Below, one piece after another: positions 1 through 64,000 of a stretch of 64,000 bases of DNA (the first letter of the stretch is position 1; each line of letters opens with the position of its first letter). Location: positions 1-64,000 of the IMG/VR virus record IMGVR_UViG_3300044695_001206. One strand, 5' to 3'. Under the pieces are notes generated by a model that was not told the DNA's origin, did not search any database, and saw only the letters and a program-made list of their open reading frames with translations. The stretch comes from a virus. A program made the translations under genes and the position numbers.

Positions 1-225
1 ATCAGGGGTAGGCATTCTAATATATCCATCAGTTGTTAAAGTAATCTTCTTTACGAATTTATTTGAAGCAAGACCTCTTAGCTGATAATCCAAGCTAGTC
101 TGCTCTAGAATTGTTTCAGCAATTCCAGTGTCGATACCGGACTCACCTTCTAGGTCGGCTACAAGGTTTTCACCTGAAGCCAACAGCATTTGGTTAATTG
201 CCTGTAACTTAGTAATTAAGCCCAT
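1..225 (-). CDS. Tail tubular protein A, N-terminal fragment (second allele, cut by window edge)
   Basis: The 75 visible codons match residues 1-75 of the complete tail tubular protein A at the other end of the window, with about eight substitutions. The T7 gp11 homologue forms the adaptor ring between portal and nozzle. The ATG at 223-225 follows an AAGGAGG ribosome site placed directly after the capsid terminator, so translation depends on read-through or on a transcript starting beyond the terminator. The gene runs off the left edge and is not a pseudogene as far as visible. It is a distinct allele, not an identical copy of the right-hand gene. Confidence 0.9.
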   Translation of the reverse strand, partial: MGLITKLQAINQMLLASGENLVADLEGESGIDTGIAETILEQTSLDYQLRGLASNKFVKKITLTTDGYIRMPTPD

Positions 226-238
226 ATAGCCTCCTTAG

Positions 239-277
239 AAAAAAAACCACCCGGCTCCCACTTAAGGGAGCCGGGGG
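239..277 (-). terminator. Intrinsic terminator after the major capsid gene
   Basis: On the minus strand a perfect 10-bp GC-rich stem (CCCGGCTCCC at 250-259 pairs with 266-275) with a 6-nt loop is followed by eight U (239-246). The position right after the capsid gene matches the T-phi terminator of T7, which lowers expression of tail genes relative to capsid. An identical hairpin is found at 63911-63949. Confidence 0.95.
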
Positions 278-285
278 TAGATAAT

Positions 286-299
286 GATCACCTCCTCTT
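286..299 (-). promoter_or_regulatory. Perfect anti-SD complement in the capsid 3' untranslated region
   Basis: The minus strand reads GGAGGTGATC, fully complementary to the 3' end of bacterial 16S rRNA, about 55-65 nt after the capsid stop. No ATG follows at a usable distance; GTG or ATT would start only tiny peptides. The surrounding 50 nt are almost unchanged between the two diverged copies of this locus (2 differences), which suggests function. The role is unknown: ribosome standby for the downstream tail gene, mRNA protection, or a minute ORF. Confidence 0.4.
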
Positions 300-348
300 C
301 AGACGCGGTTCATAAAGACAAACCCGAAAGTAGAGTGTGAATCAATCA

Positions 349-1527
349 TTAGACTACAGAGAAGTACTCTGCGCTGAAGCCGTTGGTGAGGTTTGCACCA
401 AGTAGGGTACGAAGATTTGCACGGGTAGTATCACCATCAATAGCAACAATAGCGCGGCAGAGTTCTGGACGGATTAGACCAGTTCCCTTGAGCATGCTTG
501 CAACGGTGAACTGAGTGTTGCGACGAACATCAGCAACGGTATCAACCTTCATGCCCTGTAAGGATAGACCAGCAACTGCTTCTGGCTGGAAGATAATTCC
601 CTGAAGGTAAACACCAGAGCAATCTAGGTTATACTTAGCTGCTCCGATTTCGCTACCAGAGGCTGAAAGGTTTGTCTTTGGTAGGTGATTGCTCTTAACA
701 ATCTTTACACCCATGTACTCTAGGCTATCGGTCATAGCGTTCATGCCCATTGCAATTGAAGCACCAGCACCACCATACTCCTGCGCTCCAGTAAACATTG
801 GAACCTTTGTAAAGGCAACTGGGCTGTCGTTTGACTTGGTAATACCAAGAGCACGAATTACTTGGAAGACCTTGGGAGTAACGACACAGTGAACATTGTT
901 TACTGCGACATCATTCTCCTGACACTTAACAACATAATCTTCAATACCTTCAAGAATCTTTAGTGCCTGTGATTCGGTTAGTGTACCGCTGATTGTGTTA
1001 ATATCAATTGGAGCTTGGAAAGCATTGGTTGTAAAGTCACTACCACGGGGATCACCTGTGATTGGGGCTACAGCGCAAGCAGCGAGTAGAGATACAGCAA
1101 TCTGCTTATCACGGGTATTAGCAAGGGTTAGACCAGACTGACGAGCTAGCTCAGAGCGGTAATCCCACTGAGTGATGAGCAAGTCAATGTTATCGGTCTC
1201 AAAGTGAGCAGCCATTGGGCGTGAGTCAAGGTTTACCTTGAAGGTACGGCTGGTGTTACCCTTACCTGAAAGTTCTTCACCAGCTTCCCAAGCAGCCTTG
1301 AGTTCTACGGTTCCGGTGATTGGGAACTCGTAAGAGAAACCAGAAGAAATGCTTCGGGTGGTGATCATGTTCTCAAACATGTTGTACTGATCGTAGGCGT
1401 TGATTACTTCGCCAGACCAGAGTGGGAGCCAGAGCTTGTTCTGACCGAGAGTGCCGCCAGAGGTAGCGGCAGAGTTTGTAGCGCGGAAGACTAGATCTCC
1501 GTTAGCTAAGTGATCTGTTAGTGGCAT
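349..1527 (-). CDS. Major capsid protein (T7 gp10-like)
   Basis: A 392-aa protein with the T7/cyanopodovirus capsid pattern: an N-terminal segment rich in Ser/Ala/Gly, then a block with SGEVINAYDQ near residue 38 and TRSISSG near residue 57, typical of this HK97-fold family. It assembles the icosahedral shell around the scaffold. It lies directly after scaffold and before the strong terminator and tail tube A, the T7 order 9-10-11. The ATG follows an AAGGAAT site 5-6 nt upstream. A 177-bp leader separates it from scaffold, unusually long for this compact genome. I see no evidence for a T7-type frameshifted 10B product: the frames after the stop close quickly. Confidence 0.95.
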   Translation of the reverse strand: MPLTDHLANGDLVFRATNSAATSGGTLGQNKLWLPLWSGEVINAYDQYNMFENMITTRSISSGFSYEFPITGTVELKAAWEAGEELSGKGNTSRTFKVNLDSRPMAAHFETDNIDLLITQWDYRSELARQSGLTLANTRDKQIAVSLLAACAVAPITGDPRGSDFTTNAFQAPIDINTISGTLTESQALKILEGIEDYVVKCQENDVAVNNVHCVVTPKVFQVIRALGITKSNDSPVAFTKVPMFTGAQEYGGAGASIAMGMNAMTDSLEYMGVKIVKSNHLPKTNLSASGSEIGAAKYNLDCSGVYLQGIIFQPEAVAGLSLQGMKVDTVADVRRNTQFTVASMLKGTGLIRPELCRAIVAIDGDTTRANLRTLLGANLTNGFSAEYFSVV

Positions 1528-1704
1528 GTGTTTATTCCTTTTATAAGTAGACTAAAATTTGAGACAATAATAGAAAGCTCAATCGTTCGATTGTTCCTAA
1601 AGGAGTCTACTTGCTTGAGTGAGTCCAGCCAAGGGCCATCCATTACCACGCGGGGGGATTTGCCCATAGGCTGTCCTCAGTCAATCCGCTGTCTCAGGTG
1701 CGGA
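1528..1704 (-). promoter_or_regulatory. Capsid leader region with hairpin and palindrome
   Basis: Longest gap in the head gene cluster. A hairpin with a perfect 7-bp stem AATCCGC/GCGGATT (1683-1706) overlaps the scaffold stop codon; no U tract follows, so it looks more like a processing or attenuation structure than a terminator. A 14-bp near-palindrome CAATCGTTCGATTG is at 1580-1593. The GTTGGGGCT promoter motif found elsewhere is absent. The region probably raises or isolates capsid expression. Confidence 0.45.
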
Positions 1705-2628
1705 TTATTTGGGTAGTTTTGTAAAATCAGTTCGTAGCATCCGCTGTTCAACATATTCGCGGAACTTAGGATCTACATTGAACTTTGGATTGTTTCTCTC
1801 AAACATGAATTCCCGCTTAGTTTGGTAAGCGACAACTCCCTGCTGAGTACTAGCAACGGGTACTTGACCCTTTGCTGTCTGCTTGGGTTCTGCTGCCTTG
1901 CTTGTGCCAGTAGCCTTAGCATACTTGGCTTGCAAGCCATAGAGAGCGATGTCCCAAGCGGGTGAAGCGAGGTTCTGATTGATTGAAGTTTGCTCAGCCT
2001 GAGTTAGATTCTTGCTAGCCCAATCAAACATCTTGGCAAGTTGATCCTTGCCACCGATTAGTTCGGCTGCTTTAGAATAAGCAATCTCAAGCTTTGCCTT
2101 CTGGCCGATCATATATTCATTGATGATCGACTCAGGAAGGTTAGTCTTCTTCTTGATCGTATCTAGAGTTTCAGGAGAGAGATCGTTCTTGGTGGCGAAC
2201 TCAACGGTCCACTGCTTCCAATCATCCTCGGTTGCAACCTGTGGCTCAACCTTGGGTGTCTCTTCTGCCTTCTTCTCTGGAATCTTCAGTACCTCTGGTA
2301 CGACAGGAATTTCTTCCTTTGTTGGCGCAGCCTCCTGTTTGACCGGGTTTGCTGTAGAGGGGGCTTGCTCGTACTTCTTCTTCAGGTCCGCTACTTCCTG
2401 TCGTGACTTGGTAAATTCCTTTTGGGCATTCTTGAGGCTTTCAAACCAAGCACCAGCGTCCTTGAAATTTTCAGGAACGGCCATGCCTTGGTTTCTTACA
2501 TACGCATCAAATGCTGCCTTCTCACGGGATAGGATAGCGTCTTCTGCTGTCGATGTAAGAGATTGTTCCTGTGATACTACTGGAGTCTCTGAGGATTGTT
2601 CCATCATATCGGGAGTCTCTTCATTCAT
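1705..2628 (-). CDS. Capsid assembly scaffolding protein (T7 gp9-like)
   Basis: A 307-aa, charged, mostly helical protein. The N-terminus is Glu/Ser-rich, residues 70-130 are Lys/Glu/Pro-rich low complexity, and the C-terminal half is helical (KMFDWASKNL, then ALYGLQAKYA). This composition and its place between portal and capsid identify the internal scaffold that templates procapsid assembly and then leaves. The C-terminus is basic, as expected for capsid binding. The start ATG follows a weak site (CGAAAGAC). Confidence 0.88.
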   Translation of the reverse strand: MNEETPDMMEQSSETPVVSQEQSLTSTAEDAILSREKAAFDAYVRNQGMAVPENFKDAGAWFESLKNAQKEFTKSRQEVADLKKKYEQAPSTANPVKQEAAPTKEEIPVVPEVLKIPEKKAEETPKVEPQVATEDDWKQWTVEFATKNDLSPETLDTIKKKTNLPESIINEYMIGQKAKLEIAYSKAAELIGGKDQLAKMFDWASKNLTQAEQTSINQNLASPAWDIALYGLQAKYAKATGTSKAAEPKQTAKGQVPVASTQQGVVAYQTKREFMFERNNPKFNVDPKFREYVEQRMLRTDFTKLPK

Positions 2629-2656
2629 AGTGTGTGTCTTTCGTTAGGGTTTAAAA

Positions 2657-2737
2657 TCAATACATTTTCTTGGCTGGCTTCTTAGCCGCCATTTTCTTGG
2701 CTGGCTTCTTAGCCGCCTTCTTCATTGGCTTCTTCAT
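2657..2737 (-). CDS. Tiny Lys/Ala-rich basic peptide (histone H1-tail-like)
   Basis: A 26-aa ORF, half Lys, built from two copies of an AAKKPAKKM unit preceded by MKKPMKK. Its ATG overlaps the TGA of the previous ORF (AATGA) and GGAAAG precedes it, so translation is probably coupled. The composition recalls histone H1 tails and suggests nucleic-acid binding, possibly packaged DNA neutralisation; this is inference. Very short genes of this type are easily missed. Confidence 0.6.
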   Translation of the reverse strand: MKKPMKKAAKKPAKKMAAKKPAKKMY

Positions 2738-2832
2738 TTCTTTCCTTTCTTTGGGTATATCATTTTCTGGGCATCTTTGCCCGTGCATGTCGTGGTTTTT
2801 CCACAATTGCACTTGTATGTTTTCTTTGCCAT
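2734..2832 (-). CDS. Small Cys/Lys-rich protein
   Basis: A 32-aa ORF beginning MAKKTYKCNCGK, with three cysteines (CxC and a later C) and a basic end. It starts in a TAATG overlap with the stop of the upstream fibre-like gene and an AAGGATAG site lies just upstream. Its tail overlaps the Lys/Ala peptide gene. It resembles the other MAKK-type small basic proteins near the portal gene; function unknown. Confidence 0.65.
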   Translation of the reverse strand: MAKKTYKCNCGKTTTCTGKDAQKMIYPKKGKK

Positions 2833-3497
2833 TATGCTATCCTTATTCCTATTAATCCTGTTGCGTTAGCACCAGAAGCATTGTTAGGGGTGGTTGCTTT
2901 TACGACATCATTAGTAAGAGTACCAGCAGCTTGTAAATGTACTGTAGTAGTACTTGCTACTGTCACAATTGCATTGCAAGATAAGGCAGCAAAGTTGTTC
3001 GCAATGCTAACATGGTATTGCTGTACGCTTGCATAGTGATTTAAACCGTCTGATATTCGTAGGTTGTAATGACCAGCTGTTGTAGTTGTTCTACCTAAAG
3101 TTGCACTTCCAAGCAACAACCAAGTACCAGCTGTAAGAGATACAGTGGCACAGTTATAATAAGTATTAGCAGCTGCAAGAGCAATATCGGTTGCAGCAAA
3201 ATTGCTTACACGGCTGATATTTGGATATCCACTCAATGATGAATAGTTACCTGATGTAGCTACCGCAGCAAGACCAGTAATGTCACTGGTCGTATGAGTA
3301 TGTACTAAATCAGCTTTACCATTTAAAGCCGCTGGTTTAACTGCATTATCTGCAAGCTCAAGCGCATCATCGGCAGCTTTAGCAGCAGAATCTGTAGATG
3401 ATTTAACATCTGAGAGTTGTTGAATAGAAGAAGCAAGCAAACGCTGCAACTTCTTATTCAACAAAGCTTGTTGCTGTAGTCTGCTGTTTAGGTTCAT
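2832..3497 (-). CDS. Fibre/appendage-like protein with C1q/TNF-like head
   Basis: A 221-aa protein. Residues 1-60 are Gln/Lys/Ala-rich and predicted coiled coil. Residues 65-95 hold a THTTSDITGL linker of the type common in tail fibres. The C-terminal 120 residues are rich in Ser/Thr/Ala with a TAGTWLLLGSATL strand typical of C1q/TNF jelly-roll trimers. It probably forms a trimeric surface appendage that binds host or environmental glycans. It is the last of four consecutive appendage-type genes between portal and scaffold; its start overlaps the previous stop by one base. Confidence 0.7.
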   Translation of the reverse strand: MNLNSRLQQQALLNKKLQRLLASSIQQLSDVKSSTDSAAKAADDALELADNAVKPAALNGKADLVHTHTTSDITGLAAVATSGNYSSLSGYPNISRVSNFAATDIALAAANTYYNCATVSLTAGTWLLLGSATLGRTTTTAGHYNLRISDGLNHYASVQQYHVSIANNFAALSCNAIVTVASTTTVHLQAAGTLTNDVVKATTPNNASGANATGLIGIRIA

Positions 3498-3808
3498 TAT
3501 GCAAATACTCTATATGGAATTGCGGGAGGCGGATCGACCTGTGGAAGCGCAGCAATTTGCTCTGCAGTCAGATCAATAGTTACTCTAATATTGGTATGAA
3601 ATCTTGAATCAGTAGTTGGTGCTACCACTTCCTGTCCATTTTCATCCCATTGACCACCTTTGGTAATAGAACCAATGTAATCCACATAGACTCCAGAAAC
3701 TGGAAGTTTAACTTCCTGCTCATCTATGGTATAAGTTTCTAATAAAGAAGCGGATAACAAAGCTTGTTCCATTTCTTCTTTTGTATTTGCGCGGAGTAGG
3801 TAGTCCAT
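3497..3808 (-). CDS. Short appendage-cluster protein, unknown
   Basis: Encodes 103 aa from MDYLLRANTK, a start chosen because it lies 4 nt after the upstream stop with AGGATAAAG ahead of it; a longer upstream reading only overlaps the fibre gene. The sequence has an acidic helix, then a segment with AEQIAALPQVDPP. It resembles small tail-fibre-associated proteins found beside fibres (chaperone or connector), but I recognise no family. Confidence 0.65.
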   Translation of the reverse strand: MDYLLRANTKEEMEQALLSASLLETYTIDEQEVKLPVSGVYVDYIGSITKGGQWDENGQEVVAPTTDSRFHTNIRVTIDLTAEQIAALPQVDPPPAIPYRVFA

Positions 3809-3812
3809 GTCT

Positions 3813-5156
3813 TTATCCTGTGGTGAGGCTCTGGAGTTGGGCGTTGGGGAGGCTGGTCGGCCAGTACTTGAATGAACGGATGTGGATTGGGAAGTATTGC
3901 GTATCACTAGCAGACGGATCTTGGTGAAACAGCAAACGAGTTGGCGTTTGCATAGTTCCAGTTCCGCTTCCTGTCGTGATTGCCCCGTTGTTCACGCACA
4001 TGGCAATCGCTTGACCGCTGTTGGACAACGCGAAAGCAAACTTGGTAAGTACTGGAGAAGCGGGTCTTGAGATTGATTGGCTGATAATCTGTGTTGGTGC
4101 TGATGTCCATGTATCAACAAATAGTCGCGGATTTGTTCCACTCGAATTGTTGATTAGGTTGCGGATGACTCGCACCGGGGTTTCGGTATACATTCCCCAT
4201 GCTGCCAGAAAGGAGGTTGTATTCGTTTCTGCCGCGACATCCATACTCAACGCAAATGTTCCAGCCGTCTGGTTCCATTGCATTGGAGTGATGTCAAGAA
4301 GCGACATCTTGTCCGCATTCCTCGTCACCGTACTTGCCCCGGTCGGAATGTACGAGGATGCACCAGATCCTTCTTCCATTTGTGGTCCCCACCAATCTGC
4401 ATAATTGTTTAGTTCGCCATTGACTGATCCACCAAGACCTGCAAAATAACCTGTGATTAAATTACCAGATGTAATACCGCTGGTTACAGTTGCAGAAATG
4501 CGATACCATCCATTGGGATATGCAACAACGCTTGCTCCAGTGCTTCCAGTAACATAGGTTATGGAACTTGGATTTGTTGCATTGAAGTAGAATCGTAGTA
4601 GAATTGTTGCGGTTGTTGCGTTTCTTACAGCAATGCTAGTAAGAGCAGAAGAACTACTTCCTGTTAATGTTCCATTCTTGAACCAAATGGAAAATGTACA
4701 TGAAGTAGCGTTCATCGTCACACTCTGCTGCATCGAACATGTCGCTCCGCTATTTGAATTAACCGTAAACCGTGATGATGTAGGTGTTCCATCTGGCGAA
4801 GTTGCACCAGTTCCAAGCGTGTATCCACCTAATCCCCAATAACTACCAGTAGTAGCAATTGGGTTGCTATATCTAAAGAGATTGGTGGCTTGACCTTCAA
4901 TTAACAATCCGCGTGGAGTCAGAGTGGTTGGATCATAATCAAAGCGGGGAGAGTTTATTGCTGCACTTTCAACAAGACCACTGGCATTAATGAGTGTTCC
5001 GGTTGTACTACGCGTAAATGTTAAACGAGGATCAAGGACTTCAGTAGTGAAATCTAAGGATAATGTAGAACCATCGCCACCTTCAATTGGAAGACTGCGA
5101 TTTCTTTGTGTTCTCCATTCAGGTGGATCTAATGTCCAAGATCTAAAACGATGCAT
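3813..5156 (-). CDS. Appendage protein with LamG/concanavalin-like domain
   Basis: A 447-aa protein. After a 28-residue N-terminus (MHRFRSWTLDPPEWR) comes a conserved block (LDPRLTFTRSTTG, then RGLLIEGQATNLF) known from many phage surface proteins. Two Ser/Thr-rich beta-sandwich lectin-like segments follow (residues about 90-270 and 300-440), ending in the typical IRSFKYWPTSLPNAQLQ element. The likely role is glycan binding on the capsid or tail. The N-terminal segment is shared with the gene at 5733-6173, suggesting both dock to the same virion partner. The ATG sits in a TAATG overlap with the upstream gene. Confidence 0.72.
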   Translation of the reverse strand: MHRFRSWTLDPPEWRTQRNRSLPIEGGDGSTLSLDFTTEVLDPRLTFTRSTTGTLINASGLVESAAINSPRFDYDPTTLTPRGLLIEGQATNLFRYSNPIATTGSYWGLGGYTLGTGATSPDGTPTSSRFTVNSNSGATCSMQQSVTMNATSCTFSIWFKNGTLTGSSSSALTSIAVRNATTATILLRFYFNATNPSSITYVTGSTGASVVAYPNGWYRISATVTSGITSGNLITGYFAGLGGSVNGELNNYADWWGPQMEEGSGASSYIPTGASTVTRNADKMSLLDITPMQWNQTAGTFALSMDVAAETNTTSFLAAWGMYTETPVRVIRNLINNSSGTNPRLFVDTWTSAPTQIISQSISRPASPVLTKFAFALSNSGQAIAMCVNNGAITTGSGTGTMQTPTRLLFHQDPSASDTQYFPIHIRSFKYWPTSLPNAQLQSLTTG

Positions 5157-5716
5157 TATAATACTCCGTAGAAAGCGTTAGCTGCGTTTGCTGTTTGTGC
5201 TACTCCAGCTGAACCAGCTGAAGTAACAAACTCAAGTTCAATGTATTCGCAACCAAGCGCATCAACTACAACAAAAGCTGTATCTGTAACTGTTGTTGCA
5301 TTATAAATTTTACCATCACCAAAGTTCTTAACAATGGTCAGGGGAACTCTAAAGTCACTTGCGCTATTGACTGTTATTGCGTTTGTTCCAATTGTTACAG
5401 TACCTTCAAAAAGACACTGAGGAACCCAACCAATATGAACATTAGCTGAGTTAACAAGTTTATTCCAACCAGTTACTTTAAACTTTGGAGCAGTAATACC
5501 TGTCTTAAATACTGGAATAATCTTCAAATAGTTTAGAGAAGTACCACCAAGTAAAACACCACCAGCTGTAATCGTTGGTAAAGCTGTTGTTGTAGTTGGT
5601 AAGTTATTGGAATAAGTGGAAGCACCCATTACACTTAAGTTATTAGTAGCATAAGACGCTAGTTTAACTGACTCTTGCATAGTCTTAAGCTGCGTCATTG
5701 TATGTGTGTGAATCAT
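5156..5716 (-). CDS. Putative virion appendage/decoration protein
   Basis: A 186-aa protein rich in Thr, Val, Ala and Gly, low in charge, with alternating hydrophobic/polar beta patterns (for instance GTVTIGTNAITVNS) typical of phage decoration or fibre proteins. No family recognised with certainty. It starts after a modest site and ends in a TAATG junction with the LamG-like gene, so both are probably made in similar amounts. Confidence 0.65.
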   Translation of the reverse strand: MIHTHTMTQLKTMQESVKLASYATNNLSVMGASTYSNNLPTTTTALPTITAGGVLLGGTSLNYLKIIPVFKTGITAPKFKVTGWNKLVNSANVHIGWVPQCLFEGTVTIGTNAITVNSASDFRVPLTIVKNFGDGKIYNATTVTDTAFVVVDALGCEYIELEFVTSAGSAGVAQTANAANAFYGVL

Positions 5717-5732
5717 TAATTGTCCTTTAAAT

Positions 5733-6173
5733 TTAAGAGACAGATATTGTCAATAATTGTGAGCATTGCAAACCATCAACACTATTAGATAAAGCGAGAC
5801 TAAATAATCCTGTAGCTGTTCCTGTTTGAGCACCTAATTGAAAAGTATCACCATCGGTAAAGGTAACTGCTGTATTAGTTTTTTCAGCAAATGAAACCCA
5901 ACTACCACCGTTTTTTCGGTAATATAAAATAACATTTCTAGGAACAATACCCGATATTGATTCCCATCCTAGTTGTACAGGTTGATAAGTATCTGTAATT
6001 GTAACAGCATCTCTAATAGGACTAAGTGCCATTCTAGTACTTAGGAATACTAAATCAGAAGGTTGCCATATAATATACTGCAATGCTGGGATATAACCAT
6101 TTATATCGACTATTCTATTATGGGTTGAACGCCAAAAGGGAGAAATAAAAGACCAAGTTCTATTACGATGCAT
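5733..6173 (-). CDS. Putative appendage protein with MHR-W docking motif
   Basis: Encodes 146 aa when started at MHRNRTWSFI; the longer reading runs into the Lys-rich gene upstream. The first 20 residues repeat the pattern MHR-R-W...P-WR...NR found at the start of the 447-aa appendage protein. The rest is a Thr/Ser-rich beta domain with VQLGWESISG and YYRKNGGSW, resembling an Ig/fibronectin-type fold. Probably a second surface protein attached through the same N-terminal anchor. Confidence 0.65.
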   Translation of the reverse strand: MHRNRTWSFISPFWRSTHNRIVDINGYIPALQYIIWQPSDLVFLSTRMALSPIRDAVTITDTYQPVQLGWESISGIVPRNVILYYRKNGGSWVSFAEKTNTAVTFTDGDTFQLGAQTGTATGLFSLALSNSVDGLQCSQLLTISVS

Positions 6174-6174
6174 T

Positions 6175-6300
6175 TCACTTTTTCTTTTTCTTTCTCGTTG
6201 GAAGTTTAGCTCCCTTTGGTGTTTCTTTAGACCAACGGGCTGCAATCTTTGGATGGACTGCGTACATAAACTTACGCTGTTGTTTTGATTTGAATGGCAT
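6175..6300 (-). CDS. Small Lys-rich protein (MPFKSKxQR family)
   Basis: A 41-aa protein starting MPFKSKQQRKFMY and ending in a run of lysines. This short family is common in cyanophages and other marine phages; its function is unknown. The start is the ATG in a TAATG overlap with the upstream gene; longer in-frame readings only shadow that gene. Possibly a nucleic-acid-binding virion or assembly factor. Confidence 0.75.
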   Translation of the reverse strand: MPFKSKQQRKFMYAVHPKIAARWSKETPKGAKLPTRKKKKK

Positions 6301-6536
6301 TATTCCCACCTTACTTGCTTCCCGCTTTTTTTGGCGCGAACGCCCTTGGCGGTACACATTGACTTGGTTGGGCGACATGCAGGATACTTCCTGCTTTTGT
6401 CGCTTGCGCTTTTACGACCACATGGTTTACCTGTCTTGCAGTCGATCCAACCTTTTCCGTTGTTTCGTGCAAACCAGCCATGCAATCCTTTCTTTTTCTC
6501 AAGAGAGAAGTCGGCTTTCTTTTTTTTCTTAGCCAT
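6300..6536 (-). CDS. Small basic protein (DUF5872-like)
   Basis: A 78-aa protein. After a Lys-rich start it has a GLHGWFARNNGKGWIDC core followed by GKPCGRKSAS and YPACRP, the pattern of the DUF5872-type domain found in phages and giant viruses. Three conserved cysteines may bind metal. It sits in a run of four small basic genes joined by TAATG overlaps just after portal. Role unknown. Confidence 0.75.
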   Translation of the reverse strand: MAKKKKKADFSLEKKKGLHGWFARNNGKGWIDCKTGKPCGRKSASDKSRKYPACRPTKSMCTAKGVRAKKSGKQVRWE

Positions 6537-6670
6537 TATTTCTTCCTCTTAGATTTGTTACCCCACTTAGCAGCACCAACTTTACGGCACTGAACCATAG
6601 CACCTGAAGCATAAGCAGAGTGCTTTTTATAGCGAGACATTACTTTTTTATAACATGCGTCTTTAGCCAT
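6536..6670 (-). CDS. Small protein of the MAKDACYKKV family
   Basis: A 44-aa ORF beginning MAKDACYKKVMSRYKK, then SAYASGAMVQCRKVG and KWGN, a very conserved small protein in many cyanophages and marine phages. Two cysteines and a basic tail are kept. Its stop overlaps the next ATG (TAATG) and its ATG is directly after the upstream Lys-rich gene. Function unknown. Confidence 0.85.
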   Translation of the reverse strand: MAKDACYKKVMSRYKKHSAYASGAMVQCRKVGAAKWGNKSKRKK

Positions 6671-6972
6671 TACTTCTTACACTTTCTGCCCTTTGGACAT
6701 GACTTCTTAGAACCACCGGGACCAGCCCAGAGATCCTTGCAAGCCCAATATTGAGCACTTAGTTTGTTCTTGGCAGAGCCGCACTTGTGCCTTGCACGGA
6801 AAGATTTACGGGCAGCAGGACTATAGTTGTGTCCATAACCTGTTGCTCCATAATGAATAATTTTTTCTTGACCATTAGCACAAGCTTTTACCACACGCTT
6901 CTTGGCTGGGTTAGGAGACTTGCGTGGTTGGTTGCAAGGCATACTAGCTTTGTTTACTTTTTTAGCCATCAT
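6670..6972 (-). CDS. Cys/Lys-rich small protein (FRARHKC family)
   Basis: About 100 aa, very basic, with six cysteines and a conserved core KSFRARHKCGSAKNK, ARY/AQYWACKDLW, ending CPKGRKCKK. The core is recurrent in T7-like and cyanophage genomes near the portal. Two ATGs are adjacent (6972 and 6969); the GGAGG site is better spaced for the second, so the product may be one residue shorter. It overlaps the portal stop (TAATG). Confidence 0.8.
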   Translation of the reverse strand: MMAKKVNKASMPCNQPRKSPNPAKKRVVKACANGQEKIIHYGATGYGHNYSPAARKSFRARHKCGSAKNKLSAQYWACKDLWAGPGGSKKSCPKGRKCKK

Positions 6973-8573
6973 TAACCTCCTGTAAATGCTGACATATCAG
7001 CACCTGAGTTTTGTAGGACATTCATAATACCTTGTCCACCATTCTGAGCTAGGTCTTGCTGACCAGCAGTTACTGCTAGATTGCCTAGAGCACCAGCTAC
7101 AGCCTGACCACCAGATTGCATTGCTTGTTGCTGCATCATCATCTGCTGCTGTTGCATCTGCTCTCTCTGGATATCTTCAGCTGAGCGTACCCAATTACGG
7201 GCATCAAAGCCAAGAGAAGTAATAAGTGCTCTTGCGTATTCATCCCACTTGAAAGACATTGCTGCCTGTTCTGGTAGGTTTCGTACCATTTCACCCATCT
7301 GCATAAGCTTCTGGAGATCTGTATCACGGCTAAGAGCCTGTAGACCAGTAATTACTTCTGTGGTAAGTGAGCCTTCAGCATCAAAGAACTGCTCATACAT
7401 TCGCTGATCTAGTTCTTCGGCTTCAATCATTAAGAAAACTGAACGCTTTACAATAGGTTCCATAAGATCTCTGGCAATAGCAGAGAATGCCCCGCCTAGA
7501 ACTGTCTCAAGTTCTGAGCCAATCATTCTAACAGCAGTCGCAGTAACACGGTCGCCACTAGGAATAGAAGCACTAGACATTAAGAAAGCTTGACCGATCT
7601 CACTACGCATAGTTTGAACGGCAGTTTGAGCAGCACCAATCTGTGGATTCATTGTCTGTGATGGAGACAGGACGAATACATCCTGTTGTCTTACAGGAAC
7701 CCATGAACCATTGGTAGAATCGGCAATGTCATCTACTTCGGTAATGCCGGATGGATCAATACACATCCAGAAAGCGGAAGCAGCAGCCATGCCATCAAGC
7801 ATTGCCCGTGTATAACCGTCAAGACTTGAGAGATCTCCTAGGATATCTTCGCAGTGCGACCTTCCGTAGTTTTCTCCGGGTATGCCATACCACCGTAGGA
7901 CCGTCACAGGACAAACTTCGTAGACACCTTCCGCTAGTACTGAACCATCGGAGTCTTCTTTTTTGTACTTCCATACATTATCCTCTTTTAGATACTGACA
8001 GTAGGTAGTCTTATAACCTTTTTTAGCAGATTGAGGAAGCGAGTAGTGATAACTAATTACTTCTGGATCTACTAAATCGTATTCAATATGAATGATTTCA
8101 TTTACATCTCCAGCTACGGTACGCTGAACCACATACTGATCCAAGCGGGTAACACGGAATTTAAAATCATCCATCTCATGTACCAAGCAATCTCCAACAA
8201 CAATTAAGTTTTGAATAGCTTGATAGATTGTTTCTCGTAAATTAGTACCAATAAGCTTGCGATAAACTTGATAGCTCATTGTTTCTAAATACTGACCAAT
8301 TTCTGCAGTAGGTTCTACACCAGACCGCAGACCAAACTTAAAGAATGGAGTATCATTTAAAGGCATCATTGCCGAAAGCATTCGGCTTGCTAAAGAAGTT
8401 ACTCCTCTAGCACCAACAGAGGATGTTGGCTGTGGTAGTTCCATTTCTTCAGTCCACCCTTCAGGGGGAAGAAGACTAGGAATTGTAAGAGCAGAACATA
8501 GTCTTGCTCTGTATAACTTGGATGTTCGCATAGCATCCAACATTCGGAAGCGATCAACTAGATTACCTGTCAT
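6972..8573 (-). CDS. Head-tail connector / portal protein (T7 gp8-like)
   Basis: A 533-aa protein of typical length for T7 portals (536 in T7). The N-terminal half has YRARLCSALTIPSLLP and GARGVTSLASRMLSAMMP; the middle includes LRWYGIPGENYGRSHCEDILGD territory; the last 60 residues are Gln/Met/Gly-rich. It forms the dodecameric DNA gate at one capsid vertex, bound by tail tube A and terminase. The ATG is 10 bp after the upstream coiled-coil gene, with GGAGCTA ahead. The order portal, scaffold, capsid is conserved, but eleven small or appendage genes are inserted between portal and scaffold. Confidence 0.95.
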   Translation of the reverse strand: MTGNLVDRFRMLDAMRTSKLYRARLCSALTIPSLLPPEGWTEEMELPQPTSSVGARGVTSLASRMLSAMMPLNDTPFFKFGLRSGVEPTAEIGQYLETMSYQVYRKLIGTNLRETIYQAIQNLIVVGDCLVHEMDDFKFRVTRLDQYVVQRTVAGDVNEIIHIEYDLVDPEVISYHYSLPQSAKKGYKTTYCQYLKEDNVWKYKKEDSDGSVLAEGVYEVCPVTVLRWYGIPGENYGRSHCEDILGDLSSLDGYTRAMLDGMAAASAFWMCIDPSGITEVDDIADSTNGSWVPVRQQDVFVLSPSQTMNPQIGAAQTAVQTMRSEIGQAFLMSSASIPSGDRVTATAVRMIGSELETVLGGAFSAIARDLMEPIVKRSVFLMIEAEELDQRMYEQFFDAEGSLTTEVITGLQALSRDTDLQKLMQMGEMVRNLPEQAAMSFKWDEYARALITSLGFDARNWVRSAEDIQREQMQQQQMMMQQQAMQSGGQAVAGALGNLAVTAGQQDLAQNGGQGIMNVLQNSGADMSAFTGG

Positions 8574-8583
8574 TGATAGCTCC

Positions 8584-8919
8584 TTACTGGTTATTCATAC
8601 CGTTATATAGTGAAGAATAAAAATCTAATGTGCGAACATTAGTACCTTGAATACCCTGCATCTGAGTTTCTTCAGCTTGAGCCTGTGCTTCTAATATAGC
8701 TTCTTGCTCAGCTTGTGATGCTTCTTGAATGGCTTGTTCTTCTTGAGCCTTAAGTTGTTCTCTTTCGGCTTTTTCTCTAGCAACTCTTCTAGTTTCTGCG
8801 TCTTCAGCAGCTTTTCGTCGCTCTTCTTCTTGTTGTTTCTGGAATTCTCTTTCTTCTGCCATCAGCTTTTGCTGCTCAGCAAAGGTCATTCCACCACTAA
8901 TCTTTGGTGATCCACCCAT
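8584..8919 (-). CDS. Coiled-coil Gln/Glu-rich protein upstream of portal
   Basis: A 111-aa protein. Residues 12-85 are an almost continuous charged helix dominated by Glu, Gln, Ala and Arg; the last 25 residues are polar. In position it corresponds to the small tail-assembly or host-range proteins next to gene 8 in T7-like phages (7.3 region), but the similarity is one of type only. GGAAAG lies ahead of the start. Confidence 0.7.
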   Translation of the reverse strand: MGGSPKISGGMTFAEQQKLMAEEREFQKQQEEERRKAAEDAETRRVAREKAEREQLKAQEEQAIQEASQAEQEAILEAQAQAEETQMQGIQGTNVRTLDFYSSLYNGMNNQ

Positions 8920-8920
8920 A

Positions 8921-9112
8921 TTACTTTCCTCCTTGCTGTTGTTTGAGGACAGCTTTCAGTTTGTTGACAACCTCTATCTGTCCTGCTCTGAACGCAGCTT
9001 GCCTAGCAAACTGTAGTTCATTAACATCGGGATTATATTCTAGAGGCTTATAAAGTTCTTCCAGAATCTTTATTAATTCTGGGTCGATTCTCGGAAACTT
9101 TTCTAATTTCAT
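8921..9112 (-). CDS. Small conserved podovirus protein (FPRIDPELI)
   Basis: A 63-aa protein with FPRIDPELIKILEELY and a C-terminal AAFRAGQIEVVNKLK helix, a pattern I associate with small proteins next to the portal in marine T7-like phages. Helical, no Cys. It ends one base before the coiled-coil gene. Its start lies inside the 3' end of the preceding 59-aa ORF. Function unknown. Confidence 0.72.
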   Translation of the reverse strand: MKLEKFPRIDPELIKILEELYKPLEYNPDVNELQFARQAAFRAGQIEVVNKLKAVLKQQQGGK

Positions 9113-9227
9113 TTGTTAGTTCATCTAGCTTAGCATAGATGTCTTTAAGCATAAGCTTTACTTCAGGCATATCAATACCAGAAGAAAGCATTAATTTTGT
9201 TTTTGCTGATTGAATGTTTGTTACCAT
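9048..9227 (-). CDS. Small helical protein, unknown
   Basis: A 59-aa ORF beginning MVTNIQSAKTKL and continuing as an amphipathic helix (EVKLMLKDIYAKLDELTNE) with a basic tail. It fills the otherwise empty space between the 274-aa gene and the FPRID gene and overlaps the latter by 65 bp. The ATG lies 4 nt after the upstream stop. The helical half looks coding; the overlapping tail is less certain. Confidence 0.5.
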   Translation of the reverse strand: MVTNIQSAKTKLMLSSGIDMPEVKLMLKDIYAKLDELTNEIRKVSENRPRINKDSGRTL

Positions 9228-9230
9228 AGT

Positions 9231-10055
9231 TTATAGCCTAGCTATTTGTTCCTGTATAGTCTTTATATTAGCAGCAATTCCTTTTTTATTTTTAGCAAGA
9301 GAAGCTATATTTTTTTCTAGATCTTTTGTATATCTCTCTGCATAGGTTTTTTGTAAAGTAGGCGAAGACATGAAACGAGTTGTTTCAATAGCCGTTGTTA
9401 ATTTTTTCTTTTCGGCTGATTCTGCTGCTGATAACTTTACAGAATAAATAGGTTTTGTTTTTTTACTTCGCAGATCATAAGCATAAGTTGTTTTTCTACT
9501 GCTTCTATTAGCTTTATTCCATCTAGCAAGTCCACTAGGTGTATTAAGATCTACTTGATCATACTCATACTTAACAGAGTTTAGTTGAATATCTGATAAA
9601 TAATTGTTCAATACATCTTTCTTTGCTACTTCTTTTTCATTAGCCAAAAATTCTTTAATAGCTTTATTCTGTCTTTCAAGAGCACGGTTATTTTCTTCTA
9701 CTTCACTAATTTGCTGTTCTGTTTTTTGTTTTGCTACTTGTTCAGGATTAAAAACATAAAAAGCAGTGTCAGTTTTTGAGCTTGTAGTGACATCATTTCC
9801 AAAGGTAAACCTAATATCTTTTATAGGAGAAAATTCTTTATTATAAATATCGGTGTATCTAGGAACTTCTTTTTTTTCTAGTCTTTCAGTACCTGTTTGT
9901 TTAAAGTATTCTTCTTCTCCTATAGCAGTATAGTCTAAAAGACCAGCTTTAATCGTGTTTAATACTTTTTCTTGTTTAGTTAGTTCTGAAGTATGGTATT
10001 CTAAATAAGTATTATATGTATTTAATTGTTGATTAAGTGCATCTAATGTAGCCAT
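9231..10055 (-). CDS. Coiled-coil protein of unknown function
   Basis: A 274-aa protein, 16-18 percent Lys, with long helical stretches: residues 1-40, 110-150 (EVEENNRALERQNKAIKEF) and 225-274. The middle has a KKTKPIYSVKLS block. It lies at the boundary between nucleotide metabolism and head genes. No family recognised; it could be a scaffold-like, structural or ejected protein. It ends 4 bp before the 59-aa ORF and starts 4 bp after the reductase. Confidence 0.7.
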   Translation of the reverse strand: MATLDALNQQLNTYNTYLEYHTSELTKQEKVLNTIKAGLLDYTAIGEEEYFKQTGTERLEKKEVPRYTDIYNKEFSPIKDIRFTFGNDVTTSSKTDTAFYVFNPEQVAKQKTEQQISEVEENNRALERQNKAIKEFLANEKEVAKKDVLNNYLSDIQLNSVKYEYDQVDLNTPSGLARWNKANRSSRKTTYAYDLRSKKTKPIYSVKLSAAESAEKKKLTTAIETTRFMSSPTLQKTYAERYTKDLEKNIASLAKNKKGIAANIKTIQEQIARL

Positions 10056-10058
10056 GTC

Positions 10059-11951
10059 TTATCCTTTGAGATCTATAATCTCACACGCACCAGCAGTGCA
10101 TGCCATTGTATGAGAGGATGTTGTTGTATCTATCTTTTCATAGAAAGATAGGTTATTAAAATCGACAGGAGCCATTACATACGAATCGTATGTTTCTTTG
10201 GTAATTGCTTCAAAGGGAGCCTGAGCATAAACATGGTCAGACTTTGGCAGGAAGGAGATACCAGAGATCTTATCAAAGTTCTCCCATACCCATTGTCCTA
10301 CTGGCATAAACTCACTATCAGAATAGTTGACGGTAATGCTTGGCTTATGCTGACAGTAATACTCCTGATAGGCAAGCCACAGATTAAGGTGGTCGATTGC
10401 CTGTAGTTCATCTTGGGTAAGAGAACCTGATGGAGCAGACTGAGCAAAGGTGAATACTGCTGTTGAATCTGGATTCATTACACAGTCTTCTACCATAACC
10501 TGAGCATCACGCATTAGCTGATAGATAGGATCTTTCTTGTCGATACGAACTCTACGATAATAATGCTCGGCATATCGTGGATGAAGACCACTGGCTGAGT
10601 TAGCCAAGCAAGAGGTTGTTCCCTCTGGCTTGATGCAAGTAATTGACTTGCTTGGGTTGACACCCAACTGCTTAGCCCAATCAAGGTTTGTCTTGATAGC
10701 GATCTCACGGAGATTCTCAAGAACATGCTTGAGCTTTCCATAACCAAGAATGCCAGACATTAGCTTGTTATCAAAGATGCCTGTCATGGATACACCAAGC
10801 AGTCTTTCCTCTTCACAATTCTTTGTCCATGAAGAGTCTTCACGGGAAAGATATGGGAAGTGAGTGAACATGCTTTGGATTGTACCGATGATTGTAGCCA
10901 TCTCAATCTTCTTAGCTAATGTCTCAGGTGTGTCTGAAGCGCGGACCACAACGGTCGATAAGTTGCAGAACTGATTAGGTCTGAGAATAATCTCAGAACA
11001 AGGATTGGTCCCATAGTGTACATTAACATCACGACCAGCCTTGGCTGCAATAGATCTCATCGCATCACGGTTGCAGATACCGCGCTCTCCGCTGTGAGAG
11101 TTGTACAGATCAGTCCACTCCTCTAGGAATTGTCCCATTGAAGGGCGACCATTGTACACAGCGGAATTATTGGCTAGGGCGCGGTGTCCTGATGATTCCC
11201 ACCAAGCACCACTCTTGCATGTTGCCATCTCACGATCCGCGAGATCACTAAGTGAAATCATTGCTGAGCGGCGAACGCCACCAACGATAACTGACTGAGC
11301 AATCTTACAGCAAATGTCGTGACACTCAAGCGGAGTGAGTCTGCGTCCCTGAGCCTTGTAGAATGTCTGAACGACAAAGCGGAATACTTCCTCAAGCGGG
11401 GCAGGACCGCTTGCGCGTCCTCCGAAAGTCTTGAGCTTTTCTCCAGCCTTGCGTACTTTACTGGTGTCCCACTTAAGGTGTACACCCTTGTAGAGATTGT
11501 CAATTAATTGGTGGAGTGAATCACACCAACCTTCTCGACTATCTTCTACAAACATAACATTGTCAAACATCTTATGAATAGTAGGAATAGTTGGCATCTT
11601 GTCTGTGCATCTACGCTCAACAGTATAACCAACACCAGTACCACACATAAGAATATACATTAGGTTGGAGAATGCTTTTGGTGAGTCAATCTCCAGATAA
11701 GAGCAATTGTATAGTGCTGTATGATCGCGGTCCAAAGCTGGCCCTGCGGTCATAAGCCCACGCATTGAGGGTAATACCTCAAGATTTAGAATTGCATCAC
11801 GAATATCAGGTCGTGAAGTTAGGGTAGGAACTTTGGTTGTAAAGTAATTCCACCAACGGTCCACAGTTTCGTCCCAAGTTTCACGACGAGATTCAGAATC
11901 CATCCATCGACTATAACGAGAGATGGCAATAAAGTTTTGAAATGTATCCAT
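10059..11951 (-). CDS. nrdJ: Adenosylcobalamin-dependent ribonucleotide reductase, class II, monomeric type
   Basis: A 630-aa enzyme that reduces ribonucleotides, most likely triphosphates, to deoxynucleotides. The active-site signature is N316-P-C318-S-E320, with C329 eleven residues later, exactly the spacing of C408 and C419 in the Lactobacillus leichmannii enzyme. C83 (YNCSY) matches its partner C119, and a C-terminal CxxxxC (C618, C623) is the thiol shuttle. There is no radical-storing small subunit or activase gene, as expected for class II. The gene ends the metabolism block and supplies dNTPs from host RNA precursors; it makes phage replication depend on B12 made or imported by the host. 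Confidence 0.95.
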   Translation of the reverse strand: MDTFQNFIAISRYSRWMDSESRRETWDETVDRWWNYFTTKVPTLTSRPDIRDAILNLEVLPSMRGLMTAGPALDRDHTALYNCSYLEIDSPKAFSNLMYILMCGTGVGYTVERRCTDKMPTIPTIHKMFDNVMFVEDSREGWCDSLHQLIDNLYKGVHLKWDTSKVRKAGEKLKTFGGRASGPAPLEEVFRFVVQTFYKAQGRRLTPLECHDICCKIAQSVIVGGVRRSAMISLSDLADREMATCKSGAWWESSGHRALANNSAVYNGRPSMGQFLEEWTDLYNSHSGERGICNRDAMRSIAAKAGRDVNVHYGTNPCSEIILRPNQFCNLSTVVVRASDTPETLAKKIEMATIIGTIQSMFTHFPYLSREDSSWTKNCEEERLLGVSMTGIFDNKLMSGILGYGKLKHVLENLREIAIKTNLDWAKQLGVNPSKSITCIKPEGTTSCLANSASGLHPRYAEHYYRRVRIDKKDPIYQLMRDAQVMVEDCVMNPDSTAVFTFAQSAPSGSLTQDELQAIDHLNLWLAYQEYYCQHKPSITVNYSDSEFMPVGQWVWENFDKISGISFLPKSDHVYAQAPFEAITKETYDSYVMAPVDFNNLSFYEKIDTTTSSHTMACTAGACEIIDLKG

Positions 11952-11978
11952 ATCTGTCCTTCTTAAACGGCTAGTTAA

Positions 11979-12491
11979 TTATAAACCTGTGCTTCCAAAA
12001 CCACCAGTTCCTCTTACAGTCTCTGGAAGTTTATCGACAGAGATGAATGGGAATTGAGTAACAGGCAGGAAAACAATCTGTGCAATACGATCACCCTTAT
12101 TTAATGCGACAATCTCATATGAGTTGTTTACCAAGGATAGTTTGATTTCACCCCGGTAATCTGAGTCGATCACACCGACTGAGTTTCTTAGGGTAACACC
12201 CTTGGTAGCCAAGCCAGACCGTGGAAAGACAAGTCCAACAAAGCCTTCTGGAATAGCGATAGATACACCAGTAGCAACAAGGTAGCTAGATCCGGGCGAC
12301 AGGGTAATATCGACAGCGATCTTTAGATCAGCCCCGGCAGAACCCTTAGTCTTATACTCTGGTTTACACTTGTCATCTAGGAGAACCATAGGGATACTAT
12401 CTGGTCTATGGGTATAAGTAGAAGTGTTGTAATTATTGTTATCAGCATAGACAGCTGAGTTAGTATCATAGCAAGTAACTTTAGTATCCAT
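11979..12491 (-). CDS. dut: dUTP diphosphatase (trimeric dUTPase)
   Basis: A 170-aa protein with all five dUTPase motifs in order: GSAGADL, FPRSGLA, GVIDSDYRGE, GDRIAQIVF and the C-terminal lid RGTGGFGSTG. It hydrolyses dUTP to dUMP, preventing uracil in DNA and feeding ThyX. About 40 residues precede motif 1, with an Asn/Tyr-rich low-complexity start (DNNNYNTSTY), longer than usual. The ATG overlaps the exonuclease stop by 11 bp. A candidate phage promoter lies about 25 bp upstream, inside the end of the exonuclease gene. Confidence 0.95.
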   Translation of the reverse strand: MDTKVTCYDTNSAVYADNNNYNTSTYTHRPDSIPMVLLDDKCKPEYKTKGSAGADLKIAVDITLSPGSSYLVATGVSIAIPEGFVGLVFPRSGLATKGVTLRNSVGVIDSDYRGEIKLSLVNNSYEIVALNKGDRIAQIVFLPVTQFPFISVDKLPETVRGTGGFGSTGL

Positions 12492-13251
12492 TAGTATCTC
12501 CTAGGGTTTGTTCTTCAGTAGCCCCAACTATTGGGCAGAATAATTTTATCTGCTTTTTAGCCTTGTCGTACTCACCATTCCGTAGGATGCGGACAGACCT
12601 AGCCATAGCCAAGCAGTAATCATAGTCGTATTTACCGCCATCTGCGGTTTTAGCTTGGTCATAGGCTGCTAACACAGCAACCGACCAGTTTCGGGGGTGG
12701 ACATATTTAAGCCATTTCTCAGCTTTAGCTGGCCCCCACTTCCAGATACCGGGAATATTATCAGTCGTATCCCCTGTAATCCACTGCTTGTGGAAGTTGT
12801 AATCAGCTGTATACTGATCCACAATATCTGGTGTATGTTCCTTATCTGGATTCCAATGCCATCCCGGTACAGACCGAAGATCTTTGTCTATGGTCACGGC
12901 AATCCCCTTACCAGAGGAAGCCATAAGTCCCATAATATCATCAGCCTCTAACCTTGGCACTGTCAGAATGTCATGCTCATGGATAAGTTCAAGAGCATAG
13001 TCCATGCTTTCGGGGGTCTGCTTGCGGACATCCCGGTGAGCCTTGTATGGCTCCCAGAAGTCACGCCTGTAGTTGTCCTTGCGATTGCATGACATAGCAA
13101 TGTAAACCTTCTTTATTCCCATCGGTGTCCAAGACTTGACATCGTGAGATAGTCGCTCTTCTAAATATTCAACACCCTCTTGGTCTGCCCAGAAAGCAGC
13201 GCGATAACATAGGATGTCTCCATCCAGAACAGCAACATCAGGTCTTTCCAT
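12481..13251 (-). CDS. 5'-3' exonuclease, FEN/T7 gp6 type
   Basis: A 256-aa nuclease started at MERPDVAVLD, which has GGAGAAGGA ahead; a longer reading begins 15 bp upstream. Metal-binding acidic motifs are visible: D near residue 11 (VLDGDI), EADDIMG, TIDKDLRSV and the TGDTTDNIPGI helix-3-turn region with WGPAKAEK. It removes RNA primers and degrades host DNA from 5' ends, as gp6 does in T7. It overlaps the kinase-like gene upstream (14 bp) and dut downstream (11 bp), so the set is translated together. Confidence 0.9.
   Translation of the reverse strand: MERPDVAVLDGDILCYRAAFWADQEGVEYLEERLSHDVKSWTPMGIKKVYIAMSCNRKDNYRRDFWEPYKAHRDVRKQTPESMDYALELIHEHDILTVPRLEADDIMGLMASSGKGIAVTIDKDLRSVPGWHWNPDKEHTPDIVDQYTADYNFHKQWITGDTTDNIPGIWKWGPAKAEKWLKYVHPRNWSVAVLAAYDQAKTADGGKYDYDYCLAMARSVRILRNGEYDKAKKQIKLFCPIVGATEEQTLGDTNGY
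12516..12535 (-). promoter_or_regulatory. Candidate phage RNA polymerase promoter 1
   Basis: The minus strand reads CCAATAGTTGGGGCTACTGA, one of four copies of the consensus CC(G)AATRGTTGGGGCTA. It lies in the last codons of the exonuclease gene and points into dut and the reductase. GTTGGGGCT is invariant in all four copies regardless of coding status, so conservation is at DNA level. The initiating nucleotide is probably in the G run, as in T7-type promoters. Confidence 0.65.
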
Positions 13252-13969
13252 TATCCTTCTCCTCATCTATTAGTTTCAAAATATCTTGAATGATTTGTTC
13301 TTCGTCTGGTGTTCTATCCTCACGGGATGCTTGACAAAGCTCACAAGTACATAAGTTACCTAGCAATCCTTCGGATAGAATATGAAACCATTCCTCAAAC
13401 TTCTGGGTTGCTTTAGCTTTGTATTGCTTTTCAGTACCGTTGTTGTAGAGAACATAATCAAAAACTTCTGTATAATTCTTGTCGTTAAGTTCCATTGAAT
13501 TAGCTAAAGCTTCGGATTCATGTGTTCTCCACTCAGCTTTTGCTTCTGGTAGTTCACGACTTCCTGCTGCTACAAAGACTGTTAGTGCTCGTAAATCACG
13601 GGCAGCAGCAACCTCATTCATGTATCGACAATCATCAACAATGACTACCTTCTCATGCCAAGTATCAGGATCAGCTTCAAGAGCTGCTTTTTCTTGCTCA
13701 TACATTGTGGTAATCTTTTCACGGAAACGCTTAACCCAATAGTCTGGGTCTTTGGATCTCATGTCAGAACCTAGTGTTTGGCAGAAAGCTCTATACTCTT
13801 CTGGATTTTTATCTTTAGAATATCCTTTAGCTTCTGCTTCTTGCTTAAGTGCATTAGCAAAAGGAAGGACTACGGGAGTGTACCCTTCGTTATAGGCATA
13901 CTCACTTAGCCACTTGGCTAGAGTGGTTTTGCCCACACGGGCCTTTCCACCGATCATTATTATCAGCAT
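13238..13969 (-). CDS. P-loop deoxynucleoside monophosphate kinase-like protein
   Basis: A 243-aa protein from MLIIMIGGKA, chosen because GGGAGAG precedes it and the P-loop GGKARVGKTT (residues 7-16) then lies at the N-terminus as usual. A second motif VVIVDDCRYMNE acts as Walker B, and EWRTHESE supplies a lid-type basic patch. The architecture fits phage dNMP kinases, which phosphorylate nucleotides released from host DNA. The C-terminal 40 residues add a CxxC (CELC) and an acidic helix, not typical for the family. Substrate not provable from sequence. Confidence 0.75.
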   Translation of the reverse strand: MLIIMIGGKARVGKTTLAKWLSEYAYNEGYTPVVLPFANALKQEAEAKGYSKDKNPEEYRAFCQTLGSDMRSKDPDYWVKRFREKITTMYEQEKAALEADPDTWHEKVVIVDDCRYMNEVAAARDLRALTVFVAAGSRELPEAKAEWRTHESEALANSMELNDKNYTEVFDYVLYNNGTEKQYKAKATQKFEEWFHILSEGLLGNLCTCELCQASREDRTPDEEQIIQDILKLIDEEKDNGKT

Positions 13970-14405
13970 GTAAACTCTCCCATAGTTCCTTTGGACTGAA
14001 AAGATCAGGGACATCCCAACCTTTAAACTTTAAATAATCACAGATAAAAGTTACGCAACTGGCTGGTTTCTTCATACCAAAGAAACGACCGACTGCATAA
14101 TAAAAAATCATCTTAACTGCACTGATCTGCCGATACTTCATAAAGAACTGAAAGTCATTAGAAGATAAATCTAGATCGCCTATATCATACTCATAATACT
14201 TTTCTACTTTCAGTTTAGAAAGAGCAGCAACTTTTACAACTTCAGCAGCTTTACCGTCAATAACAATTACAGCTATTGGCGGTTCTGTATTAAACTCAAG
14301 ATGAGCGTGAGTATGCTTTGCATTAGTAAGTACACGAATAAAAGTATAACGCCACGATTGTACTGGCTTAAACTTATAGAAACAAATTTTAGTATTAACT
14401 CTCAT
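13902..14405 (-). CDS. Papain-like (permuted NlpC/P60-type) fold candidate
   Basis: A 167-aa protein. H34 (THAHLEF region) precedes a later Cys (PASCVTFICDYL) and a GWDVPDLFSPKELW segment, the His-then-Cys order of circularly permuted NlpC/P60-like proteins. Such folds include amidases, peptidases and acyltransferases. As no ordinary endolysin is visible in the window, this gene could supply lysis or wall-remodelling activity, but it sits among replication genes and has no export signal. The C-terminus overlaps the kinase start by 68 bp; the ATG overlaps the DUF4406 stop. Confidence 0.5.
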   Translation of the reverse strand: MRVNTKICFYKFKPVQSWRYTFIRVLTNAKHTHAHLEFNTEPPIAVIVIDGKAAEVVKVAALSKLKVEKYYEYDIGDLDLSSNDFQFFMKYRQISAVKMIFYYAVGRFFGMKKPASCVTFICDYLKFKGWDVPDLFSPKELWESLHADNNDRWKGPCGQNHSSQVAK

Positions 14406-14727
14406 AAAAAATTGGCATCCCCAAATATGTTGCTAGTGCATGTTCAACTCTAGCTCCCTCTGAATGCTCCCATCCATGCAACATCACCATAGCATTGCAA
14501 TTTAGAATAGCATTGAGGTCGCGCTTCATGCAGGACCGTAAATGTTCTTTAGAATCTTCAGCTGTTGCTGGATCAAATCCTTCATCCTCATCCATACGGG
14601 CGGGATTATAAATCTTTTCAATCATTGGGTTCTTTACCCACTTTTTCTCTGCGTTATAGAACGCATCAAAGTTATGGTTCGGGTATCCCCGCATAGGACC
14701 AGCAATGTACATAGTAAGTGAACTCAT
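14395..14727 (-). CDS. DUF4406 nucleoside deoxyribosyltransferase-like protein
   Basis: A 110-aa protein from MSSLTMYIAGPMRG with an AAGGAG site ahead. The N-terminal YIAGPMRGYPNHN loop, the central NPARMDEDEGFDP and the C-terminal LHGWEHSEGARVE helix are the hallmarks of the DUF4406 branch of nucleoside 2-deoxyribosyltransferase-like proteins. The E of SEGARVE matches the nucleophile region. It likely cleaves or exchanges the N-glycosidic bond of a nucleotide in dNTP salvage; activity is not established for the family. Confidence 0.85.
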   Translation of the reverse strand: MSSLTMYIAGPMRGYPNHNFDAFYNAEKKWVKNPMIEKIYNPARMDEDEGFDPATAEDSKEHLRSCMKRDLNAILNCNAMVMLHGWEHSEGARVEHALATYLGMPIFYES

Positions 14728-14735
14728 ATTACTCC

Positions 14736-16427
14736 TTAGTGGGTTTCTGCCCAATTATTACCGATGCGATACTCAGCATCAATACGAATGTTAAGATTAA
14801 GCTGCTCACCAGCAGCCGTTGCAGCAGCAGTCACAGCCTTGCCAAACTCATCGGCAACAGACTTGGGACAGCTATACTGCAACTCGTCGTGGATATAAGC
14901 CAGCTGCTTGGCGTGTAACTGCGCCGCTGCTTTGCTAGCCTCAACCATCCAGTACTTCGATACGATGGCTCCTGAGCCTTGCAGGAGCGTATTCAGGGCA
15001 GCGTGTTCGCTGCGGACAGGAACACTCCTACCATCAGGAAGTCTAACCTTACCTGTCTTAATTGTTTCATATCGAACAGCGTCCTGTACTTTCGCAAGTG
15101 CAGGGATTTCTTTCTGGAACCGATCACGCAATTTACGGGCAGCATCAACAGAGCAGTCACATACCATAGCAATCTTCTTGTCGCCAGCCCCATAAAGGTA
15201 AGCGTAGATGAATGACTTGGCAAGCGAACGGCTAGACAAACCAGCAGCGTGTTGATTGTGTGTATGAATGTCACCAGTAAGTAGTACCTTAGCATACTCA
15301 CCATTGTCATACTTAGCCATGAAGTGGGCAAGCATGCGCAGTTCAAGACCAGACAAGTCAGCACCAACCAAAGTCTCGCCAACATCTGGAACCCATAATT
15401 CTCTTGCACGATGGTCGCCACTTACCTGAGCAATGTTAGGTTGGCTGTGGGTACAACGACCTGTAGCAGCACCTTGTGCATTAATACCACCGTGGATACG
15501 ATGATCTCTGCTAGCTGTTACACGGGTGTTCCAATCTTCAACCATACCCATAAGCTTAACAGTATTGAAGTACTCAGTTAGCTTCTTTGCTTCGGGATAT
15601 TCAAGAGTAGCAAGTACTGACTCGTCTACCTTTGGATTTCCCTTGTCTGTCAGGGGTGGCTTCCATCCATACTTTTCAGTTAGGCGGGATGCAATCTGCT
15701 GTCGGCTACCGGGATTGAAGGTTTCAATCTTATCTTTTAGTCTCTTGCCCGTCTTTTCGGAATGACGGATGATGATCTTATCAGGAAAGATCTCACGCAT
15801 TTCATCTTCAATACCAAGCTTCTCAAGCATAAGTTCTTGATACAACTTGTCTCCTGCATTACTGTCATAGTTAAATCCATGCTCTACTTGCTCCATTAGA
15901 ACTTCAGATACTCGGCTCTCAAAGCGAACCAATTCCTTGTTCTTAGTAATAAATTGTTTTTGGGCTTCATAGATAGCCATGCCTAGTCTGGCATCCTGCA
16001 AGCAGTAAGTACCCATCTCATCTGAGTACTGCGCCCATCCACCTGTATAATCCATCTTAGGGAACTTAAGATACTTGCCCCAAGAAGCCAGAGAGTTGTC
16101 ACCTAGCCGGTGATTGTTGATGTCTGGATGCATCAACTTGCTGATAACGAGCGTATCAACAATACATTTTGGTCGCGCCATCCCGTACAGTCTACGCATT
16201 ACGGGAAAATCGTAGCCCCAGATATTATGTCCGATAATTACGGGCATCTCACTGAGGTACTTGATCAGATCTTTCATCTGATGTTCTAGCCAAAGAATAG
16301 GTTCTTCGTCATTGACCTTGGTAGCGGCGCACAGAATTCGAGTAGCCTCTGTATAAGGCTTACCCTTGCTGTCAAGGATTAGTTCACCAAGTCCGTTACC
16401 TTCAATATCAAGGACGCATACCTTCAT
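14736..16427 (-). CDS. DNA polymerase I family A with 3'-5' exonuclease (T7 gp5-like)
   Basis: A 563-aa replicative polymerase, shorter than T7 gp5 (704 aa). Exonuclease motifs: DIEGNG (residues 7-12), GHNIWGYDFPV, and YCLQDARL, so proofreading should be active. Polymerase motifs: A, ADLSGLELR (about residue 355); B, RSLAKSFIYAYLYGA (about 399-413); C, HDELQ (about 510). The residue equivalent to E. coli Pol I F762 is Tyr, as in T7 and other fast lytic phages. The missing length lies between exo and polymerase cores, where T7 binds thioredoxin, so processivity may be achieved differently. It starts 1 bp before the primase-helicase stop. Confidence 0.95.
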   Translation of the reverse strand: MKVCVLDIEGNGLGELILDSKGKPYTEATRILCAATKVNDEEPILWLEHQMKDLIKYLSEMPVIIGHNIWGYDFPVMRRLYGMARPKCIVDTLVISKLMHPDINNHRLGDNSLASWGKYLKFPKMDYTGGWAQYSDEMGTYCLQDARLGMAIYEAQKQFITKNKELVRFESRVSEVLMEQVEHGFNYDSNAGDKLYQELMLEKLGIEDEMREIFPDKIIIRHSEKTGKRLKDKIETFNPGSRQQIASRLTEKYGWKPPLTDKGNPKVDESVLATLEYPEAKKLTEYFNTVKLMGMVEDWNTRVTASRDHRIHGGINAQGAATGRCTHSQPNIAQVSGDHRARELWVPDVGETLVGADLSGLELRMLAHFMAKYDNGEYAKVLLTGDIHTHNQHAAGLSSRSLAKSFIYAYLYGAGDKKIAMVCDCSVDAARKLRDRFQKEIPALAKVQDAVRYETIKTGKVRLPDGRSVPVRSEHAALNTLLQGSGAIVSKYWMVEASKAAAQLHAKQLAYIHDELQYSCPKSVADEFGKAVTAAATAAGEQLNLNIRIDAEYRIGNNWAETH

Positions 16428-18149
16428 TTAATTCTCCTCTGGTTCAAAGACAATAGATCCATCCTCTGCCATAGCAAAGCCAATCTCTTTCAAACGACCA
16501 GTAGTATGGTCATAGAATAGTGTTGCTGCAATACCAGCCCGACCTGTCAGGCGATTCTTGAGAACACGAACAATTGTAGTATTGGCAATCTTGTGGTCTG
16601 TGTTCTGGCGATCACGCTCAAGGGCAATGACTGTGTTAGGTACACTAGCCAAAGCACCGGAGCCACGCAGATCTTGCAAAGTAATTCGATCACCCTCTTC
16701 ATAAGCCTTCTCCGATTTCTTAAGCTGAGATACAATGTCAATATGAACACCAGTTCGGACAGCCAATGCTCTCAGTTCTTTCATAAGAGTGTCGATGATG
16801 ATTCGCTCTGAGCCACCACCCTCAACATCCTTATCATTCATACCCATTAGACCAGCGGCTGCTGCTGTAATATGATCTAGTACAATAACCTGAACACCAA
16901 GAGATACAGCCATGAACTCCATACGAGCAAGAAGATTCTGCATAGCGTTGTTGCCAAGATGATCGTAGATATAGAAGTTAGTTTCACTAAGCTTACGCTT
17001 AGCAGTATAATATTCCTCATCAGTTAGATCATCAATCATCTGCATATTGATAGGATTCTTACCCATCTGTACTCTCAGCTCATTCATCATGCGGCAAGCA
17101 CGGATAGCCCGGACAGGCTTGTTAAGCATCAGACTAATCATGTCATCCATTGTCTCCTGCGGAGATTCCTCAAGCATGATACAACCTACGCTACGACCCT
17201 CTGAAAGATGGTGCATCATAAGTTCACGGAGGATGGTAGACTTTCCTGAGCCAGTACCAGATGCCCATAGGCTAATCTCTCCACCACGCTGTCCAATTAG
17301 AAACTCTGATAGACCATCGTATGGAAAGGGATATACCTTACTGTTTGTCATAGTCTCTGATGCATCTACAATCTTAGAGATATGTAGGATCTCATCTGGA
17401 GAATACTGGTGGGCTTCCCAGATCGCAGACACAAGCTGCTTAGTCTGAGCATTAACAAGACACTCATTGGCATCCTTGTAAGGAAGCTTAGCAATCTTGC
17501 ACTTGCCCGGTGGCAGTAGTTCGGCAACCTCATTAGCTGCTTTGATACCCGGCTCATCCATGTCAAAACACAGAACAACTTCTGAATAAGAGTTAACAAA
17601 CTCTAGGTTATCACGGATAGACTTAGCTGCTGACTGCGCTCCATTTGGGATGGAGACTACAGGCCAAGTACCACCAAGAACTTGATTGACAGTCATGCAG
17701 TCAATCTCACCCTCAGTAATAACAAGACGCTTGCCACCATTCTTCCATAGGTTCTGTCCAAAAAGCTCAGCACCCTTTGCTGATCCCTTCCAAGCAAACT
17801 GCTTATTAGGACCACGAAGATGCTGACCAATTAGCTCACCATTATTATAGTAGTTAGCAATCTGAACTTCCTTGCCATTTACCTTGGCTACCTGATAGCC
17901 ATATAGTCGGCAAGTCTTTTCCGTAATACCGCGATCCTCAAGATCAATGTAAGAACCAGTGAGAGTCTTAAACTCTTTTGGTTGAATCGTAGCAATGTCA
18001 TCAGTCATCTCTTTTCCTTTTGTATTACGGTGATAACTACACTTGAAACAATACACATGGTCATCATAGACCGCGAGATTATCTCCGCTGCGGTCTTCAC
18101 CATTAGATGCGCAGCGTGGACATTCGGTTTTCTTTTGGAACAGACTCAT
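16428..18149 (-). CDS. DNA primase-helicase (T7 gp4-like)
   Basis: A 573-aa bifunctional enzyme. The N-terminal zinc ribbon uses C10, C13, C34 and C37. The Toprim primase core has VITEGEIDCMT and VVLCFDMDEPG. The DnaB/RecA-like helicase follows, with Walker A GTGSGKST near residues 296-304, Walker B VIVLDH, and a DLRGSGAL arginine-finger region. The ring helicase unwinds DNA ahead of the polymerase and primes lagging-strand synthesis. It ends where the polymerase begins, a strong functional pair. Confidence 0.95.
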   Translation of the reverse strand: MSLFQKKTECPRCASNGEDRSGDNLAVYDDHVYCFKCSYHRNTKGKEMTDDIATIQPKEFKTLTGSYIDLEDRGITEKTCRLYGYQVAKVNGKEVQIANYYNNGELIGQHLRGPNKQFAWKGSAKGAELFGQNLWKNGGKRLVITEGEIDCMTVNQVLGGTWPVVSIPNGAQSAAKSIRDNLEFVNSYSEVVLCFDMDEPGIKAANEVAELLPPGKCKIAKLPYKDANECLVNAQTKQLVSAIWEAHQYSPDEILHISKIVDASETMTNSKVYPFPYDGLSEFLIGQRGGEISLWASGTGSGKSTILRELMMHHLSEGRSVGCIMLEESPQETMDDMISLMLNKPVRAIRACRMMNELRVQMGKNPINMQMIDDLTDEEYYTAKRKLSETNFYIYDHLGNNAMQNLLARMEFMAVSLGVQVIVLDHITAAAAGLMGMNDKDVEGGGSERIIIDTLMKELRALAVRTGVHIDIVSQLKKSEKAYEEGDRITLQDLRGSGALASVPNTVIALERDRQNTDHKIANTTIVRVLKNRLTGRAGIAATLFYDHTTGRLKEIGFAMAEDGSIVFEPEEN

Positions 18150-18160
18150 TCATTTATACC

Positions 18161-18469
18161 TCACCACTCACGCATATCATCGCTATAACAGATATCGTTG
18201 CTTACCTTAATAGTACGAACAATCTTAAGAAGTAGTTCACGCGAAATACTAAAAGAAACAACAGGCTCATCTTTATCACTACGCAACCCATTTCTATCTT
18301 GTGGAGTTTCGTAAATAGCAAAGAAAGCATTGTCCTTATTCTTAGAAAATTCAATTTCCATATAATGATTTGGTGAGGTGTAACAATCTCCACCAACGAT
18401 AATTTCTGGACCACCGCCAACTGGAAAGTTCATCTGTAACCATTCATCTGTCTCTATGTTATCCATCAT
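18161..18469 (-). CDS. Hypothetical protein
   Basis: A 102-aa protein from MMDNIETDEW, with its ATG overlapping the upstream TGA (ATGA) and AAAGGAAAAG ahead. It has an all-beta looking core (MEIEFSKNKDNAFFAIYET) and a C-terminal helix (SRELLLKIVRTIK). No family recognised. It lies just before the primase-helicase. Confidence 0.65.
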   Translation of the reverse strand: MMDNIETDEWLQMNFPVGGGPEIIVGGDCYTSPNHYMEIEFSKNKDNAFFAIYETPQDRNGLRSDKDEPVVSFSISRELLLKIVRTIKVSNDICYSDDMREW

Positions 18470-18690
18470 TCGTCTTTTCCTTTGCCCCAACCTAATTCGT
18501 TGGGATATGAGTTCTTAATAGACTTGAATATACCAACAATCTCATTTCTTAGATTGTCACGCTGTTCAACCAGTTTATCATACTTTGCTTGAGTCGCTGT
18601 ACCATCTGTCTCAATACGACCAATCTTATAGCTAAGTATTGCAAGATCGTAGACCATCTCTTCAAGTTCATTTAATGTTTTTGTTTTCAT
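18466..18690 (-). CDS. Hypothetical coiled-coil protein
   Basis: A 74-aa, largely helical protein (LNELEEMVYDLAILSYKI, then LVEQRDNLRNEIVGIF) that could dimerise as a coiled coil. It is coupled through ATGA overlaps to the membrane peptide gene upstream and the 102-aa gene downstream. Function unknown. Confidence 0.65.
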   Translation of the reverse strand: MKTKTLNELEEMVYDLAILSYKIGRIETDGTATQAKYDKLVEQRDNLRNEIVGIFKSIKNSYPNELGWGKGKDE

Positions 18691-18788
18691 CGTTTCTTCT
18701 TGTCTAACAACATAACAATACCATCAACCAATTGTCCAGTAAAAAGTCCTAGTAGGTAGACAAAAAGAATAAGAAGTGTTCCTATCAT
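18687..18788 (-). CDS. 33-aa single-pass membrane peptide
   Basis: A short ORF MIGTLLILFVYLLGLFTGQ followed by LVDGIVMLL and a KKKR end: one or two hydrophobic stretches with positive residues at the C-terminus. AGGAG lies 11 nt ahead and the stop overlaps the next start (ATGA). Similar micro-membrane proteins occur elsewhere in this genome. Role unknown. Confidence 0.55.
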   Translation of the reverse strand: MIGTLLILFVYLLGLFTGQLVDGIVMLLDKKKR

Positions 18789-18828
18789 AGTAATCCATTC
18801 TCCTGATCGAAGTTTACAAGTCTATCCA

Positions 18829-19173
18829 TTAACAACAATCTTCAGTCTGACACCCAAGATAAGTAATACGGAATGGACTATTCTTATAAGTGTTGATAAG
18901 ATACTGCATCTGTTCTTTTGTGCATCTAAAGAAAGTGAGATCTCTTTCGTAAGTCATAAAATTATATCCAGTGCTGGGTTCAAGAAGCTTAAACTTCTTG
19001 AAAGCACTAGCGCGCTTCTTATTTTTACCGTAGGTACAAGCTTCTCCCATGATCCAATCAACAGGGTCATTAATATCTTGTTCGTTGTTCAACTTAAAAG
19101 ATATACAAAGATCGTAGTAAACAAAGGGAATCTTAAACTTTTTAACAAACTTTTCATTTGACTTAATAAGCAT
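18829..19173 (-). CDS. Hypothetical protein
   Basis: A 114-aa protein with a basic centre (YGKNKKRASAFKKFK) and five Cys, two at the extreme C-terminus (EDCC). It starts adjacent to the previous stop. No family recognised. The 40 bp after it are empty. Confidence 0.65.
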   Translation of the reverse strand: MLIKSNEKFVKKFKIPFVYYDLCISFKLNNEQDINDPVDWIMGEACTYGKNKKRASAFKKFKLLEPSTGYNFMTYERDLTFFRCTKEQMQYLINTYKNSPFRITYLGCQTEDCC

Positions 19174-19410
19174 TTAATAAATACTCCTGTTAGCGGTGTG
19201 ATATTCAGCGGCTACAAAGTATACGCCATGAATAAAATGATCCAAGAAACCAATAGTGGTACGAAGATAAGCAAGATCTTCATCACTAGAGAGCAGGGAA
19301 TCAGAGTAGATCTTCCAAAGAAGATCACGCTGCTTCTGCATATAGGCAAGATCACAAGGGGCTTGGATAACACAGCGATCTCGATTGTTAGGATCAATAC
19401 CGAAGTTCAT
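19174..19410 (-). CDS. Hypothetical protein
   Basis: A 78-aa protein. I prefer the second ATG (MNFGIDPNN), which forms an ATGA overlap with the upstream stop and has GGAGA six bases ahead; the first ATG would add METT. The core is helical (AYMQKQRDLLWKIYSDSLL). No family recognised. Confidence 0.6.
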   Translation of the reverse strand: MNFGIDPNNRDRCVIQAPCDLAYMQKQRDLLWKIYSDSLLSSDEDLAYLRTTIGFLDHFIHGVYFVAAEYHTANRSIY

Positions 19411-19835
19411 AGTTGTCTCCATTGTTCTTCAATAATGTTTGCAATTTCTTCAAAGGTAAAGTCGTGGCCGTACTCACCATCGTTCATGCTGGTAAGCAAG
19501 CAAGTTTGTTCATCTCTAAAGTATGATGTATCACGACTAGGAATAGGCTTGTCATACTTAAACTCTCCATTGTCATCATTGATACCAGCCCACATACGAA
19601 CATCTCTGGGTAAAGTACCAGTAATTCTATCAAAAGCTGTAACAATTGAAGAATCACTAAGCATACGCTGTTCGCAATAAGAATCTCTATTGTTGTTTTC
19701 TTGCACATACAAGTCGCAAAGAACACCAAGGCAGCAATAGGTGTTAGTATCTTGGTTATGCAGTACACCCTTGCCTTGTTGATACTCTCCACTACGCAAG
19801 GCAGCAACCCACTTTTCAGCAATCAATTGATCCAT
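19407..19835 (-). CDS. Conserved phage/plasmid hypothetical (KWVAALRSGEY-CCLGVLCDL family)
   Basis: A 142-aa protein with KWVAALRSGEYQQGKG at the start, YCCLGVLCDL near residue 35 and a C-terminal TFEEIANIIEE helix. This small domain is widespread in phages and mobile elements and is usually unannotated; the adjacent CC pair is conserved. Length is normal. Function unknown. Confidence 0.8.
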   Translation of the reverse strand: MDQLIAEKWVAALRSGEYQQGKGVLHNQDTNTYCCLGVLCDLYVQENNNRDSYCEQRMLSDSSIVTAFDRITGTLPRDVRMWAGINDDNGEFKYDKPIPSRDTSYFRDEQTCLLTSMNDGEYGHDFTFEEIANIIEEQWRQL

Positions 19836-19846
19836 AGTTTTCCTTT

Positions 19847-20206
19847 TTATTGAATATCATTTACAATTTTACCTTCTTCATTAGAGTAAATGATTCTATC
19901 AAATACATGAGAACACCAAGGCATACAAAACTTACATGGTTTAGACATGCCCAACCTACCTGTCTTGCTAAACCGGAAGTTATAAAGAACCAGTTTATCT
20001 TGTGGTATCTTTATCTTTCGGAAGGCATCCAGTTCAGAGTGTAGATATGGGTACATGTAGCCATACTCAGCAGTCTTGGGATGAGTCTTCCAGTTATTAG
20101 TTCCAACAGCAAGCAGTCTATTCTTTCTAACGATCAGCGAGATATGCGCCCTGTCTCTATCGACAGTCGATGCAATATGCTTAGCTAGTTCAATCCAATG
20201 TTCCAT
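19847..20206 (-). CDS. Cytidine/dCMP deaminase-fold protein
   Basis: A 119-aa protein started at MEHWIELAK, with GGAAGG ahead and a 17-bp overlap with thyX. The zinc site is visible as H56-S-E58 and P90-C91-KF-C94, the HxE and PCxxC signatures of the deaminase superfamily. Next to thyX the natural role would be making dUMP or a related nucleotide for thymidylate synthesis. The HSE variant and small size differ from classical dCMP deaminase, so the substrate is open. Confidence 0.75.
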   Translation of the reverse strand: MEHWIELAKHIASTVDRDRAHISLIVRKNRLLAVGTNNWKTHPKTAEYGYMYPYLHSELDAFRKIKIPQDKLVLYNFRFSKTGRLGMSKPCKFCMPWCSHVFDRIIYSNEEGKIVNDIQ

Positions 20207-20846
20207 TAAGAGCCTTCCAAGATATCGGGAATGCTTTGGCACATGCGTCATTGAGACACATAGCAACCTGTCGGCATTCATTCTGAGCGTGAGCATCAAG
20301 CCGTAGCTGGCACACACGGGCAAAGCCGTATAGAGAACCCGTCCAGTACCACTCGGTCATCATAGACTGAGGAAGCACGGCACGGGCTTGCTCCGGGCAT
20401 ACACCGTTGGCAAGCATCATGCTATAGGTCAGCATGCAGTAACGCATAGCATCCTCAAAGACATCTTGAGACTCAAGAGGATCATCGACAAGATCATCCA
20501 TAGATCCCTGCTTCTTGTTATCAGCTTTCTTTCTCCAATTACCATCTGGATTCCAGAAGGTGGGATCATAGTCAACATAGCGGCGGCTTACTTCATTCCA
20601 AGCAAACCCGACCTGATGCTTCTGCAACTGTCGGGCAACAAAGATAGGAGCCTTAATTCTAAATTGTAGAGTACAGTGTGCAAAAGGACTCCAGTGATTG
20701 TGCTTTGCCAAGTACTTAATAAGCTTACTGTTCTGATCTTCTGTGTAGTTGGTAGCTTCTTTACTGAACGACACTCTAGCAGCATCAACAACCGTGTTGT
20801 CTGTTCCCATCTTGTCGATCAACTCAACTGAAATCTTTTCGTACAT
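20190..20846 (-). CDS. thyX: FAD-dependent thymidylate synthase
   Basis: A 218-aa flavoenzyme converting dUMP to dTMP with methylene-tetrahydrofolate. The signature appears as RQLQKHQVGFAWNEVSRRY: the usual RHR core reads KHQ, a variant I know from phage and plasmid ThyX, while the nucleophilic Ser and the RRY end are kept. Other blocks: HWSPFAHCTLQF and QARAVLPQSMMTEWYWTGS. It restores dTMP during fast AT-rich DNA synthesis. An AAAAGGAG site precedes the ATG, overlapping the U tract of the rusA terminator. Confidence 0.94.
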   Translation of the reverse strand: MYEKISVELIDKMGTDNTVVDAARVSFSKEATNYTEDQNSKLIKYLAKHNHWSPFAHCTLQFRIKAPIFVARQLQKHQVGFAWNEVSRRYVDYDPTFWNPDGNWRKKADNKKQGSMDDLVDDPLESQDVFEDAMRYCMLTYSMMLANGVCPEQARAVLPQSMMTEWYWTGSLYGFARVCQLRLDAHAQNECRQVAMCLNDACAKAFPISWKALNGTLD

Positions 20847-20858
20847 AATTCTCCTTTT

Positions 20859-20892
20859 GAAAAAAGGAAAGGGGATTTCTCCCCAATCCTTT
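20859..20892 (-). terminator. Intrinsic terminator between rusA and thyX
   Basis: Minus-strand hairpin: AAAGGA pairs with TCCTTT, and GGGG pairs with CCCC after a 2-nt internal bulge, loop AGAAAT, followed by a T run. It begins at the rusA stop. The thyX ribosome site lies right after it. It probably attenuates transcription into thyX. Confidence 0.7.
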
Positions 20893-21263
20893 TAGGTATT
20901 TACTTCTAAAGTGAAGTAACCGTCTTCACCTTTGTCAGCCCACTGCTTGGATACATGAAGGGAAGTTATCTGGGAGTCATCCTTCCAAATTTTTCCGTTC
21001 ATAGTATCCAGAACAGCCTTGGCAAAGTTGTCAATATCTGCCTTCGGCCATTCCCTCTCAGTAGTTTTTGGACGCTTTACATATAACTCAATACTCACTG
21101 CTAGTTCTGTGTCAATAGGTTCAAAGTCTTTACCGATGGTTTCCCATACAATCTCTGATGCCTTCTCCCTGAACTCCTTGTAAGTACCTGTATAGTAAGC
21201 ACCCCATTTACCAACCCGTGGTCTTGATGCAGCCACGGGATTGATATTAAACTTCCAGTTCAA
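20892..21263 (-). CDS. rusA: RusA-type Holliday junction resolvase
   Basis: A 123-aa protein with the RusA pattern: a basic N-terminal segment (PVAASRPRVGKWG), then PKADIDNFAKAVLDTMNG and WKDDSQI, holding the catalytic Asp residues. It resolves four-way junctions in replicating concatemers. T7 uses the unrelated endonuclease I (gp3) at this genome position, so this is a functional replacement. It starts 1 bp after the SSB stop. Confidence 0.93.
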   Translation of the reverse strand: MNWKFNINPVAASRPRVGKWGAYYTGTYKEFREKASEIVWETIGKDFEPIDTELAVSIELYVKRPKTTEREWPKADIDNFAKAVLDTMNGKIWKDDSQITSLHVSKQWADKGEDGYFTLEVNT

Positions 21264-21800
21264 TTAGAATGGAAGGTCTTCGTCCTCAGTCTCTTCAACT
21301 TCGGGCGCAGACTTTGTAGTGGCTGCACCAACATATCCACCATCGACAGCACTAAAGCCACCGCCAGTAGATCCGGTCATATTGTTGGCATTCTTCTCCA
21401 CAATCTGAATACCATTAAGGTAAACAGATAGGCTGTTATCACGGGCGACAACAGCGGGAGCAAGCTTCAAGCGAACCTTGTCACCGCCAAAAGGAACTGC
21501 ATCAGTTTCCTGTGCAGCAGAATCTACGCAAGGGAATTTACCCTGCTCGACATACATTCGGCTCTTTGCCTTGAATGTCTTGACTCCATCCTTCTCCATG
21601 ATACCATTGATCTTCTTAGCACCAGACTGCTTGAGCAACTCAGCGAGCTTCTTCTCAAGAGTCTTGTCAAGAAGAATCGTAATGTTATGGTTAGCCGAAG
21701 CTTCACCAAAAGCCGTATCTGGCTTAAGAAGATTGCTCCACTTAACTTCAACAACCTCAGTCACAAACTGAGGCATCTTCTTCATCTTCTTATTAACCAT
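21264..21800 (-). CDS. Single-stranded DNA-binding protein (T7 gp2.5-like)
   Basis: A 178-aa protein. An OB-fold-like core (KWSNLLKPDTAFGEA, then VRLKLAPAVVARDNS and VYLNGIQIVEK) is followed by a Gly-rich linker and a very acidic tail ending EDEDLPF. The acidic tail with terminal aromatic residue is the protein-interaction arm of gp2.5 and other SSBs, contacting polymerase and helicase. It overlaps the previous ORF by 8 bp. Confidence 0.85.
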   Translation of the reverse strand: MVNKKMKKMPQFVTEVVEVKWSNLLKPDTAFGEASANHNITILLDKTLEKKLAELLKQSGAKKINGIMEKDGVKTFKAKSRMYVEQGKFPCVDSAAQETDAVPFGGDKVRLKLAPAVVARDNSLSVYLNGIQIVEKNANNMTGSTGGGFSAVDGGYVGAATTKSAPEVEETEDEDLPF

Positions 21801-21999
21801 TAGTGGTCTTGTCCTTATTCATTTCGCTAGTGATCTGATTCACTTGCATGTTTAGGTCGTTAACAATAGCACTCAGACCGGAAGCAAGTCCGCTGAGATA
21901 CGCAACTACGCTATCACTACGGATAGCAGGAACCATTTCCTGTGCGGGAGTGGTAACTTCAGTAACAACTCCATCAATCATTTCAGTTTCAGTGTTCAT
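21793..21999 (-). CDS. Hypothetical protein, first gene after a phage promoter
   Basis: A 68-aa protein from MNTETEMIDG, chosen because AAAGGAG precedes it; the longer reading crosses the promoter. The C-terminal half is a heptad-like helix (LSGLASGLSAIVNDLNMQVNQI). Its place as leader gene before SSB suggests a replication-associated role, but I recognise no family. Confidence 0.65.
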   Translation of the reverse strand: MNTETEMIDGVVTEVTTPAQEMVPAIRSDSVVAYLSGLASGLSAIVNDLNMQVNQITSEMNKDKTTNG

Positions 22000-22030
22000 A
22001 ATTTTTCTCCTTTCTGATATACAGTATATC

Positions 22031-22048
22031 TGTAGCCCCAACCATTGG
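22031..22048 (-). promoter_or_regulatory. Candidate phage RNA polymerase promoter 2
   Basis: The minus strand reads CCAATGGTTGGGGCTACA, directly followed by a perfect GATATAC-T-GTATATC palindrome (22016-22030) that would fold at the 5' end of the transcript, then the ribosome site of the next gene. The same promoter-plus-GATATAC layout occurs at 34768-34807. It would drive the replication and nucleotide block. Confidence 0.75.
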
Positions 22049-22051
22049 AAC

Positions 22052-22612
22052 TCAGAGTTTTATCAATCTAAACGAATCATTCTTATTTGCCCAAGCAAGC
22101 GACCAAGCAGGAAGTCTTGCCATTATTAGTAATGCAACCTCTGTTCCCGGTACTACTGCTAGGATTTCGCAAACAACAGCTGAATACATAGCAGCGTTTG
22201 GGAATAACTTTAAATTGTTATCAGCCAACCATTGTGTAATCTCTGTAATACGAGCATCGTGCTGTGGGTAAAACTCTTTAATATGTGCTGCTACTTTTTC
22301 CCACTTAGGATCAATAGAATCTTTATAAAAGGAATTACCAAAACCGGGAATAAACATTTTAGCTAAAACTGCAGTATCAATAAACTCTTTAGTCCATGTT
22401 AGATACACCGTTCTAGCTTCACTAATAGGAGCATGATGACCACCAAGTGTCATAATAGCTGCAGCTAATCCATTCTCAAGACGGCCTGTTGTTAGTCCTG
22501 CATTTAGCAGGGAATGCAAACTTGCATTTTCGTTTTGAATAGCGGACTCTTCATGCGCTTCTATAAATAAAGAGTATAAGAGTGGGTCATAGTTATTTAT
22601 CAAACTCAACAT
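22052..22612 (-). CDS. Citrate-synthase-like protein, catalytically degenerate
   Basis: A 186-aa protein whose motif order is that of the citrate synthase / citryl-CoA lyase large domain: NGLAAAIMTLGGHHAPISEA (residues 47-66), IPGFGNSFYKDSIDPK (88-103), LFPNAAMYSAVV (136-147) and IMARLPAWSLAW (163-174). Of the catalytic triad H264/H305/D362 (E. coli), only the first His is kept (H60); the second is N93 in PGFGN and the Asp is A141 in PNAAMYS. Substrate-binding R is kept but the GWIAHW motif is lost. Half the normal size. Ordinary catalysis is unlikely; a CoA- or acid-binding regulatory role is possible. Confidence 0.8.
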   Translation of the reverse strand: MLSLINNYDPLLYSLFIEAHEESAIQNENASLHSLLNAGLTTGRLENGLAAAIMTLGGHHAPISEARTVYLTWTKEFIDTAVLAKMFIPGFGNSFYKDSIDPKWEKVAAHIKEFYPQHDARITEITQWLADNNLKLFPNAAMYSAVVCEILAVVPGTEVALLIMARLPAWSLAWANKNDSFRLIKL

Positions 22613-23268
22613 TAAAGACTCATCATTTCAATGTAGGGTTTACCATCAACAACAACACCACAACTAATCACTGGTTTCTTAATATGGTCTTCGCCATACT
22701 TCATAGCAAGGTGCTTGCGGTCAACACCGCAGCCAACATTCATTCCGAAGAGGGAATGCATTGGGCTAACTTGCCAGTTAATTCCGGCGCAAGAGTGGTG
22801 ATGACCAGCAACCACAGAAAGACCCATACCTTTAGCAGTGTTGAAAGCAGGATACAAGCCGCCACCCCCAACACCATGATAGTAAAACACATTATCAATA
22901 GTGTAGTTCTTAACCCATTGCCAACTTGTGTTATAAATTTCATTGAAGCTCTTAATATAAAAGTCGGGAATACCAGCATCTCCTGCAAGTCGGCGCACTC
23001 TATCATCGTGATTGCCTATAGTGACAATCATGTTCTTGAAAGCAGTCTTCCATTCTTTGATGCACTCCATTGCTTGCTTATACTCAGACACAGCACCGGG
23101 ATGATCCGGGTGCTTAGTGTGGAATGAGATGCAATGGTGGTCGATCACATCCCCGATATGAACAACCTTGTCACACTTGTATTCTTTCTTGACATCCTTC
23201 ACAAACTGAAGGTAGCCATCTAGAACTGCGGGGAAGTGTGTATCCCCAATAACTAAAACTCTACTCAC
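22612..23268 (-). CDS. Calcineurin-like metallophosphoesterase
   Basis: A 218-aa protein with the full two-metal set: GDTHFP (residues 8-13), HIGDVIDHH, TIGNHDDR and AGHHHS, then GCGVDRKH. Phage members of this family include polynucleotide or cyclic-nucleotide phosphatases; the substrate cannot be told from sequence. It lies between RNA polymerase and the citrate-like gene, coupled to both by short overlaps (TAATG downstream). Confidence 0.88.
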   Translation of the reverse strand: MSRVLVIGDTHFPAVLDGYLQFVKDVKKEYKCDKVVHIGDVIDHHCISFHTKHPDHPGAVSEYKQAMECIKEWKTAFKNMIVTIGNHDDRVRRLAGDAGIPDFYIKSFNEIYNTSWQWVKNYTIDNVFYYHGVGGGGLYPAFNTAKGMGLSVVAGHHHSCAGINWQVSPMHSLFGMNVGCGVDRKHLAMKYGEDHIKKPVISCGVVVDGKPYIEMMSL

Positions 23269-23468
23269 TTATGCTTCCTTCGTTTGTAGTCTTCTTTCCA
23301 TTGCTGAGCAAGCGGAGGAAGACCATTGATTGGGGAATAGACATCAATCTTTCCATCAAAGTGATCCTTCTGTAGTTGATTCCAACTATCATAAAGATCA
23401 CCCCAACGCCAACTCTTTCCATTAAGAATTTTATTCGGTTTCCAAATCGTCTTCACTGTCACCTCCAA
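23265..23468 (-). CDS. Hypothetical protein
   Basis: A 67-aa Trp/Lys-rich protein (IWKPNKILNGKSWRWGDLYDSW), with a basic end. Its start lies within the previous ORF and its stop overlaps the phosphoesterase ATG. No family recognised. Confidence 0.6.
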   Translation of the reverse strand: MEVTVKTIWKPNKILNGKSWRWGDLYDSWNQLQKDHFDGKIDVYSPINGLPPLAQQWKEDYKRRKHK

Positions 23469-23682
23469 TAAAGATATTAATGTTCATGTTAGGCTGCGGT
23501 GGTATGTTCTTAAGTGAGAACTCCGTATATGCAGCATTTAAAAAGATATCGCTGAATGCTTCAGTTGCAAACCATAGCGACAATTTCTTACGCTTTTTCT
23601 TTGACATAGCTAAAGCAGTAAACAATTTAACAGCTTCTTCCATGTCTCCTTCACTTGTTATTCTATATACTTTATTTTTCAT
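23431..23682 (-). CDS. Hypothetical protein downstream of RNA polymerase
   Basis: An 83-aa protein with a basic centre (MSKKKRKKLSLWF) and acidic C-terminus (GGDSEDDLETE). It overlaps the RNA polymerase stop by 4 bp (ATGA-type) and the next ORF by 38 bp. No family recognised. Confidence 0.65.
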   Translation of the reverse strand: MKNKVYRITSEGDMEEAVKLFTALAMSKKKRKKLSLWFATEAFSDIFLNAAYTEFSLKNIPPQPNMNINIFIGGDSEDDLETE

Positions 23683-26129
23683 TGGAAGAAATACTTTGCT
23701 TCAAGAACATTATCAATATCAAACACGCCAACTTCAGGAGTCTCAGGCAACTCAATACCAATGTTCTTCATAAGTTCTTCTCGCATATCAGCCAGCAAAT
23801 TAGTACTGTGCATCTTATGAAACTCTTCGTTAGTGAAGGCTCTCATAAGATTTACATCTGGAGCAGGGCAACCATACGAGTCGTGAATCATACTGAACTG
23901 AGAGATACCTGAATCAATCATTCGCGTGATGGTAGACCACATATGACTTGCATCCAACGAGTGTATGTAATTTGGAGAGATAGCCAGATTAACTGAGCTT
24001 CCATCTATTGTTTCCTTATCTGGAGCACCGAAATGTAGCTCCTTCATGTCGAACAGTTTGGCTACTGATCGTCTAGTTAGTATCTCATAGTACTGGTGGA
24101 CAACCTTAAAGCCACACGGCGTAGTCCACTCAACATTCTTACCTACTTCAGAGAACATATCAGCAACAACCTTGAGCCATGCCTTGCCCTTGTTAGGCTC
24201 AATCAATGTACCCTTAAGGGCTTGGTCAATAAAGGTAGCAAGTTCCATAACTGCGCCAGCAATCTGGTCTTTACTTACCCAATCAAGATGTCCTTCAGTC
24301 TTACAGTATCTGCGAATACCGTAGAATGTAACACCATACGGATCAGTCATCACTGCTCTCTTAACTACTGAGCGATCAATGTCCCCTTCCCAATACTCAA
24401 GAAACTTGGTAGCCCACCGCCCCTTGTTGCTGTCTTCATCTTTGATAAGAACCATATTCTCAGTCATGCTATCCGCAACAAACTGATATAGATCCTGTGG
24501 TTGTTCCGTCTTGATTAGGTTAACCTTCTTGGCTAGGGCAGGGTCACGCATAAGCGCAGCCCAATGCTGTACACCATTACATGAACCATCCATCTGTACA
24601 GCAACCTGAGTCATACCATCAGTACGACAAAGATCAAACACAGCAGCAAGTCTCTGGAATGAAGGATTCTTTTTCTTTTTGTCAGATACCCATAGCTTGC
24701 GAGTTGCATAAGGATCATCATTGATCCGTCTGAACATATCCATATTGTCCTGAACCCACTTGGCTCGTTGATCGAAAGGAACTTTGTCCTGATCAAAGAG
24801 ATTAGCAACATGAACTTGTAACCAATACTTACCAGTTGGTGTCTGCTTTCGTGGTTCAGCAAACATGATAAGACCACGATCAAAGTCAGACGCTTGTGGA
24901 GACAACAGATCACATGCAGAATTAGCACGACCACGGAAGTCACAAGTAAAGATATGATAGAAGAACTTCTGTGGAATTAAATACTTGGCAAGCTGTAACC
25001 TGACAAGCATACGACCACGCAACTGCTCTTCTTTATACCAACTACTATAAGCTTCTTCCTTTTGAGCGCACCATTTTGCTTGCTCTTCCTTAGTACCATT
25101 AGCTGGATAAGGTTCAGCAAAGTCAAACGCTGAGAAGTCATACGCAGGGAGATTAGCTTCCCGTGTATTGTTCTTAAACAAAGTTTCCATTACCTCAAGA
25201 ACTCTAGTATTAATAGTCCACTCGGTATGCATCATTGCATTAAGACCATCAATTACAGTCTGCGATGGAGTACTACTTTGCTGATGTACTTTCTCATCCC
25301 ACAAAACATCCTTGAACTTTTGAACCACAGGCTTACGAACATACTGGAGAAGATTACCTCCACTGCTGGTAAGCGTATGAGCAACAGGAGGAACAATCAT
25401 AGGTCGGTACAGTAGGGCTGCTTTAGCAATAACATCTTGATGTCGCTTATGCAACTCACTAAGAATGTCATCGGTAAAGGTAACAACTACTCGTTCAGTC
25501 CAACGCTTTCCTGTATGCTTACGAATGTTCTTTAGCTGAATGATCTCAGACATCTCAGCAATACGCAACATGTGATGTCCAAAGTCTTCTCGTTGTTTCC
25601 TGTTGAAGTTCTTCTTGTTTAGCGTACCCATCTTGTAAGCAAATGCTTTGCATCGCTTAGCCGTCCACTTCTTTTGATAATGAGATTGCTTAAGCCAATC
25701 TTCTCGGAACTGTTTCTTAGCTTGCTGATAAGCAACAATCTCAATCACCATCTCAGATATTACATGAGCAATATGTTGAGCAGTAGGAAGTGGAAACAGA
25801 TCTCCTTCATACTTACGCTCCCAGAAAGATGAGTTGAACCACTCAAGAATCAAAGATCTAACTGTAATGTCAGCCATCTTTGCTGCACCTACTGCAAACA
25901 AAGGTGTTGCCCAATCAGGAGTCTTACGATTCTGAGAGATAGTATCAATCCACTGCTGATAGAATGGCGTTAGATGAATAACACAAGCATCAATTAGTGT
26001 CTGCTCTGGAATACCTTCATCGGGGTTAGCATTGTATGCGTCCCAATATTTGTTTTCCGATAGAGCAAGCATCTCTTCTTCAGAAACTATCTGGAGTGTT
26101 GTCCTCTTATCCTGCTCAGTCTTCGTCAT
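23679..26129 (-). CDS. Single-subunit phage RNA polymerase (T7 gp1-like)
   Basis: An 816-aa polymerase started at MTKTEQDKRT; an ATG 21 bp upstream is also possible. Catalytic residues match T7: D514 in QMDGSCNGVQHW (D537), K590 in RSVVKRAVM (K631) and D750 in MIHDSYG (D812). The DFRGRANSACDLLSP block and the C-terminal DIDNVLEAKYFF foot are conserved. It is about 65 residues shorter than T7 RNAP. It should read the GTTGGGGCT promoter family found in this window, which differs completely from the T7 promoter. Its N-terminus overlaps the previous acidic protein gene. Confidence 0.96.
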   Translation of the reverse strand: MTKTEQDKRTTLQIVSEEEMLALSENKYWDAYNANPDEGIPEQTLIDACVIHLTPFYQQWIDTISQNRKTPDWATPLFAVGAAKMADITVRSLILEWFNSSFWERKYEGDLFPLPTAQHIAHVISEMVIEIVAYQQAKKQFREDWLKQSHYQKKWTAKRCKAFAYKMGTLNKKNFNRKQREDFGHHMLRIAEMSEIIQLKNIRKHTGKRWTERVVVTFTDDILSELHKRHQDVIAKAALLYRPMIVPPVAHTLTSSGGNLLQYVRKPVVQKFKDVLWDEKVHQQSSTPSQTVIDGLNAMMHTEWTINTRVLEVMETLFKNNTREANLPAYDFSAFDFAEPYPANGTKEEQAKWCAQKEEAYSSWYKEEQLRGRMLVRLQLAKYLIPQKFFYHIFTCDFRGRANSACDLLSPQASDFDRGLIMFAEPRKQTPTGKYWLQVHVANLFDQDKVPFDQRAKWVQDNMDMFRRINDDPYATRKLWVSDKKKKNPSFQRLAAVFDLCRTDGMTQVAVQMDGSCNGVQHWAALMRDPALAKKVNLIKTEQPQDLYQFVADSMTENMVLIKDEDSNKGRWATKFLEYWEGDIDRSVVKRAVMTDPYGVTFYGIRRYCKTEGHLDWVSKDQIAGAVMELATFIDQALKGTLIEPNKGKAWLKVVADMFSEVGKNVEWTTPCGFKVVHQYYEILTRRSVAKLFDMKELHFGAPDKETIDGSSVNLAISPNYIHSLDASHMWSTITRMIDSGISQFSMIHDSYGCPAPDVNLMRAFTNEEFHKMHSTNLLADMREELMKNIGIELPETPEVGVFDIDNVLEAKYFFQ

Positions 26130-26319
26130 CCGATTCCATAGTATCGTCAAGCATAACCTCCCCTTTTTGCTGTGCGTCTACATATTTCTGACATGAAGGA
26201 CAAAGCATTTCATATGGATCTCTTGATCTCAAACAATCACACACATATCCGTGATCTTCAGAATAACCATACGCATTACGATGAATCCTGCGACCATCTT
26301 CATCATAATCATACCACAT
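26116..26319 (-). CDS. Small acidic zinc-finger-like protein
   Basis: A 67-aa protein with CDC and CPSC cysteine pairs about 12 residues apart, fitting one zinc site, and an acidic tail (DDTMESDDED). GGAGAAAC lies ahead of the ATG. It sits between the DUF932 gene and RNA polymerase, overlapping the latter. Possibly a regulator of host or phage transcription; inference only. Confidence 0.65.
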   Translation of the reverse strand: MWYDYDEDGRRIHRNAYGYSEDHGYVCDCLRSRDPYEMLCPSCQKYVDAQQKGEVMLDDTMESDDED

Positions 26320-26329
26320 ATGTTTCTCC

Positions 26330-27310
26330 TTAAGCGAAAGTAAGAGCGTACTTCATCACATCAATAGTAGCATCCTGATTCTTACCAAGCAAGTTATTAT
26401 AAGCAGCCGACTCAAAGGTAGGCTTCTTACCACGGGCAGGAATACGATGCTGCAATTCCTTAGTCACAGCATTAGCAACAAGCCACATATTGGCAGTACT
26501 ATTAAGAGACTGCCGCTCACTATCAAAGGTATCAGACCACTTAGCAATAGTGGTAGTAGCCTTGAGGTAGTTGGTATACTCACTCTCAGTTTGAGGATTA
26601 GTAACAATAGGAGTCTCAAGCATACCCCAGACATCCATCCAGAACTTCTGAATGTCAGCCTTGGTAAGTTCCTTACGGACAAGAGTAGACACCTTCTCTT
26701 CAAACAACTTACCAGTCTGCTGATAGAACTTAAGAGCATCAGCCATAGCTTGCTGCTTCTTCTTGATATCACCAGTATGAGTAATGCGGAAAGCCTTCTT
26801 ATAACCAGATGCCATAGCCATACTCAAAGTATTCTGACAAACAATGCGAATACTAGTAGGCATAACAGATTGAGCAAGAGTACCATCATGGCTGTTAATA
26901 AAAGCCATGTACTTTTCAATAGGATCGTTGCTGCTAGCACCATCCATAGTTCCTGTATTACAGAGAACAACAAGACGGCGACCACCATTCATTGACAGAG
27001 CAGATTCAACCTTGATGTCAGCACCAAGATTGTATGCCATATCAAACACCTCACTATTCTGAATCACCTGATAATCAGGAGACTGGATAGAAAGAATAGT
27101 GTTGTTGTCATCACGAATAATCGCGTTGTAATCATCAGACTGAGCATCGCCAGCATACACAGAACTAGTCTTAGAAACAGTCCAGTTAAGACCAGAAATT
27201 TCCATAGCATCGGTGGGACTCATATCATTCTGAATAACAATACCAAGTCCGTGCCAAGCAGCCTTCTTGTTAAAGACCGCGCCATCAGTTTCCGTAATAT
27301 TGTGAGCCAT
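26330..27310 (-). CDS. DUF932 protein
   Basis: A 326-aa protein with the DUF932 layout: an N-terminal WHGLGIVI segment, then SPDYQVIQNSEVFDM, VVLCNTG and SIRIVCQNTLSMAM. DUF932 proteins are common on phages and plasmids, and are often among the first genes expressed; a DNA-handling role has been proposed but not shown. AAGGAAAC precedes the ATG. Confidence 0.88.
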   Translation of the reverse strand: MAHNITETDGAVFNKKAAWHGLGIVIQNDMSPTDAMEISGLNWTVSKTSSVYAGDAQSDDYNAIIRDDNNTILSIQSPDYQVIQNSEVFDMAYNLGADIKVESALSMNGGRRLVVLCNTGTMDGASSNDPIEKYMAFINSHDGTLAQSVMPTSIRIVCQNTLSMAMASGYKKAFRITHTGDIKKKQQAMADALKFYQQTGKLFEEKVSTLVRKELTKADIQKFWMDVWGMLETPIVTNPQTESEYTNYLKATTTIAKWSDTFDSERQSLNSTANMWLVANAVTKELQHRIPARGKKPTFESAAYNNLLGKNQDATIDVMKYALTFA

Positions 27311-27327
27311 TAGTTTCCTTAATAGGG

Positions 27328-27477
27328 TTACTCTTCGTTTTCATAGCGACCATGACGATCATTGTCGCGCACTTTACTTCGTCTATATGGATCAAGCTTT
27401 GGCTTAATCCGCTCCACTTCTTTGTGCTTCTGCTTCTCTTCCAGCCGCTTCTTTCTTTTCTCTCTGTCTTCGCTCAT
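27328..27477 (-). CDS. Small highly charged protein
   Basis: A 49-aa ORF from MSEDREKRKK, nearly all Lys, Arg, Glu and Asp (KRLEEKQKHKEVERIK, then RRSKVRDNDRHG). It overlaps the 3' end of the upstream gene by 74 bp and lacks a clear ribosome site, so it is uncertain, although it fills the only free space before DUF932. Confidence 0.45.
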   Translation of the reverse strand: MSEDREKRKKRLEEKQKHKEVERIKPKLDPYRRSKVRDNDRHGRYENEE

Positions 27478-27712
27478 AAGTACTAGTTGCTTCCCAAATA
27501 ATAAGTGCAAGTTGCTTCAGATCATCATAAGTAATTCGCTGCGTAGTTGCAGTAATACCATTATAATCATTCTTAATCAGATTAAAAGTAAAAGCATCCT
27601 TTTGATTAAGAGAACTACTCGAAAAATCAGTATAAGTAATATCCATGATAGAGATAATACTATAATTATCTGGGCGTTCTCCAACAGTTTTTGTATACGA
27701 GTTATTAATCAC
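27404..27712 (-). CDS. Hypothetical early protein
   Basis: A 102-aa protein with a beta-rich first half and a long C-terminal charged helix (EATSTYERRQREKKEAAGRE). It starts in a 4-bp ATGA-type overlap with the upstream ORF. No family recognised. Confidence 0.65.
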   Translation of the reverse strand: MINNSYTKTVGERPDNYSIISIMDITYTDFSSSSLNQKDAFTFNLIKNDYNGITATTQRITYDDLKQLALIIWEATSTYERRQREKKEAAGREAEAQRSGAD

Positions 27713-27999
27713 TTGTACCTTTCAGAATCTAGTGGATTGACAAACATAATCTTAGTAATGCAACCAATAGGAATGCAGTTAACATCAGAAACAATAGTCT
27801 TAGCATCATCCCATGTTGCAACGATAGTAATATACTCTTCAGTCATCTCAAGAACACGACCAATTGATATGCAAGAGTGTGGGCGCATATCCATAATATC
27901 ATTGCGCTCCATCCATGAGTCAGAATATCCTGCAATATCTTCCCAATAAATATAGACATCGTGGTCTATAAATTTCTCAAGCATTTCATCGTACTTCAT
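27709..27999 (-). CDS. Hypothetical early protein
   Basis: A 96-aa protein, acidic N-terminal half (VYIYWEDIAGYSDSW) and beta-rich C-terminus (GRVLEMTEEYITIVATWDD), compatible with a small barrel fold. It is adjacent to its upstream neighbour without a gap and overlaps the next start. No family recognised. Confidence 0.65.
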   Translation of the reverse strand: MKYDEMLEKFIDHDVYIYWEDIAGYSDSWMERNDIMDMRPHSCISIGRVLEMTEEYITIVATWDDAKTIVSDVNCIPIGCITKIMFVNPLDSERYK

Positions 28000-28344
28000 T
28001 TACCACCATCCGATAACTGTTCCATTATTTTCCTTTACGATTGTAAACCACATTAGTAGAGCAGCAATCTCATCATAACTAAAGCCATCATAGTCAGTCT
28101 TTTTAGATTGATTGTTATTGATATCCATCAGGTACACTTGAAGTTTAGTAATGATACGCTGAAGTTCATTTGGTTTAAGTTTGTCTTGATAAAGATTGAC
28201 ATCACAAATCTCATCAATTAGACTGGCATATGCCTTACCGCGAATGCTAGACTTACCATCAGTAAACATACTACCGCACAACAGAGGGGGGATATGTTCA
28301 AACTTCTTAGGATCAACACCATGCGCAAACAAATCAAGTCCCAT
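28000..28344 (-). CDS. Hypothetical early protein (MGLDLFAHG family)
   Basis: A 114-aa protein beginning MGLDLFAHGVDP, a start seen in a family of small phage and bacterial proteins of unknown function; the middle has SSIRGKAYASLIDEI and the end FTIVKENNGTVIGWW. GAAAGGAT lies ahead. It is the first gene after the tRNA cluster. Confidence 0.7.
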   Translation of the reverse strand: MGLDLFAHGVDPKKFEHIPPLLCGSMFTDGKSSIRGKAYASLIDEICDVNLYQDKLKPNELQRIITKLQVYLMDINNNQSKKTDYDGFSYDEIAALLMWFTIVKENNGTVIGWW

Positions 28345-28363
28345 TATAATCCTTTCTATGTAA

Positions 28364-28436
28364 TGGGTCGGGAGAGACTTGAACTCTCAACCAATTGATT
28401 AAAAGTCAACTGCTCTACCTATTGAGCTACCAACCC
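28364..28436 (-). tRNA. tRNA-Lys (anticodon TTT)
   Basis: 73-nt class I cloverleaf: acceptor GGGTTGG/CCGACCC, D arm with GCTC..GAGC, anticodon loop CTTTTAA, T stem GAGAG/CTCTC with loop TTCAAGT, discriminator A; no CCA encoded. It reads AAA and AAG codons, abundant in this AT-rich genome. Confidence 0.95.
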
Positions 28437-28440
28437 GAAA

Positions 28441-28513
28441 TAGCACTGGTGGGAGTCGAACCCACACTTTGTCGATTTTGAGTCGATTGTCTCTGCCTTT
28501 GGACTACAGTGCC
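28441..28513 (-). tRNA. tRNA with anticodon CAA (Leu) on a class I body
   Basis: 73-nt cloverleaf: acceptor GGCACTG/CAGTGCT (first pair G-U), D arm GTC..GAC, anticodon stem ATCGA/TCGAC with an A-C mismatch at the first pair, loop CTCAAAA, T stem GTGGG/CCCAC, discriminator A. CAA reads the Leu codon TTG, but the variable loop is only 5 nt (AAAGT), whereas bacterial Leu tRNAs have a long variable arm. Charging identity is therefore uncertain. Confidence 0.8.
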
Positions 28514-28520
28514 ATAAAGA

Positions 28521-28564
28521 TTCTATGTACCTTGGCGGGTTCAAAGTCCGCTGTATACATAGAA
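28521..28564 (-). other. tRNA-like hairpin between tRNA genes
   Basis: A 44-nt element with a perfect 9-bp outer inverted repeat (TTCTATGTA/TACATAGAA) and an inner 5-bp stem GCGGR/..CCGC around a 7-nt loop. On the minus strand the inner arm looks like an anticodon arm with loop CTTTGAA (TTG, Gln); on the plus strand it looks like a T arm with loop TTCAAAG. D and T arms are missing, so it is not a normal tRNA: a deletion remnant or a processing structure. Confidence 0.5.
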
Positions 28565-28597
28565 CCCGTAAGAAAAATGTCATACTATTTCTTACAA

Positions 28598-28671
28598 CAT
28601 CCCTGACAGGGATTGAACCTGTAGCCTATGACTTAGAAGGTCATTGCTCTATCCAATTGAGCTACAGGGAT
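28598..28671 (-). tRNA. tRNA-Arg (anticodon TCT)
   Basis: 74-nt perfect class I cloverleaf: acceptor ATCCCTG/CAGGGAT, D stem GCTC/GAGC, anticodon stem ATGAC/GTCAT with loop CTTCTAA, T stem ACAGG/CCTGT, discriminator G, no CCA. It reads AGA and AGG, rare in many hosts. Confidence 0.95.
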
Positions 28672-28676
28672 AAACA

Positions 28677-28752
28677 TGGAAGGGGCGGGAATTGCACCCA
28701 CATATTCACGCTTATAAGGCATGCGCTCTATCTACTTTTCAGCCACCCTTCC
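28677..28752 (-). tRNA. tRNA-Ile (anticodon TAT)
   Basis: 76-nt cloverleaf: acceptor GGAAGGG/CCCTTCC, D stem GCT/AGC, anticodon stem CATGC/GCGTG with loop CTTATAA, T stem GTGGG/CCCGC with an unusual loop TGCAATT, discriminator A. It reads the rare Ile codon ATA directly, without needing lysidine modification. The T-loop change TTC to TGC is odd but keeps the fold. Confidence 0.85.
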
Positions 28753-28758
28753 TAATAA

Positions 28759-29001
28759 TTACTTAAACAAGTGGCAAGTACCCATCTTACGGCAGTTATC
28801 CTTGAGAATATTGTAAGCAATCTTTGCTTCAGAACTAGTCTTAAGGAAAGCAATCTCATCCTTCTGCTTATCAAGATTAGACTTTAGAATATTAATCTGT
28901 TCTTGCAAAAAGTCAATACGATTTTGATTCTTAAGATTATAGATAAACAGATAAGTCATAGGAGCAAAGATAGCAAGTGCTCCAATAAGTCCATAGATCA
29001 T
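28759..29001 (-). CDS. Membrane-anchored coiled-coil protein
   Basis: An 80-aa protein: residues 2-22 form one transmembrane helix (YGLIGALAIFAPMTYLFIY), followed by a coiled coil (IDFLQEQINILKSNLDKQKDE). The layout is spanin-like, but the early location suggests host membrane interaction or exclusion. Located just upstream of the tRNA genes. Confidence 0.65.
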   Translation of the reverse strand: MIYGLIGALAIFAPMTYLFIYNLKNQNRIDFLQEQINILKSNLDKQKDEIAFLKTSSEAKIAYNILKDNCRKMGTCHLFK

Positions 29002-29014
29002 TTAAAATCCTTTC

Positions 29015-29254
29015 TTAGTCTTCATCATCTTCTTCGTGAGGCAACTCTTCCCACTCATCATCATCATCACTACCAAGAATGTCTTCAGTAAGCCACTCAT
29101 CAGGAACCAAGTCCATGAAGTACTCACCAATAGACTCTTCCATACAATTTATCCACTCAATTAGATCCTTGTTAGGAATCTTGGTGTAATCAATACGATG
29201 GGCATTCAACCAATCCATCCAATAATTCAGAGTATTATCCTGATTAGATTCCAT
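29015..29254 (-). CDS. Acidic early protein
   Basis: A 79-aa protein with a Trp-rich helical first half (YWMDWLNAHRIDY) and a strongly acidic tail (GSDDDDEWEELPHEEDDED). Acidic early proteins of T7-like phages often mimic DNA and inhibit host nucleases or RNA polymerase; that role is only inference here. Starts within a 1-bp overlap of the upstream stop. Confidence 0.65.
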   Translation of the reverse strand: MESNQDNTLNYWMDWLNAHRIDYTKIPNKDLIEWINCMEESIGEYFMDLVPDEWLTEDILGSDDDDEWEELPHEEDDED

Positions 29255-29502
29255 TAGTCAACCTCAACCCGAAGAGAAATACTGCTGACATGATCAGCAA
29301 CAATTTCAGTAAGCTTATCCTTGATAATATCATCGAGTGTATACATAAAGTCCTGACTCTCAAGATAATCCTGAACACAGCGTTCTAACTTATTGTGAAT
29401 ACTTGTCTCAATATTCTTGATAAGTTCAGCAGCAATAGCATCACTAAGAGCAGACAATGATTCCGACAAAACAGATTTAGTAGTAGTCATAGTAGTTTCC
29501 AT
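29254..29502 (-). CDS. Hypothetical early protein
   Basis: An 82-aa helical protein (SESLSALSDAIAAELIKNIE, then KLERCVQDYLES) with alternate ATGs at residues 1 and 5. Its TAATG-type junction with the acidic protein implies coupling. No family recognised. Confidence 0.6.
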   Translation of the reverse strand: METTMTTTKSVLSESLSALSDAIAAELIKNIETSIHNKLERCVQDYLESQDFMYTLDDIIKDKLTEIVADHVSSISLRVEVD

Positions 29503-29520
29503 TAGTAGTAACTTTCAAGT

Positions 29521-29754
29521 TTAATCACTCTCTTCATCTGGCTCCCCTCCAAAGGGATCACAGTTATAGATGGCATAGTCAATTACATAATTGACAAGAG
29601 AACTGTAATCAATACTATCATTATCATAATCAATGACATCAACATTACAGATTGTCCAGTTACTATGGTTATCCATAGTCCACATAACCTCAAACTCTAC
29701 ATCAACTTCACCATAGTTAGTATCAATTTTTTTATTGTGTTTATTGATTCTCAT
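29521..29754 (-). CDS. Hypothetical early protein after promoter 3
   Basis: A 77-aa acidic protein (DVEFEVMWTMDNHSNWTI, ending DPFGGEPDEESD). It is the first gene after candidate promoter 3, with AGGGAGACC ahead of the ATG. No family recognised. Confidence 0.65.
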   Translation of the reverse strand: MRINKHNKKIDTNYGEVDVEFEVMWTMDNHSNWTICNVDVIDYDNDSIDYSSLVNYVIDYAIYNCDPFGGEPDEESD

Positions 29755-29957
29755 TTAGGGTCTCCCTGTAGTACTGTATCAGTAGCCCCAACCATTCGGC
29801 ATAGGGCGGAAAGTGCGACATCGGGAGTTTCACCCACCGTTTTCACCGCCCATACAGGGCGGTCGTATGACATTATTGAAACCACATGCACCATATTTTC
29901 GTGCATTTGAATAGCCTTCACTTGAATCTGTGTACCATTTACCAAAGAGATTTGCAT
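29751..29957 (-). CDS. Overlapping ORF, questionable (PDVALSALCRMVG)
   Basis: Up to 102 codons are open; I take MQISLVNGTQ as start because AAGGAG abuts it. The C-terminus GETPDVALSALCRMVGA resembles the helix of small phage ABA-sandwich proteins, so it may be real, or may be joined by frameshift to the ORF at 29830. It crosses promoter 3 and overlaps the 30054 gene in another frame. Confidence 0.4.
   Translation of the reverse strand: MQISLVNGTQIQVKAIQMHENMVHVVSIMSYDRPVWAVKTVGETPDVALSALCRMVGATDTVLQGDPK
29781..29799 (-). promoter_or_regulatory. Candidate phage RNA polymerase promoter 3
   Basis: The minus strand reads CCGAATGGTTGGGGCTACT, matching promoters 1, 2 and 4. It lies 25-45 bp ahead of the 77-aa gene start and would drive that gene, the tRNAs, DUF932 and RNA polymerase itself in a feedback loop. 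It also overlaps the C-terminal codons of a questionable ORF. Confidence 0.75.
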
Positions 29958-30054
29958 CTCCTTGATCTCTGAACCCAGAGATTTGCTGACCATCGACATA
30001 CACTGCATACCACACTCCATCATAGTCATATTCTTTCTGTATATTATACAGCAT
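29830..30054 (-). CDS. Hypothetical early protein (VWYAVYVDGQQISGF)
   Basis: A 74-aa protein from MLYNIQKEYD, with AGGAAT ahead; an ATG at 30072 would add six residues. The sequence VWYAVYVDGQQISGFRDQGD reads as a genuine beta-rich domain and the codon usage is like neighbours. It overlaps the kinase-like stop upstream and, out of frame, the ORF at 29751-29957. Confidence 0.6.
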   Translation of the reverse strand: MLYNIQKEYDYDGVWYAVYVDGQQISGFRDQGDANLFGKWYTDSSEGYSNARKYGACGFNNVIRPPCMGGENGG

Positions 30055-30925
30055 TCCAACGATTCCTTTCATCTAGACAATGATATCCAAAGTCAATACA
30101 CACAGGATTGCCTTGCCACAAACCAACATTACCTTCATGGAGGTCGCTCCCCATATAAGATTTCTTTGGATACTTTGAACCAATAGGAAAGAAGTCGTGT
30201 TGCAAACCACTAGCATCAAGCGAACAAAGTTCATACTTTAGATCGCCAATATCCAGTGGCTCATAACCCTTATCGTGACACCAATCAAAGAAACTAATAT
30301 CATCTGGATGCATGATACCAATATCATCACCAATATCAGCTAGAACACGCCTTTGTGTGGTAAGAGAAAGCCAATCAGTATCATCCAACATTTGTGAGAT
30401 CTCATCAAAGCGATCCCACTTTTCTCGACACTCATCAAGGTATACTTCAAATTCAGCAAGAACTTCTGGATTCTCACTAATCATACCAAGTTCAGCACGA
30501 CAAGAAAGATATCCCCAAAAGATATTAACCTTGTTGTTGGTTTTATTCCATACCTTTACACAACAAAGACCATGTACAGGTGGTGCAAGACCATGTTCAG
30601 CAGCCAACTTCTGACGCTGATACATAGCAAGAGAAGCAGCCTTTGCATTTCCTGTTCCTAGATTTTGAGCAGTAAGTTTAATACCAAAATGATTGGCATT
30701 ATTTACATGTGCATTATTACTTATCCAACAACATTGAGTACCACCACCATTAGTATGGTATTCTTCGGTTGTCATCCAATAGAAACTAACCCACTCATTT
30801 AACTCTTTGTCAAAGATATAAGCAGTAGGCTTATACTTTTGCTCTTCAAAAGAAGGAGCAGTATTCTTTATAGGTTTAACAACACCTACAATATTACCTA
30901 CATCATTTCGTGTGATAGTTGTCAT
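30044..30925 (-). CDS. Protein kinase-like (phosphotransferase fold) early protein
   Basis: A 293-aa protein with the kinase landmarks in order: K83 in HFGIKLTA (ATP-binding Lys), a helix with KLAAEHGLAPPVHG, the catalytic loop S-D261-LHEGN266 and the metal site D278-F-G280. The catalytic loop reads DLHEGN as in aminoglycoside-kinase-like and Rio-like enzymes. T7 encodes an unrelated-looking early kinase, gp0.7, which phosphorylates host RNA polymerase and RNases; by position and fold this could play that part. No membrane segments. It overlaps its downstream neighbour. Confidence 0.75.
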   Translation of the reverse strand: MTTITRNDVGNIVGVVKPIKNTAPSFEEQKYKPTAYIFDKELNEWVSFYWMTTEEYHTNGGGTQCCWISNNAHVNNANHFGIKLTAQNLGTGNAKAASLAMYQRQKLAAEHGLAPPVHGLCCVKVWNKTNNKVNIFWGYLSCRAELGMISENPEVLAEFEVYLDECREKWDRFDEISQMLDDTDWLSLTTQRRVLADIGDDIGIMHPDDISFFDWCHDKGYEPLDIGDLKYELCSLDASGLQHDFFPIGSKYPKKSYMGSDLHEGNVGLWQGNPVCIDFGYHCLDERNRWNAV

Positions 30926-30933
30926 TAGATTTC

Positions 30934-31101
30934 TTAGTCACCATCGTCATCATCAAAAGGAAAATCATCATAGCCACCATCATAAGGACCATAGGAATCC
31001 TCGTGACGGGAAGAGTTTAGTTCCTCCAAATAAGCAAGACTCAGATGACGCTCCTCATAAATAGCATCAACATTAGGATAGTAATTATCAGGAATAGGCA
31101 T
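30934..31101 (-). CDS. Small acidic protein
   Basis: A 55-aa ORF MPIPDNYYPNVDAIYEERH with a C-terminal DDFPFDDDDGD tail. Its ATG overlaps the upstream stop (TAATG form), GGAATATC precedes it. Acidic, Tyr-rich; unknown function. Eight bases separate it from the kinase-like gene. Confidence 0.6.
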   Translation of the reverse strand: MPIPDNYYPNVDAIYEERHLSLAYLEELNSSRHEDSYGPYDGGYDDFPFDDDDGD

Positions 31102-31310
31102 TATAGATATTCCTTTGGAACAGAAACATTATAAAGTGCCATCTCAACTACAGGCTTGAAATCTCGGGCATCTCCACCCATTTTTACAACTCGCTCATAA
31201 TCATCAAGGGGAACGACACAGATAGTACAGCCATGAATGTCCGTATAAGTCTCACCATCATTCAGAACAACAATGGTAACCATGTTATTGCAAATATCAT
31301 CACTTGCCAT
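31101..31310 (-). CDS. Early protein, VTIVVLNDGET family copy 1
   Basis: A 69-aa protein from MASDDICNNM, with AAAGGAA ahead; longer readings only shadow the upstream gene. It shares VTIVVLNDGET-TDI-GC and GGDA-DF-PV with the ORF at 31690-31857, so the two are paralogues. Beta-rich, single domain. Function unknown. Confidence 0.7.
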   Translation of the reverse strand: MASDDICNNMVTIVVLNDGETYTDIHGCTICVVPLDDYERVVKMGGDARDFKPVVEMALYNVSVPKEYL

Positions 31311-31473
31311 TGTAATATTCCTTTTCATCAGCCCCAAGAATAATACCAACAATAGTAACATCTTTGTAGAAGATGCGGATAGAATCCACTGCTTCCTCCT
31401 CAGTACCAGCATAAACCTTGTGAACTATTACCGCAGCATCTCCGGTAATCACAGCAATATCATATGGTCCCAT
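31300..31473 (-). CDS. Small early protein
   Basis: A 57-aa protein from MGPYDIAVIT (AAGAAGG ahead, TAATG overlap with upstream stop). Beta-alpha pattern: VITGDAAVIVHKVYAGTEEEAVDSI, written in two parts. The GP-D/E-I/F-V-T start is also seen inside the protein at 31857-32063, hinting at distant relation. Unknown function. Confidence 0.6.
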   Translation of the reverse strand: MGPYDIAVITGDAAVIVHKVYAGTEEEAVDSIRIFYKDVTIVGIILGADEKEYYNGK

Positions 31474-31616
31474 TAGACTGTAGCCTTCTTGAGTTGCTTC
31501 TTCAACTTCTTGCGAAGGATCTCGCAAGTATTAGGATCATCAATGAGCTGCTTGATATAAGAGATAGCAACCTTTTGATGAAACGGAGTCAAGGCATTCT
31601 TATTATACTTAGCCAT
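31473..31616 (-). CDS. Small basic helical protein
   Basis: A 47-aa ORF MAKYNKNALTPFHQKVAISY with a Lys-rich end (RKKLKKQLKKATV). TGATG overlap upstream, TAATG overlap downstream. Possibly nucleic-acid binding. Unknown family. Confidence 0.6.
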   Translation of the reverse strand: MAKYNKNALTPFHQKVAISYIKQLIDDPNTCEILRKKLKKQLKKATV

Positions 31617-31693
31617 CAATAATCCTTTACGAGATAGTGAATAATAACACAAACAACAACAATATATGTTATGATAATTACTGCTGCAATCAT
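31616..31693 (-). CDS. 25-aa membrane peptide
   Basis: MIAAVIIITYIVVVCVIIHY then LVKDY: a single hydrophobic helix. It overlaps both neighbours (ATGA at its start, TGATG at its end), which is the main support for it being translated. Confidence 0.5.
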   Translation of the reverse strand: MIAAVIIITYIVVVCVIIHYLVKDY

Positions 31694-31857
31694 AAATTTA
31701 CTTTTGTAACAGGGGTAAAATCCTTGGCATCTCCACCTTCAGCAACAACCTTGTAAAACTGATCGGCAGGAATAACCTGAATAGAACATCCTGCAATGTC
31801 GGTGAATGTCTCACCGTCATTTAATACAACAATAGTAACAAAGCCATTGTCAGACAT
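31690..31857 (-). CDS. Early protein, VTIVVLNDGET family copy 2
   Basis: A 55-aa ORF MSDNGFVTIVVLNDGETFTD ending TPVTKVNL. It is a close paralogue of the 69-aa protein about 400 bp downstream, lacking its last dozen residues. The ATG overlaps the upstream stop (TAATG). Local duplication within the early region is the simplest origin. Confidence 0.7.
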   Translation of the reverse strand: MSDNGFVTIVVLNDGETFTDIAGCSIQVIPADQFYKVVAEGGDAKDFTPVTKVNL

Positions 31858-32063
31858 TAGATTTTCTCCTGTGAAGAAGCTATATCAGACCACCTAATAC
31901 CACAACACTCACAATACTGGTCTGAATACCAAGGTTGTGACTTCAGAATATCAAAAGCATCCTTCTCGGTCTGTGCAGTAACAGTAAACTCCCAAGGACC
32001 AATGAAGTATCCTCCACTATTATTCTGGAAGAATGTAAAGTTATACCAAGGCTCGTTGTTCAA
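31857..32063 (-). CDS. Small early protein with TTG start
   Basis: A 68-aa protein. The only start in register with the sequence is TTG, sharing TTGA with the upstream stop, so translation is probably by re-initiation. Trp/Tyr-rich, with a CECCG cysteine cluster near residue 52. Unknown family. Confidence 0.6.
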   Translation of the reverse strand: MNNEPWYNFTFFQNNSGGYFIGPWEFTVTAQTEKDAFDILKSQPWYSDQYCECCGIRWSDIASSQEKI

Positions 32064-32230
32064 TGTGGGTATCCTGCCTTTCGTACAAGATAAAGAGCGA
32101 CTTCCCTAGTCAAAGGGAGTCCAAAGCCACACATTACCAACACAAGCCACAAAGGATTTCCAAAGATGGTAGGGTAAACAACAGTTACAACACAGGTCAT
32201 AATGATACCTAACAGACTAGCGATAATCAA
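32060..32230 (-). CDS. Two-helix small membrane protein with TTG start
   Basis: A 56-aa ORF whose TTG start overlaps the previous stop (TTGA). Two hydrophobic helices (IIASLLGIIMTCVVTVVY and LWLVLVMCGFGLPL) are separated by a short Pro/Gly/Asn turn, with a basic tail. Holin-like in form but in the early region; an ATG at codon 11 is the alternative start. Confidence 0.55.
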   Translation of the reverse strand: MIIASLLGIIMTCVVTVVYPTIFGNPLWLVLVMCGFGLPLTREVALYLVRKAGYPH

Positions 32231-32448
32231 TTGAAATCTCCATCAAAGATATGTTCTTCGGATGCCATGTAACCCAAAAATAATAGAGTGTCGAGGCTGT
32301 ATTCCTCACAGAAAGGAATATCCTCAATAGGTTCGTCATTGTAGTCTGCTTCAACAAAGGCAGACTCTCTAACAAAGAAGACTGTAGAATCCTTATCAAC
32401 TACAGTCTTATTGCCATCCTTATCTACAATCACAAAGATGTTATGCAT
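32227..32448 (-). CDS. Acidic early protein
   Basis: A 73-aa protein from MHNIFVIVDK (GAAAG ahead). Acidic, beta-rich at the start (VDKDGNKTVVDKDSTVFF) and helical later. No family recognised. It ends in the TTGA junction described above. Confidence 0.62.
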   Translation of the reverse strand: MHNIFVIVDKDGNKTVVDKDSTVFFVRESAFVEADYNDEPIEDIPFCEEYSLDTLLFLGYMASEEHIFDGDFN

Positions 32449-32459
32449 TGTTGTTTCTT

Positions 32460-32702
32460 TCAGAGAGAATAACAAGGTGTTCGTGGCATGAGTAGACCAC
32501 GGTAATAAGCCCTAAGCCAGACCGATATTGTGCGTTGAGTGTCTTTGCACAAGTCAAACCGAAATCCGTCAGGACAAACGGCTTGAACTAACCACTTATC
32601 GCTGGTACGGCGAATGACAATACGCCGCTTATCACCCAGTTCGCAGATACGCTCGTTGATTCCCTCAACGAGGTCTTTCATATCTTCTATTGTTGCTTTC
32701 AT
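32460..32702 (-). CDS. Small basic early protein
   Basis: An 80-aa protein with an acidic helix (EDMKDLVEGINERICEL) and a basic strand-rich part (RRIVIRRTSDKWLVQAV), ending SVWLRAYYRGLLMPR. AAAGGAACT precedes the ATG. No family recognised. Confidence 0.65.
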   Translation of the reverse strand: MKATIEDMKDLVEGINERICELGDKRRIVIRRTSDKWLVQAVCPDGFRFDLCKDTQRTISVWLRAYYRGLLMPRTPCYSL

Positions 32703-33000
32703 TAGTTCCTTTTACTTGAGCAAAGACCGGGATTGAGAAAGAAACAGGAAAGATATCCACAAGATATTTCACCTATGGATACCCGATCTATCCTTTTATT
32801 AGTTTGACGATTGACAAGTATAAGGATGGACTACTTGCCTCACCGTTAGCATTGCCCTATGAAACGGTACACATTAAAGGGTGTTTCACTTCCTTTAACT
32901 GACTTCAGGGTTGCTAAAGTTCCCCCATGTATATCCGTCGATATACACGGGACGCACTATGCTTATTACTCTATTTATACTCGCATAGTCGAGTAATCTA
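32703..33000 (-). other. Early leader without genes; several RNA hairpins
   Basis: No supported ORF; the 66-aa reading at 32895-33095 lacks a ribosome site and coding character. Hairpins: 32924-32951 (12-bp stem CCCRTGTATATC type, loop of 4), an ACTCG/CGAGT stem near 32970-32990, and TTAAAGG/CCTTTAA near 32870-32900. T7 early mRNA is cut by RNase III at intergenic hairpins; these could serve likewise. Confidence 0.5.
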
Positions 33001-33105
33001 TTACTTGTTGATTTCCTTGTCGTTATAATCCTTGTAAACAAGGAGGAGATACACTCCGTAGATTCCAAGGATGGAGACCAACAGAACAAGAGCATTGCTA
33101 ACCAT
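33001..33105 (-). CDS. 34-aa single-pass membrane peptide
   Basis: MVSNALVLLVSILGIYGVYL then LLVYKDYNDKEINK: one N-terminal helix and a charged cytoplasmic tail. AGGAAAGG stands 8 nt ahead of the ATG, a good ribosome site. One of the first genes reached from the genome end. Unknown function. Confidence 0.6.
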   Translation of the reverse strand: MVSNALVLLVSILGIYGVYLLLVYKDYNDKEINK

Positions 33106-33244
33106 TCTTCAGAACCTTTCCTAGCATATTGCTAGACAAGAAAGAAACCAGACAGAAAAACATATTATAAGTTTCCTCATAATATGTCTAGAAACTTCTT
33201 TGGTTCCTAGGGGTTAGGATATCGGACACGGGATAGGCGAGGGA
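33106..33244. other. Structured spacer with AT-rich hairpin
   Basis: Contains TAGCA-TAT-TGCTA (33123-33135) and a 9-bp hairpin ACATATTAT/ATAATATGT (33160-33187). Its end is the left inverted repeat at 33206-33232. It marks a sharp change from AT-rich early genes to the G/C-rich junction segment. Confidence 0.5.
33206..33232. repeat. Left arm of 27-bp inverted repeat
   Basis: The sequence CCTAGGGGTTAG-N2-TATCGGACA-N-GGG is found here on the plus strand and, inverted, at 34001-34027, with 24 of 27 positions equal. The pair encloses two genes of unusual composition. Confidence 0.75.
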
Positions 33245-33511
33245 TTAGGCTCGCCCAAGGTTACCACGGAACATCCGATCATATCGGGGTTCCATGTTCT
33301 CCGGCATCTCCCACTTGGATTCAAAGGTATCCGAACGGATACCAGTAGACCAAGTGGACGGCTTTCGTTGCGGGATTGGTTGACCGTCATTGGTGTACCA
33401 ATGCCACCATTCAACCTTGACACCTTGCCTAGCCGAAAGAACGGCTAGGCGTTCCATCGATCGCCCGGTAGAGCGGGCAATACTTGCCAACTTGGACGCA
33501 AGTTCCTTCAT
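33245..33511 (-). CDS. GC-rich small protein, unknown
   Basis: An 88-aa protein starting MKELASKLASIARSTGRSME, with ACAGGAG 8 nt ahead. Helical Arg/Ser-rich start, then a Trp/Pro-rich part (VEWWHWYTNDGQPIPQRK). The codons are much richer in G/C than the rest of the genome. Located inside the 27-bp inverted repeats, near the presumed genome end. No family recognised. Confidence 0.65.
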   Translation of the reverse strand: MKELASKLASIARSTGRSMERLAVLSARQGVKVEWWHWYTNDGQPIPQRKPSTWSTGIRSDTFESKWEMPENMEPRYDRMFRGNLGRA

Positions 33512-33595
33512 GTGAAACTCCTGTTAGGATTAGTGTAGATCAGACATGAGAAGGGATATCCTCCATAGGATACCCCTGCACCGACAATATGTCGG

Positions 33596-33937
33596 TTAGA
33601 CCTTCGCCTTGGCTGCGAACACACGGGCCAAGTGCGCTTCGATTCCCGCTTCGTCCAAGTCCGCGAGGGACACCTTGGTAACGGTGTAGGACTTGGCCGG
33701 GAGGTAGGCAATGCGGATAAACTCCCATGCAATAGCCTTGTCATCCTTGTTCATGCGGGGAATCATGTTGAGAACCGTGTAGACCACCGACCGAGTGGTA
33801 CGGCGGTCGAGGTTCTCATTCTCACACTCACGGACGAGTTCCGCGAAGTCCGAGACTTCCCATTCATTTCCCAAGGCAATCTTCTCACGAATAGCCTTGG
33901 CGACAGTAATTGCGAGGCGCTGAATGTAGTTGGTCAT
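33596..33937 (-). CDS. GC-rich first gene of the early region, unknown
   Basis: A 113-aa protein from MTNYIQRLAI with AAAGGGA ahead; an upstream in-frame start exists in the hairpin region. Mostly helical, acidic (WEVSDFAELVRECENENLDR), with a conserved-looking IPRMNKDDKAIAWEFI segment. As the gene nearest the presumed left end it occupies the place of T7 gene 0.3, the anti-restriction protein, but no similarity is visible. Confidence 0.65.
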   Translation of the reverse strand: MTNYIQRLAITVAKAIREKIALGNEWEVSDFAELVRECENENLDRRTTRSVVYTVLNMIPRMNKDDKAIAWEFIRIAYLPAKSYTVTKVSLADLDEAGIEAHLARVFAAKAKV

Positions 33938-34000
33938 GGAATCCCTTTGGAAAGAAGGCAGGGGGCAATCCTGTGCCACTTTAGCACAGGGATACCCCTT

Positions 34001-34027
34001 CCCATGTCCGATACACTAACCCCTAGG
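34001..34027. repeat. Right arm of 27-bp inverted repeat
   Basis: Inverted partner of 33206-33232, 24 of 27 matching. It overlaps a perfect 12-bp palindrome ACCCCTAGGGGT at 34019-34030. Confidence 0.75.
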
Positions 34028-34399
34028 GGTAACTATCCGGCAGAGCCGACCTCATAGTCCATCCTAGCGGATTCTGCATTAGGGTTCCCTTGCTACATAA
34101 CTCCGTAGTTATGTCCTGGGGGAAATGCCTAGGCATTCACCATTCGGATTCTGTCTGTGATACACCGACAGAACGGTTAGGATTCACAGGAAGAGTCCCG
34201 TGCGCGGATTCTCCGCGAGAGAACGGTCGTGAACTAACCCGCATATGGCGGGCGCACCGTCCGAAGTAAAGGGATGGCGCACGGGAAACGGCAAGCCCAG
34301 CGCGAAAGAGTCCGATAACCGCAGGGGATCGCCCAAAGTTATCGACCCCATGCCCCGCAGGTTACCGGACACGCCCCCATGCGTCCCATAAGTCAGGCC

Positions 34400-34438
34400 G
34401 GGGGGTACCGGGGGGTAGGGCAGGGGGGACTAGGGGGG
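34400..34438 (+). other. Potential G-quadruplex of four G6 runs
   Basis: The plus strand has four runs of six G (34400-34405, 34410-34415, 34423-34428, 34433-34438) with loops of 4, 7 and 4 nt, an ideal intramolecular quadruplex. It sits in the genome-junction region on the template strand for leftward transcription. Confidence 0.75.
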
Positions 34439-34596
34439 ACTACCCTTCGCTAATTTTTGACCCCCTAAGTCGATTTCTCATGGGAGCTAAGGGGGCTAGG
34501 ATGCCCTAGGATTGATTGTTTGATTGGGGTCCACCCTGCGGTCCCCTTGGGGTCCGGGGCCAGCCCTCCGGTCAATCTGAGGGGAAATCGACAAGG

Positions 34597-34622
34597 GATA
34601 AAACCGGGGGGTTAAACCCCGG
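34597..34622 (-). terminator. Probable intrinsic terminator in the junction region
   Basis: The minus strand forms CCGGGG/CCCCGG with a 7-nt loop, followed by TTTTAT. It would stop transcripts entering the early region from promoter 4 or from late read-through. Confidence 0.6.
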
Positions 34623-34767
34623 AGTGCTTGTTACTATAGTTTATTATTATTGTTGTAATTAACTAGGGATATACCTAAGTTACCATATGGGTCTTAGCTA
34701 AGACTATACATAACAATAATTAAATCTATAGGGGTTAACCCATAGACCAGCTAAGGGATAACCTAAG

Positions 34768-34807
34768 GATATACTATGGTATATCTTCATTAGCCCCAAC
34801 TATTCGG
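34768..34807 (-). promoter_or_regulatory. Candidate phage RNA polymerase promoter 4 (genome-end promoter)
   Basis: CCGAATAGTTGGGGCTAATGA on the minus strand at 34787-34807 is followed by a 7-bp hairpin GATATAC/GTATATC (34768-34785). It follows the late terminator and faces the junction with no gene for over 800 bp. T7 has phiOL and phiOR promoters at its ends that act in replication and packaging; this is the natural counterpart. Confidence 0.75.
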
Positions 34808-34820
34808 AATACATGTCGAT

Positions 34821-34859
34821 AAAACAAATGGGGCTACCTAGGTTTCCCTAGATAGCCCC
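34821..34859 (-). terminator. Strong intrinsic terminator after the last late gene
   Basis: The minus strand has a 13-bp stem GGGGCTATCTAGG with its complement (one T-G pair), a GAAA tetraloop and a T-rich tail (ATTTGTTTT). It starts 7 bp after the giant ejection-protein stop and ends late transcription. Confidence 0.92.
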
Positions 34860-34865
34860 TATAGA

Positions 34866-37800
34866 TTATTCTAACAATTCGCCTAATCTTTCTGATACAC
34901 CCTTCTGGTCTTCTACCATTGGGAATGTATTATTGGATTCAGGTCTTGGCATGGTCTGCCTCATGCTCATTTCTCTTTGCATGGCCTCATTAGCTTGCTG
35001 CTGCTCCAAGGCATAGTTCCTTGGGGTAGTAGTGTAGTCTAGCTGAATGGGCTTAAATTGACTCTGGGATCTCTTAGAGTAGGGGTATGGATCTCTTTGG
35101 ACCATATCCAGATACCGTTGAATGGCATCCATTTCCTTGAAAGTATTCATATCCTCTAGCATCCTTACGGGGATAGCTACAGGGCTACGGTTAACCAACG
35201 AGGTAACTCCGAATAGATCACTGGTAGCCTTTAGGGATCTAGCTGAGATTGGATCTTGGATCACCTTTTGGATGTTCCTATAATCTGTCTCAATAGCTCC
35301 CATACCAGCTCCAGCTCCAGCTGGCATCAGGGGTACGCCATAGTACTTGTAAGTACCTCCGGTCATTCCTGCTACCGTGCTAACTCCAGCTTCAATCAAT
35401 CCATTGGCAATGCCTAGGAATGGTACACGGGACACTCCACGGAGTACATACTGACCGGGCTGGTCTTCCAGCTCCTGCAGCATGTCCTCAGTTTCACGAC
35501 CAGCAAGCCATTCCTTGAACAGACCAATCATGGTATCCAGAGCAGCATACAAGAAGATACCGCTAGCGATATACTTGATGGTGCTACGGCTACCGTAGTC
35601 TAGAACAACATTGTCTTGGTAAGACCGTACCCAAGAGGTAAGGGCATACCACATGCGGCCTAGAGGACTACGAGCATCTAAAGCAGTGAGCTTATTTAAA
35701 CCCTTAAGTTCTGAGGTAGAGGTCTTGATAATCAGGTCTTCAACCATCTGGGCATAAGCCGAAATAGCTGATTCAAGAATATCAGGATTAATTCCATCTA
35801 CAGGATTATCCCTCAGATCTTCATGGATGTCCATAAGGTTTAGAATATTAGTTCTACCATCCTTATGTCCAGCCTTTTCCATTACCCACTTTAGGTGTCG
35901 AATCTGTTCTTTAGTAGTCAAGCCATACTTCAGGAATAGGGCAGCTTCGTTGGGATCTCCGAACTTTGCTTGGTGTCTTGCAACACTAGCAAACTTCTTC
36001 CAGAGCTTAGCCTCTGCACGGCTATCAGTGGCAGCGGCCTTCTTAAGCTCAGCCAACTCAGTAGCCGTAGCGGTTTCCTCTAAAGCATCAAACAATGCTT
36101 CTACCTTACCCTTGCTAACATACTTCCAGATCATTCTCTGGATACGCTGCTTAGCCAAGGCACGGGTTCCGTTAGTTACTGCCTGAAGAGAACCAATGCT
36201 TTGCATCCACTTACCCGCTTCTTCAAATGTTCTGGTGGCTTTCTCCAATCCACCCTGACCATCTTTAATGTTGGATATAGTGCTAGCAACCTTGGTGTCT
36301 AGTCTTGAATCACTCTTGAATGCTCCATATCCAATCTCGCCCATAAAGCGATTAGCTAGATCGGTTCTAAAGTTTTCAAGAACAAAGGACATATCTCCAA
36401 TATCAGACTCCAGTAGTCTACGCTTTGAGAAGCGGTAGTCAGCCAAGACATATCGCAATGCCTTGATGATATTTATTGGAATCATATAGAACTCTGGACT
36501 CTGCTTTGCCAGCTCTGCCATAGTTTCGGTCATAGCCGAGATACCATAACCAGCTGAGAACTTGAAGCGGATTGCTGCCAATCCGATTCTAGCTGAGTGT
36601 CCTGTTTCTGCATTGAGATATGGCAGTGTGTCAGCATTAAACTGATATTCTTCACGGAGTCTCTTAAGACCCTCAGCCAAACCCTTTTGGGCATTGCTGA
36701 GTTCCTGTGGAGTCCAATTCATAGCTGCTGCCATAGTATCAAAGTTTTCATATCCGGTCTTTTCCACATAGTCAAAGACATCAAGGATTGTGATTCCAGT
36801 CTGTCCAAACATGCGGTCTAGTTCCTTCTGGAAGGCTAACTCAAAGTAGCGTCCCTTGAGGAAGTAGAAGTAAGACTCGGCCATATTAGTTCTGAGTATT
36901 GCCTTTGTCTCAGGACTGCTTAACATTTCTTCTGGGGTTAGACCCTTGATTGGAAGAATTGTTTTTCCGTCTGGGTCGATCTTGAAGAAGGGCTGCTTAG
37001 TAATAGAGTTGAAGTCATCTGGGTTGTTGTAAGGATATTGCTTAGTCTTAAACTTCAGCATTTCCTTCATTTCAACTTCAATGAGATTCTTTCCATTAAG
37101 CTTGGTTCTCCACCGATCAATGTACATGGCTGTGTTGCCATTGACTGCTTCGATGTACTTGGCTTTGTCGGCAGGAGCAAGATCAGTAATCTTCTCTGGT
37201 ACACGGTATACAGTATACTTAGTGTCTGTTTCCAGAACAAAGAACTTCTCTTGCTGGTTCTTTCTGAGCAACCGAACAATATCTGCCTTGTTGCCAGTGA
37301 TGCCTTCCTTAGCCATGTCAGCCACAAACAACTTCTGGAGTGTTTCATTGCTGAACATGTTAGCCATCTCTGCATGCTTGAACACACGATCAGGAGTAAA
37401 GATACTTAATGTCTTTGCATCCTCATTATAAGCAACATCCAACCAACCCATAGCAATCATTGTATTGATGTCTAGAATTGGATCTTTGAGCTTACGGTTT
37501 GTTCTAGCCTGTACCATAGCTGCAAGGAGTTTACTTCTTGCACCTTGGTCTAGTCGTGACAAACCTTCGTGGTCCAACTGAACGGGAGCATAGGTATCTG
37601 AAGATACGGGATTACCGTTTTCGTCTACAATGCTCATACGACCTGTCTGACTTTCTAAATCAAGAATGTTTCTATTTGCAATACGAGAAGCCTTGAGTAC
37701 CATAGAAGCTTGCTTGACTACTTCTTCTGCCTTATAAGCAGGAATACCAAGAGCTACTAGGTCTGCCTTATTAGGCTGTCGATTCATAAATAGACATTCA

Positions 37801-40800
37801 TAAACATACATATCAAGAGCAGCCTTGGTTGCATTGGTCATGCGTGGAACAATATTATGCATTCTAGCATACTCGCGGAAGATACGAGTCATCAATCGAC
37901 CTTCTTCTGCACGGAGCTGCATTGCAGTCTTGAATGCTGTCTTTCCTGCTCCAACCAAGTGACCTGTTTGGGTCTTGGTGTCATCAAAGAATCTAGATAC
38001 AAAGGCTAAAGCATCTACAGTACTACGAAGGGTATTACCCAAACCAGTAGCACTTTGTGAGGCATTAACTCCCTTGTTCATTAGATTCTCCCACCAACTT
38101 CTACTCTCTCGCTGGTTTCCTCCGAATACCCAACCAACCAAGTTATTGAGGCGCATTAGCCGAGAAGCACCAGCTTCTGTTTGGTCAATAGCCTTACCAA
38201 TAACTTTTTCTTTTGGAGTGGGTGGCTCAGCTTCAACAACAACTGGTTTGTCTTCGGCTGGAGCATCGGCAACATCTCGGAGTACAGCATCTGGCTTTGG
38301 TGGTCCAGCAATAACTGGATCTTCGCCAGCAGTATCAATAATAACTTTAGTCTTCTTACTACGGGCAGACATACGATAGTTGCCAGCTTCGTCTGTCTTG
38401 ATGAACTTAACTTCATCAGGTAGCATTGGAATTACAAAGTCTGGCTTACCTTCGACAGCTACTTCCTTCGCTGCCTGTTCCAGAATCTGACGATAAGACT
38501 TTAGTTTCTTAGCACTACCCGGACCCTCTGTTACTTTAAGTCTAAGTTCGTCTGCCTTGATTCGATCTACAGCAGCCCAGAACTTATCCATAATATCGTC
38601 ACCAAGAATTCTCTTGTTGGCATCGGCAATGAATTGATTTACATTGACAAAGTGTGACCACATCTTTTTAAACATTGGTGTCATGGTTTCGCCACCATCC
38701 GCTTCGATCTTAGATTCCCAATACTTCTTTAGGAAGTTCTTTAAGAATCCAACATCCATTCCAGACTGTCTTAACAACTTAGGATCTTCGTTGACCTTGC
38801 GCTCAACGCGATCAGCTTCAGGTGTCTTGACTACTTCACTCTCTGTCTTTTCAACAGGAACTTCTTTCTTTGGAGGAAGTGGAATTCGTGGTGTGCTTGG
38901 CTCCATTGTCTTGCTCTCAGCTTTTGGCTGAGGCTTTTTCTTTGGAACTTTTTTCTTTTCAACTTTAACAGGGAAGTCCTGCTTCTTTGGTTGAGGCTTA
39001 CGCTCTTTAGAGATAACACTAAGAACAGGTTTCTTATTATCTGTTGTTATTACAACAGTTGGTTCAGCATCTGGTTCTTTCTTAATGACAGTCTCACCAA
39101 TAGGTTTGACATCTTCAATCTTTACAGGAATTATAGAACCATCTTTAAATACCAATGCATCCATGCCAAGACGATCAGCAGACTTCATTATTTTAGCAAG
39201 CTTTTCAGGTTGCTTAGATAACTCAGTACTACTTTCAACTTCCATCTTTAATGGACGCTTAGGAGTAAACTGAACAGCTTCTTTACTTGCTGTAGAAGAA
39301 CCCTGTATAATTGCGTCTGCTTGCTCAGCAGGGCGCAGTACGGGATCTGGTGCATTACCAGTGACTTCATCAGTTACTCTGTAAACCACAGCCTCAGTAT
39401 CCTTTGGAACTGGAACTGGCACTGGAGCTGGATTTTTATTCTTCAGCTTCTCAGCAATAGCTGCTGTCTGTGCCATCAATGCACCAGCATCAACAGGACT
39501 TTTCTCAGTCTTTGGTTTCTTTTTAGTAACCTTTTTAAGAACATCAGCTGGCTCACTTGGCTTAGCTTTATTTACTTTAGCTTCTACAGTATCAAAGTGT
39601 TTATTAAGAGCAGTAATAATTTCATCTTTACTGCTATTCATTTTAACAGCAGTCTGTTCAAAGATATCTGTAATCTTTGCTAACAATTTAGTACGATAGT
39701 TTCCAGCTGTTCTTGTGGATACCTTTAACTGTGCTGCTGCTTCTTCCATACTATTAGAAGTCATAAAAGTACCAATCAACTTAATCTCTTGTTCAGTCAG
39801 TATTCTACCGTTTGTAGCGGTATTATACTCAATAATGTCAGAGAAAATAGTTGCTCTGGTTTCTTTATCAGTTGTCGTAATCCGATCAGCAGCAGTAATT
39901 CTTGGTGGTTTATCACCTTCTTTTAATGTGCCTTGTTCAGTATATAAACTTTCTGTTTTTCTTTTTCCTGTCTTCTTTGGCTTCTTTAAGTTAGCCGCTG
40001 TAGTATGAATATAGCCGATTAAATTTCTGGCAGTCTTTAAACTACCATCTTCAATTTTAGATAAGACTAATTCTAGATTACCAGCAAAAGCATTTTCCCC
40101 TACTTCTTCTTTATCAGGCCGTGGCACAATCATGCTAGTAGCTGCTTCAACAAAGAAGTTATCTGAGGTTTCTCCTCTAGAAGCTTTTTTAATAATCTGA
40201 GATACAATATCAACAAGATTATCTTTAGTTAAAACTGTTGTCTCAAAAGTAACAGCTTCTTTTTGAGCTTCAGCTATAGCTCCCTTTTTACTCTTGGTTA
40301 GTTTAATACCCCAAGTTTGTGTGTCTTCATTTAGAACAAGACCATCTTCTTCCAGTAGTTTACTTACTGCCCCAACTAATTTCTTAGGAGTCTTGTAACT
40401 CTTAACTAAATAAGAATACATTGAGCTTGAAAGATTGCTCTTTAGTAATACTTGGATCTGCTCTAATGTTAACTTTTCTTTTAACATTAAACCAAGAGAA
40501 GTATTAGCAACATCCTTATTAGGCCACTGTGGGGCTGGTTTATCAGCGTCAGTAATACTAACTGAGAATACACCTTCTTCTTTCATGTTATCAATAAAAG
40601 ACTTGTGGTGTGCTTCGACAACCATATCTGATAGCTCAGGTAGTCCCACATTATCAAGATAGATTCGGAGTTTATCAATAAGAGATGTATTTAGTGCAGT
40701 GTCTTGTCTAAGCACTCCAATTAAAGCATCTGCTTCGATATCAGAAAGAGAACTTGGTGTTAAACCTTTACCGCTAGATCGGGTAGAAGCCAAAGCCTCT

Positions 40801-43800
40801 ATAAGAACATTTCCATTTGTTCCTAAGAAACCGACAGCATATGGAATACCAGAACCTGTTGGGTCTAGATAATCCATAGTATCAAGGCTTCTTAAATCTC
40901 TATCTTGATATAGAGCTGGAATAATAGGAGCAGCTTTTACAAGTGGCTTACCTTTTTTCCCAATAAATGGAATTCTATACTCAACACTATTAATGGAGAA
41001 TAACTCGTTTTTAATAATTTCTAGACGCTCAAACTTATCAAAGCCAATCAAAGTTGAGTATGCATTTGTTCCAATTAGGTTTGCAATCTTTACTTGCAAT
41101 GAAGTAAACTGAGCTTGCTTATAGTCTTTATAAGCATTAACCAAATCTACGACACCTTTTGTAAGGTTGCCATTTGCATCCACAAAGGTTCTCTTATCAG
41201 CCTTCATTATAGACAAAGCAATAATAAAGCCGGGATCTTTTTTGGTATTACGGAAGATATTTACTTCAGCTTGTGTTAAGTGGAATGGCGTAGCATCGCT
41301 ACCTTCAAGGGCATCATCAAGTGCCTTGTTATATTCTGTAGCGTTTTCTACTGTATTGAGTAACTTATGAAGCTTTGCATAAGCACCAGCTAGCTTTGGC
41401 ATAGAAACAAAAGTATTTGTTTTTGATTCTATGTCTGTAATGCTGTCGATAATTTCTTTAGCAATCTTGTAGTGCGTAGAGTTATCAAACATTGCAGCAG
41501 CCAAGGTAACACTAGTAGCAATCTTATCCAATACTGATTGCAACCTAGATACCTGCATTGGTGTCAAGATACTCATAGCAGCTTCAGCTTCAGTAAAAAG
41601 AATCTTTGAGAAAGTTTCTACAAAGACTTCTTCTACATTCTGTAAATGATATCCATCTAAGAACTCAGTATTCAGAAGAGGATCTGGAGTTTCAGGTCTA
41701 AGCTGAATAAGCTCTGTTGTGTTTGCAAGAACAGATTGATTGTACAAGCGCAATGCTTGTAAGTAATTGCTTCCGCTTGTTTCATGTTCAAAGTAAGCGT
41801 GACCTAGCTCATGCAACAATGCTTTTGCTTTTCGTGTTTTAACCGAAGCGGCTGTGCCTCTGAAACCACGGTTCATTACTATTACATTATTCTTTGCGCT
41901 AAACTGACCAATAACACTAGGATCTACATTCCCATCTTTTCCTGTAATGCTGTCAACAATAAAGCGGACATTAAAAGCTCTAGAGTTGAAGTTTAGATGA
42001 ACAACTGAAGCTAGTAACAAATCTCTGTCTGATACAGAAATCATGTCGTTATCGACCAGCTCATTTACATAGTTAAAGAACTTGAGTGCATTGTCTCTAT
42101 TTCCTTCAACCAGATCAACAAACTTTTCTGGGTCTTGAACAATAGCTTTAATTTTTCTAACACGATCTTTATCAAGCTTAGCTGCAATAAGAGCTTTTTG
42201 AGCTTCCTTGAAAGACCGTGAAACTCTAGAAACTTTTGGAGGTGCTTCACCAGCAATGCTTCTTCTTAGAGTATCAGCAGTCTCTTCACTGATATTACCA
42301 GTTAGCTTATGTTCAATTACTGCTGCATCAAAAGTATCCAATACTTCTACTGGTACTTCTGGTTTGATTGCAGCTTCTCTATCTTGAGAAGTTGCAGCAG
42401 ATCGTGCAGCCTCAAGAAGTCTAACAGACAACTCATCGGAGTCTGCTTTTCTTTCAGCAGCTGGCTTGGCAGTGTTTCGTGCTTCCTTTAGAAGCTCTGG
42501 TAAGTTTCGTGTAGACTTCTTCTTACCTTGTTCAAACTCTGCCTTGATAGCTTTAAACTCTTCTTTGGTTAGCTTCTTCTTAAGACGGCCAAACCAAGCT
42601 GAGCGACTCTTTTCTAGTTCATCGTAAACCCGTTCCCGCTCTTTTGGAAGACCGACAGCTTCTGTTTCTGCTTTCTTGGCATCTTCCAACATCTTCTTAC
42701 CGTTGAACAAGACACGCATTTGGTCTTGAATTGACATTTGATCGAACTGCTCACCAGCTTCAATGAAGCGTTCGCTTCCCTGCTTAGTGGTTCGTCTGGC
42801 AAACTCAGTCATAACCTCAAAGATATTGCGGACAGCTCTGTTAGGAGCTACTCGGGCAACATACTCTGGAACTGTTTCGCCTTCGTATCGTCGTGTGCCA
42901 GCATCTTCTGGTGTAGCTCGGGCTGCATCAGGAGATCTAGCTGCTTCTCTTGTTTCTGCGCGATCAACTCTAGCTTCGGTATCAGCAGCTAGCTTTTCAG
43001 GAGTTACTTCTGTATTTTCAATTACAGACTCCATAGTAGCCTTTTCAACAACAGGAGCATCAATCAATGCGCGTTCTCTGCGATTGAAGACACCTCTAAT
43101 ATTGTCAATACTGTTACCTAGTGGGGTAGATTCAAAAGTAAATCGCTTATCTGCAATGTTTCTGAATCCAGTCTTTGGATCAATAAGAACACCAGACAAC
43201 CGATTATTGACAGCTCCAATGCCGCTGCGTAGAAGACCACCACCCAAACCAAACACACCACCGAAGAGTGCGCCTGATTCTAAAGCGGATGTAGCCATCA
43301 TAGAAGCATTGTAATCCATCATTGCATTAGGGTTGGCATATAAAGTAGCAGCACCGAAAGCAATCTCTCGCTTCTGTCTGGCATACTCAGATAAACCCCC
43401 TTGTACAGCACCAAAGGTAAATGATGCAGCTGCTCCACGGATAAGACCAAAGTTAGCTACATACGAAGGCATGATGCCTAGTGGTAGTTTATATAAAGTC
43501 TCAGTGGTATAAGCTGTAGCTCGTAGAGCGCGACCTGTAAATGAAGCAGCGTCATAAGCTTTCTTAAGTCTTAGGAATAATGAAGTGCCTCCCAAAGCAG
43601 TAGTAGCTGCAGAAGCTGCAACGCCACCAGCAACTGCACCAGCAGCTGTACCGGGTGGGCCACCTATGAAAGTACCAGCAAGAGCAGAGACACCCATCAA
43701 AGTCAGTTCAGCTGTTGCGCTAGGAATTGTATCTGGGCTGTTAATCATGCCACCAACAAAAGTATCACGAAGCAATCTGAATTTATCAGCAGTTGTTGGA

Positions 43801-44642
43801 GTGTATGTAGCCATCCTACGCTGCATATCAGTTGAGTTTAACTGAGCCATAATCCGCATCATGGCATGATCAGCATTAGGAGAATCAGCAATAAAATCCT
43901 GAGTAATACCATTCTCTAATAGATATTGCGATACAATGTCATCAGAGAACTTTCCATAATACCAAGAACGAGAATCAAAGTTTGGGTCTTCTCTATTGAG
44001 AACCTTTTCAATATCTTTAGTATCACCAGCTAATTCTTGATCGGCAAAGTAACCAGTAAGCCCAAAGACATCCTGAGCCATCATCTGGTCAATCCAATCG
44101 AAGCCTAGCTTTTCGGTTGCTTTATTCTGTGCTTCTGAATAAGCAATCTTAGCAGTTAGATCTCTAATCTGCTTTTGTCTATCAGATAGCTGGTCGTAGG
44201 AGAGGGTAGAAACATCTACCCCCTCCTCGGCCTCCAGCATCATGTTTAGACTCTTTAGATCTGCATCAATGGCTTCTTTGGTAAGCTCTGAGTCTCCATA
44301 ACGGAGAGGTGTCAAAGGAGCCTTACCAATAAACTGTCGCCATGTTGCACCCTTTGTGGGATCATTGGCAATACCAAGAATGCCATCTGATACACCAGTA
44401 AGGTTTCCTTCCATAGCACCAAGAGCTTGTGTCAGTGCGTAGTACTGGTTATAAGTTTCTACTTTCTTGATATCACCTCTTGTATAAGCAAGAGGATTGG
44501 TCAAGTTTGATGGATCTAGAAACTCTAGATTATCTCCATCATAAGCAGCCAGTACCTGACCGGGCGCATAAGCATTTAGTCTTAGCGGCCCAGCCGTAGG
44601 TGTTTCTGGAACAATAGGAAAACCTTCAGAGAAATTTAACAT
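34866..44642 (-). CDS. Giant internal virion (ejection) protein, gp16 position, multidomain
   Basis: A 3258-aa protein, 2.5 times T7 gp16 (1318 aa), in the place of internal virion protein D. Residues about 310-480 are Gly/Ala-rich and hydrophobic, suited to membrane insertion. A metallopeptidase-type HELGH motif is at 944-948 (LLHELGHAYFEH). A sigma-region-4/LuxR-like helix-turn-helix is at about 1614-1656 (LTEQEIKLIGTF, MEEAAAQLKVSTRTAGN). Residues 1700-2080 hold Lys/Pro-rich linkers and a small DALVFKDGSIIPVK domain. The last 1100 residues, helical and ending in an ALDTMIGLF membrane-like segment and a Gln/Arg-rich tail, resemble T7-like ejection proteins. No transglycosylase motif seen. 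Confidence 0.85.
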   Translation of the reverse strand: MLNFSEGFPIVPETPTAGPLRLNAYAPGQVLAAYDGDNLEFLDPSNLTNPLAYTRGDIKKVETYNQYYALTQALGAMEGNLTGVSDGILGIANDPTKGATWRQFIGKAPLTPLRYGDSELTKEAIDADLKSLNMMLEAEEGVDVSTLSYDQLSDRQKQIRDLTAKIAYSEAQNKATEKLGFDWIDQMMAQDVFGLTGYFADQELAGDTKDIEKVLNREDPNFDSRSWYYGKFSDDIVSQYLLENGITQDFIADSPNADHAMMRIMAQLNSTDMQRRMATYTPTTADKFRLLRDTFVGGMINSPDTIPSATAELTLMGVSALAGTFIGGPPGTAAGAVAGGVAASAATTALGGTSLFLRLKKAYDAASFTGRALRATAYTTETLYKLPLGIMPSYVANFGLIRGAAASFTFGAVQGGLSEYARQKREIAFGAATLYANPNAMMDYNASMMATSALESGALFGGVFGLGGGLLRSGIGAVNNRLSGVLIDPKTGFRNIADKRFTFESTPLGNSIDNIRGVFNRRERALIDAPVVEKATMESVIENTEVTPEKLAADTEARVDRAETREAARSPDAARATPEDAGTRRYEGETVPEYVARVAPNRAVRNIFEVMTEFARRTTKQGSERFIEAGEQFDQMSIQDQMRVLFNGKKMLEDAKKAETEAVGLPKERERVYDELEKSRSAWFGRLKKKLTKEEFKAIKAEFEQGKKKSTRNLPELLKEARNTAKPAAERKADSDELSVRLLEAARSAATSQDREAAIKPEVPVEVLDTFDAAVIEHKLTGNISEETADTLRRSIAGEAPPKVSRVSRSFKEAQKALIAAKLDKDRVRKIKAIVQDPEKFVDLVEGNRDNALKFFNYVNELVDNDMISVSDRDLLLASVVHLNFNSRAFNVRFIVDSITGKDGNVDPSVIGQFSAKNNVIVMNRGFRGTAASVKTRKAKALLHELGHAYFEHETSGSNYLQALRLYNQSVLANTTELIQLRPETPDPLLNTEFLDGYHLQNVEEVFVETFSKILFTEAEAAMSILTPMQVSRLQSVLDKIATSVTLAAAMFDNSTHYKIAKEIIDSITDIESKTNTFVSMPKLAGAYAKLHKLLNTVENATEYNKALDDALEGSDATPFHLTQAEVNIFRNTKKDPGFIIALSIMKADKRTFVDANGNLTKGVVDLVNAYKDYKQAQFTSLQVKIANLIGTNAYSTLIGFDKFERLEIIKNELFSINSVEYRIPFIGKKGKPLVKAAPIIPALYQDRDLRSLDTMDYLDPTGSGIPYAVGFLGTNGNVLIEALASTRSSGKGLTPSSLSDIEADALIGVLRQDTALNTSLIDKLRIYLDNVGLPELSDMVVEAHHKSFIDNMKEEGVFSVSITDADKPAPQWPNKDVANTSLGLMLKEKLTLEQIQVLLKSNLSSSMYSYLVKSYKTPKKLVGAVSKLLEEDGLVLNEDTQTWGIKLTKSKKGAIAEAQKEAVTFETTVLTKDNLVDIVSQIIKKASRGETSDNFFVEAATSMIVPRPDKEEVGENAFAGNLELVLSKIEDGSLKTARNLIGYIHTTAANLKKPKKTGKRKTESLYTEQGTLKEGDKPPRITAADRITTTDKETRATIFSDIIEYNTATNGRILTEQEIKLIGTFMTSNSMEEAAAQLKVSTRTAGNYRTKLLAKITDIFEQTAVKMNSSKDEIITALNKHFDTVEAKVNKAKPSEPADVLKKVTKKKPKTEKSPVDAGALMAQTAAIAEKLKNKNPAPVPVPVPKDTEAVVYRVTDEVTGNAPDPVLRPAEQADAIIQGSSTASKEAVQFTPKRPLKMEVESSTELSKQPEKLAKIMKSADRLGMDALVFKDGSIIPVKIEDVKPIGETVIKKEPDAEPTVVITTDNKKPVLSVISKERKPQPKKQDFPVKVEKKKVPKKKPQPKAESKTMEPSTPRIPLPPKKEVPVEKTESEVVKTPEADRVERKVNEDPKLLRQSGMDVGFLKNFLKKYWESKIEADGGETMTPMFKKMWSHFVNVNQFIADANKRILGDDIMDKFWAAVDRIKADELRLKVTEGPGSAKKLKSYRQILEQAAKEVAVEGKPDFVIPMLPDEVKFIKTDEAGNYRMSARSKKTKVIIDTAGEDPVIAGPPKPDAVLRDVADAPAEDKPVVVEAEPPTPKEKVIGKAIDQTEAGASRLMRLNNLVGWVFGGNQRESRSWWENLMNKGVNASQSATGLGNTLRSTVDALAFVSRFFDDTKTQTGHLVGAGKTAFKTAMQLRAEEGRLMTRIFREYARMHNIVPRMTNATKAALDMYVYECLFMNRQPNKADLVALGIPAYKAEEVVKQASMVLKASRIANRNILDLESQTGRMSIVDENGNPVSSDTYAPVQLDHEGLSRLDQGARSKLLAAMVQARTNRKLKDPILDINTMIAMGWLDVAYNEDAKTLSIFTPDRVFKHAEMANMFSNETLQKLFVADMAKEGITGNKADIVRLLRKNQQEKFFVLETDTKYTVYRVPEKITDLAPADKAKYIEAVNGNTAMYIDRWRTKLNGKNLIEVEMKEMLKFKTKQYPYNNPDDFNSITKQPFFKIDPDGKTILPIKGLTPEEMLSSPETKAILRTNMAESYFYFLKGRYFELAFQKELDRMFGQTGITILDVFDYVEKTGYENFDTMAAAMNWTPQELSNAQKGLAEGLKRLREEYQFNADTLPYLNAETGHSARIGLAAIRFKFSAGYGISAMTETMAELAKQSPEFYMIPINIIKALRYVLADYRFSKRRLLESDIGDMSFVLENFRTDLANRFMGEIGYGAFKSDSRLDTKVASTISNIKDGQGGLEKATRTFEEAGKWMQSIGSLQAVTNGTRALAKQRIQRMIWKYVSKGKVEALFDALEETATATELAELKKAAATDSRAEAKLWKKFASVARHQAKFGDPNEAALFLKYGLTTKEQIRHLKWVMEKAGHKDGRTNILNLMDIHEDLRDNPVDGINPDILESAISAYAQMVEDLIIKTSTSELKGLNKLTALDARSPLGRMWYALTSWVRSYQDNVVLDYGSRSTIKYIASGIFLYAALDTMIGLFKEWLAGRETEDMLQELEDQPGQYVLRGVSRVPFLGIANGLIEAGVSTVAGMTGGTYKYYGVPLMPAGAGAGMGAIETDYRNIQKVIQDPISARSLKATSDLFGVTSLVNRSPVAIPVRMLEDMNTFKEMDAIQRYLDMVQRDPYPYSKRSQSQFKPIQLDYTTTPRNYALEQQQANEAMQREMSMRQTMPRPESNNTFPMVEDQKGVSERLGELLE

Positions 44643-44682
44643 TAGTTAGTTCCTTTCTGGGAGCTTTGCGCCATAAATAGGA

Positions 44683-47600
44683 TTAAGCGATTCGTTCGTT
44701 TGTTTCTGGAATTACTACAGCTACGGAGTTGAAAATATCTTTAATAGCTTTTCTATAATAATCGTTTTCTGGAAAAGCTTTAAACATTAAATTCCAAATA
44801 TGATAGCCAGATCTTTTTGACTTATGTTTTTCTTCTTGGTGTTTTGAAAGTGTTTCAAACATTTCACCAATATCTTCAAATGTTGCTGTTTCTGGCTTAA
44901 ACGATTTATTAGTAAGTAAATAATAATCTGCTTTAGCTTCGGCCAACCACACAGGCATTTCTACTTCGCTAAACACATATCTCAAATACTCTATACCTTT
45001 ATTCTGTGCTTCTATATCATCGGGATATTCTTTTTTAAACTCAGCCCAAACTTCGTGTGTAAGATTATTCCAAAAACGGTTTATTTTTCTAATATGAAGA
45101 GGTTGTGCAGTATGTGATAGTTCATGTAGCATTGATGTACTATCCGTTTGCCCTTGTATATCAAACCATATCCAACTTCCTTTTTCTCTATCTGGTACTG
45201 CCATACCCTCAGCGTTTAAATCTTTATCAGTAGTATATACTGGTATTTTTCTATCTAGTACCGTTTCTTTATATAAAGGAAGACTGGTTTCAGAAACTCC
45301 TGCTATATTTTTATTTGTTTCCCTAAACTTTAATGCTTGTTTAAAAAGCTCTTCTGCTTTTTCTTTTCCATATATTTTTTCATAACTTTCTCGTAATGTT
45401 TTAGTATATGCAAATTTAAATTCAAAGCCAGAGTATTTTCGTGGTTTTCTTAAATTTGCTTCATTTTTATTTTCTTCTATAGCTTTTCTCATATCTGAAA
45501 CTATAGTTTGTCCTAAATCAGACAATACCGTAACTACTTTAGAAATATCTGCTTTTGAAGTTTCTATTAGTTTTCTTTCAGTTCTTTCTGTTTCTTCAGC
45601 TTGTTGTTGTTGTAACATATCGGCAATCATACTAACTCTTGTTGAGACTGCATTCTTGCCGGGACGGGTAAAGTACCCATCTGGTTTTAAAGTCAAAGCA
45701 AAGAAATTACGCTTAATCATAGCCAATGCGTTTGGATCTTTAGCAATTGCCATTGCTTCTTCTTTAGTTATAGTTTCTTGTGCAGATATGATAGCTTGAT
45801 GAAGTTCATCAGCAAACTGATTTGTTTTAAAAGAATCCATTACAAACTGGTCATCTGAAATGGTTTCTAGTGCTGCGTTGAGCTGCTCCATTTCTGACTT
45901 ATCTTTAAACTCTGTAGATGCTAAAACTCTAATTTGATACTCTAGCTCTAAAGGAGTAAACTTTAAGCTTTTAATCTTTGTCCAAGATGATTGTGTTAGA
46001 CCACTAGAAGTAATTGAATTATAATCAAAATCAGCCGTCTTAACAAAGTTAACTAAGTTAAAAGCTTTTTCTGGAATCGTAATACTATCATTAGCAGGAA
46101 TATTAGTCCTACGCAATAAAGCCGTATCATCATTACCAAAGATTTTAGGGAACCATTTTGTTGGATCTTGTCTAATACTTTCTTGACGATACATAGTAAT
46201 AGCATCTGGATAATTACCAAGTAATACCTGTCTCATAGACATTCTAGGATCAGTAGCCGACTTTAGTAGCTGCTCAAATTGAGGAGCATACTTTAGCAAC
46301 TCTTGTTCTGACATAGTTTTATTTAAGATGGTTTCAAGTTCTGGGTAAACAGACTTAAATTGTTTTTTAGTTTCTATACCACTAGACTGCCACCATCTAC
46401 GAACATTATCAATAAGATCTGTAATTGAGTATTCTTTGTTTAACCAAGATTTAGATGCTTGATTTTTAGCCCAAGCTTCTGGACTAGACCGTTCAGTTGC
46501 AGGCCAAACATCCATATCCATATTAAAGTTGGATAAATCATTTATGATTCTATCAAAAGTTGTTTTTTCTTTTAGTTTAGAGTGTCCGGGTAAAAAGTAT
46601 TGTTCAGGTATTTCAGCTGGTTTAAACGGAAAACTATTATGTTCTAAATAAATTTTACCCCAATCAATAAAGCGGAAGTCATTAAACGACTTTAGATCAG
46701 TATCATAAGAATACTTCATAAACTCTTTATGAAAACTTTCTAGCTGTTCTGCTGGTATAGTTGATGGTCTAGATAGCTCAGCAATACCATTTGAGCTTGG
46801 CATCTTCTTATCAACAAAGAAAGACTTCTTTGCTTTTTCAACCCTGTCTTGTTTAGCTTTAAACTTACCAATTTCAGACTCCACAACTTCCTGTGGCTTT
46901 GATGAATCAATAACCATAGTGAAATCTTTTGTTGCCTGATCTGGAGTAAACATATAGTAGTTACCGTCTTTCTTGTACAAGTTTAAACCTTGGTTAAGAC
47001 GATCAAAGACCCCATTATAGAATGCTGTACTAGAAGGCTCATAAAGAATAATGCCTTTTTTATTTCCCTCTTTACCTAAGAAATCTTCTGCGGTAGACTT
47101 AGTAATAAACTCTAAGCTTGATTGTCTACCACTAACTAATTCTTTATTTTCACCATATACTTTCATAGCATTAAAAATATAACCCATGAAATCAACTTGG
47201 GTCTTAGCTCCATTTGCTACTGCTTTATCATATAGGATTCGGAGATTCTCTTCAGTAAACAAAGCTTTATTTTTATCATAGATCTGCTTACCATCTGGAG
47301 TAATTGCTACTTCCCAAGCAAGCTCTTGAACATCAGTTAGTTGAGGATCAGACTTAACAATATCGTGGAAAGCTACATTGTTCTGAGTAAAGAATGTTAA
47401 TGCTCTTTCAAAAGAAGACAATGGTTCATTTATAGTAGTAAAGATAACTGCTCTAGCTGGTAGATAAGATTCATTTACTTGATCAAATACCTGAGGTGGA
47501 GTCATTGTTCCAGTATTTGGAACTGTCTCAACATCATAAGATACTGGCGAAATATCATAGTCTCCAGCTTCTGCTTCTAGATATCTATCTAAACCAGAAT

Positions 47601-49950
47601 TGAATTCTTTTGATACATCTCCTGATCGGTCTGTTTGAGAAGGAATAAAGATTAAAGGCATACCATCCGCTGTTCGTGGGGTAATAGCACCTAGTTCTCT
47701 AGATCCTCTGACAGTCATTACATCTTTATAATCTGTGCCTGATACACCCTTGATCTCATTAAACTTAATTGGAAGACCTCCGCGTGGAGTACCAATAAAG
47801 TTATAGTTCTGTTGGGTAACATCAAGATCAGCTTGTAACCACGGAGCAGCACCCTGCTCAGTCATTACTGGAAGATCATCATAGACGATCTTAGCATAAG
47901 CGAGTCGCTCATCAAAAGATGGTCGTGTCACATCGCTAATGCTAGGAGCCATACCACGCTTTTCCATTGCTGTTGGTGTGGAAGCAATAACTAAACGCAT
48001 AAGCTCAACTAAAGGTATTTGACTGCGAATGCGTTCGCCTCTTTCGCCTCTCTTTGTATAGATAGCTCCATTAACCAAAGCTGTAAATACTTCAGTATCT
48101 AACTTTGGGCTAATCTGTCTTGCAAAGCGTAGTGAAACATCTTCAAGATTTTCTCCAGTTACATTACCTGTCCAGTTTGTACTGAACAAGTGAGCACCAA
48201 CCAAAGCTTTATTTTGTTCTTTAGTTGCTATAGCTTTATCGTTTGAAGTAAGTCTTTCTCTTTTTTCTTCGGGTAAACCAGCAAGCTTAGGTGTGCTTAG
48301 TAGACGCTCTCTAGCTCCACTAAAGTACATTAAGTTAGGTGTATAGATAACATTTGGTATACCAGTAGCTTCATTTGGAAGAACCAAATAGCCTTCCCGC
48401 TTAATATGTTCTTTTAACAGTTGAGTCATATCAGCATTTTTGCGGTCTGGATTATCTCTATAGAGATTTTCATTAGCATCCATAATAGCTGTGATTCTAG
48501 CAACCATAGGAATAAGCGCAGGGTTCTGAGTAAGCAAAGCTGATGCCGACATCTCAGGAGTTTCATCAACTAAGTTCTGACCAGTAGTTGTAAAAGATAA
48601 TGCATCTTCTTCTAAACCTAAGTTAAACTCTGCAGCTATACCATTAAGGACTGTTGTTAGTTCTTCATACTTAGTTACTTCTGTTGGATTCTCTGCAACA
48701 TTGTAAAGAGTTGCACCAGACCGTAGCTTTTGGATACGACCCCAAGTTCCTTTTAGCATCTCCCGGTTAAGACCAGTGATCTGAGGAAGCTGTGTTAACT
48801 CAAAGCCATTCTTAATATGCATGCGCATCATAGATAGTTTAATCTTTTGTCCTTCATCAAGACCTTCGATTCTATCTATTGCATTCTCTGATAAATGATC
48901 TGGAACATTAGCAAAAGCTGTTGCCACATAAGCAGCCATACCATTGTTTGGTTGTTCTGTTTCAACAACATCTTTTATCATTCGTTCCATATCTAAAGTA
49001 AATTGACCACTAGAATTCATTACAGCACTATAAGGCCCATATGAAAAATTATCTATATCAACCAATCTTTTAAAGTCATCGGGTGATTGTAATGCATCAA
49101 TATACTGTGGTTGGAAATACCATTTACCATCTTCTCTTTTAACAACAGGTGAATTTACTTCGCCTGTCATTGGATCGGAAATAGTTAGCTGACTCCAGTT
49201 ACCAGACATGTCTTTTTCAAATCCTATTATTGGTAGGTTTGGATTTTCTGGGTGTGCAGGAAGAGGGAATGCTCCCAAAAATACTTGTGGTTGGATCTTT
49301 GAATCTCTTACACCAGCACCATTCTTCCAAGCAGCATAACCTTCTTCTTCCTTTACTGCACCATTAATAACTCTTTGTGTTTCATAAAGAAGTTTATTTG
49401 CAAACTTATCAATATCTCGTAGAGAGCTTCGTGATGTCAGCGCTAGTTCTTGATACTTAAGACCAAGACTAGTTATATCTAAATCCTCAGCAAAATAATT
49501 AGCACTACCTAAAACATTAATAGCTTCGTCTTTAAAACTTTCTTTTGTCTTTTGGATCTCTGTTACTAAATCATTAATTACTTTGCTATTAGGCGGTCTT
49601 TTTTCTTTATCGGCATTATAAATCTCAGTACTCTGCTGGAGATAGAAATCATCCAGTGTACTCTGATATTTATCCTTAAGTTCTACTACACCATTTCTTT
49701 TGGAAGTAATAAGGTAGTCTAGAACATTTTCATAAGTTTGTGCAGCTAGTTGAGAAGCGTTTTGACCTAGAGTATACCAATCAATATTGGCAGCTTCAAT
49801 TCCAATCTGCTGCTGTGCAAACTGTACTTGACCTTCCTGATAAACATTGGCAACTTCAGGAGGAGTAAATCCAGCCTGTGGGCCTGTCTCAAAGATAGTC
49901 TGCTGTAGTGGCTCTAGTCCACCACCCATTTGATTATTCCGTTGTGCCAT
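44683..49950 (-). CDS. Large internal virion protein with C-terminal HExxH metallopeptidase-like domain
   Basis: A 1755-aa protein in the position of T7 gp15 (747 aa). The N-terminal 150 residues are helical and Gln-rich. Most of the chain is alpha-helical, with no membrane helices. The C-terminal domain has H1609-ELS-H1613 and a downstream E1671 in VWLAEAKADYY, the zinc ligands of a gluzincin-type peptidase. A D-Q-G-rich strand (WIWFDIQGQTDST) precedes the motif. It is likely ejected into the host with DNA, where the peptidase may cut host proteins or open the wall. It overlaps the upstream ejection gene by 17 bp. Confidence 0.82.
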   Translation of the reverse strand: MAQRNNQMGGGLEPLQQTIFETGPQAGFTPPEVANVYQEGQVQFAQQQIGIEAANIDWYTLGQNASQLAAQTYENVLDYLITSKRNGVVELKDKYQSTLDDFYLQQSTEIYNADKEKRPPNSKVINDLVTEIQKTKESFKDEAINVLGSANYFAEDLDITSLGLKYQELALTSRSSLRDIDKFANKLLYETQRVINGAVKEEEGYAAWKNGAGVRDSKIQPQVFLGAFPLPAHPENPNLPIIGFEKDMSGNWSQLTISDPMTGEVNSPVVKREDGKWYFQPQYIDALQSPDDFKRLVDIDNFSYGPYSAVMNSSGQFTLDMERMIKDVVETEQPNNGMAAYVATAFANVPDHLSENAIDRIEGLDEGQKIKLSMMRMHIKNGFELTQLPQITGLNREMLKGTWGRIQKLRSGATLYNVAENPTEVTKYEELTTVLNGIAAEFNLGLEEDALSFTTTGQNLVDETPEMSASALLTQNPALIPMVARITAIMDANENLYRDNPDRKNADMTQLLKEHIKREGYLVLPNEATGIPNVIYTPNLMYFSGARERLLSTPKLAGLPEEKRERLTSNDKAIATKEQNKALVGAHLFSTNWTGNVTGENLEDVSLRFARQISPKLDTEVFTALVNGAIYTKRGERGERIRSQIPLVELMRLVIASTPTAMEKRGMAPSISDVTRPSFDERLAYAKIVYDDLPVMTEQGAAPWLQADLDVTQQNYNFIGTPRGGLPIKFNEIKGVSGTDYKDVMTVRGSRELGAITPRTADGMPLIFIPSQTDRSGDVSKEFNSGLDRYLEAEAGDYDISPVSYDVETVPNTGTMTPPQVFDQVNESYLPARAVIFTTINEPLSSFERALTFFTQNNVAFHDIVKSDPQLTDVQELAWEVAITPDGKQIYDKNKALFTEENLRILYDKAVANGAKTQVDFMGYIFNAMKVYGENKELVSGRQSSLEFITKSTAEDFLGKEGNKKGIILYEPSSTAFYNGVFDRLNQGLNLYKKDGNYYMFTPDQATKDFTMVIDSSKPQEVVESEIGKFKAKQDRVEKAKKSFFVDKKMPSSNGIAELSRPSTIPAEQLESFHKEFMKYSYDTDLKSFNDFRFIDWGKIYLEHNSFPFKPAEIPEQYFLPGHSKLKEKTTFDRIINDLSNFNMDMDVWPATERSSPEAWAKNQASKSWLNKEYSITDLIDNVRRWWQSSGIETKKQFKSVYPELETILNKTMSEQELLKYAPQFEQLLKSATDPRMSMRQVLLGNYPDAITMYRQESIRQDPTKWFPKIFGNDDTALLRRTNIPANDSITIPEKAFNLVNFVKTADFDYNSITSSGLTQSSWTKIKSLKFTPLELEYQIRVLASTEFKDKSEMEQLNAALETISDDQFVMDSFKTNQFADELHQAIISAQETITKEEAMAIAKDPNALAMIKRNFFALTLKPDGYFTRPGKNAVSTRVSMIADMLQQQQAEETERTERKLIETSKADISKVVTVLSDLGQTIVSDMRKAIEENKNEANLRKPRKYSGFEFKFAYTKTLRESYEKIYGKEKAEELFKQALKFRETNKNIAGVSETSLPLYKETVLDRKIPVYTTDKDLNAEGMAVPDREKGSWIWFDIQGQTDSTSMLHELSHTAQPLHIRKINRFWNNLTHEVWAEFKKEYPDDIEAQNKGIEYLRYVFSEVEMPVWLAEAKADYYLLTNKSFKPETATFEDIGEMFETLSKHQEEKHKSKRSGYHIWNLMFKAFPENDYYRKAIKDIFNSVAVVIPETNERIA

Positions 49951-50986
49951 TTAAATCTCCGAACATTGTTGGATACTTGGACATTGCTGTATAAATACTT
50001 TCAGCTAGTTCTTGTTCATTAGTAATACGCTTGCTAGCAATCTCTCCTTTAAGACCACGAATAATCTGGTCTTGTGGATTGCTTTCAGCATTGATGGAGA
50101 AAGCTTCACCCCAACGATCAAGGGCATAGAAGCCTTGTTCAAGAAGCTTGGTAGCCTCCATTGCAGACTGTCTTTCTTGCATTGAAATGACTGAGCGTTG
50201 TGCTGATAGTTTCATATCAACAGCTTGCTTGATTGGGTTGATTGCGCTGTCTCTAACTAAGACTTGCTCAGCAAACGATGGCGCACCAAACTGATCTTTT
50301 GGAAATACTTGCTGTCTATTTTCAACAGCAAAGCCGGGAATAAACTGGTTGTTTTGTCCATAGATTCCAATACGGCCATTAATAACATTAGCGACATCAA
50401 ATAGATTTAGCTGCTCTAGTCTTACAAAGTCAGCAGTGTGCTGTTCAACAGATACATCGGGATCAAGATCATTCTGTAAGATAAAGTTATTTATCTTGTC
50501 AGATAATGATTTGCTATAGACTTGATTAGCCTTACTAAGATTAGCATTGGCAACCGTTGTTGATAGCTTTGCCAACTCTGGCTCCAGCACAGTTCTTGCC
50601 CATGCTGGCGAGTTATCAATACGATCTCTTAAGAAGAACTCTTTATTAGAGACTCCATTAATTAAGTTGACTTCGTTTAGTGTTACATTAACAAAGTCAG
50701 ACTGTGCTCCTTCTATTCCCCTTGGATGAATGTTTTGATATGTTTGCCAGTATTCGTTACGAGCATTATTGGACATACCATCAACATTAATATTTTTTTT
50801 CCAGTAGTTGAAACGACTTACTGGATTATTTGGGTACATTTTAGAAGCAACTTCTGATACCTGTTTAATCTTTGCAATATCCTGCTTATCAATTAGTTCT
50901 TGTTCTTTTGTAGATATAGAGATTGTTCCTGATACAGACTCAGAAGCAATCTTCTGCAAAGAAGACATAAGATCTTTCTTAGCCAT
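49934..50986 (-). CDS. Internal virion (ejection) protein
   Basis: A 350-aa, mainly helical, polar protein (LSKANQVYSKSLSDKINNFI, QRSVISMQERQSAMEATKLL). It lies between the gp14-like gene and the 1755-aa protein and overlaps the latter, so it is probably a core component, perhaps the N-terminal part of a split gp15. AAGAAAGAT-type weak site; GGAGGTAGTT precedes the ATG. Confidence 0.72.
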   Translation of the reverse strand: MAKKDLMSSLQKIASESVSGTISISTKEQELIDKQDIAKIKQVSEVASKMYPNNPVSRFNYWKKNINVDGMSNNARNEYWQTYQNIHPRGIEGAQSDFVNVTLNEVNLINGVSNKEFFLRDRIDNSPAWARTVLEPELAKLSTTVANANLSKANQVYSKSLSDKINNFILQNDLDPDVSVEQHTADFVRLEQLNLFDVANVINGRIGIYGQNNQFIPGFAVENRQQVFPKDQFGAPSFAEQVLVRDSAINPIKQAVDMKLSAQRSVISMQERQSAMEATKLLEQGFYALDRWGEAFSINAESNPQDQIIRGLKGEIASKRITNEQELAESIYTAMSKYPTMFGDLNGTTE

Positions 50987-51019
50987 TAACTACCTCCAAG
51001 TTGAAATAATTGAGTTGTA

Positions 51020-51799
51020 TTATGGATTAAAGTAAACACTACCTACTCCTGTGTATGGTGCTGCTTGGCTACTTATATTCCCATATCCCGGCATAACTCT
51101 TCTTGATTCCATATCAGCACTTGCATATGGAGCACTACCGCCACCACCACCGCCACCGAATCCGCCGCCATATTGCAACTGTGCATTAATACCAGCAGAC
51201 GCACCCTGCAGACCAGCCTGAATAAGTCCGGTTGTCAAAGCGGCACTAGAGTTATCTGGAATACCACCCTTAGCTGGAATAAAGATACCAAGATCTGGGG
51301 CAATAGATGAAGCTCTTTGGGCAAGCCGTGCTTGCTGTTGAGTTACAATATCCTGATAGGCACTTCTATGGTTTAACTTTAGAGCTACCATGTTATTACC
51401 TAGTGACTCAATGTTCTGACGGAATAAGGCTCGGGCTGTACCACTAGTTGGGTTCATTCCCCGGCCTGTTGTTGCTGCCAAGAACTGTGCGTTAACTTGA
51501 GCAGTCTGTTTACTTAGTGTACTTTTTTGATTGTTAAAAGACTTGTCTAAATAAAGCTCGGCCATTGCTCGTTCTTTATTTGCAGCCCTTTCAATTTGTA
51601 CATTTCTTTCAAGATTAGCTTGGAACTGGCGCATTGTATTTCTATCTTGCGCCTGCTTTTGCCACTGTGCTTGAAAGTTTGCATTACGCTGCTGGATTTC
51701 TGCAGCCATTGCTTGAGACTTAGCTTGGCTTGAAGCACCAAGCGCACCCATTACTCCTGAAGCTAAAGCCATTCCACCAAGTGCAATTGCTACGCCCAT
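51020..51799 (-). CDS. Internal virion protein B (T7 gp14-like)
   Basis: A 259-aa protein with the gp14 plan: a Gly/Ala-rich hydrophobic N-terminus (IALGGMALASGVMGALG), a long Gln/Asn-rich helix (residues 25-120), and a Gly-rich C-terminus with a run of Gly (GGGFGGGGGGG). gp14 forms the outer-membrane pore of the ejection tube. It overlaps the sulfotransferase-like gene by 10 bp. Confidence 0.82.
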   Translation of the reverse strand: MGVAIALGGMALASGVMGALGASSQAKSQAMAAEIQQRNANFQAQWQKQAQDRNTMRQFQANLERNVQIERAANKERAMAELYLDKSFNNQKSTLSKQTAQVNAQFLAATTGRGMNPTSGTARALFRQNIESLGNNMVALKLNHRSAYQDIVTQQQARLAQRASSIAPDLGIFIPAKGGIPDNSSAALTTGLIQAGLQGASAGINAQLQYGGGFGGGGGGGSAPYASADMESRRVMPGYGNISSQAAPYTGVGSVYFNP

Positions 51800-52287
51800 T
51801 TTAGTCCTCTTTCTATGAATAAGAGAATTTCATCTAACGAAGAATTTAGATCTTCAGTATAGACTCTCTTTAGTTTAGTTTCTTCAAAAGTTGATAACCA
51901 TTTTTCTGTATTCTCAATAAAAGGAAACAATGAAGATGAAGGAGAATCTAAAGACAATAATGAAGGATTTAATCTACATTCATCTTTAAATACCTTATAA
52001 ATGCTAGCTAGTTGAGCTAGTTTATCTTGTCGTTCTAATACAACAATACCACCTATATTTTGTTTATCAATCGTTAAAAAAGTAGGATACCATAGTTTAA
52101 CCAAACAATTATTTATTGTTGGATTGTATATAGGTGTTTCCCAATATCCATTTATATTGTGTTCTTCGACAGTTAAGTTAGATATAAACTTATGTCCATG
52201 TATAGGTATTCCTTTTTGTTTTGCTTGTTGCATTACAAAGGATGTCCCTGTTCTTGGACCTAAGCCTGTTACTATAACTATACTCAT
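51790..52287 (-). CDS. Sulfotransferase-like P-loop protein
   Basis: A 165-aa protein. The start VTGLGPRTGTSFVMQQA resembles the PAPS-binding loop of sulfotransferases (GxxRxGTS), and VVLERQDKLAQLASIYK matches the 3'-phosphate-binding R-x-D/S helix. It is shorter than usual (about 250 aa). It is wedged between large terminase and gp14-like genes with 4-bp and 10-bp overlaps, so it is expressed with virion genes. Possible role in modifying a virion protein or a surface sugar; unproven. Confidence 0.6.
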   Translation of the reverse strand: MSIVIVTGLGPRTGTSFVMQQAKQKGIPIHGHKFISNLTVEEHNINGYWETPIYNPTINNCLVKLWYPTFLTIDKQNIGGIVVLERQDKLAQLASIYKVFKDECRLNPSLLSLDSPSSSLFPFIENTEKWLSTFEETKLKRVYTEDLNSSLDEILLFIERGLKWA

Positions 52288-53969
52288 TTTCTTTTGCGGT
52301 TTAGAATTGATTTACCAAACTTATTTTCTTTTGGTTCTTTTCCATTTAGCAGGACAGCACCAGAGATTCTATCTCCTAGAATACCTAGGGATCTCTTGTT
52401 GCCCATCCATTCTTTTACTTTATTCTTGTAATCTTCTTCTTGTCTTACAACCATTTCCTTTTCAGGGTCGATTGCCAAAGCATCAGTCCAGTAAGACACA
52501 GCAGCAGCAAGGACATCAACACGGTCATCGTGCTTCAGTGCTCCGCGCTTTTCCTGCATTCTGGTAATCTGAATTTGATTATCTTTGTTAAGCAATACTT
52601 GAGTATCCATGACAAGTCTATGCTGAGACATGATAGGTTCAAGAGTATTGATTATTCGTATTTCCTTTTGACCAGATACCTTGAATTCCTCAATAGCAAC
52701 CTGACCACAATTTTGCATAACGACGGGTGTAAGAATCTTTCCAAACATACCATCACCATAGTTAGACTCATATCTAACTAGATTGATATTGTACTGATTG
52801 ATTAACTTACAGATTTGTTTTAATGTGGGTGTGTCGTACCCGCCTTGGATACCAATGAGTTCATGGATGACAACATAACCATGAGCGAATGACGCAACGC
52901 ATATTGCAGTTTCATCCGCGCCACGACCAGAGGGGTCAATGAAGAGAACGGTCTGTGAGTACGGGACAAACTTAGGTTCAATGTGCATCGGCTCATAGAC
53001 TAGATCTCCCTTCATGCCGAACGAGGATACCCGCCTATTAACCACGCTCTTTGCATGGACTATTTTTACGGGGAATACTTCTGGATCGACATCAATAACA
53101 ATTAAGTCTTGGAGTCTGAGCGGATACTTTTTGTTGTCTGCTGAAGTAGTTTTGAGTTTATAGTGGAGTTCAAAGTTTGTAGGACCAATCTTTGCTTCAA
53201 GTTCAGCAAGCTTCTCATCCGAGAATCGTTCTGGCTGAGTCGAACAACCCGGCTCCATACCCAACTGCAGCACATAGGAATCAACATCTTCAGTATCCTC
53301 TGCATTATCCAAGTCTGGCATTACCGCTGGAAACTTGATAATCTTGTAGATACCACCTAGTTTATTATATACAGAGTCTTTGGATTGTGGTGTACCAAGA
53401 AATCTGATTGAGCAGTCCTCGCCTTTGTTCTTGACATTCTCAAGTTCAAGGCAACGCTCCCATAGTTTCTCTCTAGCCTGTGGGCTATCGGAGTTCTCAG
53501 GAATCTCTACATCGTCACCAATGATCTTGTCTGCGTGTAGACCTGTAATCTGGGAGGTAATACCTCTGGCAGTTACTGATAGATCCTGAGTGAACTTAGT
53601 TCTATTGTTTACATTAAAACCAAAAGCACTATCCTTATCGGACTCTTGTGGTTCTAGCGTTGTCATGTATGGAACTAAAGTTAGAATGTTTCTGGTCTGG
53701 GATACGAACTTGATTGCCTTGTCTGCTGTGGCAGAAAGTACAAGTATTGTAGTATTAGGATTCCGTAATAGAACCCAAGATACATAGCAAGCCGTAATTA
53801 CACTCTTGCCAGCACCACGCCCTGCCTGTAGGATATGGTCGTTTGGACCATCCTGTAGGCGGTTGGCTATGGCATACTGGAGTGGGGTAGGTTCACCCAA
53901 TCCCAAATACTTAAAACAAAAATAGAGGTGATTACGGAAGTCGTCTATGACCTCTGGGGGTGGCTTCAT
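52284..53969 (-). CDS. Terminase large subunit (T7 gp19-like)
   Basis: A 561-aa packaging motor. Walker A is AGRGAGKS (residues 49-56), Walker B lies at KIIGDDVEIPEN, and a coupling motif follows (FLGTPQSKDS). The nuclease domain shows LFIDPSGRGADETAI and the C-terminal DDRVDVLAAAV, both acidic clusters for metal-dependent cutting of concatemers. The ATG has GGAGGC ahead. It follows a strong terminator hairpin separating it from small terminase. Confidence 0.96.
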   Translation of the reverse strand: MKPPPEVIDDFRNHLYFCFKYLGLGEPTPLQYAIANRLQDGPNDHILQAGRGAGKSVITACYVSWVLLRNPNTTILVLSATADKAIKFVSQTRNILTLVPYMTTLEPQESDKDSAFGFNVNNRTKFTQDLSVTARGITSQITGLHADKIIGDDVEIPENSDSPQAREKLWERCLELENVKNKGEDCSIRFLGTPQSKDSVYNKLGGIYKIIKFPAVMPDLDNAEDTEDVDSYVLQLGMEPGCSTQPERFSDEKLAELEAKIGPTNFELHYKLKTTSADNKKYPLRLQDLIVIDVDPEVFPVKIVHAKSVVNRRVSSFGMKGDLVYEPMHIEPKFVPYSQTVLFIDPSGRGADETAICVASFAHGYVVIHELIGIQGGYDTPTLKQICKLINQYNINLVRYESNYGDGMFGKILTPVVMQNCGQVAIEEFKVSGQKEIRIINTLEPIMSQHRLVMDTQVLLNKDNQIQITRMQEKRGALKHDDRVDVLAAAVSYWTDALAIDPEKEMVVRQEEDYKNKVKEWMGNKRSLGILGDRISGAVLLNGKEPKENKFGKSILNRKRK

Positions 53970-54024
53970 GGTTTGCCTCCTAATGGCCCTAGAATGGCCT
54001 ATAAACGGTTTTAATGTGTCATGG

Positions 54025-54084
54025 CTATCTGGGTAGCCTAAATCAAACGAATGGTTCCTAAGGGCATTTCTGCCCCTAGGAACC
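54025..54084 (-). terminator. Hairpin terminator between small and large terminase genes
   Basis: The minus strand has a 14-bp stem GGTTCCTAGGGGCA with its complement (one G-U), GAAA tetraloop (54053-54084), then a T-rich tail ATTCGTTTGATTT; a second stem GGCTA/TAGCC follows (54025-54040). Same design as the late terminator at 34821. It would lower terminase and ejection-protein expression or act as a processing site. Confidence 0.72.
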
Positions 54085-54089
54085 GGATA

Positions 54090-54314
54090 TTAAATCTGTG
54101 ACGATTTAAACTTAAATGGCATTCTAGACTTTATGGACTCCTCAAGGGTATCCAAGGTGCTAGAAGGGATGCCATCTAATGCTTCCCGGTTGTCGTTAAC
54201 CACGCCGCGAACGACTTGGTATAGACCGGGTGTGGATTTTGTATCATCCTTAAGATCATTTAATAGTCTTTCTATTAAACTCTGATTAAGGAGATTGATT
54301 AGTTCTTTGTTCAC
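54090..54314 (-). CDS. Terminase small subunit candidate (T7 gp18-like)
   Basis: A 74-aa helical protein starting with GTG in a GTGA overlap with the preceding membrane peptide. Pattern LINLLNQSLIERLLNDL, then STLDTLEESIKSRMPF. T7 gp18 is 89 aa. The assignment rests on size, helical content and position immediately before large terminase. Confidence 0.65.
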   Translation of the reverse strand: MNKELINLLNQSLIERLLNDLKDDTKSTPGLYQVVRGVVNDNREALDGIPSSTLDTLEESIKSRMPFKFKSSQI

Positions 54315-54424
54315 TTCTTCTTGAAAAGCTCAGGAAGCTTGCTTACTGGTACGACAGAACCAGCAATGTAGCCTACTGCACAAAGCATAAGAGCGAACCA
54401 AACTGAACCTAGGAATGAATCCAT
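54311..54424 (-). CDS. 37-aa single-pass membrane peptide (possible holin)
   Basis: MDSFLGSVWFALMLCAVGYI then AGSVVPVSKLPELFKKK: one transmembrane helix and a basic tail. It lies among fibre, spanin-like and terminase genes, where T7 has holin 17.5. A pinholin-type or accessory lysis role is plausible. It overlaps the small terminase start. Confidence 0.6.
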   Translation of the reverse strand: MDSFLGSVWFALMLCAVGYIAGSVVPVSKLPELFKKK

Positions 54425-54425
54425 A

Positions 54426-54899
54426 TTATTTACTCACTTTCTTGTACGCAGCGTCGAACGCAGGATCACTGGCTCTCATCACTGCTATTGCTTCACGAAT
54501 GGTGGTTGGATCTGTATCATCCTTGGCTTCAGCTAGCACCTTAGCTTGCTGGAGTTTTTTATCAGGGATAAACAATCCTAATGAATAGACCACCTTTTTG
54601 ATTAGGGAACCTACTCCGGTATACCAGAGAAGGAAACATACACCGATTACCGCTAAGGCAATTGCCCCATAGGTAATCATATCTCCCCACCAAGGGATAG
54701 TATCTTTTACATTGCCAACGGCTCCTGCTATGTCTGATGATTCACTAATGATATTGTTAGCATGCTTGTGAGCTACTTTAATATCATTAGTTCTTATAAT
54801 TGACATTGCTTCTCTTTGGATATAATGATTACTTGTGGATATTTCTTTAGTTGCAGAACATCCAGCCAAAAATACTAAGCCGATGAAATAACGGATCAT
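54426..54899 (-). CDS. Lipoprotein with internal membrane helix (lysis cassette)
   Basis: A 157-aa protein. The signal MIRYFIGLVFLAGC has a lipobox LAGC (lipid-modified C14), followed by about 60 exported residues, a second hydrophobic helix (ITYGAIALAVIGVCFLLWY) and a charged C-terminal tail. The lipobox and 4-bp overlap with the coiled-coil membrane gene suggest an outer-membrane spanin partner, but the second helix is unusual for Rz1-type proteins. Confidence 0.65.
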   Translation of the reverse strand: MIRYFIGLVFLAGCSATKEISTSNHYIQREAMSIIRTNDIKVAHKHANNIISESSDIAGAVGNVKDTIPWWGDMITYGAIALAVIGVCFLLWYTGVGSLIKKVVYSLGLFIPDKKLQQAKVLAEAKDDTDPTTIREAIAVMRASDPAFDAAYKKVSK

Positions 54900-55150
54900 T
54901 TTGACTCCAGCATTTCAACACGGTACTTTAGTGCCTTTAAGTCACCTACTACTGTGATGATGTTTTTGCTGTTTTCAATATCAGCCTTTACTAGATCTTT
55001 AGTTATTTCTTTGAGCTGCTTTAGCTCTTCTGAGTTAGATTCGATCATTGCTTCTCGTTTACCTAACCTGACAATGACAGTTACTACACCAATGGTAAGA
55101 ATAGCTAACTGCATAACAGAAACATAAATTGCAAGGTTATTTTCAACCAT
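54896..55150 (-). CDS. Rz-like inner-membrane spanin candidate
   Basis: An 84-aa protein: N-terminal transmembrane helix (IYVSVMQLAILTIGVVTVIV) and a coiled coil (EELKQLKEITKDLVKADIE to LKYRVEMLESK). This is the i-spanin layout; the neighbouring lipoprotein would be its partner. The position after the tail fibre equals T7 18.5. AAGGAGTAAC precedes the ATG. Confidence 0.65.
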   Translation of the reverse strand: MVENNLAIYVSVMQLAILTIGVVTVIVRLGKREAMIESNSEELKQLKEITKDLVKADIENSKNIITVVGDLKALKYRVEMLESK

Positions 55151-55184
55151 AGTTACTCCTTAATAACTACAATACAAAATATAA

Positions 55185-58100
55185 TTATACGAGATACCAA
55201 TGTAGTGTAACTGCTTTTAGCCAAGTAGAAGAATTGGAACCAGCAGCCCCTGTTCCTCCGTTACGATTAAAATTAACAGAAGCAGCACTATTAAAAACAG
55301 TGGCACTTTGTATGTAATAAGAATAAAGGCCATCTCCAATACTGTTATTATAGTTAGTTCTTATTAACAGTCCTTTCCACTGTCTACCATCACCACTAGT
55401 ACCAGGAGCAGTAGTGGTTTGTTGGGAATCCGCAGTGCCACTCCAACCATGGTTAACAATAACAGGCATAAAACGATTGTCAACATAATTCTTAGTAGTT
55501 ACTGTAGTAGCCGCATCTCCAGAAACAGTAGCCGCTGAACTGATCTTACCAGTAGCAGTAATAGCACCAGTTACACCCAAGCCATTAGACAATGATGTAA
55601 CACCTGAAGAATTGATAGTAAGCCTATCTGTATTATCAGTTTTTACAATAAAGCTACCAGTAGCACTAGCACCAGTACCAAGAACTTGGTCTGTAGATCC
55701 AGTAGTAAGATTACCAGCAATAGCCATATAAGTTCCAAGGCTTGCTGTAGTTGCATAAGGCGACAAGGCTGTAGTTAAAGCAGCCTGAGTAATAATCTCA
55801 TTATTAGCGACAGGAGCTGTAGCGATTGTATTATTAGCTACAAGCCATGCTTTACCAGAAGTAGGAACTCTTAGTACTAGATCGCCAGCTGTTGCTGGAG
55901 ATACGGTAGATGCCTGTCGGTTAATACTTGTAGTGCTACTAGCTGCTCCAAGTGAAATCTTACTTTCGCTGTTTAGGAGAGTTAGTGTAGATGGTGAGTT
56001 GATTGTAACATTACCAACTAGTGTAGTTGCTCCGTCTACATTCAAAGTACTATCGACATCCAATGGTGATTGAATATTTACAATACCAGTTCCATTGGGA
56101 TCTAGATTAATATTACCATTAGTATCAGTACTAATGATTGTGTTGTTGCTAGAACCTAGTGTTAGATTCTTAGCAGTAACAGAACCAAAAGTTGGAGTAG
56201 CTGCTGTATGGATTGCTTGTGGTAGCGTCAGTGTAACTGATCCAGTTGAAGCTGAAACATTTACTTGATTTGTTGTACCAGCAAGTGAAGTTACACCAGC
56301 ATTAGCAATAGTAAATTCATCTGTACCAGTGGTTGCTGTTAGTGTAATACCAGAACCTTGATTAATAGTTAAAGTATCAGTTGAGCTATCAGCAGCTAAA
56401 TTAGTACCAGCAACAACAACAGTTCCAAAAGTATTTGGAGGTGTGGTTGAGTTAGTAATAGTAATTGTCTTAGAAGTGTTATCACCAGTAAGGCTAATGC
56501 CAGTACCAGCACTAAGGGTCAAATTAGTGCTGTTGGTATTTGCTGTTACTCCAGTACCACCAGCAGTGACAGTCTTAAAGATATTCTGAGAAGAACCAAG
56601 ATCTGAGTTGGTAACAGTAAATGTTGTACCTTCACCTGCAGTACCACTAAGTGAAATACCTGTACCAGCACTAATGGAAGCAACATAGTTACCTGTAGTA
56701 TGAGTACCAAGGGTAATTGAGTCCGCAGCTGGAGATGTGTTTAGTGAAACATTACCGCTACCATTAAATGAAACACCTGTAGCAGTTACAGCACCAGTAA
56801 TACTAAAGGTACGGCTATTTTGGAGAGTAGTTGCTGTAGCTGCGTTATCACCAATGAATGCAATAGTTTTAGTTGTTCCTGCACTACGGAACTTTAGAAT
56901 TCCGTTGTTGTGCCAAAGATCTCCATCTGCAAGAGTAGATGGATCTAAAGCAGCTGAAGGAAGAAGCATATTTGCTCTTCCAGAAGTAGGAGCAGCAAAA
57001 GACAATTTACCTGTCATTTGCTGTGTACCATCTAGTAACATACTAGCTAGTCTTAGTGAATTTACAGCACTACCTGAAGCAGCTGTAGATGAGCTAGTTG
57101 AGTTTATATTGTCTGTGAGATTTACACTAGCAACACCGCTACTAATAGTAAGACCAGTACCTTGCTTAATACCGCCGATTTGAGTATTAGTTGCTTGCTT
57201 AAGTGAAATAGCACCAACGCCATCAACATTAATACCACCATCGTTACCAGCAAGAATAGATACAACACCAGTAGAGCTTGCGGTTGCTGTAGCACCTGAA
57301 ACAAGACGAGACAATCCAAAGTTTCTTGTTACAAGATTTCCTGAAGGAGTTGCTCCGGTTGTTAACCAAATGTTTAGAACCTTATTTGCTCCTCCTGATG
57401 TATCTAACCAGAAATAGCCATCATGTACAGTACCTGCTATAGCAGCTGCTGAGTAAGGTACAAAAGTCTTTGTAACTGAATCAGCTTCAAGCAAAATCAT
57501 AAAGCTATTAACAGCACCAAGATCAGTAAAGGTTCTTTGATATCTATCAAAGCCTGTTAGATGACCTGATGTTTTTGATAGTGGTGACCAAGCATCTCTG
57601 TAGATCTGTGGTGTTGTAGAGCCAATTAATGTTGTTCCGGGTGTTAAAACTAGGTTTTGAATAAAACCATAGTTAACAGCATCGTTTTCTGTTATGCTAG
57701 CTGGAGCACGCATTGTCATGTTTATAACTGGTGCAGTAGCTGCACTAATTATACCACCAGATACAACAAGAGCATTTGCTTCAAGGTAGTTTTTTGTTAC
57801 TACATCTTGAGCATTTGTTGGATTAGCAACATTAGCAATTCTTCTATTGCTGCCATTGTTTGCTGTATAAACAGAATTACCAGAGTCCCAAGCTAAAGCA
57901 TTGTTAGTGACAACACTAGTTGGAATTCTTCCAACATCAAAAGTACCTGTTGTGATCTTAGCAGCATCTAAAGAAGGAATGTCTGTTGCTGTTAGATTTC
58001 TTGGTGTAATAGAAGATACTCTTCCTTTATTATCAGTTACAATAGTAAGAGCTGGTTGAGTATCTCCATATGTTCCTGCTGTTCCTGTGTTTGGAAGAGA

Positions 58101-59927
58101 GTTAACAGGTAGTTCAAACGAACCGGGACTTCCTGCATTAATACTTCCTAAAGGAATATTAGTAGGAATAAAGGTAAGAGGAATAGTTCCTTGACCAGCT
58201 GTTGTTGTATCTAACTTAGCAAATAGAATAGAACCATCTGCAATAGCATCTTTTGGTAAAGTATATCCCTGTGAAAGTGCTGCACTTAGTTTAGTAAGAG
58301 GAATGCTATTAGGAAGATCGTTTTCTTCCATGCTACGATGAGTAATAGCTGTTACACGACCCTTAGCATCATAAGTAACTCGTAACATATTGTTAGAGTT
58401 ATTTGCTGCATTTTGACCATATGTTCCTGATCCAGTTACGCTTGTTGCTGGTAAATCGTTTACTTCAATATCACGATGAGAAGCACTAGTAATAATGCCT
58501 TTATTATCGACAGTAAAGCGTGTAAGAACATTTGTTCCAGTGCCAGATGCAGCACCATAAGTAGCTGCTGTGACACCACTAGTTGGAAGATCGTTATTAC
58601 CTAAACTTCTTTGGGTTGCTCCAGTAATTCTACCTTTATTATCAACAACAAGTTGTAGCATGTTGTTATTATTATTAGCAGTACTCTGGCCGTAAGTATT
58701 AGCCGTTACTCCACTGGTTGGAAGATCTTCAGCTGCCATATTACGAGAAGCAATAGCAGTTGCTCTACCCTTAGCATCGACAGTCATGTATACCATGTTA
58801 TTGGTATTGCCAGCTGTAGATACACCATAGTTTCCTTCTGTTGCTCCACTGTTAGCTAAAGCATCTGTTGGTAGTGTATAGCCTTGTCCTGAAACACCAC
58901 TTAACTTTGATAGTGGAATATTGCTAAGGACAGTATTAGTCAATGTACCTGTAGTAATATTGGTTGCGTTGCGTACTTGGCCTAGCGTAGCTGCATCTGT
59001 ATCATCAACAGCGTTTGCCATATTAGTAATTCTTAAAGCAGAACCACCAACTGGAGTTGCTGTAAAATTACCAGAAAATGGTACGGCTGCACCACCATTC
59101 ATAGTTGTTCGGCGTACTGTTCCCTTAGTAATAGCATCATATACAGCACCAACATTGGTTGCATAAGTTGCACCAGATACTAGACCAGCACCAACACCAG
59201 TACTAAACTCTTCATTAACTTCACCAATAGATAAACTATTTAGATCAGTAATGTAGTTGTTAGACATCTTAAGATCGCTGCCACCCAAGAACGGACCATC
59301 AACAGCATTCTCATCAAACTTCAGAATAATTTCATTTCTAACTTTAGCAACAAGTTCTTGAAGAATGAACTTTAGCTGATTAAACTGAAGATTCAACTGT
59401 GTTGTAGTTAGTCTTGTGCCGGGAGCGAAAGTAACAATACTGTCAATAGATAAAGTTTTTCTTCTAATGATTACAGTATCTGCTTGTCTTACAACATTAT
59501 TAACACTTGTACCAACATTGTTAACTAAGAAGTTAGGAATATCTAAAGTTTGTGGATCTCCATTTGAATCTAGAGTCTCTAATACAAATGTTCTAGATGA
59601 TGGATAATATAAACTATTAGTAGTATAAGTTGGAATAGTACTAAGATCAACAACAGTTAAAATCTTTGTCTGTTCGTTGATTGAATACCATGCTTTAGGT
59701 AGAATAAATATTTGCCGTCTATCAGCAATGGTAAATACATTCTCACCAAACTTTGTGTCATAGCCTGTATCAAAGATACGCTCGACCTCAATCTGATCTA
59801 TAAGAGGAACATTAGGAAGAAAGCTAAGTGTACTTAAATCGAATGTTCTAGTAGAAATAGAAGGATCAAGTTCCCCTGAAAATGTCAGAGAAACTTGAGC
59901 AATTTCTAGGTTATTATATGTTGTCAT
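55185..59927 (-). CDS. Tail fibre protein (T7 gp17-like N-terminus)
   Basis: A 1580-aa fibre, about three times T7 gp17. Residues 1-160 match the T7-type tail-attachment domain (SFLPNVPLIDQIEVERIF, ending RRKTLSID). Residues about 360-660 hold roughly five repeats of about 45 aa, each with YG...(V/T)D-KGR-T...R...DLPTSG. A long Ser/Thr/Gly beta-rich shaft follows, with LSAGTGISLTG-type repeats, and a C-terminal knob without clear enzyme motifs. Likely the trimeric receptor-binding fibre. It lies directly after tail tube B. Confidence 0.9.
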   Translation of the reverse strand: MTTYNNLEIAQVSLTFSGELDPSISTRTFDLSTLSFLPNVPLIDQIEVERIFDTGYDTKFGENVFTIADRRQIFILPKAWYSINEQTKILTVVDLSTIPTYTTNSLYYPSSRTFVLETLDSNGDPQTLDIPNFLVNNVGTSVNNVVRQADTVIIRRKTLSIDSIVTFAPGTRLTTTQLNLQFNQLKFILQELVAKVRNEIILKFDENAVDGPFLGGSDLKMSNNYITDLNSLSIGEVNEEFSTGVGAGLVSGATYATNVGAVYDAITKGTVRRTTMNGGAAVPFSGNFTATPVGGSALRITNMANAVDDTDAATLGQVRNATNITTGTLTNTVLSNIPLSKLSGVSGQGYTLPTDALANSGATEGNYGVSTAGNTNNMVYMTVDAKGRATAIASRNMAAEDLPTSGVTANTYGQSTANNNNNMLQLVVDNKGRITGATQRSLGNNDLPTSGVTAATYGAASGTGTNVLTRFTVDNKGIITSASHRDIEVNDLPATSVTGSGTYGQNAANNSNNMLRVTYDAKGRVTAITHRSMEENDLPNSIPLTKLSAALSQGYTLPKDAIADGSILFAKLDTTTAGQGTIPLTFIPTNIPLGSINAGSPGSFELPVNSLPNTGTAGTYGDTQPALTIVTDNKGRVSSITPRNLTATDIPSLDAAKITTGTFDVGRIPTSVVTNNALAWDSGNSVYTANNGSNRRIANVANPTNAQDVVTKNYLEANALVVSGGIISAATAPVINMTMRAPASITENDAVNYGFIQNLVLTPGTTLIGSTTPQIYRDAWSPLSKTSGHLTGFDRYQRTFTDLGAVNSFMILLEADSVTKTFVPYSAAAIAGTVHDGYFWLDTSGGANKVLNIWLTTGATPSGNLVTRNFGLSRLVSGATATASSTGVVSILAGNDGGINVDGVGAISLKQATNTQIGGIKQGTGLTISSGVASVNLTDNINSTSSSTAASGSAVNSLRLASMLLDGTQQMTGKLSFAAPTSGRANMLLPSAALDPSTLADGDLWHNNGILKFRSAGTTKTIAFIGDNAATATTLQNSRTFSITGAVTATGVSFNGSGNVSLNTSPAADSITLGTHTTGNYVASISAGTGISLSGTAGEGTTFTVTNSDLGSSQNIFKTVTAGGTGVTANTNSTNLTLSAGTGISLTGDNTSKTITITNSTTPPNTFGTVVVAGTNLAADSSTDTLTINQGSGITLTATTGTDEFTIANAGVTSLAGTTNQVNVSASTGSVTLTLPQAIHTAATPTFGSVTAKNLTLGSSNNTIISTDTNGNINLDPNGTGIVNIQSPLDVDSTLNVDGATTLVGNVTINSPSTLTLLNSESKISLGAASSTTSINRQASTVSPATAGDLVLRVPTSGKAWLVANNTIATAPVANNEIITQAALTTALSPYATTASLGTYMAIAGNLTTGSTDQVLGTGASATGSFIVKTDNTDRLTINSSGVTSLSNGLGVTGAITATGKISSAATVSGDAATTVTTKNYVDNRFMPVIVNHGWSGTADSQQTTTAPGTSGDGRQWKGLLIRTNYNNSIGDGLYSYYIQSATVFNSAASVNFNRNGGTGAAGSNSSTWLKAVTLHWYLV

Positions 59928-59938
59928 TATTTCTCCGG

Positions 59939-62900
59939 TTAAGTATCAATAGTTGTATACTTCTGTTTGAACTTGCCCTTGAATTCCATGTTTGTAATGT
60001 TTACTGGAGTAGGGTATTCACTGGAAATAGATATTGTAGTTGAATCTGAATAGCCCATAATCTTTGTAACAAACTCTCCTTGAACTTGGAAAATCTCAAG
60101 TGGAAGAGTATCTTCGTAGGCTGTATATTCAGGTCTAGTTGGAATATAGCTTGTAGTAAATGCAGTTCTTCCTCTATGAGTAACTTCAATATCATATGGG
60201 CCTGTGTAGTAATGTCTAAAGACAGCACTACGAATATTCAAGACACCATCAATAATATTGTTATTCTCACCTCTAATAAATAGTGTACTAAGTTCTACTC
60301 GCATCTTATACTTAATGCCGATATAGACATAGTAATTTGGTACTGCATAGTCTGCACCAAGAACTACAATTTCTGTGTATGGATTAGAACTAGCATCTAC
60401 TTTGTTTGTTACAGATAGTGGTTGAATAGCAACATTGCTTAAATCTTCTGAGTCTGTTTCCCATCCTTTAAACAAGACTACAAAGTATTTAGATATATCT
60501 GTAATATCAGTATGTCCGGGCAATCTATAAGTAGTACTCGCTGTATAAGGATCATAGTCAGCATTGTAATTAGTAGGTTGTATTGTACTATTAATAATCT
60601 TCATCTTAAACATACGATCAAGACGAGGTACATATACATCCTCATTTAACATTAAGTTTCTATATAGATAGTAAACATAAGTACCAGAATCTTGGCTTGT
60701 CTCTCTTTTACTTACGACATACATATAGTTATCATAGCATTGAAGAGTTTCAATAGATTCCTGATCATCTAAAATATATCTATAGAAAGAGTTTTGAATA
60801 ACCCGATCACCACTGAATCTATTAATATAACCATAGATATGGTTGGGCTGATCGTCATCTACAAACAGCAAAGTATCCTGAGCTGGAGCCGTGGCTGCAG
60901 CACGATACTTTCGGGGAAGATAGCCAGCAGCTTGGCTGGATACTTCGACAGCCGAGGCAAAGCCCATGTTTCCCTTGCCTGTAAACAGGAACAGACGCTG
61001 CGAGTCAAAGAAATATAGTCGTGATCCAATGAACTGAGGATCAAGAATAGGAGCAGTAGAGTAATAAGTTACTGGAGCTACTGCGACATTGCTTGGTGAA
61101 ATTTCAGCATCAGATGCACCAGCTAACTGGAACTGTGTATTTGCCTTTGTGTTGATAAACATATAATCTTCAAACGGAGTCATGCTTGTGATTTCACAAT
61201 AGTTATTTGAAGAGACACGAATATCAATAGGGTCTGTACTTACAATATTAGAAGGATCGTCATAAAATAGGTTTTCATATTCACCCATTTGTGATGAAAA
61301 TACAACATCATCTGCAGCAAACCAAAGTCTATCTTTGAATACTGCAATGCTTGTAATAGGAACCTGTCTTAATGACTTTCTATCAACAGTCTTGAAGATA
61401 CTTGGACCGGGATTAGATCGCTTGTCACCACTAGTTCTAGCAGTCCATTTGATTGGCTCCATGTTCCATGTAGTTACATTGGAAGCATTAATTGTTACCA
61501 CAAGCTTTTGTGGCATTCGTCTTGGATCAATGTAAGAATGCTCGTCTGGTGTTCTTACCTTTTGCAGATAAGGGCGACCATCGGTTGTGATTTCTGTTGT
61601 ATGTACAATAATACCTGTTGTTCCACTTGTCTTATAGATACCTTTAAGCGGATCTGTTGCATCATAGTAAAACTTCTGTTCTGTTGGATTCCAAGAAATA
61701 ACTCTATAGAAACCAGAGGTAGAGTTTAAATAGGGATTAACCATAAAGAAAACTTTACCACGACCGTCAATAATATTGTTTAAGTCTGTATCAGCGTCGT
61801 ACAGAGATCTAAGCATTTCTCTTGCTTTAGTATCTGTAGTTGTTGTTAGCTTAGAATTATTGCTATACCAGTCATCTGCTTCTGGTGGTAGTTTTACATC
61901 AGAAAGATCGTCTACCTTTTGACCAAGATACTGTTTATCTGATTCAAAATAAAAATAATCATCTACTGAAATATAATTAGCAGTCTGTATTACAATAGAA
62001 TAAACAGAAGAAGAAGTTGGTGTTACAGTCCAAGTGCCAGAAATAGTAGCAACTTTGGTTGTGCCATTATAAGCTGTTATTACTTTACTTTGACCAGAGC
62101 CTGTACCAGATGTAATTGTTATTGTTTGGCCAATATACGCACCATCAGTAGTAGAAGCAAAAGAATCTAAAGTAATTGAACTAGAAGTACCAGCAGTAGC
62201 CGTTCCTTGTACATTCTGTACACTTAGATCTACTGAAAATCTAGATTCATTTGTTGTGTGAGGGCTTAAATTAGCACCATAAATATCAGCTTGTTTGGTA
62301 GCTCCATTATAGTTTTTAATCCATCTTGTCTGACCTATACCCGGACCAGCTGTAACAGTGACTGCATACCAATTATAAGCGTCGTCTACATTAGATGAAG
62401 AATCAGACAAATGTAAATGAGTAGCAGTTCCTGCTGTTCTGCTTTGTCCTGTATGGACAGCTGGTTTCCATCCTAATAAAATATCATCAGAAGTTTGTGG
62501 AAAGCCATCATCGCCAGTAGCATATACTCTCATAACTTTAGATGCAGTATAGTAAGTAAGTTTACGACCCTCAATATCATCAGTTACTGTGACATCACCA
62601 TTGAGATCAAATAACTTACCACCAATATCTGAACTAAAGCCAGCTCGTACATTCTTGTTTAGAATGACAACGCTTGATCCTAATGATACAGCCTTAAGAG
62701 ATTCTTTAGCTGTCTTGTTATTGGGATTGTGTGTAATGTAAGCTCTAGTAATTGAACTTACTGTACCACTTACATTGGTTTGTGTGTCTGGTGTTAGGTC
62801 TTCCCAAGATCCTGTAGGGTATACACGGAAGATATAGAATAACTTATCACCATCGACAGTAGCATCAAAATCAATTACAACTAAAAAGGTATTGTCTTCG

Positions 62901-63208
62901 TTAATGCTATACCAATAGAACCATAAGTCATGGGTTGGATCGACATCAGCTAATGCGTATAAATCAAGCCGCATTGAATCTAAAGAAATATCCCAAGAAG
63001 AAGCCGTAGTCACGGTTTTCTGCGGAACAATCTCAAAGCCGGGTCGCTTCTCAAAGTTTCGTTCAAGAGACACCAGAGCATTATCAATGTTCTGTGCTTC
63101 ATTAGGTTGTCTTCTATTTGGAGACTGTCGCCCTACACTGTTTAAGGTATAAACTGGAATAGTAGTTGTAACTAATCCAGCCCGTGGTCCTCGTCTTCGT
63201 ATAGCCAT
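59939..63208 (-). CDS. Tail tubular protein B / nozzle (T7 gp12-like)
   Basis: A 1089-aa protein starting MAIRRRGPRAGLVTTTIPVY and containing PNEAQNIDNALVSLERNFEKR (split here at 20), a region typical of T7-like nozzle proteins, plus RLFFFTGKG-like beta-propeller strands (LYFFDSQRLFLFTGKGN) in the middle. It is longer than T7 gp12 (794 aa), with inserts around residues 270-430 of Ser/Thr/Gly-rich beta sequence. Six copies form the tail nozzle. Its ATG overlaps the tail tube A stop. Confidence 0.93.
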   Translation of the reverse strand: MAIRRRGPRAGLVTTTIPVYTLNSVGRQSPNRRQPNEAQNIDNALVSLERNFEKRPGFEIVPQKTVTTASSWDISLDSMRLDLYALADVDPTHDLWFYWYSINEDNTFLVVIDFDATVDGDKLFYIFRVYPTGSWEDLTPDTQTNVSGTVSSITRAYITHNPNNKTAKESLKAVSLGSSVVILNKNVRAGFSSDIGGKLFDLNGDVTVTDDIEGRKLTYYTASKVMRVYATGDDGFPQTSDDILLGWKPAVHTGQSRTAGTATHLHLSDSSSNVDDAYNWYAVTVTAGPGIGQTRWIKNYNGATKQADIYGANLSPHTTNESRFSVDLSVQNVQGTATAGTSSSITLDSFASTTDGAYIGQTITITSGTGSGQSKVITAYNGTTKVATISGTWTVTPTSSSVYSIVIQTANYISVDDYFYFESDKQYLGQKVDDLSDVKLPPEADDWYSNNSKLTTTTDTKAREMLRSLYDADTDLNNIIDGRGKVFFMVNPYLNSTSGFYRVISWNPTEQKFYYDATDPLKGIYKTSGTTGIIVHTTEITTDGRPYLQKVRTPDEHSYIDPRRMPQKLVVTINASNVTTWNMEPIKWTARTSGDKRSNPGPSIFKTVDRKSLRQVPITSIAVFKDRLWFAADDVVFSSQMGEYENLFYDDPSNIVSTDPIDIRVSSNNYCEITSMTPFEDYMFINTKANTQFQLAGASDAEISPSNVAVAPVTYYSTAPILDPQFIGSRLYFFDSQRLFLFTGKGNMGFASAVEVSSQAAGYLPRKYRAAATAPAQDTLLFVDDDQPNHIYGYINRFSGDRVIQNSFYRYILDDQESIETLQCYDNYMYVVSKRETSQDSGTYVYYLYRNLMLNEDVYVPRLDRMFKMKIINSTIQPTNYNADYDPYTASTTYRLPGHTDITDISKYFVVLFKGWETDSEDLSNVAIQPLSVTNKVDASSNPYTEIVVLGADYAVPNYYVYIGIKYKMRVELSTLFIRGENNNIIDGVLNIRSAVFRHYYTGPYDIEVTHRGRTAFTTSYIPTRPEYTAYEDTLPLEIFQVQGEFVTKIMGYSDSTTISISSEYPTPVNITNMEFKGKFKQKYTTIDT

Positions 63209-63888
63209 TAAATTCCTCCGGTACGCCAGTACCTAAATCTGTTTGGATCACTGAAGTAACGAGAGCGCATTGCTGCATCTCTTAGAATACTTGAGGATGA
63301 AAAGATGTTTTTCTTCTTATCATTTACATCTGATGCTTTACCTTTGATACTATGCAGTTGTTCCTGATAACCTAAGAAAGCATCGGTTGCTTCATCACCT
63401 TGGGTAATACTCTGGTAATGGCGCATAGCGGTGGCAAGAATAGCTCGCTGTGCGGTTGTTTCCAGATTCTCCCAAGGGAGTTTCATTGTGTATTCAATAT
63501 AATAAGGACCAGATTGATGCTTCCAGATATCTGTGTTATCTGTAATATTCCATAATCTAGCAGGAGAAGAATTAAATAAACCTCTTGCTTTAATGATTGT
63601 CATACCATCCGCAGCAAAATGATTTGAAACTAGCTCAAGTGCTAGAATACCTTCTTCATCGCTGTCTGGTGTAGGAAATACGATTGTACCATCAGCAGTC
63701 AATTCATATTTTTTAATAAACTTATTAGAAGCAAGACCTCTTAACTGGTAGTCAAGACTAGTCTGCTCTAGGATTGTGTTGGCAATTCCAGTATCAATAC
63801 CTGATTCGCCTTCTAGGTCGGCTACAAGGTTTTCGCCTGAAGCCAATAGCATTTGATTAATTGCTTGTAACTTAGTAATTAAGCCCAT
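63208..63888 (-). CDS. Tail tubular protein A / adaptor (T7 gp11-like)
   Basis: A 226-aa protein of usual family length (196 in T7). Conserved patterns: MLLASGENLVADLEG, SLDYQLRGLASNKF, VSNHFAADGMTI, and the C-terminal RYFSDPNRFRYWRT. It binds the portal and holds the nozzle and fibres. AAGGAGGC precedes the ATG. A second allele of the same gene begins at the left window edge, 63,663 bp away. Confidence 0.94.
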   Translation of the reverse strand: MGLITKLQAINQMLLASGENLVADLEGESGIDTGIANTILEQTSLDYQLRGLASNKFIKKYELTADGTIVFPTPDSDEEGILALELVSNHFAADGMTIIKARGLFNSSPARLWNITDNTDIWKHQSGPYYIEYTMKLPWENLETTAQRAILATAMRHYQSITQGDEATDAFLGYQEQLHSIKGKASDVNDKKKNIFSSSSILRDAAMRSRYFSDPNRFRYWRTGGI

Positions 63889-63910
63889 ATAGCCTCCTTG
63901 TTGTTAGAAC

Positions 63911-63949
63911 AAAAAAAACCACCCGGCTCCCACTTAAGGGAGCCGGGGG
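63911..63949 (-). terminator. Capsid terminator, second copy
   Basis: Identical 10-bp stem, loop and U8 tract to 239-277. The following 51 bp to the window end match 278-330 with two changes, including the anti-SD element, so a capsid gene is expected to end about 20 bp beyond the window. Confidence 0.95.
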
Positions 63950-64000
63950 TAGATAATGATCACCTCCTCTTCAAACGCGGTTTATAAAGACAAACCCGAA

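Follow-up and report, generated by a model that had tools for sequence, protein, structure and literature searches.

Citrate synthase contacts CoA through its PGFG loop and Lys/Arg324 and holds oxaloacetate with His238, Arg329 and Arg421'. The active-site histidines of the pig enzyme are residues 235, 238, 274 and 320, and residues 275-385 make up its small domain (PMC4524684); His274, His320 and Asp375 are given as active-site residues in the same numbering (PMC8455617). GltA and PrpC, the citrate and 2-methylcitrate synthases of family PF00285, are about 370-430 amino acids long. The other described systems that resemble the protein reported here are the citryl-CoA lyase of Hydrogenobacter thermophilus (6hxp), likewise a short relative of citrate synthase, and the lyase module of ATP citrate lyase. 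Earlier work has classed phage citrate-synthase-like genes as auxiliary metabolic genes supplying the TCA cycle, and in a Lake Baikal virome 'gltA' is listed as a viral auxiliary metabolic gene and treated as citrate synthase (PMC8066274). Among the open-access papers listed by our literature searches, none describes a citrate-synthase pseudoenzyme in a phage.

Here we describe a phage gene whose product resembles these enzymes and differs from them at the active site. It lies in a window of 64,000 nucleotides, by which we mean the whole stretch of DNA that was analysed (positions 1 to 64,000 of IMG/VR record IMGVR_UViG_3300044695_001206). Sequence comparisons and structural models point to a branch of the citrate synthase superfamily that is specific to phages and keeps only the small domain and the large-domain helices that flank it. 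The protein very probably makes no citrate and does something else that is useful to the phage.

The gene and its neighbourhood

The window belongs to a 67,410-base virus record of a T7-like phage for which we found no close cultured relative. Its single-subunit RNA polymerase is 25.4-27% identical to the best isolate-phage matches, its primase-helicase is 40.7% identical to that of Desulfovibrio phage ProddE, and its portal is 33% identical to that of Roseobacter phage CRP-125. Elsewhere in the window, all on the minus strand, are four clustered tRNA genes (Lys, Leu, Arg and Ile; 28364-28752), a match to the Pistol ribozyme (32923-32994; 38.9 bits against an Rfam gathering score of 34.5) and, in the probable virion region, two very long ORFs, one with 3258 codons (34866-44642) and one with 1755 (44683-49950). 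Also on the minus strand, a small P-loop sulfotransferase-like protein is encoded at 51790-52287, adjoining a probable internal virion protein gene.

The citrate-synthase-like ORF, identified as such by Pfam, fold and residue alignment, has 186 codons, occupies positions 22052..22612 and is read on the minus strand (from 22612 to 22052), a strand that the initial annotation had not named. Upstream on the same strand lies a calcineurin-like phosphoesterase gene (PF00149; 22612..23268), the stop codon of which overlaps the ATG of the citrate-synthase-like gene (TAATG). Downstream is a small minus-strand ORF of unknown function (21793..22041), followed by a gene that likely encodes a single-strand-binding protein, as read from its position and sequence with no Pfam match, and then by RusA. 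The initial annotation had placed the citrate-synthase-like gene in the replication block behind a phage promoter. The replication-block placement, in what is a T7-like phage, is borne out, and the promoter is not: the start of the gene overlaps the upstream stop, and promoter-like matches in the region do not exceed chance expectation.

A leader with a ribosome-binding site and potential to form a hairpin (22005..22051, minus strand) separates the citrate-synthase-like gene from the small ORF. The hairpin is weakly supported, with z-scores of only -1.7 and -0.5. The leader (22000-22050, minus strand) contains a conserved GTTGGGGCTACAGATATAC..GTATATCAGAAAGGAG stretch with potential hairpins, which recurs in many relatives whether or not they carry the inserted gene.

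Homology to citrate synthase

The initial annotation had recognised citrate synthase or citryl-CoA lyase from the order of the motifs, and both a profile search and structure prediction agree. The window protein matches the PF00285 Citrate_synt profile with an E-value of 1.1e-7 and 31.7 bits, above the curated cut-off of 27, over profile positions 203-354 of 357, and NCBIfam matches were found as well. Each of the 13 aligned family members matches PF00285 (best E-value 1.9e-12; all E <= 0.05) and no other Pfam family, with two divergent members scoring below the curated cut-off. When a profile was built from the phage proteins alone, it retrieved from the PDB the Thermotoga maritima citrate synthase 2p2w (1.3e-13) and the citryl-CoA lyase 6hxp (5.9e-11). 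The AlphaFold model of the window protein (pLDDT 83.7) has 6hxp as its best PDB fold match (E 2e-5, TM 0.75), and that of a second member, computed from 13 sequences (pLDDT 88.8), likewise matches 6hxp best (3.1e-7). After 6hxp, both models match citrate synthases and methylcitrate synthases; the Foldseek matches to 6hxp and to many citrate synthases have TM values of 0.54-0.79. Homology of the protein to citrate synthase, and its membership in the superfamily by profile and fold, are thus well supported.

The aligned region consists of the small domain, with its citrate-synthase fold present, and the helices on either side of it. Matches of the family to PF00285 begin at profile position 164-203 of 357, and the first 160-200 or so profile positions have no counterpart in the phage protein, so a complete large domain is absent. 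The C-terminal region, the small-domain fold and the motifs around His264, PGFG, PN-x-x-YS and AR-x-x-W are shared with GltA and PrpC. Unlike those enzymes, the phage protein has no N-terminal portion of the large domain and no segment bearing Arg407. Relative to citryl-CoA lyase, it is missing still more of the N-terminal helices and has the citrate-synthase catalytic His and Asp positions replaced; against the curated citryl-CoA lyase family NF004869 it scores 18.7 bits, where 212 are required. The family lacks the tested defining features of both the citrate synthase enzyme and citryl-CoA lyase, though it belongs to their superfamily.

Active-site residues

Residues were compared by HMM alignment in the numbering of E. 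coli GltA, cross-checked against PDB alignments. His264 corresponds to His60 of the window protein and is retained, whereas His305 is replaced by Asn93 and the catalytic Asp362 by Ala141. These alignments confirm the initial reading that the second histidine and the catalytic aspartate have been substituted, but the loss is larger than the two catalytic residues then claimed, since the protein also lacks the N-terminal portion of citrate synthase and the greater part of its oxaloacetate-binding side. Of the His226/His229 pair, aligned through the Thermus thermophilus enzyme, the first is His20 and the second, lost, is a variable residue. Arg314 is Lys103 in the window protein and mostly Ala in its relatives (Ala, Lys or Val across the family), and the Arg407 segment would lie past the C-terminus. 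On the retained side are the PGFG loop, Lys309 (Lys97, with one family member as an exception), Asn360 (Asn139), Arg387 (Arg166) and Trp391 (Trp170). Expressed in pig numbering, the phage protein keeps His235 and His274 and loses His238, His320 and Asp375.

No new invariant acidic residue stands in for Asp362. Glu158 was considered as a relocated catalytic acid and rejected, as it is not kept in the divergent members L117 and L118, and Asp101 aligns with an aspartate that is already present in E. coli citrate synthase.

A family in uncultured viruses

Repeated scans of IMG/VR with patterns and alignments recovered relatives on at least 106 further distinct uncultured-virus contigs, with 80 of the 158 matching stretches examined in the last scan. 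One cluster (at least 80% identity) accounts for 78 contigs, and the most divergent full-length ORFs are only 25-28% identical. The substitutions noted in the window protein recur throughout: the Asp362 position is Ala in all 106 contigs and the His305 position is Asn in 105 and Ser in one (L118), while His60 is present in every one. No homologue with intact catalytic residues at other positions was found among them. In 13 representatives, 16 residues are invariant, including His20, His60, Asp101, Asn139, Ala141, Arg166 and Trp170. Twelve of the 16 fall in segments equivalent to the active site, which make up 27% of the length (hypergeometric P 3.6e-5, for segments picked with the alignment in view).

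In one clade of near-identical phages the gene is under strong purifying selection, with a pooled pN/pS of 0.068 (0.012 for the phosphoesterase). Between the window and contig L023, dN is 0.47 for the citrate-synthase-like gene and 0.12 for the phosphoesterase. Together these values indicate that the gene is maintained, yet is evolving faster than the adjoining replication genes.

Searches outside IMG/VR, which were of limited sensitivity, returned no member of the family. In INPHARED, tblastn gave only low-identity gltA/prpC genes on bacterial-looking contigs labelled as Acinetobacter phage. No relative was found in plasmids by tblastn, which is insensitive at such distance, or in two scans across roughly 85,000 GTDB prokaryote genomes. 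PHROGs gave nothing significant, and the BFVD viral structure models gave no fold match. An intact phage citrate synthase that might represent an intermediate was sought in IMG/VR with the canonical motifs; the single contig retrieved (L067) carries a full-length enzyme beside prophage-like genes and is probably bacterial.

Genomic contexts and the empty site

The gene occurs in several different settings. In the window's group it is placed 3' of the phosphoesterase gene; in L018, L039 and L040 it lies between deaminase and primase genes; in L038, L110 and the large L120 cluster its neighbours are a tail-tubular-like gene on one side and a P-loop gene on the other, both of which it overlaps in L177, L128 and L122; in L117 it follows a probable small-terminase gene; and in L118 it follows a PDDEXK nuclease gene. 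Residence in the replication block is thus not essential, as the commonest branch has the gene among tail and internal-virion genes and close relatives of the window phage have no such gene. These differing contexts indicate that the function of the protein does not depend on one particular neighbour. In L038, L110 and L177, the gene directly 3' encodes a possible distant relative (17-23% identity) of the P-loop sulfotransferase-like protein of the window. A functional pairing of the two genes is not supported, because the P-loop gene is also found in close relatives without the citrate-synthase-like gene.

The citrate-synthase-like gene is accessory. In 23 contigs with a phosphoesterase 83-97% identical to that of the window, it is absent at a clean empty site, where the phosphoesterase stop is followed by a short spacer and then by the leader of the next gene. 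The small ORF at 21793..22041 then lies directly 3' of the phosphoesterase gene, and the leader at 22005..22051 forms the right-hand border of the insertion or deletion. A search of a 66-kb relative, run without a positive control, found no copy elsewhere in that record.

Proposed role and alternative explanations

The reading that we prefer, with a probability that we place somewhat under even, is that the protein is a non-condensing binder built on the citrate-synthase fold that alters host use of acetyl-CoA and citrate. Condensation of acetyl-CoA with oxaloacetate would not occur, because the protein has lost the catalytic base and the greater part of the oxaloacetate side. An acyl-CoA-type pocket may still be presented by the retained His60, PGFG loop and Lys97. 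Produced during infection, the protein would bind a CoA ester, or a host enzyme of CoA metabolism or the TCA cycle, and host acetyl-CoA/citrate flux would thereby be shifted or sequestered. Our case for CoA or acyl-CoA binding consists of the retained residues; the CoA contacts that come from the N-terminal region of citrate synthase are absent from the phage protein, and none of the neighbouring genes points to CoA metabolism.

The same pocket could instead belong to a working enzyme that catalyses a different reaction. It would then have been rebuilt with His20, His60, Asn139 and Arg166, all invariant, and the near-invariant Asn93 at its core, and would act on another CoA thioester or substrate, for example by hydrolysis or lyase chemistry. 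That polar residues of the former active site are invariant across very divergent members, with conservation concentrated there under strong purifying selection, is what such an enzyme would lead one to expect. We nevertheless regard this as unlikely, because no member has the general-base aspartate or the carbonyl-activating histidine, the region of the fold bearing the arginine of the other subunit is missing, and neither Glu158 nor Asp101, which E. coli citrate synthase already has, supplies a new invariant acid. Another possibility is a subunit with a dominant-negative or regulatory action that would use the retained large-domain helices to pair with host citrate synthase, blocking or redirecting the TCA cycle. 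This would agree with the loss of the earlier N-terminal helices while those just before the small domain are kept, which may expose surfaces that are normally covered, and with the accessory status of the gene and its fast evolution relative to the genes beside it. Phages are known to make proteins that subvert host enzymes. Even so, an identity of only about 20% to citrate synthases and a conservation that peaks at the ligand pocket, not spread over the outer helices, make this quite unlikely. More generally, the sharp conservation of the pocket favours a role based on a ligand or on chemistry over a purely surface-based decoy. The initial annotation had conjectured a sensor or decoy subunit that might bind a host enzyme, CoA or an organic acid and so tie phage replication to the carbon state of the host.

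That pocket would stay unexplained if the protein merely reused the fold for counter-defence or another form of host takeover with no tie to CoA or the TCA cycle. Presence or absence at a clean site, in several phage backgrounds and at differing positions, is typical of accessory phage genes; there was no PADLOC match, in a library of defence and not counter-defence proteins, and we consider the explanation improbable. Finally, a shortened protein that has lost catalytic residues could be a decaying, functionless fragment of citrate synthase captured from a host. This is scarcely credible, and is refuted by the occurrence of the same substitutions in full-length ORFs from 106 contigs down to 25-28% identity and by the pooled pN/pS of 0.068.

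Implications

The Lake Baikal 'gltA' (PMC8066274), compared here by its description only, is likewise citrate-synthase-like and carried by a contig of an uncultured phage; whereas it was annotated as citrate synthase, the present family lacks the catalytic residues. Annotation pipelines could misname members of this family 'gltA'. Since at least one common kind of phage citrate-synthase-like gene is very probably unable to make citrate, such annotations need a residue check, for which the fixed His/Asn/Ala pattern across the family provides a simple search motif. The broader proposal, to which we assign only a little less than an even chance, is that these genes constitute a widespread, phage-only pseudoenzyme family that arose from citrate synthase by removal of the condensing residues and acts by binding or rewiring the acetyl-CoA/citrate metabolism of the host, or the enzymes of that metabolism. 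If the protein does act on host CoA or on host citrate synthase, it would give the phage a handle on central carbon metabolism in one small gene, and that handle would be a pseudoenzyme, not an auxiliary metabolic enzyme of the usual kind.
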